A stretch of DNA of 46,292 nucleotides, from contig KQ960878.1 of the NCBI GenBank assembly GCA_001553355.1, forward strand, positions 1-46,292, read 5' to 3'. This document shows positions 1-46,292 of this stretch, one piece after another. The position numbers and the translations under genes are program-made. This DNA comes from Veillonellaceae bacterium DNF00626. GTDB taxonomy: Bacteria > Bacillota > Negativicutes > Veillonellales > Dialisteraceae. Position 1 is the stretch's first letter. Each line of letters opens with the position of its first letter. The notes below the pieces were generated by a model that did not search any database, was not told the origin of the DNA, and was given only the letters and a program-made list of their open reading frames with translations.

Positions 1-18
1 GGAAGCTGCTGATAAAGG

Positions 19-49
19 AAAAGACACTCAGTAACGGGTGTCTTTTTTA
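19..49 (+). terminator. Intrinsic terminator of a gene left of the window
   Basis: A 9-bp perfect stem (19-27 with 38-46) around a 10-nt loop is followed by a T-run. It presumably ends a + strand gene whose coding part lies left of the window. Confidence 0.8.
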
Positions 50-177
50 TATACAAAAGGGATGCTTAATTTCATCTTATCATTCACAAATTTATAATAT
101 TACATGTTTACATTTTTCACATTTTATATTAGTATTATAAATAAATGAAATATAAAATAAATTAAAGGAGATGAATT

Positions 178-2004
178 ATGGCAGCGGAATGGAATGAAAA
201 ACTCTTAGAACCTTTGAAATATTATGAGAGTGAATTGAAAGAACATTTTCGCCAGGTGACTATTAATTATTTTGAAAATTTAGCGCAAAAATCGGGAGTG
301 AGCCGGGAAGACAGCGCACAATTTATGAAAGAGTATAACGAGCTGGCACGAAGTACCCAAGATTTAGAAGGTAGCTTGTCTACCTATAAATTTTTTAGGG
401 GTGTTTGCAAGATCCTTTTATGGGGATCTGCTATTTGGGCTTTGTGGGAATATTTTTTAGCATCTTATCCTGATCCAGAAAATATTTTTTGGTGTGTTGT
501 GGTCTTTATTTTGTCGGGAGCAATTTACCTATTAAAAATAGCACCTTCCATAGCAGAATTAAAAGACAAAATAGGAAATTTGGAAAGCCATATGGCAGAG
601 ATGAGACGTAAAGGATATGAGATGATGGCTCCACTCAATGCCTTGTTTCATGGGGAGATGACTCATGAATTAATAAAAAAGGCCATTCCTTTTATTCATT
701 TAGATCCTAATTTCGATATGAAACGCTTTTCACAATTGGTAGAATCGTATGGATTGAATGGTACAAGTCATGAAAATATATCTACTTTGGATATTTCTTC
801 CGGTACGATTTTAGGGAATCCTTTTATTTTCGTAAAACGATTGATTCATGAAATGGGGGATTATACCTATACCGGGGAAAGAGTTGTTCAATATGTAGAG
901 AGTTATAGGGATTCCAATGGGAACCTTCGTCATCGTACAGTGACGGAAACTTTGCATGCTTCTGTTACAAAGCCGGGGCCCTACTATTCAAACATTGTTT
1001 CTTTGGTTTATGGAAATGACGCAGCACCAAATCTTTCCTTTTCAAGAGAAGCCTCAGGGAAGAAAGGAGAAGTAAGTGGACTTTGGGATAAGTTTAAATT
1101 AAATCGAGAAATCAGCGAAATACGGGACAAAACCAGAGATGCCATTAAAACGGGAGGCACCTTTCAAGGCATGGCTAATGAAAAATTTGATGCCCGTTTT
1201 CATGCATTAGATAGAGATAATGAACAAGAATTTAGGCTCTTGTTTACTCCTTTGGCACAAGAAAATATCGAGTACATTTTTGACCATTCGCCGTATGGAG
1301 ATGACTTTGATTTTGAAAAAAATAAGAAAATAAATGTTATTTGTGCTAAAAATACGGCTAATTGGAAGTTTGATGCCGGGCCATTCAATTATATAGATTT
1401 CAATTTTGAATCGATAAAAGACAAGTTTATCAACTTCAATTGTGACTATTTTGATCATATGTTTTTCTCTTTTTTGCCTTTGTTATCCATTCCGCTTTAT
1501 CAGCAAATGATGGCGCAAGATTATATCTATCACAAGAATTGTGATTATAACTATAATTTTTATGTCACAGAAATGTTGGCTAACGAAATGAATGTTGATT
1601 ATTTCTATCCATCTGATGCAGATGTACGGGATAATGTGAGGGCAGTATTAAAAACACGTCCGGTGCGTTCATCAGGAGATGTAGACACCGTAGAAGTGGA
1701 AGCTCATTCCTATCGGACAGAATGGCATCGAGATTATGTGCCGGTGAGAGCCGGAAACGGAGAATATTATGATGTACCGGTGGATTGGGAGGAATATATA
1801 CCCGTTAGCCGAAAAGAATATATGGAAGTATCCAAGATGGACGATGAGGGGGAAGATTTTGCTACCGTCAAAAACATGGAAAAATATTTTTATTCACAAG
1901 ATTATAGTCAAAAAACTTTCGCTTATAAAAATCATATGGTAGGGAAAGTTTATGATGAAAATATGTCGATTACCGATTTGGTTAATCAAATAGTTCACCC
2001 GTAG
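178..2004 (+). CDS. Large membrane-anchored protein of unknown function, partner of LemA-like protein
   Basis: I do not recognise a named family with certainty. The 608-residue protein has a charged N-terminal region (1-70), two predicted membrane segments (about 75-95 and 103-121), a short coiled-coil-like stretch (about 122-146), and then about 460 residues rich in Tyr, Asp and Asn that should lie on one side of the membrane. No signal peptide or catalytic motif stands out. AAAGGAG at 164-170 sits 7 nt before the ATG. A possible promoter has TTTACA at 107 and TAGTAT at 130. The stop codon overlaps the ribosome binding site of the LemA-like gene, so the two are co-transcribed. From memory, large proteins of this kind occur beside lemA in some mollicutes and Firmicutes; this comparison is not verified. 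Coding is certain, function is not. Confidence 0.8.
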   Translation: MAAEWNEKLLEPLKYYESELKEHFRQVTINYFENLAQKSGVSREDSAQFMKEYNELARSTQDLEGSLSTYKFFRGVCKILLWGSAIWALWEYFLASYPDPENIFWCVVVFILSGAIYLLKIAPSIAELKDKIGNLESHMAEMRRKGYEMMAPLNALFHGEMTHELIKKAIPFIHLDPNFDMKRFSQLVESYGLNGTSHENISTLDISSGTILGNPFIFVKRLIHEMGDYTYTGERVVQYVESYRDSNGNLRHRTVTETLHASVTKPGPYYSNIVSLVYGNDAAPNLSFSREASGKKGEVSGLWDKFKLNREISEIRDKTRDAIKTGGTFQGMANEKFDARFHALDRDNEQEFRLLFTPLAQENIEYIFDHSPYGDDFDFEKNKKINVICAKNTANWKFDAGPFNYIDFNFESIKDKFINFNCDYFDHMFFSFLPLLSIPLYQQMMAQDYIYHKNCDYNYNFYVTEMLANEMNVDYFYPSDADVRDNVRAVLKTRPVRSSGDVDTVEVEAHSYRTEWHRDYVPVRAGNGEYYDVPVDWEEYIPVSRKEYMEVSKMDDEGEDFATVKNMEKYFYSQDYSQKTFAYKNHMVGKVYDENMSITDLVNQIVHP

Positions 2005-2014
2005 GAGGTATATT

Positions 2015-2740
2015 ATGGCAAATCAATTAGATGAATTAAATGCACCGGTGATGGAACAAGGCAGAGATGTAAATGTCATTGCTAAAGTAATTCCTGTAGA
2101 AGCGACCGGTACGGAAAAGGCATTACCTTATCTTATTATGTTGGTAGGGATAATTGTCACAATTTATGGACTTGTAAATGATAAGTATATAGTGGATGCA
2201 GTAGGAATAATCATTTTTATATTTCCATGGTGGCAAATGCAACAGATCAGCTCAGAATTTAACATGATGGAACAACGAATACAGACCGCAGCATCAGAAA
2301 TAGATAACTATATGGAACAACGCGTGGTTATTTTGGAAACATTGGAAAATCAGGTAAAAAAATCGATTGAGACGGATAAAAACACTTTTGTGGATATTGC
2401 TAAGTATAGAAGCGGAAACTTTTCAGATGAATCCAGAGGAGAAGTTCATGAAATGCTTAATAAAGCATCTAAGAGCATTGATGTCGTATTGGAAAATTAT
2501 CCGGAATTACGTAGTCAAGATGCTATTCGTGATGCGATTCAGCAAAATGCTTATTTGCAGAGAGAAATTACAGCAGCCCGTACTGTATATAATGATGCAG
2601 TAAATACGTGGAACAGGGAAATATTTGAATTCCCGTTCAAGAAAGTGCAGGCGGCCAAAGAAGGACGTACTACGAGGATTCCGTTTATCGCTTCTACTGA
2701 AATAAAACAACGATCAAGAGAAGCATTTTTTAACTCATAA
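2015..2740 (+). CDS. LemA family membrane protein
   Basis: A 241-residue protein with the LemA pattern in its C-terminal half. A helix ending in ENYPELRS (about 160-167) is followed by LQREITAARTVYNDAVNTWN and a FEFP motif near 213, as in LemA proteins (yP.L...E..i..aR..YN..V...N.....FP). Two hydrophobic segments (about 36-54 and 59-75) precede the helical domain; most LemA proteins have a single N-terminal anchor, so this one may be a hairpin in the membrane. The family's function is poorly defined; it forms an antiparallel helical bundle at the membrane. GGAGGT directly after the upstream TAG stop sets the start. The gene is probably co-transcribed with the preceding large membrane protein, which suggests a joint complex. 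Family assignment is fairly safe; role is unknown. Confidence 0.8.
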   Translation: MANQLDELNAPVMEQGRDVNVIAKVIPVEATGTEKALPYLIMLVGIIVTIYGLVNDKYIVDAVGIIIFIFPWWQMQQISSEFNMMEQRIQTAASEIDNYMEQRVVILETLENQVKKSIETDKNTFVDIAKYRSGNFSDESRGEVHEMLNKASKSIDVVLENYPELRSQDAIRDAIQQNAYLQREITAARTVYNDAVNTWNREIFEFPFKKVQAAKEGRTTRIPFIASTEIKQRSREAFFNS

Positions 2741-3149
2741 GAATAGGTAAGTCTTTTGTAACAGATAGGAAGAGAAAAATTTTTATAGAATAATAAGTGG
2801 ATATATTCAATCCTCTTTTTATAGTTGATTTAGCGATTTGACTGTAAGAGATTTGGATGAATATGTCCATTTTTTGCGAAGTTGGGATAAGAAGTAACAG
2901 GAAGGAAACATATTACATTTATCCCAATATTTGTTATGGAATCTTTCTTGTTATAGAGTGAAATCCTGATGCTACTGATTTTTATTACTATGCTAACTAC
3001 TTATCAAGACGTTTTTTAGTTAACTTTATGTAAAGAATTTTTAGAATAGAGAGAATAAAAGAAGAATTATAATGTAAAACTTATTTTTGTGATTCTTGTT
3101 GTGCTATAATGGTTGGTGTTAAAAGAAATATTTTATAAAGGAGCGATTT
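2741..3149 (+). other. Gene-free gap with two large dyads and the gatC promoter
   Basis: No convincing coding frame is seen in these 409 bases. The gap holds an imperfect inverted repeat (2798-2817 with 2846-2869) and a perfect 9-bp inverted repeat TTGGGATAA/TTATCCCAA (2882-2890 with 2919-2927, 28-nt loop). Neither is followed by a T-run, so they are not clear terminators. The end of the gap carries the gatC promoter. Confidence 0.5.
3102..3110 (+). promoter_or_regulatory. Extended -10 promoter for gatCAB
   Basis: TGCTATAAT is a perfect extended -10 element about 40 nt before gatC. The -35 region (around 3081-3087, TTATTT) is weak, as is usual with an extended -10. Confidence 0.7.
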
Positions 3150-3434
3150 ATGAAAATTTCAACGGAAGAAGTGAAGAAGATTGCATTTTTGTCTCGCTTG
3201 GCTTTTGGTGAGGGCGATGTGGAAAAGATGCGAAGTTCAATGGATAGTATTTTGTCTTATATGGAAGAGTTGAATCGGTATGATACTACGGATGTGGAGC
3301 CTACGGTTCATGCGATTGAGCAGTATAATGTGCTTCGTGATGATGTGGCACATGAATCTTTGTCGAATGAGGAAGCATTGAAAAATGCGCCGGAACGGGA
3401 AGACGGGTATTTTAAAGTACCTCGTATTATATAG
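3150..3434 (+). CDS. gatC: Aspartyl/glutamyl-tRNA amidotransferase subunit C
   Basis: GatC is the small structural subunit of the GatCAB complex, which converts misacylated Glu-tRNA(Gln) and Asp-tRNA(Asn) to the correct amide forms in the cytoplasm. The 94-residue product has the family signature: VKKIAFLSRLAF near the N-terminus, a central MEELNRYDTTDVEPTVHA segment and the C-terminal FKVPRII. Length is normal. AAAGGAGCG precedes the ATG by a normal spacing. It is the first gene of gatC-gatA-gatB and lies 11 nt before gatA, so a single transcript is likely. Confidence 0.95.
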   Translation: MKISTEEVKKIAFLSRLAFGEGDVEKMRSSMDSILSYMEELNRYDTTDVEPTVHAIEQYNVLRDDVAHESLSNEEALKNAPEREDGYFKVPRII

Positions 3435-3445
3435 GGGGTGGCATT

Positions 3446-4900
3446 GTGAGTTATACGATTCATGAGCTTCATAAAAAGTTAGTGGAAAAGGAAATTTCGT
3501 CGGTTGAGTTGACGAAAAAGTTGATTGCTCATCGTGATGAGGTGGATGGTCAGTTGCATGCTTATTTGTCTACTTCTGATGAAATAGCGTTACAGACTGC
3601 TCAAAGGGTAGATGAAAAGATAGCTGCCGGTGAGGTTATTGCTGATATGGCAGGTATTCCCGGAGCGGTAAAGGATAATATTTGTATTAAGGGGCAACCT
3701 TGTACGGCTGCATCTAAAATGTTGGAGAATTTTGTTGCTCCTTATCAGGCAACGGTTATTGAAAAGTTGGAGGAAGCGGATTATATTTCTTTGGGTAAGG
3801 TAAATATGGATGAGTTTGCGATGGGAAGTAGTACGGAGCATTCTTATTTTGGGCCTACTCGTAATCCGTGGAATGTAGATTATGTGCCGGGGGGATCGTC
3901 CGGTGGTAGTGCGACGGCTGTGGCGTCGAATACGGCTGTGTGGGCTTTGGGTTCGGATACGGGAGGTTCTATCCGTCAGCCGGCATCGTTTACCGGTGTG
4001 GTAGGGTTGAAGCCTACTTACGGGTTGGTTTCGCGGTATGGTCTTTTGGCGTTTGCGTCTTCTTTGGATCAAATCGGGCCAATCGTGAAGGATGTAACTG
4101 ATGCAGCTATTGTATTGAATGCTATTGCCGGTCATGATAGTCGTGATTCTACGTCTCTTCCTCAGGTGGAAAAGGATTATAAAAAGGCATTGGTTCGTGA
4201 TGTAAAGGGTCTACGTATCGGCGTGGCTAAGGAGTTTTTTGGTAAGGGTATTAAAGCGGAAACGAAGAAGGCTATTCAAGATGCTTTGGCTTATTATGAA
4301 AAGGCCGGCGCGGAAATCGTTGATATTTCTTTACCGCATATTGATAGTGGGGTGTCGGTTTATTATATTATTGCACCGGCAGAAGCAAGTTCAAATTTAT
4401 CTCGTTATGATGGTGTGGAGTATGGTTATCGCATACCGGGGAAGAATTTGATTGATATGTATATTCAAACGCGTAGTGAGGGGTTTGGTGAAGAGGTAAA
4501 GCGTCGTATCATGCTTGGTACGTATGTTTTGTCTGCCGGATATTATGATGCGTTTTATTTGAAGGCTCTTAAGGTTCGTACGTTGATTAAGAAGGAGTTT
4601 GATGAGGCGTTCCGGCATTGTGATGTGATGGTGGCACCTTCGGCGTCCGGTACGGCTTTTAAGTTTGGTGCTTTTTCTGATCCTTTGGCGTTATATATGG
4701 AAGATATTTGTACGGTCCCGGTGAATTTGGTAGGTGCACCGGCTATTAGTATTCCTGTAGGGTTCCATGAGGGGCTTCCTTTGGGTATGCAAATTATTGG
4801 GCCTGCACTGGGTGAGGAAAAGATATTACAGGCGGCGTATACGTTTGAGCAAGATCATCCGGAATTGACAAAAATTGCGCCGAAAGGAGAATTGAAATGA
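3446..4900 (+). CDS. gatA: Glutamyl-tRNA(Gln) amidotransferase subunit A
   Basis: GatA is the glutaminase subunit of GatCAB and releases ammonia from glutamine for tRNA-linked amidation. The 484-residue protein shows the amidase signature with the Ser-cisSer-Lys triad: Lys76 in GAVKDN, the cis-Ser151 in PGGSSGGSA and the nucleophile Ser175 in [11 protein letters not shown]. The start is GTG, chosen because GGGGGTGG lies just upstream, overlapping the gatC stop. The end overlaps the gatB start by ATGA, a sign of translational coupling. Length and motifs are typical of the family. Confidence 0.97.
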
Positions 4901-6342
4901 AATATGAAGCAGTTATCGGCCTTGAGGTACATACTGAATTAAAAACGACGACAAAGATTTTTTGTGGTTGTAAGACTTCTTTTGGTGAAGCACCTAATAC
5001 GAATGTGTGTCCGGTTTGTTTGGGGCTTCCGGGTGTACTTCCTGTATTAAATAAAAAGGTATTAGAGTTTGGTGTTCGTGCCGGTTTGGCTCTCAATTGT
5101 GAGATTGCTCGTTTTACGAAATTTGATAGAAAGAATTATTTTTATCCTGATTTGCCGAAGGATTTTCAGACGTCTCAGTTTGATTTGCCTATTTGCGGGC
5201 CCGGGTATTTGGATGTAGAGGTAGATGGGAAGAAGAGTCATATTCGTATCACTCGTGCACATATGGAAGAGGATGCGGGCAAGTTGGTTCATCATGGTAC
5301 GTCGATTACGGATTCTGATTATTCTTTGGTTGATTATAATCGTACGGGTACGCCGTTGCTTGAAATCGTGTCTGAGCCGGATATGCGTTCGGCAAAAGAG
5401 GCTGTGGCATATATGGAGAAATTGCGTGCGATATTGCAGTATATCGGCATTTCTGATTGTCGTATGGAAGAGGGAAGTCTTCGTTGTGATGCGAATGTTT
5501 CTGTGCGTCCTGTCGGGCAAAAGGAATTGGGTACAAAAGCAGAGGTAAAAAATATTAATTCTTTTAGGGGCGTTGAGAGAGCTATCGAATATGAAGCGAT
5601 GCGACAGGCTCAGCTTTTGGAAGAAGGGGGTAAGGTGATTCAAGAGACTCGTACTTGGGATGAGAAGGAGGGCGTAACGAAAAGTATGCGCTCCAAGGAA
5701 GAGGCGAATGATTATCGTTATTTCCCGGAGCCTGATTTGGTTCCTTTTACGGTGAGTGAAGAGTATATAGAGAATATCAGAAAAACGTTGCCGGAGTTGC
5801 CGGATGCGAGAAAAGAACGGTATATGACGGAGTATCAATTATCTTCTGATGATGCTACGGCGATGACGAATGATAAGGATCGGGCAGATTATTTTGAGGC
5901 TATGGTGGCAGCCGGTGCGGATCCTAAGGCTTCTGTGAATTGGCTTATGGGTGAAGTGGCAAGTAAGTTGTCTGAAGGAAATATAGAGATTGGTCAGATT
6001 TCTGTTTCTGCTGATGATTTGGCAGCACTCTTGATATTGATTCAGAAGGGAACGATTTCGGGAAAAATCGCAAAGAAGGTTTTTGTCCACATGTGGGAAA
6101 AAGGTGGGCATCCTGAAGATATTGTTAAGAGTCAAGGATTGGTACAAATTAGTGATACCGGTGCGTTAGAGGGTTTGGTGGCACAAGTCATTTCGGAAAA
6201 TCCTCAAGCGGTAGCTGATTTTAAAGCCGGTAAGAAGAAGGCTGTAGGTGCTTTGGTGGGTCAGGTTATGAAGGCTACGAAGGGACAGGCTAATCCTCAA
6301 GTGGTGAATGGTCTTTTGTCGAAAAAATTGGCTGAATTATGA
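4897..6342 (+). CDS. gatB: Aspartyl/glutamyl-tRNA amidotransferase subunit B
   Basis: GatB is the kinase/amidotransferase subunit that phosphorylates the tRNA-linked Glu or Asp and binds the tRNA. The 481-residue protein starts with the family motif [10 protein letters not shown]. It has the zinc-site cysteines Cys23, Cys25, Cys38 and Cys41, the [17 protein letters not shown] core, and a C-terminal YqeY-like tRNA-binding tail (about 330-481). The start ATG overlaps the gatA stop, with AAAGGAG about 10 nt upstream. The presence of GatCAB suggests that Gln-tRNA, Asn-tRNA or both are made by the indirect route. Confidence 0.97.
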
Positions 6343-6668
6343 GTGATGATAGTAGGCAGCATTCAGTGGAAGAGCTTCATGTCATGACGAAAGAGGATGT
6401 ACATGATTATGGCGGTGTGACATTGAATGAAAATGGGACAGAAGAGGAAAGACAGGATACATCAGATCAACATACTTATATCAAGTTTCATACCATAGGG
6501 ATAAAAGCGATTCCGTGGTGGAAGAAGATTTTATTTTCGGTGGTGGCAGTGGTTTTTGTAGCGCTGGTAGTGATGGCGTTTTGGTTTTTCTTTTTGGGTG
6601 TCGGTTTATTTTTCATAGTGGCCGCTATCGTGTATATGATAATTCGATTGTTGAAACGAGTTTTTTGA
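6339..6668 (+). CDS. Small two-helix membrane protein coupled to gatB
   Basis: A 109-residue protein of unknown function. Residues 1-60 are hydrophilic and acidic, followed by a basic WWKK patch and two closely spaced hydrophobic segments (about 64-84 and 86-102) ending in RLLKRVF. The positive-inside rule suggests a hairpin with both ends in the cytoplasm. The ATG overlaps the gatB stop (ATGA) and no clear ribosome binding site is seen, so translation probably depends on coupling to gatB. A terminator follows at once, making it the last gene of the gat operon. No family is recognised. Confidence 0.65.
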
Positions 6669-6673
6669 TGAAT

Positions 6674-6706
6674 ATAGGTACTTCGTGGAAGTGCCTATTT
6701 CTTTTT
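6674..6706 (+). terminator. Terminator of the gatCAB operon
   Basis: An 11-bp hairpin (6674-6684 with 6688-6698, one T-G pair, GTG loop) is followed by TTTCTTTTT. It closes the gat operon just before the uvrB promoter. Confidence 0.85.
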
Positions 6707-6707
6707 G

Positions 6708-6736
6708 TGTACAATATCGAAAGGAAACGATATAAT
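6708..6736 (+). promoter_or_regulatory. Probable uvrBAC promoter
   Basis: TGTACA at 6708 and a perfect TATAAT at 6731 are 17 nt apart, directly after the gat terminator. A short dyad TATCG/CGATA (6715-6719 with 6728-6732) overlaps the -10 but does not match the CGAAC...GTTCG LexA box. Confidence 0.6.
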
Positions 6737-6777
6737 AGTAGTTAAAGGGTTATTTCATTAGAGAAAAGGAGTGTATC

Positions 6778-8880
6778 ATGCGAGAAAAAAGGATTCAGAG
6801 GCAGTATCCGGGCAAGATGACGCCTTTTCGTTTGGTGGCACCGTTTAAGCCTACGGGAGATCAGCCAAAGGCGATTCATGATTTGACGGAAGGGATTCGT
6901 GATGGTCATTGGGCGCAGGTATTATTGGGCGCTACCGGTACGGGAAAAACTTTTACGATGGCAAGTGTTATTGAGAACGTTCAGAAGCCTACATTGATTA
7001 TTTCACCGAATAAAACGTTGGCGGCACAAACTGCCAGTGAGTTTCAGGATTTTTTCCCGGATAATGCAGTATATTATTTTGTTAGTTATTATGACTATTA
7101 TCAGCCGGAGTCTTATATACCGCAGACGGATACGTATATTGAAAAAGATTCTTCTATGAATGAGGAAATAGATCGTCTTCGCCATTCGGCAACGATGGCA
7201 CTTTTTGAGCGTCGTGATGTGATTATTGTGGCATCGGTTTCGTGTATTTATGGTTTAGGGGATCCGGAAGATTATAGTACGATGGGTTTGTCGCTTCGTC
7301 CGGGGGAGGAAATTTCTCGTGATGAAATTGTGATGCGTCTGGTAGATATGCAGTATATGAGGAATGATCTTAATTTTACGCGCGATACTTTTCGTGTACA
7401 TGGAGATATTATTGATGTGTTTCCGGCAGCTTCCAATAATACGGCGGTGCGGATTGAAATGTTTGGTGATGAAATAGATCAGTTGTCTGAATTTGATGTA
7501 CTTACCGGGGAGCGTGTGGCGATGCGTGATCATATAGGTATATTTCCGGCGTCGCATTATGTAACGAGTTCGGGAAAATTGAAAAGAGCTATGGTAAGTA
7601 TTGAAGAAGAGTTGCAGGAACGGTTGAAGGTTTTGCGGGCGGAAAATCGTTTATTGGAAGCACAACGGTTGGAGCAAAGAACACGGTATGATTTGGAAAT
7701 GATGCAGGAAGTGGGGTATTGTTCCGGTATAGAAAATTATTCTCGTCATATGTCTGCTCGGCAGCCCGGGGATCCACCTTTTACTTTGTTGGATTATTTT
7801 CCTGATGATTTTCTTATTATGATAGATGAATCTCATATTACCGTGCCGCAGCTTCATGCTATGTATAATGGTGATAAATCGCGAAAACAGAATTTGGTGG
7901 AGTATGGATTTCGTTTGCCCAGTGCGTTAGATAATCGTCCGTTGACTTTTGAGGAGTTCACGGATCGAATTAATCAGATTATTTATGTATCCGCCACACC
8001 GGGTAATTATGAAATGAGTGTCAAGACGAATATGGCAGAGCAAATTATTCGGCCTACCGGTTTATTGGATCCCGATGTGGAGGTGCGTCCTATTGAAGGG
8101 CAAATGGATGATTTATTGGGAGAAATTCATAAACGCGAAGATGTAGGTGAGCGAGTTTTAATTACTACATTGACGAAAAAAATGGCAGAAGATTTGACGG
8201 ATTTTTTAAATGAAGCGGGAGTAAAAGTTCGATATTTACATTCTGATATTGCAACGATAGAACGGGCGGAAATTATTCGTGATTTGCGTGCCGGCGTTTT
8301 TGATGTATTGGTGGGAATTAATCTTCTTCGGGAAGGTTTGGATATGCCGGAAGTGTCGTTGGTGGCTATATTAGATGCAGATAAAGAGGGGTTTCTTAGA
8401 AATGAAACATCTATGATACAGGTTATTGGACGAGCGGCGAGAAACGCACATGGACATGTGATTATGTATGCGGATCGTATGACGAAATCTATGGATTATG
8501 CTATTAAAGAAACAAATAGGCGTCGTTCTATACAAAAAGCTTATAATGAAAAGCATCATATAACGCCGAAAACGGTTGAGAAGAAAATTAAGAATTTGAT
8601 CGAATTGACAAAAATTAATGAAGAATCGGAAGTTTATGACGCAGGACATGATTTGGTGTTATCTGATGATGAGTTGTATAAGGAAATAAAGCAAGTGGAG
8701 AAGAATATGAAGAAGGCGTCGCAGGTTTTGGAATATGAAGAGGCGGCTAAGTGGCGTGATCAATTATCCATGTTGAAGCAGCAGTGGAATGAGCGTTATG
8801 GGTCACGAGCAGAGGCCGCATGGAAAATGGCGGAATCGAAAAAGAAGAGGCTCCAAAGACCGATGAAAAAAAGAGTATAA
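6778..8880 (+). CDS. uvrB: Excinuclease ABC subunit B
   Basis: UvrB is the damage-verifying DNA helicase-like subunit of nucleotide excision repair; UvrA loads it on DNA and it recruits UvrC. The 700-residue protein carries Walker A GATGTGKT (51-58), the beta-hairpin region with [20 protein letters not shown] (about 100-122), a Walker B-type IDESH, helicase motifs with the QVIGRAARN segment, and the C-terminal UVR motif ([11 protein letters not shown]) that binds UvrC. AAAAGGAG 7 nt upstream supports this start, which adds 13 basic residues before the usual family start at Met14 ([10 protein letters not shown]). It is first in uvrB-uvrA-uvrC. Motifs make the call safe. Confidence 0.97.
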
Positions 8881-8896
8881 GAAATAAGGGGAGATT

Positions 8897-11752
8897 ATGG
8901 AAAAAGGAATTATCATTCAAGGAGCAAGACAAAATAATCTAAAGAATATCAATTTAACGTTGCCTCGAAATCGTTTTATCGTGTTTACCGGATTATCGGG
9001 GTCAGGGAAGTCTTCTTTGGCTTTTGATACGATTTATGCAGAGGGACAAAGGAAATATGTAGAGTCGTTGTCTGCTTATGCTCGTCAATTTTTGGGACAA
9101 ATGAATAAGCCGGATATAGATAAAATAGAAGGTTTGTCACCGGCGATTTCTATTGATCAAAAATCGACCGGTCATAATCCACGGTCTACGGTAGGAACGG
9201 TTACAGAAATTCATGATTATCTTCGTATGCTCTATGCTCATGCCGGACGGGCGTTTTGTCCGAAATGCGGTAAACCGATTCAGAAGCAAACCGTAGATCA
9301 AATTGTAGATATATTGACAGCTTTACCGCAGGGAACGAAATTAATGGTGTTAGGGCCTGTGGTAGTGGCACAAAAGGGAACACAGAAACGTATTATGTCT
9401 CAATTGAAAAAGGAGGGATATGTTCGTGTTCGTGTGGATAAAGAAGTATATCAATTGGATGATGTTATTGAATTGGAGAAAAATAAAAAGCATACCGTAG
9501 AAGTAGTAGTGGATCGTATTATTGTGAAAGACGGAGTGGAGAAGCGTTTGTCTGATTCGGTGGAAACGGCGCTGAATTTAGGGGAAGGCATTATGGTAGC
9601 TTCAGTGATAGGCGGAGAAGATTTTCTTTTCAGTTCGCATTTTGCGTGTCCGGATTGTCATATTTCTTTACCTAAAGCAGAGCCACGTATATTTTCTTTT
9701 AATAATCCTTTTGGTGCTTGTCCGGCTTGTATGGGGTTAGGGGCATCAGAGGAAGCTGATTTTAATCGTATTATTCCTGATCATACGGTATCTTTTCGAT
9801 TGGGATCTATTAAGCCGTTTCCTTATAATAAAGATAATTGGCTTTATCGCCAATTAGACGCATTTCTGAAAAGTAAAGGATTGAGCATGGATTGCTCATT
9901 TGATGATTTAGATAAGGAAAGTAGAAAAGAATTTATTTATGGCGGCGGAAAAGAAATTAGTTTTACGTACACTAATTTGGAGGGAGAAACAAAATCATAT
10001 ACGCGCGTATTTGAGGGGATTGTTCCTATGACACAAAGACGGTACAAAGAAGCGTGGACGGAAAAGATGAAAGAAGGATTGTCGCGTTTTATGATGGAAA
10101 AATCTTGTTCCGTTTGTCATGGAGCAAGGCTGCGTCCGGAGTCTTTGGCTTTTCGTGTGGGGAATAAAAATATTTCTGAATTGTCAAATATGGCAGTATC
10201 AGATTTGTTGCATTTTTTGGATGAGATACAATTAACAGAAAAAGAAAAAATCATCGCGGAGCAGATACTGAAAGAAATACATAATCGCCTTTCTTTTTTA
10301 GTGAATGTGGGACTGGATTATTTGACTCTTTCACGTACTGCCACTACGTTGTCCGGAGGAGAAGCACAAAGAATACGTCTGGCGACTCAAATTGGGTCCG
10401 GCTTAGTAGGCGTGCTGTATATTTTAGATGAACCCTCTATTGGTCTTCATCAAAGAGATAATGATAAACTTTTGGCGACGCTGAAGGGCATGCGTGATTT
10501 AGGAAATACATTGATTGTTGTGGAGCATGACGAAGATACGATACGTCATGCAGATTGGATTGTCGATATAGGGCCCGGAGCCGGTGAACATGGCGGACAA
10601 GTCGTAGCAGAAGGGACACAGGAAGATGTTGAAAAGGTAGAGGCGTCGCTTACAGGTCAATATCTGAGCGGGAAGAAATATATTCCGCTTCCGGCGAAGC
10701 GAAGGAAAGGAAATGGATATCGGTTGATTATTAAAGGGGCATCGGAACATAATCTGAAGTCGATTGACGTGTCATTTCCTTTAGGCGCATTTACTGTGGT
10801 GACAGGCGAATCAGGCTCAGGAAAAAGTACACTGGTAAATGATATATTGTATCAGGGTCTTTCGAATATAAAAAATCATACGTCTTTTAATAACGGGACT
10901 TTTGAACGTATGGAGGGGGTAGACTATGTAGATAAAATTATTGATATCAATCAACAACCTATCGGTCGTACGCCTCGTTCCAATCCGGCTACTTACACCG
11001 GGATATTTAATGATATTCGTGAATTGTTTAGTCAAACGGCAGAAGCAAAGATGAGAGGATATAAACCCGGAAGGTTTAGCTTTAATGTGAAAGGTGGTCG
11101 GTGTGAAGCTTGTCATGGTGACGGTATTATAAAAATAGAGATGCAATTTCTTTCGGATGTCTATGTTCCTTGTGAAGTTTGTCATGGAAAACGTTATAAT
11201 CGTGAGACGTTGGAAGTAAAATATAAGGGGAAGAATATTTCTCATGTGCTTAATATGACGGTAGATGAAGCACTGACTTTTTTTGCGAATCATGATAAAA
11301 TTCTTCGAAAAATAGTAACACTTCAAGAAGTAGGATTAGGATATATGCGTTTAGGACAAGCTGCGACGACATTATCCGGCGGCGAAGCACAGCGAGTGAA
11401 ATTAGCCACGGAATTATTAAAGAGAGATACAGGAAATACTTTATATATATTGGATGAACCGACGACAGGACTTCATAGTGAGGATATTCGTAAACTCTTA
11501 GTGGTTCTCCAAAAATTGGTAGATCAAGGAAATACTGTCATTGTCATTGAGCATAATTTGGATGTAGTTAAAGTGGCAGATTACATCATAGATTTAGGCC
11601 CTGAAGGGGGAGACCGTGGCGGGGAAGTCGTGGCGACCGGGACACCGGAAGACATTTGTAAGGTAAAAGAATCTTATACCGGTCAATATTTAAAACCGGT
11701 GATAAAGCGAACGAAAGCATTAATGAAAGAGCATGGTTGTGATGGAAATTAA
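8897..11752 (+). CDS. uvrA: Excinuclease ABC subunit A
   Basis: UvrA is the dimeric ABC-type ATPase that finds bulky DNA lesions and hands them to UvrB. The 951-residue protein has two ABC halves: the first Walker A is GLSGSGKS (32-39), the second is GESGSGKST (about residue 637 onward), and LSGGEAQR signatures occur in both halves. Zinc-module CxxC pairs are visible: CPDC...CPAC in the first half and CEAC...CEVC in the second. Length is normal. GGGGAG lies 8 nt upstream of ATG, 16 nt after uvrB. It overlaps uvrC at its end. Confidence 0.98.
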   Translation: MEKGIIIQGARQNNLKNINLTLPRNRFIVFTGLSGSGKSSLAFDTIYAEGQRKYVESLSAYARQFLGQMNKPDIDKIEGLSPAISIDQKSTGHNPRSTVGTVTEIHDYLRMLYAHAGRAFCPKCGKPIQKQTVDQIVDILTALPQGTKLMVLGPVVVAQKGTQKRIMSQLKKEGYVRVRVDKEVYQLDDVIELEKNKKHTVEVVVDRIIVKDGVEKRLSDSVETALNLGEGIMVASVIGGEDFLFSSHFACPDCHISLPKAEPRIFSFNNPFGACPACMGLGASEEADFNRIIPDHTVSFRLGSIKPFPYNKDNWLYRQLDAFLKSKGLSMDCSFDDLDKESRKEFIYGGGKEISFTYTNLEGETKSYTRVFEGIVPMTQRRYKEAWTEKMKEGLSRFMMEKSCSVCHGARLRPESLAFRVGNKNISELSNMAVSDLLHFLDEIQLTEKEKIIAEQILKEIHNRLSFLVNVGLDYLTLSRTATTLSGGEAQRIRLATQIGSGLVGVLYILDEPSIGLHQRDNDKLLATLKGMRDLGNTLIVVEHDEDTIRHADWIVDIGPGAGEHGGQVVAEGTQEDVEKVEASLTGQYLSGKKYIPLPAKRRKGNGYRLIIKGASEHNLKSIDVSFPLGAFTVVTGESGSGKSTLVNDILYQGLSNIKNHTSFNNGTFERMEGVDYVDKIIDINQQPIGRTPRSNPATYTGIFNDIRELFSQTAEAKMRGYKPGRFSFNVKGGRCEACHGDGIIKIEMQFLSDVYVPCEVCHGKRYNRETLEVKYKGKNISHVLNMTVDEALTFFANHDKILRKIVTLQEVGLGYMRLGQAATTLSGGEAQRVKLATELLKRDTGNTLYILDEPTTGLHSEDIRKLLVVLQKLVDQGNTVIVIEHNLDVVKVADYIIDLGPEGGDRGGEVVATGTPEDICKVKESYTGQYLKPVIKRTKALMKEHGCDGN

Positions 11753-13595
11753 TGATAAAATACGGGCGAAGGTGGAATCTTTGCCTACGACTCCCGGTGT
11801 TTATCGCTGGAAAGATAAAAATGGCCGAGTCATTTATGTAGGGAAAGCCGTTAATCTAAAAAATAGGGTACGTTCGTATGTTCGTGATGATAAAAATCGT
11901 TCACCCAAAGTGGCTGCTATGATGCGTCATGCGGAAGATTTAGATATCACTATGACGGGGACAGAGATGGAGGCCCTTATTTTGGAGTGTAATCTTATCA
12001 AAGAATTGCATCCGAAATATAATATTTCTTTGCGTGACGATAAATCGTATCCGTATGTGAAAATCACCACCGGAGAGGAGTGGCCTCGGATTTTCATCAC
12101 CAGAAATATAAAAAGAGACGGTCGTTCTAAATACTATGGTCCTTTTACGGATGTAGGCGCTTTACGGGAAACCTTGCGTTTGTTACGGCGTGTCTATCCT
12201 ATCAGGACCTGTAGAAATATGAATGTGTCACGGCCTTGTTTGCAATATCATCTGAAACTTTGTGCAGCTCCGTGCGGAAATTATGTAAGTCATGAAGATT
12301 ACGGGAAATATGTGCAAAGCATCTGTGATTTATTTGAAGGAAAAAGTACAGAATTAGTTAAAATGATACAAGCTAATATGGAAACAGCCGCAGCGAATAT
12401 GGAGTTTGAAAAAGCTGCTATGTATAGAGATCAATGGCGAGCTGTGAAAAGTGTACAGGAAAGGCAAAATATCATTGCTAAAGAAGGCGATTTCGATGTT
12501 ATTGGGATGGCAAGAAATAAAAATCATACCGGTTTTGAAATTTTTTATATTCGCTATGGACGTATGATTGGGAAAGAAAATTTCCATATTTCCGATACAG
12601 AACATGAAAGTGATGATAGCCTCATGACGGCATTTATTAAAGATTTTTATGGAAGTAAAACATCATCCATACCCAAAGAGATTATTTTGCCGTTAACTAT
12701 AAAAGAAGCAAATTTATTAGCGGTATGGCTTACAGGAGTAAGGAAAAGTGAAGTAAAAATATATGTGCCTGAAAGAGGTTTTAAGCGACGGATTAAAGAT
12801 ATGGCGCAAGAGAATGCTGAAAAATATTTAAAAGATAAAAAATTGCAGTGGGAATATCAAAGTGCGAGAGAAGAAGGGGCAGTTATCAAATTACAAGAAA
12901 TATTGCATCTTCCAAGGCGACCGGAACGAATGGAGTGTTTTGATATTTCTCATAATCAAGGGGCAGAGACTACCGGGTCTATGGTAGTATTTGAGAATGG
13001 AAGACCAAATAAAAAAGAATATCGTAAATTTAAATTGCAAACGACGCAAGGAATGCCTGACGATTTTAAATCAATGGCAGAGGTGATGAGTCGACGTTAT
13101 GGTAATGAAAAAGACTGGGCAATTCCTGATTTAATTGTGCTTGATGGTGGCTTAGGTCAACTTCATGCGGCATTACCGGTGATTCGTGCTTGTGGGGTGA
13201 CTGCACCCGTTATCGGATTGGCAAAGAGAATGGAAGAAATTTATGTAGAAGGTAGCTCTGAACCCATCATTATTGATCATCGTGAGCCGGCGTTACAATT
13301 GTTGCAATATATTCGAGATGAATCTCATCGTTTTGTTATTTCTTATCATAGAAAATGGATAGCTAAAAGAAATGCGCAATCTATTTTGGATCATATAGAA
13401 GGAATTGGCCCGAAGAGAAGAAATGCGTTGTGGCATGCATTCAGAACATTGGATGATATGAAGAAAGCCACCATAGAAGAATTAAATCAGGTGGCGGGCA
13501 TGAATAAAAAAAGTGCAGAAAATGTGTATCGTTTTTTCCGGATGAGCAAGGAAGATAAAGGGGCAGTTACTCATTTTATTGTCAACAAGCAGTAG
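11742..13595 (+). CDS. uvrC: Excinuclease ABC subunit C
   Basis: UvrC makes both DNA incisions in nucleotide excision repair. The product (617 residues from this start) has an N-terminal GIY-YIG nuclease (PGVYRWKDKNGRVIYVGKAVNLKNRV), a UVR motif near 200-230 (EKAAMYRDQW) for UvrB contact, an RNase H-like nuclease with ECFDISHNQG and LDGGLGQL, and C-terminal helix-hairpin-helix motifs (IEGIGPKRRNALW and AGMNKKSAENVY). The frame also opens at ATG 11733, but a purine-rich GAAAGAG ends only 1 nt before that codon and about 10 nt before 11742, so the later start is preferred. It overlaps the uvrA end and completes the repair operon. Confidence 0.96.
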   Translation: MEINDKIRAKVESLPTTPGVYRWKDKNGRVIYVGKAVNLKNRVRSYVRDDKNRSPKVAAMMRHAEDLDITMTGTEMEALILECNLIKELHPKYNISLRDDKSYPYVKITTGEEWPRIFITRNIKRDGRSKYYGPFTDVGALRETLRLLRRVYPIRTCRNMNVSRPCLQYHLKLCAAPCGNYVSHEDYGKYVQSICDLFEGKSTELVKMIQANMETAAANMEFEKAAMYRDQWRAVKSVQERQNIIAKEGDFDVIGMARNKNHTGFEIFYIRYGRMIGKENFHISDTEHESDDSLMTAFIKDFYGSKTSSIPKEIILPLTIKEANLLAVWLTGVRKSEVKIYVPERGFKRRIKDMAQENAEKYLKDKKLQWEYQSAREEGAVIKLQEILHLPRRPERMECFDISHNQGAETTGSMVVFENGRPNKKEYRKFKLQTTQGMPDDFKSMAEVMSRRYGNEKDWAIPDLIVLDGGLGQLHAALPVIRACGVTAPVIGLAKRMEEIYVEGSSEPIIIDHREPALQLLQYIRDESHRFVISYHRKWIAKRNAQSILDHIEGIGPKRRNALWHAFRTLDDMKKATIEELNQVAGMNKKSAENVYRFFRMSKEDKGAVTHFIVNKQ

Positions 13596-13872
13596 TAAAA
13601 AGTAAATTATTAATTATTGTTTATCAGATTAATATCGACTGTACATAAAAAAGGAAAATATTTGTAAAAATTGTATTTAAGTATTGCAATTATAAAATGT
13701 TTATTTTATAATTTTACTTAGAAAAAGTAAACAATACGAAGATGGGATTGTTTATTTTCGTTTCGTATTGCAAAGTGGCAATAAGTGATTTATGATTAGT
13801 ACTAATATGTGATTATATGTCACATGTCATACATTTTAGCCAATGTAAATAAATTTATTAGGGGGGATTTGT
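13596..13872 (+). other. AT-rich gap with dyads upstream of the PadR-type gene
   Basis: The gap holds an 11-bp AT-only hairpin (13688-13698 with 13703-13713), possibly a weak uvrC terminator. It also holds a 9-bp inverted repeat CAATACGAA/TTCGTATTG (13732-13740 with 13762-13770) and a cluster of ATGT/ACAT half-sites around 13807-13835. PadR-family proteins often bind ATGT...ACAT dyads, so autoregulation is plausible. No clear -10/-35 pair was found. Confidence 0.45.
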
Positions 13873-14280
13873 ATGGAAAGCGAAGGAAAAGAAAGCGCGA
13901 TTGGAGTAGAAGAATATAAGCTGGAATTGGATGAAATAGTAAGAAAGAAACAGTGGAAACGTTTGTTGACTGCTGCGTTTGTCTTAGATATTTTATCTCG
14001 AGAAAGCAGCTATGGTAATAAAATTGAACGAGAGATTTATAAACGAACGAATAATGTGTACCGGCCTAATCCGAATGAATTGTATCCGGTTCTTCGATAT
14101 ATGGAAAATAAAGGATATGTAGAAAGTCATTGGGATGCGCCGGATAAAAGAAGTAAGCGTATTTATAGCATTACAGATAAAGGCGTAGAAGCATCTGAAT
14201 ATGCAAGAGTCAAAGTATTGGAGTGGTGTGTGAGACTACGTGCTTTTGCAGGAGCTATGGAAGCAGAATTTGATAAATAA
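13873..14280 (+). CDS. PadR family transcriptional regulator
   Basis: A 135-residue protein with the PadR winged-helix domain at about 28-110. The helix AAFVLDILSRESSYGNKIER is followed by NPNELYPVLRYMENKGYVES, and the wing RSKRIYSITDKG matches the usual PadR wing (R.YY.iT..G). A short C-terminal helix (about 112-133) would dimerise. The N-terminal 25 residues are acidic and not part of the domain. AGGGGGG lies 6 nt before ATG. It stands alone between uvrC and rpmF with no effector or transporter next to it, so its target is unknown apart from possible autoregulation. Confidence 0.85.
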   Translation: MESEGKESAIGVEEYKLELDEIVRKKQWKRLLTAAFVLDILSRESSYGNKIEREIYKRTNNVYRPNPNELYPVLRYMENKGYVESHWDAPDKRSKRIYSITDKGVEASEYARVKVLEWCVRLRAFAGAMEAEFDK

Positions 14281-14304
14281 TTGAATGAATTGGTACTTCT
14301 TTTA

Positions 14305-14333
14305 TTGACAAATAAAACGATGCCACGTATAAT
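14305..14333 (+). promoter_or_regulatory. Consensus promoter for rpmF
   Basis: TTGACA (14305-14310) and TATAAT (14328-14333) are separated by exactly 17 nt: a perfect sigma-A/sigma-70 promoter, as expected for a ribosomal protein gene. Confidence 0.95.
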
Positions 14334-14406
14334 AGGGAAGTTGAATATTATATGAGGCGATGAATATATCAAAGCGGAGCGTTTTATCAGTAAGGAGGTG
14401 CTAATT

Positions 14407-14592
14407 ATGCCAAGTCCAAAGAGAAAACATTCTAAAGCTCGTCGTGATAAAAGACGTGCTAATTGGAAATTAACCATTCCGGGTCTTGTAGAATGTCCAC
14501 AATGTCATGCAGAGAAGGTACCTCATCATGTATGCCCCGTATGTGGATTCTATAAAGGAAAATCAATAGTTCAGGCAAAAACAGAAGACTAA
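14407..14592 (+). CDS. rpmF: 50S ribosomal protein L32
   Basis: L32 is a small zinc-binding protein of the large ribosomal subunit. The 61-residue product starts MPSPKRKHSKARRDKRRA, the canonical basic N-terminus, and has the zinc ribbon CPQC...CPVC. The frame is open from a GTG at 14398, but that codon is part of the AAGGAGGTG ribosome binding site (14392-14400), so ATG 14407 is the real start. It has its own consensus promoter and its own terminator. The usual neighbours (yceD upstream, plsX/fabH downstream) are absent here. Confidence 0.97.
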   Translation: MPSPKRKHSKARRDKRRANWKLTIPGLVECPQCHAEKVPHHVCPVCGFYKGKSIVQAKTED

Positions 14593-14596
14593 TTTC

Positions 14597-14635
14597 AAAA
14601 AAAGATACACTCCGTTTGGGGTGTATTTTTTTTGA
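14597..14635 (+). terminator. Terminator of rpmF
   Basis: A 9-bp stem (14605-14613 with 14618-14626, one T-G pair, GTTT loop) is followed by eight or more T residues, with A-rich sequence on the 5' side. Confidence 0.9.
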
Positions 14636-14728
14636 AGTTTTAAGTAACGATTATGGAGGGATCCTCATAGGATAAAAGTCTTTTTGCGTGAGCGTACGGA
14701 AATGGAAGAATGGGAGTAAAGATATAAG

Positions 14729-15766
14729 ATGGCATTTATAAAAAAATATAGTATTGTTTTTATTTTGCTTGCTGCCGGCGTATTGTGCCTATTATTGAAA
14801 ATGGTAGATGACACAAAAACCGCCACTGTTAAGAATAATATTCAATCAATTCCACAAAAAGCGGTGTATCATATCGGCATTTTGAAAGAGGGGAATAATT
14901 TATCACAAAATCGAATGGAAGAGGGCGTTCGTGCTATATTAGAAGCGAAAGGGTATAAAGATAAAGAAAATGTTCGTTATGAAGTGATAAGTAGTGACGG
15001 TGATAGTAAAAATTTAGGGAATCTGGCACAACAGTTAGTGAAGCGAAAAAAGGATATGATTATTGCTTTGGGTACGGATGCATCTAAAGCGGCGGCAAGA
15101 GCAACGAAAACGATTCCGATAGTAGCCATTGGTGTTTATCAATTTAAGACAGATGAAGAGTGGAAAGATTGTTTTAATGTCACCGGCATATCTGATAGTC
15201 CTGCTATTTTGAATCAATTACGTATAGCATCTCGCATATTTCCTATAAAAACATTGGGAATTATCTATAATAATCAAGATGAGGAATCATTGATGCAGCT
15301 AAAACTTTTGCGTAATGAGGTGTCAAAGAAAGGGATTCATTTATATGAAATAGCATGGAATGATGGGCAAGATGTAGAACAGCAGGCCATAAAATTCAAA
15401 GGACATGCGGATGCTGTCTATATTCCTTATGATGAAAAAGTGATTCATTCTTTTCAGCCGTTGATAGAAACGCTTAGTCAAAATAAAATACCGGTTATCA
15501 GTGAGAGTGTTGATTTAGTGAGGGAAGGTGCCGTGTTTTCTGTTTCATCGGAATATTATCGTATGGGTTATGATGGTGGAGTAATAGCGTATGAGTTACT
15601 CGGCACAGGGAAAAAACCTTATGAAATTTCTATTAATCAAGAGTCTGATCCGGATATCGTGGTAAATATGCGTGTACTTAAGTTGTTAAATAAACAACTT
15701 CCTACGGATATATGGCAACGGGCAAGGAAGTTGTATCTCTATGAGGGGTTACCGCCACGACCGTAA
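14729..15766 (+). CDS. ABC-type substrate-binding protein (TrpX-like family), orphan
   Basis: A 345-residue protein with an N-terminal hydrophobic segment (about 8-25, signal or anchor, no lipobox Cys) and a periplasmic-binding fold of the ABC_sub_bind type. Recognisable family features are YHIGILKEG at the start of the domain, MIIALGTDASKAA, PIVAIGV near the hinge, TLGIIYNNQDEES, and the C-terminal GAVFSVSSEYYRMGYDGG. Such proteins usually sit with a permease and an ATPase (for instance in tryptophan or other amino acid uptake), but none is encoded next to it here. It therefore either uses a transporter elsewhere or acts in sensing. A terminator directly follows. Confidence 0.8.
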   Translation: MAFIKKYSIVFILLAAGVLCLLLKMVDDTKTATVKNNIQSIPQKAVYHIGILKEGNNLSQNRMEEGVRAILEAKGYKDKENVRYEVISSDGDSKNLGNLAQQLVKRKKDMIIALGTDASKAAARATKTIPIVAIGVYQFKTDEEWKDCFNVTGISDSPAILNQLRIASRIFPIKTLGIIYNNQDEESLMQLKLLRNEVSKKGIHLYEIAWNDGQDVEQQAIKFKGHADAVYIPYDEKVIHSFQPLIETLSQNKIPVISESVDLVREGAVFSVSSEYYRMGYDGGVIAYELLGTGKKPYEISINQESDPDIVVNMRVLKLLNKQLPTDIWQRARKLYLYEGLPPRP

Positions 15767-15775
15767 TGATAAATG

Positions 15776-15826
15776 AAAACACATGAATAGCTTTATGATG
15801 ATATAAAGTGTTCATGTGTTTTTTAT
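15776..15826 (+). terminator. Terminator of the substrate-binding protein gene
   Basis: A 12-bp perfect outer stem (15776-15787 with 15811-15822), with an inner CTTTAT/ATAAAG pairing, is followed by TTTTTTAT. Confidence 0.85.
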
Positions 15827-15850
15827 AGATATAGGAGAAAGGTAAAGAAA

Positions 15851-15879
15851 TTCATTTTCGTCGGTGCCTATGGTACAAT
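15851..15879 (+). promoter_or_regulatory. thrC promoter
   Basis: Extended -10 TGGTACAAT (15871-15879) with a weak TTCATT 17 nt upstream of the -10 hexamer. It lies inside the upstream open frame, which shows that thrC starts later, at TTG 15909. Confidence 0.65.
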
Positions 15880-15908
15880 ACATTTATAAAAAAGCAGGAG
15901 GTACTATT

Positions 15909-17402
15909 TTGAAATATATAAGCACGAGAAGTGATGAGGCGGTAAGCGCAGAAGAAGCTCTTTTGTTAGGACTTGCCAAGGATGGCGGTTTGTACTTACC
16001 CGATCAATTACCGAAGCCGTTTATTGATTTTGATCAGATAAAAGATTTTTCTTATGCGGAATTGGCGACTTTTATATTGGCTCCTTTCTTACCGGATATT
16101 CCCGTAGAGGATTTACGAAGTTTGGTGCAAAAAGCGTATGAAGATACATTTGATACGGATGAAATTGTGCCGGTAAAGAGAATCACGGAAGCTTTTTCTG
16201 TGGCGGAAATGTTTCATGGACGAACTTGTGCATTTAAGGATTTGGCATTATCGTTATTTCCTTATCTTTTAGTGTGGGCAAAGGGAAAGAATAAAAAAAT
16301 AAAGAAAGTTCTCATTTTAACAGCGACTTCCGGGGATACGGGGAAGGCAGCATTAGAGGGATTTCGTGATGTACCCGGTGTGGATATTATGGTATTTTAT
16401 CCATCCGAGGGCGTGAGTCCGTTACAGAAAGATCAGATGCAAAAGCAAGTGGGACATAATGTGTCAGTCGTAGGGATTGATGGTCATTTTGATGATGCCC
16501 AAAGTGCGTTAAAGGAGATATTTAACAGTTCATTGCGATCAGAAATGGAAGAGAAGGGTATTTATTTTTCGAGTGCTAATTCTATTAATATTGGACGTCT
16601 GTTACCGCAAATTGTGTATTATGCATGGATTTGGCTTAAAGCGGTAAAAAATCATTCTATCGAGAAAAATGAGCCTTTCAATGTAGTTGTACCAACGGGG
16701 AATTTTGGAAATATTTTATCTGCTTGGTTGGCAAAACAGATAGGTGTTCCTGTGGGAAAATTGATTTGCGCATCGAATGAAAATAAAATTTTGGCAGATT
16801 TTTTTGCCACGGGTGTATATGATATGCATCGACCATTTCATGTCACCGAGTCTCCCTCTATGGATATTTTGATTTCCTCTAATTTTGAACGTTTCTTGTC
16901 ATATGTCGTTTGTGATAAAAAGCAGATAGTCAAAGATATGAAAGATTTGAAAGAAACGGGAGTATATTCTATTTCTCCGGAAGCTTTGAAACGAGCCATA
17001 GGAGAAATAACAGGGGAATGGGTATCGCCAAATGAAATGGAAGAAGCTATACGGCGGATGTATGATGATTATGATTATTTAATTGATCCGCATACTGCGG
17101 TGGCTTATGCAGTGTATCATAAATTGCGGCGTAGGGGAGAAATTCCACGGCATACGCATACAGTCATTATAGCTACCGCGCATCCTTATAAATTCCCTTT
17201 TGCTATGGCAGAGGCTTTAGGAATGAAATCGGAAGGTACGCCTTATGATGTCCTTCGGGAATTGGAAAAGGAAACGAATGTGACTATTCCATCGGCATTA
17301 GGAGCCTTGGAAGAAAAAGAAAAACGATTTACGAAAACGATTTCCAAAGATGAGGTAGAAAGCGTCGTGGAGTTTTATGCAAAACAATTATTGGAAAGAT
17401 GA
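15909..17402 (+). CDS. thrC: Threonine synthase
   Basis: ThrC converts O-phosphohomoserine to threonine with pyridoxal phosphate. The 497-residue protein starts KYISTRS..., has the catalytic Lys110 in RTCAFKDLALS, the TATSGDTGKAA phosphate-binding loop, and VPTGNFGNILSAWLAKQ. These are typical of the long, E. coli/yeast-like ThrC class. The frame extends upstream to ATG 15864, but GGAGG (15897-15901) places the start at TTG 15909, and the promoter lies within the upstream extension. The 3' end abuts or overlaps the VTT-domain gene. A threonine-specific regulatory leader was not seen. Confidence 0.95.
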   Translation: MKYISTRSDEAVSAEEALLLGLAKDGGLYLPDQLPKPFIDFDQIKDFSYAELATFILAPFLPDIPVEDLRSLVQKAYEDTFDTDEIVPVKRITEAFSVAEMFHGRTCAFKDLALSLFPYLLVWAKGKNKKIKKVLILTATSGDTGKAALEGFRDVPGVDIMVFYPSEGVSPLQKDQMQKQVGHNVSVVGIDGHFDDAQSALKEIFNSSLRSEMEEKGIYFSSANSINIGRLLPQIVYYAWIWLKAVKNHSIEKNEPFNVVVPTGNFGNILSAWLAKQIGVPVGKLICASNENKILADFFATGVYDMHRPFHVTESPSMDILISSNFERFLSYVVCDKKQIVKDMKDLKETGVYSISPEALKRAIGEITGEWVSPNEMEEAIRRMYDDYDYLIDPHTAVAYAVYHKLRRRGEIPRHTHTVIIATAHPYKFPFAMAEALGMKSEGTPYDVLRELEKETNVTIPSALGALEEKEKRFTKTISKDEVESVVEFYAKQLLER

Positions 17403-17409
17403 TAAACAA

Positions 17410-18105
17410 ATGAATAAGGCGGAGAAAGAGGAACGGCAAGAACGATACTTTCGATATGCTTTGTTGGGAGTTTTGATTTTATTTTTAGGGCTGATTCATT
17501 TCATGGATCCTTCGTTTTATGAAACGGTGTATCGTTTATCGAAAGACGGAGATTTGGACGGAACCATTACTTATTTGAAAGGTTTTGGTATTTATGCCGT
17601 ATTTGTCAGTTTCTTCATTGATGTGGTTATAAATATCGTGGGATTTTTGCCGTCCATATTTATTTCCACTGCAAATGGATTAATATTTGGACTTTTTTGG
17701 GGTACGATTATTTCTTGGCTGGCTGAAACTACCGGGGTATTAATTTCCTTTTGGGTTATGCGTGTTTTATTTAGGGAGTTAGCAAAGAAAATAATTGCCA
17801 AAAGTCGCGTCTTGACGAAGTTGGATTCTTATAAATCATGGACTGCCGTGGCAGTAGCGCGAGCCATTCCTTATATGCCAAATGGCTTAGTGACGGCTAT
17901 TTGTGCTTTGTCGGGAATGAGTTTTGCTTATCATGGTTTTGGCAGTCTTATAGGGAAATTACCGTCAGTGGCTTTAGAAGTAATTATTGGACATGATTTA
18001 GTTAATTTTGAAGAACATTCTATGAGATTGACCATAGTGATATTGGTCGTATCTGTCGTTTATGGAGTTATCTGGTGGTACACAAAAAGAAAAAAGAAAA
18101 ATTAG
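17410..18105 (+). CDS. TVP38/TMEM64 (VTT domain) membrane protein
   Basis: A 231-residue integral membrane protein of the VTT/DedA-like superfamily. Hydrophobic segments lie at about 15-31, 60-80, 84-120 (with a re-entrant FLPSIFISTANGLIFGLFWG stretch) and near the C-terminus (about 205-225). The conserved ARAIPYMPNGLVTAICALSGM motif is the family core (usually R..P..P....Y..g). Members are linked to lipid scrambling or polyprenyl-phosphate recycling; the substrate here is unknown. An alternative start at 17377 would overlap thrC by 26 nt; 17410 gives a more typical N-terminus, but the site choice is moderate. It is co-transcribed with thrC. Confidence 0.8.
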   Translation: MNKAEKEERQERYFRYALLGVLILFLGLIHFMDPSFYETVYRLSKDGDLDGTITYLKGFGIYAVFVSFFIDVVINIVGFLPSIFISTANGLIFGLFWGTIISWLAETTGVLISFWVMRVLFRELAKKIIAKSRVLTKLDSYKSWTAVAVARAIPYMPNGLVTAICALSGMSFAYHGFGSLIGKLPSVALEVIIGHDLVNFEEHSMRLTIVILVVSVVYGVIWWYTKRKKKN

Positions 18106-18113
18106 CCAAATAT

Positions 18114-18159
18114 AAAACACCTCAAGTGATTGTAGGAAATATCACATTTGAGGTGTTTT
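18114..18159. terminator. Bidirectional terminator between convergent genes
   Basis: Stem of 12 bp plus 5 bp with a small bulge (18114-18130 with 18141-18159), flanked by A-run and T-run on either side. It ends both the thrC unit (+) and the methionine operon (-). Confidence 0.85.
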
Positions 18160-18162
18160 GTT

Positions 18163-19020
18163 TTATCCGATGATATAAGGGACAGCATCAATATCATTGA
18201 CCGGCATAATATGAGCGCCGTCGGAATGAATGTCACGGAGTGAATTAACTAAGTCTTTAGCAATAGCGAGACCGGTATCTCGATTTCCTTTTTCCATAAT
18301 ATCTAATATGGATTGAGGGACATGAACGCCCGGCACATTATTATTGAAATATAGAGCCATTTTGATGCTTTTGAGAGGTACGATACCAAATAGCACAGGA
18401 AGTCCGATTTCTTTTGCGCCGGATAAAAATTCTTCGGCTTTTTTTATTTCATAAATTGGTTGTGTCTGTACGAATTGAGCACCTTTGAGTTTTTTTGATT
18501 CTAATCGCTTTAACTCTTTATCTAAATCATCGGCGCCCGGGTTGGCGGTGGTACCGATATAGAAATCAGTGGATGAATCTAATTCGTGGCCATTCATATC
18601 ATAACCGTGGTTTAACGTGTGGGCTATTTCGATAAGACCATTGGAATCTATTTCAAAAACGCCTTGTGCATGAGGGTGATCTCCTATGTCCGTCGGATCT
18701 CCGGTGAGGGTAAGGATATTATGTACTCCTAAGGCAGCAGCGCCTAAGAGTTCAGCTTGGAGACCGATGATATTTCTATCTCGGCAAGTGAGATGAAATA
18801 TAGATTCTACACAATATCGTTGTTGAATGATAGAGGCGAGAGCAATAGGACTCATGCGTAATTTTGCCATAGGACAGTCGGCAATATTGACAGCATCTAC
18901 AACGGATGCAATTTTTTGGATATCTTTTTCGGTTTTACTAGAAGATGCACTTTTAGGTGGATCCAATTCTACGGTGATGGCGAATTGGTGATGTGCGTTT
19001 TTATTTTTCAGTGTGGACAT
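18163..19020 (-). CDS. metF: 5,10-methylenetetrahydrofolate reductase
   Basis: MetF reduces methylene-THF to methyl-THF, the methyl donor for MetH. The 285-residue protein shows the MTHFR barrel motifs: VELDPPK near the start (the catalytic-Glu strand), HLTCRDRN, ILTLTGDP (flavin contact), and QFVQTQPIYEI followed by GLPVLFGIVPL. The frame is open from a TTG at 19044, but AAAGGA lies 8 nt before ATG 19020, giving the start MSTLKNKN. It is the last gene of the T-box-controlled operon and lies 35 nt after metH. Together the three genes make the B12-dependent methionine branch. Confidence 0.93.
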   Translation of the reverse strand: MSTLKNKNAHHQFAITVELDPPKSASSSKTEKDIQKIASVVDAVNIADCPMAKLRMSPIALASIIQQRYCVESIFHLTCRDRNIIGLQAELLGAAALGVHNILTLTGDPTDIGDHPHAQGVFEIDSNGLIEIAHTLNHGYDMNGHELDSSTDFYIGTTANPGADDLDKELKRLESKKLKGAQFVQTQPIYEIKKAEEFLSGAKEIGLPVLFGIVPLKSIKMALYFNNNVPGVHVPQSILDIMEKGNRDTGLAIAKDLVNSLRDIHSDGAHIMPVNDIDAVPYIIG

Positions 19021-19055
19021 AAGAGAGTTCCTTTCTTGTAACAATAAAATTTTCG

Positions 19056-21434
19056 TTATGAGCGATTTTTCATGATTTCATCAGCTTTGTGAATAGCATC
19101 TATACCATCTTTGCTATATGAATCAGCGCCTATCGTTTCGGCGTATTCCGGAGTAACAACGGCACCGCCAACCATAATGGATGTGCCGGGCATTTTTTCT
19201 TTAAAGACTTTTACTGTGGCTTCTAATTCGGGAAGCGTGGTGGTCATGAGGGAACAGAGTCCGGTGATGTCCGCATTATATTTCTTCGAAGATTCAATAA
19301 ATGTATCAATGCTTACATCTTTACCTAAATCAATGACTTTATAACCGCTGTTTTCCATTAGTGCTGCAACGATATTCTTTCCCAAATCATGAATATCTCC
19401 TTGTACCGTGCCGATGATGAAAGTACCTTTAGAATATTTCTTAATATTGGGGAAAAGTTCTTTTAGTGTGCTAAAGGCTGATTGCATGGCTTCTGCTGCC
19501 ATCATTACTTGCGGCAGATAGACCTTTCCGGCACCGTAACCGTCACCAATTTCTGTCATAGCAGGTGTGAGCGCATCTTGAATAAGTGATTCAGATGAAA
19601 TATGTTCTTGAATGCATTTTTTGATACATTCTACGGCTATTTCTTTTTCTCCGTTTTTTATAGCGTCTTTGAGCGCTTCTAACGGTGATTGATTGGTATC
19701 TATTTTCGGGGGTTCTTTTTGAGAGGTAGATTCAGTTGTAACAGATTGAATAAAATGATTCGCCCCCGGATCAAAGCCTAAGAGCAGGTTTGCATTGATA
19801 AAGGCTTTTTGTATTTCTTTATCTAAAGGATTTATGATGGGTGCATTGATACCGATTGCAAAAGCCATAGTAAGAAAGGCTGCATTGATTTGCGGTCGTG
19901 CAGGTAAACCGAAAGAAATATTACTTGTACCCATGACGCAGGGGAAACCGAATTCTTCTTTGTAAAGCGCAATAGTGCGAAGTGTTTCTTTCGCACCGTC
20001 TTTTCCGGCTCCTACCGTAAGAACAAGTGGGTCTAATAGTAAATCTTCTTTTCGAAGTCCTATTTCTTTGGCCTCTTTGATGATTTGGCGAATAATAGAT
20101 ACTCGTTTTTCTGCGGTTTCCGGTAATTCACCTTTGGCAAGGGGAAGGCAAAGCACGGCAGCACCATAAGTTTTGGCTAATTGTAAAACTTGGCGCATGG
20201 TATCTTTATTTTCCGCATTCACTGAATTAATGAGTGGTCTACCGGGATAAATCTTTAAGGCGGCTTCAATGACTTTGGGGTCTGTGCTGTCAATGGAAAG
20301 CGGTGTGGGACAAAGAACAGAAAGTTGTAAGATGGCATTTTTCATGGCGTCTATTTGATTGATACCCGGGACACCCATATTGACATCAAGGACATGTGCA
20401 CCGGCATGAATTTGTTCTAAAGCCTCTTTTTTTACCGATACAAAACTTCCGGCTTGGATATCTTCACGTAATTTTTTTCGACCGGTAGGATTGATGCGCT
20501 CACCGATTTTTACCGGAGCATAAGCATCTCCGATGAAAACAGAATTAGTTCGTGATGTAAGGGCAGTGAAAGGAGAAATTTCCGTTCTTGCACTTGCAGG
20601 TAAGGATGGCAATATTTTCTTAACGGCTTTGATATGCTCCGGTGTTGTACCACAGCAGCCACCAAAGTAGGAAACACCTAATTCGGCAAAGCGTGAGACT
20701 GACGAGGCAAAATCTTCCGGTTGAAGAGGAAATATTGTTTCACCGTGTTCAAAAATAGGCAGACCGGCATTGGGTTGAATAATAACCGGCTTATTAGTTA
20801 CTGATAAAATGTCCGAAGTGACAGATAATAATTGTTCCGGTCCTAATGAACAGTTGGCACCTATGATATCAGCACCTAAAGCATCTAAGAGAATGGTGGC
20901 ACTTTTGGGGTCCGTGCCTGTGATAGTGCGACCGTCCTCCAAATAAGACATTTGTGTAATGATCGGCAAAGAACAAGCCGCTTTGGCAGCGATGACAGCC
21001 GCTTTCATTTCTTGGATATCAATCATCGTTTCTATGATTAAATAATCTGAACCGGCACGAGAAAGCGCCTTGGCGGAACGGTAGAAATTTTCACACGCTT
21101 CGTCAAAAGACAATTCACCGATGGGATGAATAAATTTTCCTGATGGACCGATATCACCGGCGATATGAACTTTATTACCGCAAGCGATACGAATATTTTG
21201 CACAGCTGCTTCGGCAATAGCTTCTACTTTATCAGATAAATCATAATCAGATAGTTTAATAGGGGATGTACCAAATGTATTGGTGGTAATCCATTCACTT
21301 CCTGCATCTTTATAAGCTTTATGAATGCTTTGAACGATATCAGGATGGGAAATATTATAATAATCGGGGCAATGTCCGACGCTTAATCCGTGGCGTTGGA
21401 GCATCGTGCCCATGCCCCCGTCAAATAATTTCAT
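19056..21434 (-). CDS. metH: Cobalamin-dependent methionine synthase, core without activation domain
   Basis: MetH transfers the methyl group of methyl-THF through cobalamin to homocysteine. The 792-residue protein has the homocysteine domain (about 1-285) with zinc ligands Cys195, Cys260 and Cys261 (GGCCGTTP), and the pterin domain starting at GERINPTG (311-318). The cobalamin cap lies at about 585-660, and the Rossmann B12 domain carries DIHDLGKNIV, where His682 is the lower axial cobalt ligand. The sequence ends after the B12 domain, so the C-terminal AdoMet-binding reactivation domain of E. coli MetH is missing from the chain. That domain is supplied by the gene just upstream in the same operon. 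Confidence 0.96.
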   Translation of the reverse strand: MKLFDGGMGTMLQRHGLSVGHCPDYYNISHPDIVQSIHKAYKDAGSEWITTNTFGTSPIKLSDYDLSDKVEAIAEAAVQNIRIACGNKVHIAGDIGPSGKFIHPIGELSFDEACENFYRSAKALSRAGSDYLIIETMIDIQEMKAAVIAAKAACSLPIITQMSYLEDGRTITGTDPKSATILLDALGADIIGANCSLGPEQLLSVTSDILSVTNKPVIIQPNAGLPIFEHGETIFPLQPEDFASSVSRFAELGVSYFGGCCGTTPEHIKAVKKILPSLPASARTEISPFTALTSRTNSVFIGDAYAPVKIGERINPTGRKKLREDIQAGSFVSVKKEALEQIHAGAHVLDVNMGVPGINQIDAMKNAILQLSVLCPTPLSIDSTDPKVIEAALKIYPGRPLINSVNAENKDTMRQVLQLAKTYGAAVLCLPLAKGELPETAEKRVSIIRQIIKEAKEIGLRKEDLLLDPLVLTVGAGKDGAKETLRTIALYKEEFGFPCVMGTSNISFGLPARPQINAAFLTMAFAIGINAPIINPLDKEIQKAFINANLLLGFDPGANHFIQSVTTESTSQKEPPKIDTNQSPLEALKDAIKNGEKEIAVECIKKCIQEHISSESLIQDALTPAMTEIGDGYGAGKVYLPQVMMAAEAMQSAFSTLKELFPNIKKYSKGTFIIGTVQGDIHDLGKNIVAALMENSGYKVIDLGKDVSIDTFIESSKKYNADITGLCSLMTTTLPELEATVKVFKEKMPGTSIMVGGAVVTPEYAETIGADSYSKDGIDAIHKADEIMKNRS

Positions 21435-21454
21435 AATGACACTTCCTTTCGTTG

Positions 21455-22120
21455 TTATGTTTCCCTAAAAGGGCAAGTAAGTAAACGACAATGACGACAT
21501 GCAATTCCCTGCTTAGGCTGTGGACAAGAAGAAATACCGATGATGGCACTAACAGATTTTCGGGGATAAAGCATAGAAAAATCTGTTACTTGAATTCCGA
21601 TTTGATCAGCACCGATGATACGGCATAATTCTCGTTGCTGCGTTACCGCCCAATCTCCATAGCCCGGACTAAAACGCCATGTGGTTTTTTGTCCTGAAGG
21701 AGCTAATTTTTTCTTGATATAATCATTGACTTGATCGGCGATATGTTCAGTTGCTGCAGTAGCAGCTGCGTCTAATAAAAGACCTTGTACATAATGACCT
21801 TCTTTAAAATGGCGATCAGAGGCCTTTTCTATTTCATCTCCTAAAGTAACAGCTATGACAGCAACAGAAACAGATGTTTTTAAGTGATTAAGAATAGAGT
21901 TTCCTTGGAGAGTCAATGGAGAGGGAGAGTTAATCAGCCCTTTCCGGGGAATGTAAGGCCATATTTGCCATATTCCTTTAGGTGTAGACAAAGCCAATGC
22001 TTCTGTGACAGCATCCTCAATGGCGTTTTTAGGGAATTCTTTTGCACGAGGATTCATACCGGCATAGCGCATCATCTCTGTGCGATCAATTTGAAATAAA
22101 GTACCGTTATAAAAAGGCAT
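21455..22120 (-). CDS. Stand-alone MetH reactivation (AdoMet-binding) domain protein
   Basis: A 221-residue protein matching the vitamin B12-dependent methionine synthase activation domain. Its hallmark RFSPGYGDW (149-157) contacts AdoMet in MetH, and MLYPRKSVSAIIG follows. It should reductively remethylate oxidised cob(II)alamin on the separate MetH core encoded 20 nt downstream. The C-terminal 25 residues carry a Cys cluster (C.....C..C......CPFRE), an addition also seen in free-standing activation proteins of anaerobes and perhaps a redox or metal site; that role is inference. AAGGAGG precedes the ATG. It is the first gene after the T-box leader. Confidence 0.9.
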   Translation of the reverse strand: MPFYNGTLFQIDRTEMMRYAGMNPRAKEFPKNAIEDAVTEALALSTPKGIWQIWPYIPRKGLINSPSPLTLQGNSILNHLKTSVSVAVIAVTLGDEIEKASDRHFKEGHYVQGLLLDAAATAATEHIADQVNDYIKKKLAPSGQKTTWRFSPGYGDWAVTQQRELCRIIGADQIGIQVTDFSMLYPRKSVSAIIGISSCPQPKQGIACRHCRLLTCPFRET

Positions 22121-22140
22121 CTTATACCTCCTTTCTCAAT

Positions 22141-22171
22141 AAAAAAACCTTCGTCCGTTAAGGGACGAAAG
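22141..22171 (-). terminator. T-box attenuator terminator
   Basis: A 9-bp GC-containing hairpin with a 6-nt loop is followed by seven T residues on the minus strand, immediately after the T-box motif and about 20 nt before the first gene of the methionine operon. Confidence 0.88.
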
Positions 22172-22405
22172 TATCGTGTTACCACCCAATTTTATAAATA
22201 CATCACTGTATTTACCTTTGTAGGTACGCCGGTCTAAGCCATAAATACCGCAGCGCTGTAACGGGCACACCCGGCAGACTTAATTATTCGGCCTGTCCGA
22301 CTCAGAAACCATCTTCAGTAAATCTCATTTTGCTTCTTTTCACCGATTGAAGCTCTCTGTAAAAACTACTTTTTACTTACTCTTTTCATCATAGTCAATT
22401 TTTAA
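22141..22405 (-). promoter_or_regulatory. T-box leader, probably methionine-specific
   Basis: Read on the minus strand, the leader has the antiterminator T-box TGGGTGGTAACACG (22188-22175), which pairs with the tRNA acceptor end. Next comes the competing terminator, CTTTCGTCC/GGACGAAGG (22171-22163 with 22156-22148) with a T7 run. Upstream, stem I elements are visible: AGTAA pairing with TTACT, a GGTG apical motif, and ATG followed by A just before TTACT in the expected specifier position. An ATG specifier fits the downstream metH/metF genes. Uncharged tRNA-Met should allow read-through. T-box identity is strong; the specifier is an inference. Confidence 0.88.
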
Positions 22406-22413
22406 TTAATGAT

Positions 22414-22442
22414 ATGATAGCATGTGAGTATGTATACGTCAA
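22414..22442 (-). promoter_or_regulatory. Promoter of the methionine T-box operon
   Basis: On the minus strand, TTGACG (22442-22437) and TATCAT (22419-22414) are separated by 17 nt. Transcription would start about 10 nt before stem I of the T-box leader. Confidence 0.85.
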
Positions 22443-22792
22443 ACAAAAAAATGAAAAAGTAATATATTTTTGCTATGGTTTCTCTATTGATATGCATGAA
22501 GAAGTTTTTCTCATTACTCTCCGCTGTAAGAAAAATATGTTAAAGAGGCGGATAAAATTTCAAAAAAATAATCAGAGGTCGAAATATATAATAAGTAGAG
22601 AAGGGTATTCTGTTTAATAGATATAGTGTGGGTTAGGTGTTTCTGGATATAAAAAAATAAAAAAGATAGCGTGTTTTACAAAAAAGTATACACTTATTAT
22701 TCTCTTTTTCGTAAAAAGTATTTGTGATATGATATATAAAATACAAAACATGTGGCTACAATAATAGTGAGCTATTGAATGTAGGAGGATGC
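22443..22792 (+). other. Intergenic region upstream of the ribose operon
   Basis: It lies between the divergent methionine and ribose promoters and is AT-rich. The only clear signal is an extended -10, TGATATGAT (22725-22733), about 60 nt before rbsK, with a weak -35. No clear repressor operator was found; a GTATAC at about 22687 is too short to call. The short open frame at 22414-22617 is not credible as a gene. Confidence 0.45.
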
Positions 22793-23683
22793 ATGAAGTA
22801 TATTTCCGTTATTGGCAGTTGTAATATGGATATGATCGTAGAGTCGGATATCAGACCTAAAGCAGGTGAAACGGTCATGGGAAAACGACTTATATTATCA
22901 CCTGGCGGAAAAGGAGCAAATCAGGCAGTGGCGGCGGCGAAAGTCGGCGGTGATGTCTATATGATTGGTTGTGTCGGGGATGATGCCAATGGTGAAATGA
23001 TGTGTCATACATTGCAAAATAATGGTGTGCATACGAAATATGTAAATGTGTTATCGAATGAAATCACAGGAACGGCACATATTATTTTAGCTGAAGGCGA
23101 TAATAGTATTATTGTTCTGTCCGGTGCTAATGGAAAAGTGAATCAAGCGGTAGTAGATAAAGCATGGGATATTATTTCTCAATCGGCTATTATTTTATTG
23201 CAACATGAAATACCGTTGGATACAGTAGGATATATCATTCAACGGGCGTATGACGAAAAGATACCTGTTTTGCTGAATCCGGCGCCTTATGCGGATATTC
23301 CGAAAGATTGGATTGATAAAGTGTCGTATTTGACACCTAATGAACATGAGGCAGCTTTAATATTTCCTCACATGACACGGGAAGAAATATTACATGCCTA
23401 TCCGCGAAAAGTGGTAATGACCATAGGAAAAGAGGGAGTCATTTACGGAGATAATGACAGTATTGTTCATGTACCGGGGTTTGATGTATCTGTGGTAGAT
23501 ACGACCGGTGCAGGCGACACATTTAATGGGGCTTTTGCTGTGGCATGCACGGAAGGTAAATCTATGGAAGAAGCTGTGCGATTCGCTAATGCGGCGGCGG
23601 CTTTATCCGTGGGGAAAATCGGTGCGCAAGCGGGGATGCCCGTACGAGAAGAAGTGGAGGAATTATTGTCATGCAAAAGATAG
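22793..23683 (+). CDS. rbsK: Ribokinase
   Basis: RbsK phosphorylates ribose to ribose-5-phosphate. The 296-residue PfkB-family protein has SCNMDMIVESD at the substrate-binding N-terminus, the GGKGANQAVAAAK signature and the C-terminal DTTGAGDTFNGAF signature whose Asp is the catalytic base. The frame opens at TTG 22775, but AGGAGG at 22783-22788 points to ATG 22793 (MKYISVIGS), though with a tight 4-nt spacing. It is first in rbsKDACB, so the kinase precedes transport, and it overlaps rbsD by 13 nt. Confidence 0.95.
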   Translation: MKYISVIGSCNMDMIVESDIRPKAGETVMGKRLILSPGGKGANQAVAAAKVGGDVYMIGCVGDDANGEMMCHTLQNNGVHTKYVNVLSNEITGTAHIILAEGDNSIIVLSGANGKVNQAVVDKAWDIISQSAIILLQHEIPLDTVGYIIQRAYDEKIPVLLNPAPYADIPKDWIDKVSYLTPNEHEAALIFPHMTREEILHAYPRKVVMTIGKEGVIYGDNDSIVHVPGFDVSVVDTTGAGDTFNGAFAVACTEGKSMEEAVRFANAAAALSVGKIGAQAGMPVREEVEELLSCKR

Positions 23684-24075
23684 GAATTCTGAATAGTCAT
23701 ATAGCTAAAGTTTTATGTGACTTAGGACATACGGATCAAATTTGTGTAGGTGATTGCGGGTTACCGGTGCCGGAAGGTGTAGCTAAAATTGATTTAGCAC
23801 TTAAATTAGGGCAGCCGACATTCATTGATGTAGTTCGAGAAATAGCTACTTATATGGAAATACAAAAAGTTTATGTCGCCAAAGAAACAGAAACGAAAAA
23901 TCCGAAACAATGGCAAGATTTGCATGAAGTATTTCCGGAAGATAAAGTAGAATGGGTTGTCTTGGATAACCATGAAATATTTAAGCAACAGACGAAAAAA
24001 TCTAAAGCGATTATTCGCACAGGAGAAATAACACCTTTTTCCAATATTATTTTAGAATCAGGCGTAATTTTTTAA
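23671..24075 (+). CDS. rbsD: D-ribose pyranase
   Basis: RbsD interconverts the pyranose and furanose forms of ribose so that RbsK can use the sugar. The 134-residue protein has the conserved LGHTDQICVGDCGLPVP with catalytic His20 and the C-terminal IRTGEITPFSNIILESGV motif. Length is normal. The start lies within the rbsK end, so the two genes are translationally coupled. It is 9 nt from rbsA. Confidence 0.95.
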   Translation: MQKIGILNSHIAKVLCDLGHTDQICVGDCGLPVPEGVAKIDLALKLGQPTFIDVVREIATYMEIQKVYVAKETETKNPKQWQDLHEVFPEDKVEWVVLDNHEIFKQQTKKSKAIIRTGEITPFSNIILESGVIF

Positions 24076-24084
24076 GGGGTAATT

Positions 24085-25566
24085 ATGGAAATAAAATTGG
24101 AAGGGATTTGTAAATCTTTTGGGGCTAATCGCGTATTAACCGGTGTTGATTTACATGTCAAATCAGGCGAAATTCATGCTCTTATGGGAGAAAATGGAGC
24201 CGGGAAGTCTACTTTAATGAATATATTGACCGGGATTCATAAAGCTGATTCGGGGAAAATATTTATTGACGGTAAAGAAGTAATCTTTAAAAATAATAGA
24301 GATGCAGAATTGCATGGGATTGCGTTTATTCATCAAGAATTAAATGTATGGCCCAATCTGTCGATATTAGAAAATCTTTTTATGATGCGTACACCCAAAA
24401 ATAAATGGGGCTTTATTGATTATCAAAAAATGACTCAACTGGCAGAGGAAAAGTGTAAAGAAATAGGGATAACTTTGCCGTTAAAAAAATTAGCCGGTGA
24501 ATGTTCAGTAGGGCAGCAGCAGATGACGGAAATCACTAAAAGTTTAATGCTTGATGCAAAAGTGGTTATTATGGATGAACCGACAGCTGCTTTGACCGAA
24601 CGAGAAGCCAATCGTCTTTTTGCGGTGATGAAGAAATTAAAAGCACGTGGTGTATCAGTGATTTATATTTCTCATCGTATGGAAGAAGTATTTACCAACT
24701 GTGATCGAATTACGGTCATGCGAGATGGACGAGCTATTGCCACTTCACTGACGAAAGATACGGACATGGAAACAGTGGTAAAAAATATGGTGGGACGTGT
24801 TTTATCAGAGTATTATCCTGAGAGAACAAATACGCCGGGAGAGGAATTTTTCAAAGTGGAAAACTTTTCTGAACCGGGGGTATTTCAAAATATTTCCTTT
24901 TCCCTTCGTCGGGGAGAAATATTAGGTGTTGCCGGGCTTATGGGTGCCGGTAGAACAGAAATTATGAGGGCGATATTTGGTATTGATCACTGTAAAACAG
25001 GGAAGATTATTTATGAAGGAAAAGAAATATCCATAAAAAAGCCGTTGGATGCCATTAAACAAGGGTTTGGCTTTATTACAGAAAATAGAAAATCGGAAGG
25101 TTTGATTTTAGATTTTTCTATTGTGCAAAATATCGCGCTACCGAATGGAGAACGTTTGTCGAAACATTATTGCATTAATAAGAAATCAGAATTTACTTTT
25201 TGCCAAAAAATGTCGGAAAAATTAGGCGTTAAAGCAGAAGATATTCGCTTGCCTGCCGGTACACTATCCGGCGGAAATCAGCAGAAAGTGGTTATTGCCA
25301 AGTGGGTTGGAATGAATCCGAAATTATTGATTTTAGATGAACCGACACGAGGCATTGATATCGGGGCAAAGCGTGATATTTACGATTTGATGAATACATT
25401 AACGGCGCAAGGCGTTTCTATTATTATGGTGTCTTCTGAACTGTCAGAAGTTCTTGGTATGAGTGATCGAATTATGGTTATTCACGAAGGAAAATTAGCA
25501 GGCATTTTGGAACATAAGGAAGCGACCCAAGAAAAAATTATGACACTGGCAACCGGAGGCATGTAA
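24085..25566 (+). CDS. rbsA: Ribose ABC transporter ATP-binding protein
   Basis: RbsA is the double-domain ATPase of the ribose importer. The 493-residue protein has Walker A GENGAGKST (35-43), the signature VGQQQMTEI and Walker B VVIMDEPTAALT in its first half. The second half has the degenerate P-loop GLMGAGRTE typical of sugar importers of the RbsA/MglA type, followed by LSGGNQQKVVIAKW and LLILDEPTRGIDIG. Its stop overlaps the rbsC start (TAATG). Confidence 0.95.
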   Translation: MEIKLEGICKSFGANRVLTGVDLHVKSGEIHALMGENGAGKSTLMNILTGIHKADSGKIFIDGKEVIFKNNRDAELHGIAFIHQELNVWPNLSILENLFMMRTPKNKWGFIDYQKMTQLAEEKCKEIGITLPLKKLAGECSVGQQQMTEITKSLMLDAKVVIMDEPTAALTEREANRLFAVMKKLKARGVSVIYISHRMEEVFTNCDRITVMRDGRAIATSLTKDTDMETVVKNMVGRVLSEYYPERTNTPGEEFFKVENFSEPGVFQNISFSLRRGEILGVAGLMGAGRTEIMRAIFGIDHCKTGKIIYEGKEISIKKPLDAIKQGFGFITENRKSEGLILDFSIVQNIALPNGERLSKHYCINKKSEFTFCQKMSEKLGVKAEDIRLPAGTLSGGNQQKVVIAKWVGMNPKLLILDEPTRGIDIGAKRDIYDLMNTLTAQGVSIIMVSSELSEVLGMSDRIMVIHEGKLAGILEHKEATQEKIMTLATGGM

Positions 25567-26507
25567 TGATGAATATGGAAAAAATAAAGAATTTAGCAAA
25601 AGATATGGGACCGCTTATCGGTTTGATCATTCTTTTTATTGTTATTTCTACGTTGAACGATAGTTTTATAGAAATTTCCAATTTAAAAAATTTAGCACGG
25701 CAAGTGTCGATAAATGCTTTAATTGCTTTTGGTATGACGTTTGTTATTTTGACCGGCGGTATTGATTTATCTGTCGGTTCAATTTTGGCGCTGTCCAGTG
25801 CCCTTATGGCAAGTTTAATTGTGAAAGGGATGAATCCTGAGACAGCTATTTTTGTGGCGGCTTTGATAGGTGTTGGCCTTGGCATCGTGAACGGCGTTAT
25901 TGTTTCCTATGGCAATGTGGCTCCTTTTATAGCGACTTTGGCAACGATGACAATTTATCGTGGAGCAACCTTGGTATTTACTAATGGAAATCCTATTAGC
26001 GGATTATCGGATGATCCGACATTTATTGCTTTCGGGCAGGGTTTCCTTTGCGAAATTCCGGTGCCTGCTATTGTGATGTTTATATCATTTATTATTTTAC
26101 TGTTTGTTTTATCAAAGACACCGTTAGGCAGACAGACTTATGCCGTAGGCGGTAATGAAAAAGTATCTTATATTTCAGGCATTAAAATTGACAGAGTCAA
26201 GATTTTTGCCTATGCATTGACAGGCGGACTTTGTGCCATGGCCGGGGCGATACTAACGTCTCGATTAAATTCAGCACAACCGACAGCAGGGATGGGTTAT
26301 GAATTAGACGCTATAGCAGCTGTTGTATTGGGAGGAACAAGTCTTGCCGGTGGTAAAGGTCGTATATCAGGCACATTGATCGGTGCACTTATTATCGGTA
26401 CATTGAACAATGGCTTGAATATATTAAATGTTTCCAGTTTTTATCAGCAAGTGGTCAAAGGGGCGGTTATATTGTTAGCCGTTATTATGGACCGCAAAAA
26501 ATCCTAA
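25566..26507 (+). CDS. rbsC: Ribose ABC transporter permease
   Basis: RbsC forms the membrane channel of the ribose importer. The 313-residue protein has many hydrophobic segments and the family motifs ALIAFGMTFVILTGGIDLSVGS and YELDAIAAVVLGGTSLAGGKG, the latter being the ATPase-contact region. The first ATG overlaps the rbsA stop; a second Met follows directly. GGAGG inside the rbsA end serves as ribosome binding site. Confidence 0.95.
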   Translation: MMNMEKIKNLAKDMGPLIGLIILFIVISTLNDSFIEISNLKNLARQVSINALIAFGMTFVILTGGIDLSVGSILALSSALMASLIVKGMNPETAIFVAALIGVGLGIVNGVIVSYGNVAPFIATLATMTIYRGATLVFTNGNPISGLSDDPTFIAFGQGFLCEIPVPAIVMFISFIILLFVLSKTPLGRQTYAVGGNEKVSYISGIKIDRVKIFAYALTGGLCAMAGAILTSRLNSAQPTAGMGYELDAIAAVVLGGTSLAGGKGRISGTLIGALIIGTLNNGLNILNVSSFYQQVVKGAVILLAVIMDRKKS

Positions 26508-26520
26508 GGAGGTAAGTAGA

Positions 26521-27429
26521 ATGTTGAAAAAAATTGCGTTAGCTTGTATGGTAGGTGCAGCTTTGCTGTCCGTATCGGGTTGTGGCTCATCTGATAAGAA
26601 AGATGCAGCCAAAAGTGACAAAAAAGTAACTATCGGATTTTCTGTATCCACACAAAACAATCCATTTTTCGTTACAATGGCTAATGGAATCAAAGAACAA
26701 GCTAAAAAAGCAGGTGTAGATGTAAAAATTGTGGATGCTCAGAATGACCCGGCAAAACAAGCTAATGACATTGCCGATTTAATTCAAGGAAATATTAATG
26801 TATTGATTGTCAATCCTGTTGACTCTGCCGCTATTTCCAATTCAGTGGTAGCTGCCAATAAGGCAAAAATCCCGGTTATCACGGTGGATCGTTCTTCCGA
26901 TAAAGGTGAAGTGACATCTCATATCGCATCCAATAATGTTAAAGGCGGCGAAATGGCAGCTGATTATATCATAAGTAAAGTGGGAGAAGGCGCACCGGTA
27001 CTTGAATTAGAAGGTATTCCGGGAGCTTCGGCTACTCGTGAAAGAGGACAAGGATTCCATAATATTGCTGATAAGAAATTAAAAGTATTAGCTAAACAGT
27101 CAGCAGACTTTGATCGGAGCAAAGGCCTTACAGTGGCAGAAAATATGCTTCAAGCCAATGGTGATGTAAAAGCTATTTTTGCGCAGAATGATGAAATGGC
27201 ATTAGGCGCTATCGGCGCTGCTAAATCAGCAGGGAAGAAACTTCTTATTATTGGTTTTGATGGGACTGATGACGGATTAAAGGCTATTAAAGATGGAGAC
27301 ATGGCAGCTACTATTGCACAGCAACCTGATAAAATGGGTGAAATTGCGATAGAAGTAGCTATGAAGATTATCAAAGGTGAAACAGTAGAGAAAAATATTG
27401 CCGTTGATTTGAAATTGGTAGAAAAATAA
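26521..27429 (+). CDS. rbsB: Ribose ABC transporter substrate-binding lipoprotein
   Basis: RbsB captures ribose outside the inner membrane. The 302-residue protein has a lipoprotein signal with lipobox SVSGC and lipidation at Cys21, then the type I periplasmic-binding fold: IGFSVSTQNNPFFVTMANG, QANDIADLIQGNINVLIVNPVDS, and FAQNDEMALGA in the C-terminal lobe. Lipidation fits tethering in a diderm Firmicute. AAGGAGG 8 nt upstream marks the start. It is last in the operon; no RbsR-type regulator gene adjoins. Confidence 0.95.
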   Translation: MLKKIALACMVGAALLSVSGCGSSDKKDAAKSDKKVTIGFSVSTQNNPFFVTMANGIKEQAKKAGVDVKIVDAQNDPAKQANDIADLIQGNINVLIVNPVDSAAISNSVVAANKAKIPVITVDRSSDKGEVTSHIASNNVKGGEMAADYIISKVGEGAPVLELEGIPGASATRERGQGFHNIADKKLKVLAKQSADFDRSKGLTVAENMLQANGDVKAIFAQNDEMALGAIGAAKSAGKKLLIIGFDGTDDGLKAIKDGDMAATIAQQPDKMGEIAIEVAMKIIKGETVEKNIAVDLKLVEK

Positions 27430-27443
27430 TGTAGGGAAATAAT

Positions 27444-27500
27444 AAAGTACAAAAAAGTCGTAAGGATGGAAATGCCTTACGACTTTTTTGTACTTTAACA
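27444..27500. terminator. Strong terminator after the ribose operon
   Basis: A perfect 22-bp stem (27444-27465 with 27475-27496) with a 9-nt loop. The stem includes matched A6 and T6 runs, so it can work in both directions. Confidence 0.9.
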
Positions 27501-27552
27501 GTTACGAAAGAGGGATATTCAAAGAACTTGAAAAAGGTAGAGTATAAATATA

Positions 27553-27581
27553 TTGACGATAGCGGATACCCTCTTTATAAT
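27553..27581 (+). promoter_or_regulatory. murB promoter
   Basis: TTGACG (27553-27558) and TATAAT (27576-27581) are exactly 17 nt apart. The promoter lies inside the open frame upstream of murB, which excludes the 22-residue N-terminal extension. Confidence 0.92.
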
Positions 27582-27618
27582 GAGTAGAGATTTAATTGCT
27601 CAGAGAAAAGGGTATTTT

Positions 27619-28524
27619 ATGACGAATTATAGAAAATTGTTTACATACTTTCTTCGTGATGATCAGATACATGAAGATGAATTGATGAGTCAGCATACGA
27701 CTTTTGGCATTGGCGGGCCGGCGGATTATTTTATTACGCCGGAGACAGAAAAAGAATTACAACAGGTGGTTTCGATAACATATCAAGAAGGATTGCCTTT
27801 ATTCGTTTTAGGTGGTGGGGCAAATCTTTTGGTGCGTGATAAAGGTGTTCGTGGCGTTGTTATTTATACCGGTGGTATACGGGGCATTGAAAAAGAGGGA
27901 AATCTTCTTCACGTAGCGTCAGGGATGTCTACTTGCAGTGTGGCACAGGCGGCATGTCGGTATGGCCTTTCAGGAATGGAATTTGCTGCAGGTATACCGG
28001 GAAGTATCGGTGGTGCTGTATATATGAATGCTGGTGCTTATGACGGAGAAATATCGCAGATTGTAGAGTCTGTTATTTCCTGTAACCAAAAAGGCGAATT
28101 GGTAAAAAGAAATAATGAAAATATTTGTTACAGATATAGACATAGTATTTTTATGGAAAATCAAGAAGTTATTTTAAGTATAGTTTTGAAGTTAGTACCC
28201 GGCGTGGCAAAAGATATTAAAGCACAAATGGATGAATTTAATCATCGTCGCAGGACAAAGCAGCCTTTAGAAAAGAAAAGCGCCGGGAGTACGTTTAAGC
28301 GGCCGGAAGGACATTTTGTCGGGCAGATGATAGAAGAACTTGAACTTAAGGGCTTCTCAGTGGGTGATGCGCAAGTTAGTGAAAAACATGCCGGCTTCTT
28401 AATTAATAATGGTAAAGCCAGTTGTGCGGATATGTTACAACTTATTAGTGAAATACAAAGGCGCGTACGAGAAAAATATCATGTAGAGCTGAATCCGGAG
28501 ATACAAATTATCGGGGAAGAATAA
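27619..28524 (+). CDS. murB: UDP-N-acetylenolpyruvoylglucosamine reductase
   Basis: MurB is the FAD enzyme that makes UDP-N-acetylmuramic acid for peptidoglycan. The 301-residue protein has HTTFGIGGPADYF, the FAD loop LGGGANLLV, the IPGSIGGAVYMNAGAYDGE core, YRHSIF, and the catalytic Ser in KSAGSTFKRP, as in the short (type II) MurB class. A C-terminal Glu in PEIQIIGEE fits the acid residue. AAAAGGG precedes ATG 27619 by about 7 nt, and a strong promoter lies upstream within the apparent extension. Confidence 0.95.
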   Translation: MTNYRKLFTYFLRDDQIHEDELMSQHTTFGIGGPADYFITPETEKELQQVVSITYQEGLPLFVLGGGANLLVRDKGVRGVVIYTGGIRGIEKEGNLLHVASGMSTCSVAQAACRYGLSGMEFAAGIPGSIGGAVYMNAGAYDGEISQIVESVISCNQKGELVKRNNENICYRYRHSIFMENQEVILSIVLKLVPGVAKDIKAQMDEFNHRRRTKQPLEKKSAGSTFKRPEGHFVGQMIEELELKGFSVGDAQVSEKHAGFLINNGKASCADMLQLISEIQRRVREKYHVELNPEIQIIGEE

Positions 28525-28528
28525 AATG

Positions 28529-28556
28529 AAAGTTGTCCGTTGGGGCAACTTTTTTC
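28529..28556 (+). terminator. Terminator of murB
   Basis: A hairpin of about 9 bp (28530-28538 with 28543-28551, one T-G pair, 4-nt loop) runs into a T-run. Confidence 0.8.
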
Positions 28557-28577
28557 GGAATGAAATTTTTGCGTGAA

Positions 28578-28586
28578 TGGTATAAT
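28578..28586 (+). promoter_or_regulatory. Extended -10 promoter of the P-loop/Asp23-like gene
   Basis: TGGTATAAT is a consensus extended -10 about 30 nt before the start codon, directly after the murB terminator. No good -35 hexamer is seen. Confidence 0.65.
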
Positions 28587-28614
28587 GAAAGAAATATAGC
28601 ACGAGGGGAAAATG

Positions 28615-29445
28615 ATGGAAATTATTGCATTTACAGGGCCACCCGGTTCGGGAAAGAGCGATCGAGCATTGATAGTAGCGCAGAATCATCAAGCAGAATG
28701 TATTATTGATGATGGTATATTGATATATCAAAATCGTATCGTAGCAGGAAAATCAGCGAAGCGAGAACCAAGCCGTTTAGGCGCGGTACGGCGTGCTTTA
28801 TTTTTTGATGTGCAACAAGCAAAAGATGTACAGAAACAAATTGCCGTTATAAAGCCGCAGCATATTTTAATATTAGGCACTTCAGATCGAATGGTAGATA
28901 AAATTACGGAAGCATTAAATTTGCCGCGACCAAGTACTTACATTCATATCGAAGATGTAGCAAAGCCGGAAGAGATTAAACAGGCACGAGAATCAAGGAA
29001 TAAAGAAGGAAAACATGTTATTCCGGTACCTACTATGGAATTGCAACCTTATTTTCGTGGATATTTGATTGATTCATTGCGTTTTTTGCGCACATTAACG
29101 AAAGGTACAAGTAAAAGAAGAGGGGAAGAAAGATCCGTTGTGCGTCCTGTTTTTAGTTATTATGGTAAATTGACTTTTTCAAATCGAGTCATTTCTTCTT
29201 TGGTGCATTATGCGACACAAGGTATCCATGATGGCAAAATCAGTCACATTTATAGTGAAAAAAGTACACAGCAGATGAACGGAATTATTTTGTTTATGGA
29301 TTTTACCGTGAAGGGAAAAACGCCGATTCAAATTAAAGATTTGGTGAATCGTATGAGAGATAATATACAACGTGAAATTGAATATACAACCGGTATGTCA
29401 TTAGAAATGATTAAAATAAATGTGATCACTGATGTAGCCAGGTAA
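28615..29445 (+). CDS. P-loop NTPase fused to an Asp23/Gls24-like domain
   Basis: A 276-residue protein of unknown function. The N-terminal half has a Walker A motif GPPGSGKS (8-15) and a Walker B-like strand HILILGTSD (about 85-93). The last 100 residues resemble the Asp23/Gls24 alkaline-shock fold: YYGKLTFSNRVISSLVHYATQ, a strand pair with ILFMDFTVKGKTPIQIKDLV, and TTGMSLEMIKINVITDV, the family's C-terminal V.V.V ending. A basic linker (about 158-175) joins them. GAGGGG fits the second of two consecutive Met codons. It is a single-gene unit with its own promoter and terminator. The Asp23 match is from pattern recognition only. Confidence 0.65.
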   Translation: MEIIAFTGPPGSGKSDRALIVAQNHQAECIIDDGILIYQNRIVAGKSAKREPSRLGAVRRALFFDVQQAKDVQKQIAVIKPQHILILGTSDRMVDKITEALNLPRPSTYIHIEDVAKPEEIKQARESRNKEGKHVIPVPTMELQPYFRGYLIDSLRFLRTLTKGTSKRRGEERSVVRPVFSYYGKLTFSNRVISSLVHYATQGIHDGKISHIYSEKSTQQMNGIILFMDFTVKGKTPIQIKDLVNRMRDNIQREIEYTTGMSLEMIKINVITDVAR

Positions 29446-29447
29446 TG

Positions 29448-29473
29448 AATCTGTCTTCGGGCAGATTTTTTTA
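29448..29473 (+). terminator. Terminator after the P-loop/Asp23-like gene
   Basis: An 8-bp stem (29448-29455 with 29460-29467) with a stabilising TTCG tetraloop, followed by T7. Confidence 0.88.
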
Positions 29474-29515
29474 TTTCTTTTGTAGGAGTGAAAAACGAAA
29501 TCAAACGTTTTGGTG

Positions 29516-29524
29516 TGATATAAT
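29516..29524 (+). promoter_or_regulatory. Extended -10 promoter of the miaB operon
   Basis: TGATATAAT matches an extended -10. It is about 30 nt before the GTG start of miaB and is the only promoter-like signal found for the seven-gene string. Confidence 0.65.
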
Positions 29525-29554
29525 AAAGTATCAGTATAAATAAGGAGGATTGTC

Positions 29555-30895
29555 GTGAACGTAGAGCGGCGAGGACAGAAATATTTCATTGAAACGTATG
29601 GTTGTCAAATGAATGAAAGTGATACGGAACGAATTGGCGGGCAGTTGGAAGAATTAGGATATGCACCTGCCGATGATTTACAGGATGCAGATATTGTCAT
29701 TTTGAATACTTGTAGTATTCGACAAAATGCAGAAGAAAAAGTATATGGGAAAATTGGTGAAGTAAAGAAATTAAAAGAACGAAATCCAAAAGTCTTATTA
29801 GGTATTGCCGGTTGCATGGCACAAGAAAATAAAAATAAATTAATTCAGCGTATGCCGGTGATTGATTTCGTCATCGGGCCTTATCATATTCATGACTTAA
29901 AAGATATTATTTCTCGGCATGATGCGGTCGGATCTCATGTGGTCATGGCGGAATTGAATTCTCAACGTGTACAGGATTACAGTGAATTAAGGGCAGTGCG
30001 GAAAAGTAAAATTTTTGCTTGGGTTCCTATCATGCAAGGATGCAATAAATATTGTACTTATTGTATTGTGCCTTATGTGCGGGGGAAAGAAACAAGTCGA
30101 ACGATTCCTGATGTTTATGGTGAAGTGAAACGGTTGGCAGAGGAAGGCTATAAAGAAATTACTTTACTTGGGCAAAATGTAAATTCTTATGGTTTGGATT
30201 TTAGAGATGGCACGAATTTTGGCGAGTTAATACGAAGTTTAGATGACATCGAAGGGATAGAGCGTATCCGCTACATGTCATCGCATCCGCGCGATATGAC
30301 TTTTGACATGGTAGATGCTATGGCAGAATCATCCAAAGTGGTACGACATATGCATTTGCCGGTACAGCATGGATCGAATGCTATGCTGCGTCGTATGAAT
30401 CGCGGATATACCATTGAGCATTTTAAGGAATTGTTGGCATATGTAAGAGAAAAGATGCCTGATACGGTAATTACTACCGATTTAATTACCGGATTTCCCG
30501 GAGAAACAGAAGAAATGCATAAAGAAACACTTCAGTTATTAGAAGATTTACGTTTTGATTCAGCATATACTTTTATTTATTCTCCTCGTCGCGGTACACC
30601 GGCAGCACGTATGGAAGATCAAATAGATGATGCGACGAAACATAGACGTTTGCAGGAAATTATGGATGTGGAGAATGATATCAGCTTAGCATGCAATCAG
30701 CAGATGGTAGGGAAAACATATATGGTAATTGTAGAAGGCCCGACGAAACAAACAGAAGATAATTGGTTCGGACGTACATCAGGCAATAAAATGATCATAT
30801 TTCCCAAAGAAAAAAATATAGCTATCGGAGATACCATTTGCGTCAAAGTGGATACAGCACAAACATGGATTTTAAAAGGACAAATGGTGGAGTAA
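29555..30895 (+). CDS. miaB: tRNA-2-methylthio-N6-isopentenyladenosine-37 synthase
   Basis: MiaB is the radical-SAM methylthiotransferase that modifies i6A37 made by MiaA, encoded in the same operon. The 446-residue protein has the N-terminal cluster-binding cysteines in ETYGCQMNESD, LNTCSIRQNAEEKV and GIAGCMAQ, and the radical-SAM motif CNKYCTYCIVPYVRG. A C-terminal TRAM domain spans about 375-445. The start is GTG, supported by AAGGAGG 6 nt upstream. It lies 4 nt before mutS. Confidence 0.96.
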   Translation: MNVERRGQKYFIETYGCQMNESDTERIGGQLEELGYAPADDLQDADIVILNTCSIRQNAEEKVYGKIGEVKKLKERNPKVLLGIAGCMAQENKNKLIQRMPVIDFVIGPYHIHDLKDIISRHDAVGSHVVMAELNSQRVQDYSELRAVRKSKIFAWVPIMQGCNKYCTYCIVPYVRGKETSRTIPDVYGEVKRLAEEGYKEITLLGQNVNSYGLDFRDGTNFGELIRSLDDIEGIERIRYMSSHPRDMTFDMVDAMAESSKVVRHMHLPVQHGSNAMLRRMNRGYTIEHFKELLAYVREKMPDTVITTDLITGFPGETEEMHKETLQLLEDLRFDSAYTFIYSPRRGTPAARMEDQIDDATKHRRLQEIMDVENDISLACNQQMVGKTYMVIVEGPTKQTEDNWFGRTSGNKMIIFPKEKNIAIGDTICVKVDTAQTWILKGQMVE

Positions 30896-30899
30896 TATT

Positions 30900-33467
30900 A
30901 TGGCAGCAAAATCACCGCTAATGGAGCAGTATAAGTCAATTAAAAATGAATATAAAGATGCCTTTCTATTTTTCCGCTTAGGGGATTTTTACGAACTCTT
31001 TTATGAAGATGCTGTGACTGTTTCTCATGAGTTGGAACTTACACTCACCGGGAAAAATGCCGGGGCAGAAGGGCGAGTACCCATGTGCGGAGTGCCTTAT
31101 CATGCGGCGGAAATTTATATTTACCGCCTCATTCAAAAAGGTTATAAAGTGGCGATTTGTGAGCAGATGGAAGATCCCAAACAAGCGAAAGGCTTAGTGA
31201 AACGAGATGTTATTCGTGTAATTACGCCGGGGACGATATTATTTGAAAATTCTATTTCCGATAAATCAAATAATTACCTTGTTTACATGAGCGAGACCGC
31301 AAAGGAAATAGTAGCTGTATTGGCGGATATTTCTACCGGAGAATGTTTTTGGGGGATATGGGATAAAAAGAAAGAAATAGATGCATTTTTTGACATGCTT
31401 TCTATTTATTCGCCCTCAGAAGCTGTGTGTAAAGTGAGTGATGAATTTTATTCGAAATTAGAATCATATTGCGCAGCCCGATTAGGGGCTTGTCTATTAA
31501 CTCGGGAAGACGATGATGAACCTGTTTCTTTAGCAGATACACCTTTTGACATAGATAATGAAGAAGTGCGACAGGTATTTTCTCGGCTTTTGACTTACCT
31601 AAAAAATATGATGAAAAATAATGCGGTCAAATTTCATTCGTTGATGCCCATTCGCGAAAATAATTCAATGATATTGGGAGAAAGTTGCCTTCGAAATTTA
31701 GAAATTACTAAAAATATGCATGATGGCGGACGTCGTGGGACGTTACTCAGTATATTGGACTATACACATACGGCTATGGGAGCACGGTTACTTAGACGGT
31801 GGCTGGAACACCCTTTGATTGATGTGAATGAAATTATTTTGCGTCAGAATGGTATAGAAGAACTAACAAATCATGCAACGGAATTAGGTGTTTTGGAGAA
31901 TATTTTATCGCAGATTTTTGATTTTGAACGTATTTTATCAAGGATCGAAGGAAATACGACATCACCTAAGGATTTATTGGCATTAAAAGCGTCATTAGGA
32001 CAAATACCAAAACTAAAAGATTTATTATCTAAAGCATCTTCTGTTATCTTGAAGAAATTAAATTCTCAAATTGCGGTCCATGCGCCGGTGTATGAATTAC
32101 TTGATCGAGCCATGAATGAAAATGGCACAGGAAATATTAGAGATGGAAAATACATCAAAGAAGGATATTCGGCTGAATTGGATGAATGGCGTTCTATGGC
32201 GGATAATAGTTGCCGATGGATTTCCGAGTTGGAAGAACGAGAAAAAGAAAAAACAGGAATTAAGCTGAAAATCGGATTTAATAATGTCTTTGGCTACTAT
32301 TTTGAAATTACTAATGCCAATAAAGTTCCGATTCCCTCGTATTATATGCGGAAACAAACTCTGGTGAATGCAGAGAGATACATTACACCGGAACTCAAAG
32401 AGTTTGAAGCGAAAGCTTTATCTGCTAAAGAAAAAATGGAAGAATTGGAATTAAAATTATATCAAGGAATCAAATTAGATATACGTAAGAACATTTCCGA
32501 TATGCAAAAAACAGCACGTGCTTTGGCAACCGTAGATTGTTTAGCCGGATTGGCACGTGTGGCATTAAAGGAACGGTATAATAAACCGCAAATAGGGTCT
32601 GTGAAAGCAGGACGAATTTTTATTCGTGATGGTCGTCATCCCATGGTAGAACATTCACTTATCAAGGAAATGTTTGTACCAAATGACACGGAACTTAATC
32701 ATCGTAACCAAGAAATACTAATTATTACCGGGCCTAATATGGCAGGGAAGTCTACCTATATGAGACAGGTGGCTATTTTGACGATTATGGCTCAAGTTGG
32801 GTCTTTTATACCGGCGAAAGAGGCATTCTTTACACCAGTAGATCGCATTTTTACCCGTGTGGGAGCAGCTGATGATATTTCCACCGGTGAAAGTACATTC
32901 ATGGTAGAAATGAAGGAAGTATCTTATATATTGAAAAATGCTACGGCAAATAGCTTGATTTTACTTGATGAAATAGGTAGAGGCACGAGTACTTATGATG
33001 GAATGAGTATAGCTCGCGCGGTAGTTGAATATATTGATAAAAAAATTCATGCATATACATTATTTGCCACCCATTATCATGAATTATCTGATATGGCGGA
33101 TAAGAGTGAAAAAATTAAAAACTATACGGTGACTGTAAAAGAAAGAGGAAAGGAAATCACATTTCTCCGAAGAATTGTACCGGGGAGTGCCGATCGCAGT
33201 TATGGTATTCATGTGGCACGGTTAGCAGGACTTCCTGATAATTTGCTTAAACGAGCTGATGAGGTATTGAAAGGCTTAGAGACGGAAGATACAGGAGCGA
33301 CAAAGGAGATAAATGCTTCATTGACGTCAGAACCGGCTATATCTAATCTTTTTGAATCGCCCATTATTTCGGAGTTGGCAGAATTAGACGTCATGAGCAA
33401 GACGCCCATAGAAGCTATGGAAATTTTATTTAGATTGAGTAAAGAGGCTAAGGAGGGGCATTCATGA
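30900..33467 (+). CDS. mutS: DNA mismatch repair protein MutS
   Basis: MutS recognises mismatches and recruits MutL. The 855-residue protein has the mismatch-wedge Phe30-Tyr31-Glu32 (GDFYELF), connector, lever and clamp domains. The ABC ATPase has Walker A TGPNMAGKST (about 615-624), Walker B LILLDEIGRGTST and FATHYHEL. C-terminal residues 800-855 are probably the tetramer/clamp-contact tail. It overlaps mutL by ATGA. Confidence 0.98.
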   Translation: MAAKSPLMEQYKSIKNEYKDAFLFFRLGDFYELFYEDAVTVSHELELTLTGKNAGAEGRVPMCGVPYHAAEIYIYRLIQKGYKVAICEQMEDPKQAKGLVKRDVIRVITPGTILFENSISDKSNNYLVYMSETAKEIVAVLADISTGECFWGIWDKKKEIDAFFDMLSIYSPSEAVCKVSDEFYSKLESYCAARLGACLLTREDDDEPVSLADTPFDIDNEEVRQVFSRLLTYLKNMMKNNAVKFHSLMPIRENNSMILGESCLRNLEITKNMHDGGRRGTLLSILDYTHTAMGARLLRRWLEHPLIDVNEIILRQNGIEELTNHATELGVLENILSQIFDFERILSRIEGNTTSPKDLLALKASLGQIPKLKDLLSKASSVILKKLNSQIAVHAPVYELLDRAMNENGTGNIRDGKYIKEGYSAELDEWRSMADNSCRWISELEEREKEKTGIKLKIGFNNVFGYYFEITNANKVPIPSYYMRKQTLVNAERYITPELKEFEAKALSAKEKMEELELKLYQGIKLDIRKNISDMQKTARALATVDCLAGLARVALKERYNKPQIGSVKAGRIFIRDGRHPMVEHSLIKEMFVPNDTELNHRNQEILIITGPNMAGKSTYMRQVAILTIMAQVGSFIPAKEAFFTPVDRIFTRVGAADDISTGESTFMVEMKEVSYILKNATANSLILLDEIGRGTSTYDGMSIARAVVEYIDKKIHAYTLFATHYHELSDMADKSEKIKNYTVTVKERGKEITFLRRIVPGSADRSYGIHVARLAGLPDNLLKRADEVLKGLETEDTGATKEINASLTSEPAISNLFESPIISELAELDVMSKTPIEAMEILFRLSKEAKEGHS

Positions 33468-35359
33468 GTGTCATACATATACTCGATGAAGTAACAGCCA
33501 ATCAAATTGCCGCCGGTGAAGTAGTAGAAAGACCGGTAAATGCAGTGAAGGAATTGATAGAAAATTCCGTAGATGCCGGTGCTAATGAAATAGAAGTAGA
33601 AATAGCCGATGGAGGCATGAGTTATATTCGAGTCACAGATAATGGAATGGGAATGGCACCGGAAGACGTGAAATTGTCAGTTATTCGCCATGCGACCAGT
33701 AAAATTTCTACGGTGGAAAATATTTATCACATCGCATCATTAGGCTTTCGTGGAGAAGCGCTTCCCAGTATTATGTCTGTTTCGCGGGCTACGATTACCA
33801 CGCGACGACCGGAAGATGCAGAAGGGACAGCTGTGCATGTGATTGGCGGAGAAGTGGGAGATCCCATGAGTACCGGTGCTCCGGCAGGAACAACAGTAGA
33901 AGTGCGTGAATTATTTTACAATGTACCGGCACGGAAAAAATTTCTCAAATCAGAACGGGCAGAAAGTAGTCGCATTAATTCCATGGTAGGGAAATTAGCC
34001 TTAGCCAATGCATCCATAGCATTTCGGTTGATTAATAATGGACGAATAGTTATTGAAACGCCGGGGAACGGTCGCTTATTAGATGCTATTTCTGCCTTAT
34101 ATGGTATTGATACAGCAGGAGAGATGCTTTATGTAGAATCCAATGACGAGGGTTATTTCTTAGAAGGATTTATTTCCAAACCATCTGTATTGAAAAGTAG
34201 TCGGCGTCATCAGACGATCATCATTAATCGACGAGTGGTAGAAAGCGCTGCCATCACTAAAGCAGTGGATAATGCCTACCATTCGCTTTTACCGAAGAAC
34301 GGGTATCCTTTAATGACGCTCGTTTTGACCGTACCGCCGGATGTGATTGATGTAAATGTGCATCCGCAGAAAAGAGAAATCAAATTTGACGATGAAAAAA
34401 GAATATTCCGATTCATTTATCACGCCGTTTTAAATACATTGACAACGCAGTCTACTCCTGACACCATTGCTAAAGAAATAATCAAAACGCCGGGGCATCA
34501 CGTGATGAACGACGGCGATTTAGATATAGAACAAGTGACTGTAACGGATAAAGCAGGGGAAAGGAATACGACAAGACTGTATGATGAAGAATCTTTGCCC
34601 CGGGAAACAATAAATAAAGAACGTCAAGAAGATTCAGCTTATATAGCTCATCATGAGAAAAATAATAAAATAAGAGAAAATTTTACACCTACTACAAGGA
34701 AAGCGGCGATACTCTCCAATGAATCCGTATTTGTAAAATCTGAAGAAAAAGAATCGGCACAAACGCATGCGCTTTTTGAGTCATCAAAAGAAAATATACC
34801 CATAGTTCCGTTGGGACAAGTGGCGAATTGTTTTATTTTATGTCAGCATGGAGACGATTTATTCATCATTGATCAACACGCGGCACACGAAAGAGTTCGC
34901 TACGATCGATTAGCGGAAAGGACAGATCGCATTTCCGTACAAACAATGCTTATTCCCCAATTAATGCATGTATCGCCGGAAGATTTAGATTTACTTTTAG
35001 AAAAAGAAGAAGAAATAAAGCTGTTGGGAATTACGTTTGAACAAGCGGGGGCGGATGTCATTCGCATTATCGGCGCACCGGAAGATTTTTCTGAAGGAGA
35101 TATGCAACGAGTCATAAAAGATTTACTGATAGCTTTTCAATCAGCCGATTTACCGTCGCCGGCAACAATGCGGCACAGGATGCTCGCCTATGCTGCTTGT
35201 AGAGGTGCTATAAAGCGAGGAGATTCATTAAATATTCGACAAATGAAAGAACTAATTGCTGATTTATTTCATACCACGCGGCCTTTTGTTTGTCCGCACG
35301 GACGACCGACCATTGTAAAATTTACAGCTGTTGAATTAGGAAGATTATTTAAAAGATGA
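33464..35359 (+). CDS. mutL: DNA mismatch repair protein MutL
   Basis: MutL couples MutS recognition to strand incision. The 631-residue protein has GHKL ATPase motifs ENSVDAGA, DNGMGM and GFRGEALPSI, then a charged linker (about 330-440) and a C-terminal endonuclease domain. The nuclease motif reads DQHAAHERVRYD (about residue 470), matching DQHA..E....E except that the last Glu is Asp; ACR (YAACRGAIKRGD) and CPHGRPT metal-site motifs are present. This is the nicking-type MutL of bacteria that lack MutH. AAGGAGGGG lies upstream within mutS. Confidence 0.97.
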   Translation: MSVIHILDEVTANQIAAGEVVERPVNAVKELIENSVDAGANEIEVEIADGGMSYIRVTDNGMGMAPEDVKLSVIRHATSKISTVENIYHIASLGFRGEALPSIMSVSRATITTRRPEDAEGTAVHVIGGEVGDPMSTGAPAGTTVEVRELFYNVPARKKFLKSERAESSRINSMVGKLALANASIAFRLINNGRIVIETPGNGRLLDAISALYGIDTAGEMLYVESNDEGYFLEGFISKPSVLKSSRRHQTIIINRRVVESAAITKAVDNAYHSLLPKNGYPLMTLVLTVPPDVIDVNVHPQKREIKFDDEKRIFRFIYHAVLNTLTTQSTPDTIAKEIIKTPGHHVMNDGDLDIEQVTVTDKAGERNTTRLYDEESLPRETINKERQEDSAYIAHHEKNNKIRENFTPTTRKAAILSNESVFVKSEEKESAQTHALFESSKENIPIVPLGQVANCFILCQHGDDLFIIDQHAAHERVRYDRLAERTDRISVQTMLIPQLMHVSPEDLDLLLEKEEEIKLLGITFEQAGADVIRIIGAPEDFSEGDMQRVIKDLLIAFQSADLPSPATMRHRMLAYAACRGAIKRGDSLNIRQMKELIADLFHTTRPFVCPHGRPTIVKFTAVELGRLFKR

Positions 35360-36135
35360 TAAATATCGGTATTACAACGATCCTAAAAGCGGAAAACACG
35401 ATTATCCAACAAGCCAAGAAACAGGCACAAGTGATGGGTTATCCTTATGTAGAACGCGAAGGGAAATTGGTGGAACTGGCGAAAAAAACAAAGATGACAG
35501 GATTTCTCATTTATGGGAAAACATTGCCTTTATTTTGGACGCCACAAGGAGTATATCAATTTCATTTAGGGACGGCGGTACTTCGCATAGGGCAAATAAA
35601 AAAAGGAAAAGGCGATAGATTGTGCCATTTACTGCCGGAAGAATGTCATTCTGTCTTGGACTGTACATTTGGACATGGAGGAGATTCAGTGGTATTCTCT
35701 TACGCTTTAGGAGAAAAAGGAAAAATTACAGCCTTAGAAAAAAGTCCGATTATGTATGAAATAGGGAAAGTTGGGATTACCTCATTTTGTGATAAAAGGA
35801 AAGAAATAACAGAAGCACTAAGACGTATTGATTTACACTATGCAGATTTTCAAGATTTTTTGAAAAAACTTTCGGCGGACAGTTTCGATGTCGTTTATTT
35901 TGACACTATGTTTGTTCATCCGGTAAAAAGAAAAGAAAATAAAATGGAAGCATTTCGGATGGGAGCTATATATGACACCTTGTCGGAAGAAATACTAAAA
36001 GAAGCTTGTCGCGTAGCGAAATATAAAGTGATTGTAAAAGAGCGACCATTTTCAAAAATATTTCAGTCTCCTTTGTTCTTACAACAAACGGAAAAACATA
36101 GTCATTCTACCGTGTATGGAGTGATAGACCTATGA
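35356..36135 (+). CDS. Class I SAM-dependent methyltransferase, RsmJ-like
   Basis: A 259-residue methyltransferase. An N-terminal part (1-95) precedes the SAM motif VLDCTFGHGGDSVVFSYALG (about 100-119), an acidic strand end ALEKSP, and motif IV-like DVVYFDTMFVHPVKRKENK (about 178-196). The order and the DxMF-HP-KRK motif resemble the RsmJ (16S rRNA m2G1516) family, whose motif is DPMFPHR.K; Pro is replaced by Thr here. The substrate is therefore probably rRNA or another RNA, but this is inference. It overlaps mutL and miaA by 4 nt each, so it belongs to this operon. Confidence 0.75.
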   Translation: MINIGITTILKAENTIIQQAKKQAQVMGYPYVEREGKLVELAKKTKMTGFLIYGKTLPLFWTPQGVYQFHLGTAVLRIGQIKKGKGDRLCHLLPEECHSVLDCTFGHGGDSVVFSYALGEKGKITALEKSPIMYEIGKVGITSFCDKRKEITEALRRIDLHYADFQDFLKKLSADSFDVVYFDTMFVHPVKRKENKMEAFRMGAIYDTLSEEILKEACRVAKYKVIVKERPFSKIFQSPLFLQQTEKHSHSTVYGVIDL

Positions 36136-37052
36136 CAAAAGAAAAATTAATAACAGTAGTAGGCCCTACGGCAGCAGGTAAAACGAAATTAGCTATATAC
36201 TTAGCGAAGAAATTACATAGTGTGATTATTTCAGGAGATGCTTTTCAAGTATATCGAGGTCTGGACATCGGGACAGCAAAAGTGACAGTTGAAGAAGCAG
36301 ATGGCGTTCCGCACTATCTAATTAATTGCCTTGAACCTACAGAACCTTATTCGGCTGCCGTATTTCAAGAAAAGGCAAAAAAATATATTTCAGAAGAAAA
36401 TAAAAAAGGTCTCATCCCCATTGTGGCAGGCGGGACCGGATTATATATACAGGGATTATTGGAAGGTTATGACTATGCGCCTAAATTAAAAAAGAAAAAA
36501 GAAATACGTCAACTTTACGAAACAGAAGGAACGATTGGCTTGCGAAAGGCATTAAAAGAAATGATTCCTGAAGAAGAAATACCGGCAGATCCTCACCGCA
36601 TGATGCGCCTATTAGAGCTAAAAAAAGAAGGATTGACTATTTCATCCATAAAATCAAACGAACAAATATATGATGGTCCGGTGATTGGAATTACTATGGA
36701 CAGAACATCTTTATATGATAGAATAAATAAGCGGGTTCATGTCATGATAGAACAGGGACTGAAAACGGAAGTCGAAAGAATATTGGCATCCGGAGTACCC
36801 GAAACGGCACAAGCACTTAAAGGGATTGGATATAAAGAAATGATACCGGTGATTCACGGCATATGTTCTTTAGAAGAAGCAGAAATGCTTATTGCAAAAA
36901 ATACCCGACATTTTGCTAAGCGGCAATTGACATGGTACAAAAGAATGCCATATATACATTGGATATCCGGAGATACAAAGACATGGCTTGAAGAGGCAGA
37001 AAGTTATGTCAATTCATGGTATAGAGGAGAAGAAACATGGATGGGAAAATGA
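36132..37052 (+). CDS. miaA: tRNA dimethylallyltransferase
   Basis: MiaA adds the isopentenyl group to A37 of tRNAs reading UNN codons; MiaB in the same operon then thiomethylates it. The 306-residue protein has the P-loop [10 protein letters not shown] (residues 9-18), the substrate motif [17 protein letters not shown] (usual form GDSMQVYRG.DIGTAK), the [15 protein letters not shown] segment and C-terminal [15 protein letters not shown]. It overlaps the methyltransferase gene by ATGA and hfq by 16 nt. Confidence 0.96.
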
Positions 37053-37237
37053 ACTTACAGGATACATTTTTAAATGAAGCAAGAAAAGAAAATATGCAAG
37101 TAAGTATATTTCTTTTGAGTGGCGTACAATTAAAAGGGAAAGTAAAATCTTTTGACAGTTTTACTGTTCTTTTAGTCAGCGAAAACCGCTCCCAATTAAT
37201 TTATAAACACGCCATATCAACAATACAAAGGATTTGA
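37037..37237 (+). CDS. hfq: RNA chaperone Hfq
   Basis: Hfq forms Sm-like hexamers that promote sRNA-mRNA pairing. The 66-residue product has Sm1 [37 protein letters not shown] (written by positions 5-42) and the Sm2 motif IYKHAISTI. It is essentially the Sm core with no long C-terminal tail, as in many Firmicutes. AGAGGAGAA upstream, within the miaA end, sets the ATG. The miaA-hfq linkage is conserved widely. Confidence 0.96.
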
Positions 37238-37243
37238 TGTAGA

Positions 37244-38485
37244 ATGCATAAAGAATTACAACGGGTGCAAGAGAATGCTATGTCTCTTTGTGCACCTGTT
37301 TTTCATGAAATGGAAAATATTTCTCTTTACAACATGGAAAAAGTGCTGACGGCATTTCGCAAGGCACATTTATCCGCTTACCATTTTGCCCCTACTAACG
37401 GCTATGGTTATGGAGATCCGGGGAGAGAAAAATTAGAAGAAATATGGTGTCACATATTTCATACAGAAGCTGCATTAGTGAGGCCTCAATTTGTGTCCGG
37501 CACGCATGCATTAGCTACCGTGTTATTGGGCTTATTAAAACCGGGAGACACAATGCTATCAGCGGTCGGCGCACCCTATGATACGATGCAAAGCGTCATT
37601 GGACTGACAGGAAATGCACCGGGAAACCTAAAAGAACGAGGGATACACTACAAAGAAGTGCCCCTTCGCGAAGGAACTTATGACTTGAAAGCCATAGCCG
37701 ATGCCGTGGATGAACATACCACACTTGTGGAAATACAAAGATCATGCGGATATATGCTTCGACATTCTCTTTATCCCGAAGACATTCAAAAAATTATTCA
37801 AGTGGTCAAAGAAAAAAATCCCAAAACTATTTGTTTTGTAGATAATTGTTATGGAGAATTTACCTGCAAAGAAGAACCTACAGATGTAGGCGCAGATATT
37901 ATCGCCGGGTCATTAATAAAAAATGCCGGTGGTGGATTAGCGCCGACCGGAGCATATATTTGCGGTAAAGCAGACTTAGTTGAACTATGTGCACACGTAT
38001 TGACAGCTCCCGGATTAGGGAATGAAATGGGATCTTATGCCGGTGGATACCAATCCTTTTTCCAAGGATTATTTTTGGCACCTCATATAACGCGGCAAGC
38101 GATGATGAGTGCCGAATTTTGTGCTGCGGTTTTTAAAGAATTAGGATTTACCGTTACTCCTGAACCGGGACACCTACGAACCGATTTAATTACTGCTGTT
38201 ACCTTAAAAACAGAAAACAACATGTGTCATTTTGCCAAAGCCATTCAAAATTGGTCACCGGTAGACTCAGATGTGACACCCTTGCCTGATGCGATGCCGG
38301 GGTACGTCGATAAGATTATTATGGCAGCCGGTACATTCGTTCAAGGCTCAACTATAGAAATGTCTGCTGACGGGCCGGTGCGAGATCCCTATGTCATGTA
38401 TTTCCAAGGCGGGCTTGTTTTCGAACATGCACAATTAGCCATTATGGGAGCGGCAGAAAAGATTTTAGAAGAAATGAAGAAATAA
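37244..38485 (+). CDS. ynbB: Methionine gamma-lyase family PLP protein (YnbB-like)
   Basis: A 413-residue PLP-dependent protein of the Met_gamma_lyase (formerly aluminium resistance) family, commonly found beside hfq in Firmicutes. The likely PLP lysine is Lys226 in AGSLIKNAGGG, preceded by CFVDNCYGEF, where the Asp contacts the cofactor ring. GYGYGDPGR and VSGTHALA are conserved substrate-side motifs. True substrate is not established. It lies 6 nt after hfq and ends the operon at a strong terminator. Confidence 0.88.
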   Translation: MHKELQRVQENAMSLCAPVFHEMENISLYNMEKVLTAFRKAHLSAYHFAPTNGYGYGDPGREKLEEIWCHIFHTEAALVRPQFVSGTHALATVLLGLLKPGDTMLSAVGAPYDTMQSVIGLTGNAPGNLKERGIHYKEVPLREGTYDLKAIADAVDEHTTLVEIQRSCGYMLRHSLYPEDIQKIIQVVKEKNPKTICFVDNCYGEFTCKEEPTDVGADIIAGSLIKNAGGGLAPTGAYICGKADLVELCAHVLTAPGLGNEMGSYAGGYQSFFQGLFLAPHITRQAMMSAEFCAAVFKELGFTVTPEPGHLRTDLITAVTLKTENNMCHFAKAIQNWSPVDSDVTPLPDAMPGYVDKIIMAAGTFVQGSTIEMSADGPVRDPYVMYFQGGLVFEHAQLAIMGAAEKILEEMKK

Positions 38486-38525
38486 AAACAGTAAATTGAA
38501 ATAATCAAACTTATGAACAAACTAA

Positions 38526-38565
38526 AAAAGCACTGTCAATGTAAAACAGACAGTGCTTTTAAAAA
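38526..38565. terminator. Terminator between ynbB and lexA (convergent)
   Basis: A perfect 12-bp stem (38526-38537 with 38549-38560) with an 11-nt loop, bounded by A-runs and T-runs on both sides. It serves both the + strand operon and minus-strand lexA. Confidence 0.88.
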
Positions 38566-38571
38566 TACCAA

Positions 38572-39201
38572 TTAATAATGTCTATACAAACCGATGACCT
38601 TACCACGGATACGTACATTTCTTGTTAGAATCGGTTCATAATTATCATTCTCCGGTTGCAGGCGGATATGATCAGCCTCGCGATAGAAACGCTTTACCGT
38701 AGCCTCATCCTCAAGAAGTGCCACTACGATATCACCATTTTGTGCCGTTTCCTGCTCAGCTACAATCAGATAATCACCCTCTTCAATACCGGCATTAATC
38801 ATACTGTCACCGCGAACCTCCAAGATGAAACAATCAGCATCTCGACCAACCAAGGCAGACGGTAAAGGAAATACATCTTCGCAATACTCATCGGCGTACA
38901 TCGGATCACCTGCATGCACAGCACCGATAAGAGGCATCGGAACCATTTTCTTTTTGTGCCAAGAATTTTCATCTACAATTTCAATAGCACGAGAACTGGA
39001 TGGATCCTTTTTAATGAATCCCAATTCTTCCAACCTTGATAAATATCCATGAACAGTAGAAGTCGAACGTAGACCAACAGCCATACCAATTTCACGTACC
39101 GTAGGGGGGAACCCATCCTCCCAAATCTTTTTTCGTATAAATTCCAAAATATGACTTTCTCGTGAAGTCAGGCTTCTATGATCATTTAATTTTTTCGTCA
39201 T
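38572..39201 (-). CDS. lexA: SOS repressor LexA
   Basis: LexA represses the SOS regulon and cleaves itself when RecA is activated. The 209-residue protein has an N-terminal winged-helix (PPTVREIGMAVGLRSTSTVHGYLSRLEELGFI, given by positions 32-63). The cleavage site is Ala97-Gly98 in VHAGDP, and the catalytic dyad is Ser133 (RGDSM) and Lys170 (ATVKRFYRE). The frame continues far upstream, but AAGGAGG 8 nt before 39201 and the family start (MTKKLNDHRSLTSRE) fix the ATG. It is divergent from yneA, as in Bacillus. Confidence 0.96.
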   Translation of the reverse strand: MTKKLNDHRSLTSRESHILEFIRKKIWEDGFPPTVREIGMAVGLRSTSTVHGYLSRLEELGFIKKDPSSSRAIEIVDENSWHKKKMVPMPLIGAVHAGDPMYADEYCEDVFPLPSALVGRDADCFILEVRGDSMINAGIEEGDYLIVAEQETAQNGDIVVALLEDEATVKRFYREADHIRLQPENDNYEPILTRNVRIRGKVIGLYRHY

Positions 39202-39244
39202 CGAGAATGCCTCCTTCAAAACCTTAAAATAACTATATATTTTT

Positions 39245-39273
39245 ATTATAAACGTTAACAAAATATAAAGCAA
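39245..39273 (-). promoter_or_regulatory. lexA promoter
   Basis: On the minus strand, TTGCTT (39273-39268) and TATAAT (39250-39245) are 17 nt apart. An imperfect 21-bp dyad with GTTC/GAAC half-sites (39275-39295) lies just upstream of the -35. Confidence 0.75.
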
Positions 39274-39444
39274 ACAAAAGTTCACCGAACATTTGATACA
39301 AAAAATAAAAAATTCTATTGCCGGGAATTTTAGCATTGGATAAAAAGACCTGAAATGCGATGACTTTAAGCGGTTAACAGAGAAATGAGTAATTTCCCAT
39401 CGAGTATTATATAGGAATATTTGAAATAAAAAGAAAAACACCTA

Positions 39445-39473
39445 TTGACCGAACAGATATTCTGTGCTATTCT
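39445..39473 (+). promoter_or_regulatory. yneA promoter overlapped by a LexA box
   Basis: TTGACC (39445-39450) and extended -10 TGCTATTCT (39465-39473) have a 17-nt spacer between hexamers. The first LexA box begins inside the -35, an ideal position for repression. Confidence 0.8.
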
Positions 39474-39508
39474 CTATATAGAACAAACATTCGACAAAAA
39501 TTTGTTCG
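39450..39508 (+). promoter_or_regulatory. Three candidate LexA boxes
   Basis: Against the Gram-positive LexA consensus CGAACNNNNGTTCG, three 14-mers match 8 of the 10 fixed positions: CGAACAGATATTCT (39450-39463), AGAACAAACATTCG (39480-39493) and CAAAAATTTGTTCG (39495-39508). They run from the -35 to about 22 nt before yneA. Confidence 0.75.
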
Positions 39509-39530
39509 ATGGAGAAGGCGGTGTCAGGAA

Positions 39531-39794
39531 ATGAAAAAAATTTTAGTACTGTTTATAATAAGTGTATTTTGCTACGGTTGGATTGCCAATGCATCGATAT
39601 TTTCATCAGAAGTAGTTTATAAAGAAGTAGAAGTAAATAGCAATGATACATTATGGGATATTGCAGCTAAAGAAGTAGATAATACAACCGATATCAGGAA
39701 ATATATTTATGATATACAAAAAATAAATCATATAGAACACGATACACCACTTGTGCCCGGACAAATTATTAAAGTGCCGGTATCTTACAAATAA
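39531..39794 (+). CDS. yneA: YneA-like SOS cell-division inhibitor with LysM domain
   Basis: An 87-residue protein with an N-terminal membrane/signal segment (about 3-22) and one LysM domain (about 32-84) with VNSNDTLWDIAAKE, INHI and LVPGQIIKVPV. In Bacillus, YneA is a LysM membrane protein encoded divergently from lexA and induced by DNA damage to delay septation. The same place, architecture and size occur here, and LexA boxes cover its promoter. This makes it the likely SOS checkpoint protein, acting at the envelope. The start follows AGGAA closely (a GGAGAAGGCGG stretch lies further up). The position-based name is strong inference. Confidence 0.85.
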   Translation: MKKILVLFIISVFCYGWIANASIFSSEVVYKEVEVNSNDTLWDIAAKEVDNTTDIRKYIYDIQKINHIEHDTPLVPGQIIKVPVSYK

Positions 39795-39850
39795 AAAATA
39801 AAATGCCGTAAACGGAATGCGCTCTTCGTTTACGGCATTTTATTTTTCCT
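39794..39850. terminator. Bidirectional terminator between yneA and the recombinase gene
   Basis: A perfect 21-bp stem (39794-39814 with 39827-39847) around a 12-nt loop. It overlaps the last codons of the minus-strand recombinase gene, so it ends both convergent genes. Confidence 0.88.
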
Positions 39851-40823
39851 TATCAAAAATCATTGAAATAGGATTATTCGTAAATACGCTTGCTTCATTA
39901 ATATAATGACGCACCATTTCCACCGACTTATGTCGTGTTTGCTTCATGATTAAACGTTCTTCGATACCGTTTAATGCCGCATAGGTAGCAAAACCATGTC
40001 TTAAACTATGAGCACCATATAAATCAACCGGAAGACCGATGGCTGATACATATTTCTTTACAATTAAATTGATGGTCTTGTCATTGATGCGTCTGGTAGC
40101 GACCTTTTGACTCTTTAATATACCTCGAAAAAGAGGACCTGAAGTAATTTTTGATACATTCATCCAATGCTTGACAGCTCGTACAGCGCACATATTTTCT
40201 TCTTTTATATAGGGAATACCCACAGATTGACCGGCTTTTTCCTGATCTGTTTTGGAATGAAATAAAGTGACAATCATTCCTTGAGGGAAGAAAGATAAAT
40301 TTTCTACATCTAATCCTGCCAATTCACTTCGGCGAAAAGCACCCAAAAAGCCAAGCAAAAGAATGGCCTTGTCCCGTGCTCCCACGAGAGAAGTGTCATC
40401 TATGAGAGAAATCATCTTCTCTAATTCCTCCCAGTAAATAGGAGTTTTTCCTTTTTGCATGATTCCTTTCATGCGATGTAAACCGATGAGCGCTTCCCGA
40501 ACAAGCCAAGCATGGCAAGGATTGTCTTCAGTATATCCGGCAGCATTAAAGTTTTCAGAAATAGCACTGATACGCCGACGAATAGTAGACACCTTAGCAT
40601 AATCTGCCAAATCGTTAATATAATTAATAATAGTTTCAGACGTAGCGGGGAACGACGACTGATGGTGATAACGACACCAATCACAAAAATCATTCCAATC
40701 AGATTCATAAGCATCGATGGTATTCTCCGATTTCGTTTCAGCTAATGTCGCCAAACTTTTATCAGATAATCCCGTATTCTCTTGAATCCTTACAAAATCT
40801 CTGATATAAAAATGATTTTTCAT
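39840..40823 (-). CDS. Tyrosine recombinase/integrase
   Basis: A 327-residue site-specific recombinase. An N-terminal SAM-like core-binding domain (about 15-115) is followed by the catalytic domain with Arg164 (GAFRRSEL), Lys191 (HSKTDQEK), His272 and Arg275 (HSLRHGFAT), His298 (TRHKS) and nucleophile Tyr307 (VRHYINEA): all active-site residues are present. GAGGTGG lies 8 nt before ATG, and a TATAAT (40864-40859) lies upstream. No phage or plasmid genes, tRNA or attachment repeats adjoin. It is not an XerC/D by its context, and may act in DNA inversion or as a remnant of an integrated element. It borders the surface-protein cassettes. Confidence 0.92.
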   Translation of the reverse strand: MKNHFYIRDFVRIQENTGLSDKSLATLAETKSENTIDAYESDWNDFCDWCRYHHQSSFPATSETIINYINDLADYAKVSTIRRRISAISENFNAAGYTEDNPCHAWLVREALIGLHRMKGIMQKGKTPIYWEELEKMISLIDDTSLVGARDKAILLLGFLGAFRRSELAGLDVENLSFFPQGMIVTLFHSKTDQEKAGQSVGIPYIKEENMCAVRAVKHWMNVSKITSGPLFRGILKSQKVATRRINDKTINLIVKKYVSAIGLPVDLYGAHSLRHGFATYAALNGIEERLIMKQTRHKSVEMVRHYINEASVFTNNPISMIFDKEK

Positions 40824-41307
40824 TGTAAAGCCACCTCATATTTTGGATACATACTTAAATTATACTATAAACAAAAGATTTCTGTATATCTATATGCTCG
40901 ATTGAGAATAGATGACACGTATTAACTCGTTTAGCATGTATCAATTTCATAACATTACATTTACCGATTTCAGTCACGGTAAGAATGCTGACAGATAGAG
41001 AATATTGTTACAATGTGCGTGATAAAAAGCTCATTATATGAAAGGCCACATTTATCGTCAATTTCTTCATGATTATGACCTTTTCCATACATGGAGAAGA
41101 TTTTTGCTTTTAGTGATATTTCCATAAAATAGCGACAAAAAATATGCTATGAATTGACAGAGGAAATAAGTTGTAAAATTCCTAATAACTAATTGGAAAA
41201 CTTTTGATGTTCATGTATAATCATTACATGTGAAGAATTTATTGAATAAAAGTTGGTACTTACGATTCACCGAGTAAAAGTTGAAACTCATCTTATCAAA
41301 ATATAAC
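40824..41307 (+). other. Intergenic region between the recombinase and the first B12 cassette
   Basis: No coding frame was found in these 484 bases. The left end holds the recombinase promoter and ribosome binding site (minus strand). Further right lie a short hairpin (CATGTA 41212-41217 with TACATG 41225-41230) and two 17-bp direct repeats of 14/17 identity (41244-41260 and 41272-41288, 28-bp period). A related inverted AACTTTTGA lies at about 41199. The rest shows nothing I can name. Confidence 0.5.
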
Positions 41308-41336
41308 TTGAAAAAAGAAAAAATATATTGTATGAT
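41308..41336 (+). promoter_or_regulatory. Promoter of the first cobalamin-riboswitch cassette
   Basis: TTGAAA (41308-41313) and TATGAT (41331-41336) are separated by 17 nt, about 50 nt before the aptamer. Confidence 0.8.
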
Positions 41337-41386
41337 AATTTATATTAGATATGGTTATAAATTAAATGAATAAAATAGATTAAATG

Positions 41387-41544
41387 AGAATACTCATGGG
41401 AAATATCGGTGTGATTCCGAAACTAGCCCGTAGCTGTAAAGTGAACATTGTCATGGAAAATCTGGCACACAGACATGGCAATGTGATGAACGAAGTCAGA
41501 ATGCCATGGATTCTTATCTGTTGGTGACTTGCGTGGCATGAGTA
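41387..41544 (+). promoter_or_regulatory. Cobalamin riboswitch 1
   Basis: Core elements in order: GGGAA (41398-41402), GGTGTGATTCC (41408-41418), GCCCGTAGCTGT (41426-41437), a variable stem CATTGTCATG/CATGGCAATG (41446-41455 with 41474-41483) and the B12 box GAAGTCAGAATGCCA (41492-41506). TACTCATG (41391-41398) can pair perfectly with CATGAGTA (41537-41544). The core GCCCGtaGCTGT departs from the usual GCCCGCaACTGT. It precedes the autotransporter gene and should make it respond to cobalamin. Confidence 0.88.
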
Positions 41545-41590
41545 CAGATGTGGTTAAAAAACTTCATTTGTGTTAATGTTGCGCTTTTTT
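41531..41590 (+). terminator. Riboswitch 1 expression-platform terminator
   Basis: GCGTGGCAT (41531-41539) pairs with ATGTTGCGC (41576-41584, with three G-T pairs), followed by TTTTTT. The 5' arm also contains bases that can pair with the aptamer, so terminator and aptamer compete. Confidence 0.65.
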
Positions 41591-41638
41591 ATAGTAGAAT
41601 ATGTAATAAAGCCACTATTCCAAAAAGGGGGAGGACAT

Positions 41639-41677
41639 ATGAAAAGAATTATTTATCGAAGTCATAGACCGCCATAA
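41639..41677 (+). CDS. Putative 12-residue leader peptide of cassette 1
   Basis: ATG followed by codons for MKRIIYRSHRPP and a TAA stop, with a very strong ribosome binding site GGGGGAGG 4 nt upstream. It lies between the riboswitch terminator and the autotransporter gene. Such a short frame could be chance, but the ribosome binding site is among the best in the window and cassette 2 has a similar basic peptide in the same place. It may act in translation-linked control of the downstream gene. No homologue is known to me. Confidence 0.4.
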   Translation: MKRIIYRSHRPP

Positions 41678-41775
41678 AGTTTTTGTTATATGTTTTGTAA
41701 AAGTAAAAGGGGAAATATTTTTGCAGTTGAATAATAAGAATAAAAAACTATTTTTATCAAAAGGAGATAATGATT

Positions 41776-44445
41776 ATGTGGAAAAAAGAAAATCAAATCA
41801 ATATGAAAAAATTGGCTGCCGGCGTAGCTATATTACTGATGGCAGGATGTTATCAAGCAATGGCAGATAATAGTGATATAACAAAAGTGGAACCGGTGGA
41901 GAAGATTGAAGTAGATTTAAATAAGCCGGTGAATATGCAAATCGCTGAAACTATACATTATGCCGATGAAACAAAAGCTTGGTGGAGTAAAACAGGACTT
42001 TATGACGGAAAAGGAAATTATAATTTTAACCACGATGTGACCTTAGATGTAAAAGCAGAAAAAGATATGGCAGGGTTGGAGTTTGATCCTCACTTTGGTA
42101 CTGTATTTTGGCATGGAGATACCAAGGGAAAAATTAATATGAACGGTCATAAATTGGTAGTTAAAGCATCAGGAGCGGCAGGAGTTGAAAGAAGAACTCC
42201 GTATGGCATTTTACAATATAGCGGTGATTTAACGATAGAGAATACAAAAGGAATTGATATAGAAGTAGACAGTACACATAGTACATATGGTCGTGGAATA
42301 TGGGTAGGTGGTATACGTAGCGTAACCAAATTTTATAAAGTGCCGGGATATTCCAATTTGCATATTAAAAACGGAGACAGTTGGGATGAGGCTGTTAAAA
42401 TTCGTGTTATTGGTAAAGGAGAAGACTTTGGTGCGGTTGAAGCCAATGCTGAAGATGGAAGAGCAGACATTACCATTGACGGTTTGGTAGACATCGTTTC
42501 AAAAGACTGGAGAGCTATAGAAGTGCACGGAGGACCCGCAAATAAAATAAACAAAGGGAAGGCACATATTTTTATTGGCGGTGGAAAAATTGTAGGTACT
42601 GATGTGGCATCTATTGCTGCTTATACTGCCGGAGAAATTGAAATTAATGCAAAGTATGAAATAAATAGAAACACAAATAAAATGGAAATAAAAGCCTTAT
42701 CGGAAACACGCCCGGTACAAATTGTAGGAGATGTAAGTTCAGAAAGTGATGGAATTATCACATTGGGATTGAATAACAAAGATTCTTATCTCCAAGGCCT
42801 TGTAACTACGACCGGTATTTATGGCATCAGCAGATTTACACAAAAACCGGCTTTAATTCCGGGGAACGTTTATATGCGATTAGCAAATGGGGCGACATGG
42901 ATACATGAACAAGTAGGGGTTGGATATATCAACGAAAAAGGGCATGATGCAGATGTGCATAGACGTGTTATCGGTGCATCTCCGGATAGTGAAGTTCAGA
43001 TATTACAAGCATCCAACGGAATCATACGCCAAAATGCGAAACATAAACTGACTATTGATGATTATAGTGGAGATATGAAAGTTATTTACAAACATGATGG
43101 AGACGGCAGTCGGGGAGAAAACTATAAAGCCGGTGATGTAGTAATTAAAACAGCACGAGAAGGCTCTATTATAACGATGATAACCGACAATAGTGGAATT
43201 AATATGCAAGATGCCGATGCTGTGGATCATGCGCTTAATGCATTAGCAGGGAAACTGATTTATGAAGGTTATAAAAATAAAGAAAATAACTTGAGTGGTC
43301 GTGTGACTATAGCAGAAGGTGTACTTGATTCTTCTGTCACTATGAAATTAGGCGATTTGAAAGAAATGGCGTTTAATGCAACAACCGGACAAGGAAGTTT
43401 GAAAAAAGAAATTAATCAAGCAGACAAAAAAGAGCATACCATCATTGTAGAAAAAACAGCGAATGACAAAGAGATTCAGAATGTGACACCGAAAAAAGTA
43501 GAAAAAGAAGTAGGGAAATATGAAACACAGACGATGATGGGATTACGAATGGGATTTACCGCTGTTAATACTGCATGGAGTATTTATGGAAATGATTTAG
43601 AAAGACGTATGGGAGATGTAAGACTTCTAAATAAAGAAAGTGGCGTGTGGACAACATACGAAAGCGGTAAAAACGATTTTAATGGAACTGATGCAGATAA
43701 ACAAGAAATCTACTATATGCAGAAATATAAAAAAATCCAAATCGGTTATGATAAAAAAGTTGGTGATTTGATTATCGGTGGTGCTGCAGAATATGCAGTA
43801 ATAGATAATACTTTAGCCGACTTGGGGACAAGCAAAATTACCGGAATTAGTGGAGCTATTTATGGAACAAAACAAGGAGAAAATGGTAATTACGTTGATG
43901 TTATTGCTAAATTTGGAACATTGAACAACAAATTTGATATCAAGGCGATGAATTTAAATGCTGATATTAAAGGGGAATACAGAGTACCGGCTTATTCAAT
44001 TAGTACAGAATTTGGGACACGGAAAATATTAAAAGACGGAATTTATGTAGAACCATCTATTGAATGGACACTGAGTCGTGTAGAAGGAGATACAAAAGAA
44101 GTAGCAGTCGAAAATCAGCAAAAAATGACAATTAAACAAGGCGGTATGAATAGCTACGTTGGTAGATTAGCGTTAGCATTAGGAAAAGAAACCGAAAAAA
44201 GTCAAGTATTTGCTAAATTGGCAGTTGCACGGGAATTCAATGGAGAAATGAAAACAGAATTGACAATGAATAATACGACTAAACAATCCAAGATTAATTT
44301 ACGTGACACATGGCTTGACTTTGAAATCGGAGGCAGCTATAAGATGAGCGAAACAAGCTACATCTATGGTACATTTACAAAGAATATCAAATCTAAATTT
44401 AATAATAAATGGAGATTGGATGCCGGTATACGATTTGCATTCTAA
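41776..44445 (+). CDS. Autotransporter with beta-helix-like passenger, B12-riboswitch controlled
   Basis: An 889-residue secreted outer-membrane protein. Residues 1-9 are a hydrophilic extension, then NMKKLAAGVAILLMAGCYQAMA is a signal peptide (cut likely after Ala30). Cys25 sits in a lipobox-like MAGC. The passenger (about 31-580) is rich in short G-, N- and D-containing beta-strands of the kind that form right-handed beta-helices in autotransporters (NGHKLVVKASG, LTIENTKGIDIEV, ADITIDGLVDI). The C-terminal 300 residues form the barrel, with alternating strands and the outer-membrane terminal pattern WRLDAGIRFAF ending in Phe. ATG 41770 also fits the frame, but 41776 lies 9 nt after AAGGAG and aligns with the paralog. 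The ligand is unknown; riboswitch control suggests a corrinoid-related surface role. Confidence 0.88.
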   Translation: MWKKENQINMKKLAAGVAILLMAGCYQAMADNSDITKVEPVEKIEVDLNKPVNMQIAETIHYADETKAWWSKTGLYDGKGNYNFNHDVTLDVKAEKDMAGLEFDPHFGTVFWHGDTKGKINMNGHKLVVKASGAAGVERRTPYGILQYSGDLTIENTKGIDIEVDSTHSTYGRGIWVGGIRSVTKFYKVPGYSNLHIKNGDSWDEAVKIRVIGKGEDFGAVEANAEDGRADITIDGLVDIVSKDWRAIEVHGGPANKINKGKAHIFIGGGKIVGTDVASIAAYTAGEIEINAKYEINRNTNKMEIKALSETRPVQIVGDVSSESDGIITLGLNNKDSYLQGLVTTTGIYGISRFTQKPALIPGNVYMRLANGATWIHEQVGVGYINEKGHDADVHRRVIGASPDSEVQILQASNGIIRQNAKHKLTIDDYSGDMKVIYKHDGDGSRGENYKAGDVVIKTAREGSIITMITDNSGINMQDADAVDHALNALAGKLIYEGYKNKENNLSGRVTIAEGVLDSSVTMKLGDLKEMAFNATTGQGSLKKEINQADKKEHTIIVEKTANDKEIQNVTPKKVEKEVGKYETQTMMGLRMGFTAVNTAWSIYGNDLERRMGDVRLLNKESGVWTTYESGKNDFNGTDADKQEIYYMQKYKKIQIGYDKKVGDLIIGGAAEYAVIDNTLADLGTSKITGISGAIYGTKQGENGNYVDVIAKFGTLNNKFDIKAMNLNADIKGEYRVPAYSISTEFGTRKILKDGIYVEPSIEWTLSRVEGDTKEVAVENQQKMTIKQGGMNSYVGRLALALGKETEKSQVFAKLAVAREFNGEMKTELTMNNTTKQSKINLRDTWLDFEIGGSYKMSETSYIYGTFTKNIKSKFNNKWRLDAGIRFAF

Positions 44446-44473
44446 AAGCATAGATAAAAAAATATAATTATTT

Positions 44474-44508
44474 CAGGCAATCATTCTATTCAGTGGTTGC
44501 CTGTTTTT
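44474..44508 (+). terminator. Terminator of autotransporter 1
   Basis: A 10-bp stem CAGGCAATCA/TGGTTGCCTG (44474-44483 with 44494-44503, one T-G pair) is followed by TTTTT. Confidence 0.88.
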
Positions 44509-44601
44509 GGTAAGAATATAAAAAAGTTGAGTCCGGTAGAAATTACATATAATAAATGAATTTAAAATGATAGAACATAAAATCTATAAAGTAAAAAGTA
44601 T

Positions 44602-44630
44602 TTCAAAAAAGAAAGAGGAAATGGTATAAT
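44602..44630 (+). promoter_or_regulatory. Promoter of the second cobalamin-riboswitch cassette
   Basis: TTCAAA (44602-44607) and extended -10 TGGTATAAT (44622-44630), with 17 nt between hexamers, lie about 40 nt before the aptamer. Confidence 0.82.
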
Positions 44631-44667
44631 AAATCCGATAAAAGATTACTTCATTATAATTCAATAA

Positions 44668-44833
44668 ATGCATTATGGAACAATCTGGGAAATTTCGGTG
44701 AGAAGCCGATGCTGGCCCGCAACTGTAAGGGGAGTTCTTTTAGGAGATAGCCGTCATGGGACATAAAAGAACAAAGAACTAAGTCAGAGTGCCATCTGTT
44801 TTTTATATCTGCGCGGCATGAGTGAATATGCAT
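44668..44833 (+). promoter_or_regulatory. Cobalamin riboswitch 2
   Basis: Core elements: CTGGGAA (44685-44691), CGGTGAGAAGCCGATG (44696-44711), the consensus GGCCCGCAACTGT (44714-44726), variable stem GTTCTTTTA/TAAAAGAAC (44734-44742 with 44764-44772), and B12 box AAGTCAGAGTGCCA (44780-44793). ATGCAT at 44668 and 44828 can close the fold. The core is closer to consensus than in riboswitch 1. It precedes the second surface-protein gene. Confidence 0.92.
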
Positions 44834-44901
44834 AAAGAATCGGTGGCAATTTGTTTTTACGTTGATTCTTTAAGTATTATTTCATGTTCGCGCTTTTTAT
44901 T
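44811..44901 (+). terminator. Riboswitch 2 expression-platform terminator
   Basis: GCGCG-G-CATGA (44811-44821) pairs with TCATG-TT-CGCGC (44882-44893) around a small internal loop, with an inner stem AAAGAATC/GATTCTTT (44834-44841 with 44864-44871), followed by TTTTTATT. The 5' arm GCGCGGCATGAGT closely matches GCGTGGCATGAGT in cassette 1. Confidence 0.65.
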
Positions 44902-45309
44902 ATTAATCATAAGATTTGATAATAAAATATATATCGATAATAGAAGGCGAAAGTAAGAAAGTGGATTGTTATGAAAGAAATATGGATAAGCGATGATAGA
45001 GAAAATAAAGTATTTAGCAAAACGAATATTGTAAAGGAGATATTGGTAAAATTGATAGCGAGAGAAATATAAATGGGCAGGATAAATGATGAAAAACAAA
45101 AACATAGTAAAGAAATATATCCTTATAGAATTTTATGCAGGAAGGAGAAACTTGATGAAATACACCTATAAAAAGAAGAGATATTCCTAAGGAAAATAGA
45201 TAAATATAGTAAAAAAGTTAGGAGGTGTTTTACCGCATGTAAGTGAAACGGATATTTTCAATACTAAGGGAAAAGTAAAATTTATTTTATAGTTAATCGA
45301 GGAGGAAGT
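44902..45309 (+). other. Long untranslated leader of cassette 2
   Basis: About 400 bases separate the terminator from the second surface-protein gene. They contain an open frame of 34 codons (45086-45190), whose last 11 codons have their own strong ribosome binding site, and an AGGAGGTG (45220-45227) followed by ATGTAA (45237-45242), a start directly joined to a stop. No normal gene is seen. Confidence 0.45.
45155..45190 (+). CDS. Putative 11-residue leader peptide of cassette 2
   Basis: ATG, codons for MKYTYKKKRYS, and TAA, with GGAAGGAG ending about 8 nt upstream. Like MKRIIYRSHRPP in cassette 1 it starts MK, is strongly basic and contains Tyr, and it sits in the same place between riboswitch and surface-protein gene. 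The frame is open upstream to ATG 45086. Short frames arise easily by chance in AT-rich DNA, so confidence is limited. Confidence 0.35.
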   Translation: MKYTYKKKRYS

Positions 45310-46292
45310 ATGAGTTATTACATGAGTCACAAACAAATGAAAAAATTAGCCGTAGGTATAGTTACTCTTTTAATGGCAGGCGGATGTCAAGCATCAGTAT
45401 CAGCTGATACATCAAAGGCGATTGTAGGAGGAGAAACAACACTGACCGAAGATCGAGTTGTTGATGTATTAGAACCTGCAGCACCAAGAAGAGCTTATGC
45501 CGGGATATTTAATGAATCAGCAGAAAACCCTACTGTTTTAGATATGGCAGGACATAACCTGACAATCCAATCATTTGTTAAGGATGGTGGAAAAGAAGAG
45601 GGTGTTGCAGGACCTATTGGTATTTTAGGTATGCAGGGGTCAAAAATAGAAATTTATAGCAATAAAAATCAGTCAAATGCACCTAAGAGTACGATTACTA
45701 TCCATGAAGTGGCAAAGTATAGCGATGCTGCAGCGCAAGGTGGAGGTCAATTTGGTGCTATTGGTATCAAAATGGGAGATATGTACGCTAAGAAATCAAG
45801 TACGGCAAATATTGACACAGATGTGGTTATCGAAAAATTATTAGGGGGCACATGGTATACCAGAGGTATTGAGGCATATGGACTTGCTACTTTAAACATT
45901 AAAGGGACATTTAAAATAAATCCGGGAGCCATAGGAATTTTAAAACCGAAAAGTGGAAATATATTTACAAGTGCTATTTTCTTTAGTGAAGATGGGGGAA
46001 AAATAAATATTCATACAGTGGATATAGATGATTCTCAAAAAAATACGTTACGACGTGGGATTTATGCAGCTAACGGAGGTAAAACTAATTCGGTAGCATC
46101 AATGCTTCACATTGGTGGGGGAATTTTTAAAGTAAAAGAAGATGCGAAGGGTGACTATTATCTTATGGATTTAGGAAAAGGCGCCCAGGTTTATTTCAAT
46201 ACTAATGAAAATGGAACTGCCGTAGGTACACAGACAGCTGATTTACAGGGAACTATTCGTATGAATGGGGCTTCAGCGTATATTGGACTGAC
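45310..46292 (+). CDS. Second B12-riboswitch-controlled surface protein, N-terminal part (runs off the window)
   Basis: The frame opens at ATG 45310 after AGGAGGA and stays open to the window end (327 codons), so the 3' part is missing. Residues 1-9 are a hydrophilic extension, then QMKKLAVGIVTLLMAGGCQASVSA, which matches the signal peptide of autotransporter 1 (NMKKLAAGVAILLMAGCYQAMA) with the same Met10 offset. Cleavage after Ala32 is likely. The remainder is beta-rich with repeated short strands (TVLDMAGHNLTIQSF, KIEIYSNKN, STITIHEVAKY, LNIKGTFKINP), like a beta-helix passenger. A C-terminal barrel is expected beyond the window. It is a paralog by signal and cassette layout; passengers differ. 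Confidence 0.85.
   Translation, partial: MSYYMSHKQMKKLAVGIVTLLMAGGCQASVSADTSKAIVGGETTLTEDRVVDVLEPAAPRRAYAGIFNESAENPTVLDMAGHNLTIQSFVKDGGKEEGVAGPIGILGMQGSKIEIYSNKNQSNAPKSTITIHEVAKYSDAAAQGGGQFGAIGIKMGDMYAKKSSTANIDTDVVIEKLLGGTWYTRGIEAYGLATLNIKGTFKINPGAIGILKPKSGNIFTSAIFFSEDGGKINIHTVDIDDSQKNTLRRGIYAANGGKTNSVASMLHIGGGIFKVKEDAKGDYYLMDLGKGAQVYFNTNENGTAVGTQTADLQGTIRMNGASAYIGL

Follow-up and report, generated by a model that had tools for sequence, protein, structure and literature searches.

Two consecutive surface-protein genes, each behind its own cobalamin riboswitch, lie at the right end of the window (the whole stretch of DNA analysed, 46,292 nucleotides), which falls on contig C64 (48,049 bases) of a 1.59-Mb genome in 64 contigs. 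Both cassettes are on the forward strand. The first opens with a promoter-like site at 41308-41336 (TTGAAA-17-TATGAT, 10/12 consensus positions), followed by a divergent cobalamin riboswitch at 41383-41543, in which the core starts at 41394 and L5 (GCCCG, 41426-41430), the P6 arm (41445-41484), the B12 box (41493-41506) and P13 (41527-41543) with its loop L13, GCGUGGCAU (41531-41539), can be placed. Intrinsic terminator 1 (41531-41590; ΔG about -22 kcal/mol; U6 tract at 41585-41590) uses L13 as its 5' arm. Behind it come an upstream ORF of 12 codons with a Shine-Dalgarno sequence, MKRIIYRSHRPP (41639-41677), the gene for the 891-residue autotransporter 1 (41770-44445) and a further intrinsic terminator (44474-44503).

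The second cassette repeats this arrangement, with a promoter-like site at 44602-44630 (TTCAAA-17-TATAAT, TG ahead of the second hexamer); the density of such sites is that expected by chance and not above shuffles in either cassette. Riboswitch 2 spans 44666-44823 (core from 44683; L5 GCCCG, 44715-44719; B12 box, 44781-44794; P13, 44807-44823; L13 GCGCGGCAU, 44811-44819), and intrinsic terminator 2 (44811-44898; ΔG about -30 kcal/mol; U5 tract at 44894-44898) has L13 and the 3' strand of P13 as its 5' arm. An upstream ORF of 11 codons with a Shine-Dalgarno sequence, MKYTYKKKRYS (45155-45190), precedes a second surface protein (45310-46292) with the same type of signal peptide, open at the window end after 327 residues. 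The earlier note had described promoter, riboswitch and terminator in this order; all of these parts can be placed, but the terminator is not a separate downstream module, since it adjoins the aptamer and shares the P13/L13 bases. An invertible promoter served by the neighbouring tyrosine recombinase was rejected, there being no long close inverted repeats around the promoter.

The gene at 41770-44445 is a type Va autotransporter with, as modelled, a beta-helix passenger. Its product has a signal peptide, a passenger at residues of about 45-550 and a type Va barrel at residues of about 600-891. The barrel scores 103.6 bits against PF03797 (cut-off 26), is matched by TIGR01414 as well and belongs to the EspP/Hbp/BrkA type by its PDB matches; by sequence the passenger has no Pfam or PDB relative, the barrel alone giving matches. 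The AlphaFold model, built on a thin alignment, reaches good confidence solely in the passenger (residues 45-547; pLDDT of the barrel about 30), and VIA places this passenger model close to the beta-helix passengers of Vag8 (Z 19.7), UpaB (18.6) and pertactin (16.3), in keeping with the beta-helix that had been claimed; Foldseek alone on the same model gave no match at E < 0.001. Signal peptide, beta-helix passenger and C-terminal PF03797 barrel are shared with known type Va autotransporters (UpaB, Vag8 and pertactin; EspP and Hbp for the barrel), but the group described here is set apart by being under riboswitch control and by being linked, or fused, to a TonB-dependent receptor. Autotransporter adhesins have been described in Veillonella parvula, a diderm Firmicute (PMC7549365), and are comparable in that respect; a cobalamin riboswitch link for them was not found in the literature searched.

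The signal-peptide stretch of the second ORF is 70% identical to that of the first over 57 nt, so the matching signal peptides that had been claimed are indeed present. The claim of autotransporter barrels holds for the first gene but not directly for the second, as a run of N follows this ORF at the window edge and contig C64 stops before any barrel. Because the contig ends there, we call the second gene a putative autotransporter by similarity to its paralogue C21, which has a near-identical 5' end and a passenger matching the family.

A divergent riboswitch subclass and its distribution

Both window leaders are cobalamin riboswitches of a divergent subclass. Neither is reported by Rfam at the gathering threshold; a directed scan, of the kind suggested by the earlier note, which had read both leaders as cobalamin riboswitches, places RF00174 at 41360-41520 (26.2 bits, E 1e-4) and 44625-44814 (31.1 bits, E 5.7e-6), both below the gathering cut-off of 31.5 bits, and the identification is further carried by strong covariation. 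Two other subclasses were rejected, Cbl-II (RF01689) with 14.3 and 17.3 bits against a cut-off of 36.5, and AdoCbl (RF01482) with 19.8 bits for leader 2 against a cut-off of 50, leader 1 being unlisted. The window leaders share the P4-P6 core, B12 box and L5-L13 kissing loop with RF00174, but score marginally below its cut-off, have no apparent P7-P12 features of the usual kind and precede autotransporters. Both leader RNAs probably bind a corrinoid.

An Rfam covariance scan of the window genome gives eight RF00174 matches. Three are canonical; C39:23288 (31.3 bits) is non-canonical, with YbjN-like and Skp-like genes downstream; and the remaining four have the common layout of the divergent subclass, namely both window elements, C18:1711 (41.2 bits, above the cut-off), which precedes a 1454-residue autotransporter, and C24:19947, which precedes ECF-type transporter genes. 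The probability that three of four subclass elements in this genome would lie on autotransporters by chance is about 1e-6. The further family members that the earlier note had expected comprise C18, the degenerate leaders C48 (25.4 bits) and C39 (15.7 bits) and riboswitch-free paralogues.

The proposed structure is well maintained. In an alignment of six subclass members, four from the window genome and two from G021, a genome of another family of the order, 95.3% of the cells in P3-P6, P13 and the kissing loop are paired, and 18 of 32 pairs show changes on both sides; none of 500 shuffles matched this, while slid versions drop to 35-40% paired. Covariation in P4, P5, P6, P13 and the kissing loop persists in a ten-leader alignment with four Selenomonas members added. 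L5 and L13 co-vary, being GCCCG/CG-GGC in the window, GUCCG/CG-GAC in C18, UCCUG/CA-GG in G021 and UUCCG/CG-GA in Selenomonas. Two of the five kissing-loop pairs carry compensatory changes, two are invariant and one is broken in 6 of the 10 leaders.

We built a covariance model of the subclass (R1) from the same six sequences, which it also scores, so that the 147.4 bits for riboswitch 1 and 139.2 bits for riboswitch 2 come from a model that contains them. The subclass is rare: over 61 genomes of the order it was found in two, the window genome (four elements) and G021 (two), both sources of the model, with canonical elements scoring at most 58 bits; most autotransporter paralogues (in the window genome C44, C54, C60 and C21) and most relatives are without such a riboswitch. 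When the search was extended to 380 genomes of the class, the highest scores outside the two source genomes belonged to four Selenomonas leaders (110-113 bits; RF00174 33.6-38.8 bits, above the cut-off), which as leaders within one genus are non-independent. All four lie directly 5' of an autotransporter with the same type of passenger, up to 44% identical, and the link is therefore conserved in other Negativicutes. One of these genomes is Selenomonas infelix ATCC 43532; the other three were assigned to the genus from near-identical loci, two also carrying the same genus tag. Where the passenger of the window protein has one module, that of S. infelix has a series of them, each 36-47% identical to it; the presence of the same cassette in this member of the same class agrees with the diderm-Firmicute surface system that had been claimed. 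A pattern scan of 84,980 species, from which the window genome is possibly absent, gave one true match, S. infelix, and one likely chance match. The assemblies are gapped in the repetitive autotransporter genes.

A terminator that shares bases with P13

In both window leaders P13 and the terminator are mutually exclusive through shared bases, as in the cobT type of Alkalihalobacillus halodurans. The terminators begin exactly at L13 (41531 and 44811), and because the 5' arm consists of L13 and the 3' strand of P13, the terminator cannot coexist with P13 and the kissing loop. Between 9 and 13 nt of L13 and the P13 3' strand are complementary to the terminator 3' arm in all 11 leaders compared (ten intact members of the subclass plus degenerate C48, which keeps the overlap at 12 of 13 positions); 22 of 440 shuffled downstream sequences reach 9 nt. 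P13 alone is weak (-1 to -3 kcal/mol), so the switch would depend on the kissing loop.

Taking the strongest terminator of each leader, with target classes assigned by us from the downstream ORFs, the terminator 5' arm overlaps P13 in 12/12 autotransporter-linked leaders versus 3/37 other cobalamin leaders (Fisher 4.9e-9, or 6.6e-5 with the autotransporter-linked side collapsed to genera). For the G114 and G359 leaders P13 was placed by the model alignment, less securely than elsewhere. The three exceptions are the ECF leader C24, L030 and one canonical C39 element. The overlap is absent (0/7) from leaders of remoter families that precede Skp-like genes or autotransporter-receptor fusions, and the canonical riboswitches on the adjacent Selenomonas BtuB-like genes have a separate terminator further downstream.

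To our knowledge, the corrinoid riboswitches characterised so far repress, with a single exception. The A. halodurans cobT switch is a proven activating corrinoid riboswitch in which P13 is the antiterminator (Procknow et al. 2023; PMC10653944). It resembles the window leaders in L5 (GCCCG), the bulged kissing loop, the P13 3' strand within the terminator 5' arm and P13 as antiterminator; it controls cobT, whereas here a divergent Negativicutes subclass, with a mode of action predicted from sequence, precedes surface autotransporters. The cobT-type layout, the separate terminators of the receptor genes and a repressing alternative that is broken and non-covarying (see below) lead us to predict that autotransporter expression is activated by corrinoid. 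The earlier note had not addressed the sign of the switch, and here the platform points to activation; its riboswitches, barrel, linkage and tie to corrinoid uptake stand. The activating architecture is also seen on the C24 ECF operon and on the Skp-YbjN-BtuB-autotransporter operon of G021, where repression by B12 would usually be expected.

Association with BtuB-like receptors

The suggested tie to corrinoids gains from BtuB-like receptors that adjoin the autotransporters or are fused to them. All four Selenomonas loci have the order canonical cobalamin riboswitch, BtuB-like TonB-dependent receptor, subclass riboswitch and autotransporter, with a YbjN-like gene next in three of the four. In G021, one subclass riboswitch precedes Skp-like, YbjN-like, receptor and 3326-residue autotransporter genes, and the second precedes a gene for a YadA-like protein. 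Within the window genome, a receptor lies upstream of the autotransporter at C44 and a broken receptor remnant upstream of that at C15. In fact, six further genomes encode an autotransporter barrel and a complete TonB-dependent receptor in one reading frame; the fusions in G114, G202, G144 and G353 have Pfam autotransporter, Plug and TonB barrel domains, and those in G154 and G205 are called by similarity to these four. The G114 fusion has 3548 residues and, over its receptor part, shares 55% identity with the G021 receptor; another of the fusions has 1468 residues.

The C44 receptor has both Plug (PF07715) and TonB barrel (PF00593) domains, and NCBIfam TonB receptor models cover nearly the full length of the G021 receptor. 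TIGR01779, the TonB-B12 model, is the best or second-best model for both, yet at 125.5 bits (C44) and 115.2 bits (G021) they are far below its trusted cut-off of 599.7, so 'BtuB-like' is the appropriate word. In the literature searched we found no description of an autotransporter fused to a TonB-dependent receptor, nor of one tied to a cobalamin or B12 riboswitch.

The closest parallel is the Bacteroides BtuB-BtuG/BtuH loci, which likewise combine a BtuB-type receptor with an additional surface protein and a cobalamin riboswitch (PMC10404256). However, BtuG is a beta-propeller lipoprotein, whereas the partner here, a type Va autotransporter, carries a beta-helix passenger and is fused to the receptor in some genomes, and the predicted sign of regulation is reversed. 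Identity of the window protein with BtuG was rejected on the same structural grounds.

Proposed mechanism and alternative readings

Taken together, these observations favour, with a probability of about 0.58, a B12-linked outer-membrane system in Negativicutes, of which corrinoid-activated autotransporters would be a part, acting together with BtuB-like receptors. RNA polymerase would transcribe the divergent aptamer, and bound corrinoid would let L5 kiss L13 and hold the short P13 hairpin, a structure that covariation shows. Because the strong terminator draws its 5' arm from L13 and the P13 3' strand, the P13 hairpin with its kissing loop would act as antiterminator against it; to judge from the architecture and the cobT precedent, autotransporter mRNA would be made with corrinoid and transcription would terminate without it. 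The product would be exported, with its barrel in the outer membrane and its beta-helix passenger displayed beside the BtuB-like TonB-dependent receptor, where, as gene linkage and fusions suggest, it would most likely aid corrinoid capture or else shield or position the receptor. Corrinoid capture, as proposed by the earlier note, is plausible. A narrower version, tentative and at less than even odds, would be a B12-specific outer-membrane machine of Negativicutes, in which a corrinoid-ON beta-helix autotransporter acts with, or is fused to, a conventionally switched BtuB-like receptor, with switches of opposite sign at one locus.

A surface response to plentiful corrinoid is a serious rival. 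Corrinoid would still be sensed, but as a cue to niche or community, with the autotransporter a general adhesin or biofilm factor whose passenger never contacts it; this would fit either sign of the switch, overlaps with the preferred reading and is possible, though we would not bet on it. The passenger resembles adhesins and immune-evasion proteins (UpaB, pertactin, Vag8), the second G021 element drives the YadA-like protein and many paralogues lack the switch. Moreover, the window genome probably makes its own B12, since it encodes CbiD and CobS; a pure scavenging role is therefore not required, and that idea is weakened. Evidence against a general adhesin comes from the TonB-dependent receptors, which repeatedly adjoin the autotransporters and are fused to them in six genomes, and which lie inside the operon or alongside it with a cobalamin riboswitch of their own.

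An ordinary OFF switch is unlikely. Here the B12-box GUGCC of the ligand-free RNA would pair with L13 GGCAY as antiterminator, the kissing loop being transient, and ligand would free L13 for the terminator, so that, as with BtuB and BtuG, the autotransporter would be made when B12 is scarce. Among the known cobalamin riboswitches nearly all are repressing (PMC10653944), and GUGCC:GGCAY pairing is possible in the window pair, C24 and G021; one of its five pairs is, however, broken and uncompensated in half of the ten leaders, namely C18 and all four from Selenomonas, and covariation between B12 box and L13 is no better than in shuffles (70/500), whereas the kissing loop, which cannot coexist with the terminator, is kept by compensatory changes. 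We therefore rejected a repressing antiterminator of B12 box and L13 as not conserved across the leaders. It is very improbable that the leader is a decaying cassette which recombination has carried from one autotransporter paralogue to another and which no longer regulates: degenerate copies (C48, C39) would fit, as would the near-identity of C21 to the second window gene at the 5' end, but intact copies retain their helices by compensatory changes across families and even C48 keeps the terminator/P13 overlap.

If the corrinoid-activated reading is true, these leaders would form a conserved natural group of activating corrinoid riboswitches with adhesin-like surface targets. The autotransporter-receptor fusions make the functional link directly testable. 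B12 status would then be tied to the cell surface in diderm Firmicutes, for example in oral Selenomonas, amid competition for B12.

Degenerate riboswitch copies

Besides the intact riboswitches, the genome of strain DNF00626 carries two degenerate copies, each ahead of a further autotransporter, one on contig C48 (L095:3734-3883) and the other on contig C39 (L024:11636-11747). In the C48 copy the aptamer consensus is gone; the overlap of P13 with the terminator is retained, as is the complementarity between the kissing-loop partners L5 and L13 (UAUUGC/GCAAUA).

Receptor genes, fusions and neighbouring loci

In relatives from the class Negativicutes, G114 (locus L167), G202 (L169), G144 (L170), G353 (L171), G154 (L175) and G205 (L177), a single ORF encodes an autotransporter, with its passenger and barrel, and after it an entire TonB-dependent receptor. 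No description of such double-barrel proteins was found in the literature searched. The G353, G154 and G205 loci each contain 2-4 cobalamin riboswitch matches of differing subclass, which precede Skp-like and fusion genes.

Within the signal-peptide codons of the BtuB-like receptor gene, three of four Selenomonas genomes have a G run of 7, 10 or 9 (L163, L164, L165; L165:1200); runs of this kind typically signal slippage-driven phase variation, which may operate here too. A YbjN-like gene repeatedly adjoins cobalamin riboswitches and BtuB-like or autotransporter genes (C39:23288 of strain DNF00626, G007 contig C89, G021 and Selenomonas). A region of contig C39 (L011:4505-5600) also bears two canonical cobalamin riboswitches in tandem, followed by ~680 nt with no long ORF and several alike hairpin repeats (..AACGATGATACGAGGGAAATGTCATCGTTC..), and then by a polyribonucleotide-nucleotidyltransferase-like gene.

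The autotransporter leaders and their surroundings in the window

The autotransporter pair adjoins a XerC/D-type tyrosine recombinase gene (39840-40823, minus strand); invertible repeats around the promoter were looked for and none were found. Elsewhere in the window lies a T-box leader (22158-22401, minus strand; 109.3 bits).

All four leaders inspected (window leaders 1 and 2, C18 and C48) contain an upstream ORF of 11-12 codons with a good Shine-Dalgarno sequence, which lies past the terminator and before the autotransporter gene begins. The encoded peptides are MKRIIYRSHRPP in leader 1 (41639-41677), MKYTYKKKRYS in leader 2 (45155-45190), MIVLNPTIENF in the C18 leader (L010:2052) and MKYAYKRKRYS in the C48 leader (L095:3989). 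These ORFs could possibly constitute a second layer of control over the autotransporters.
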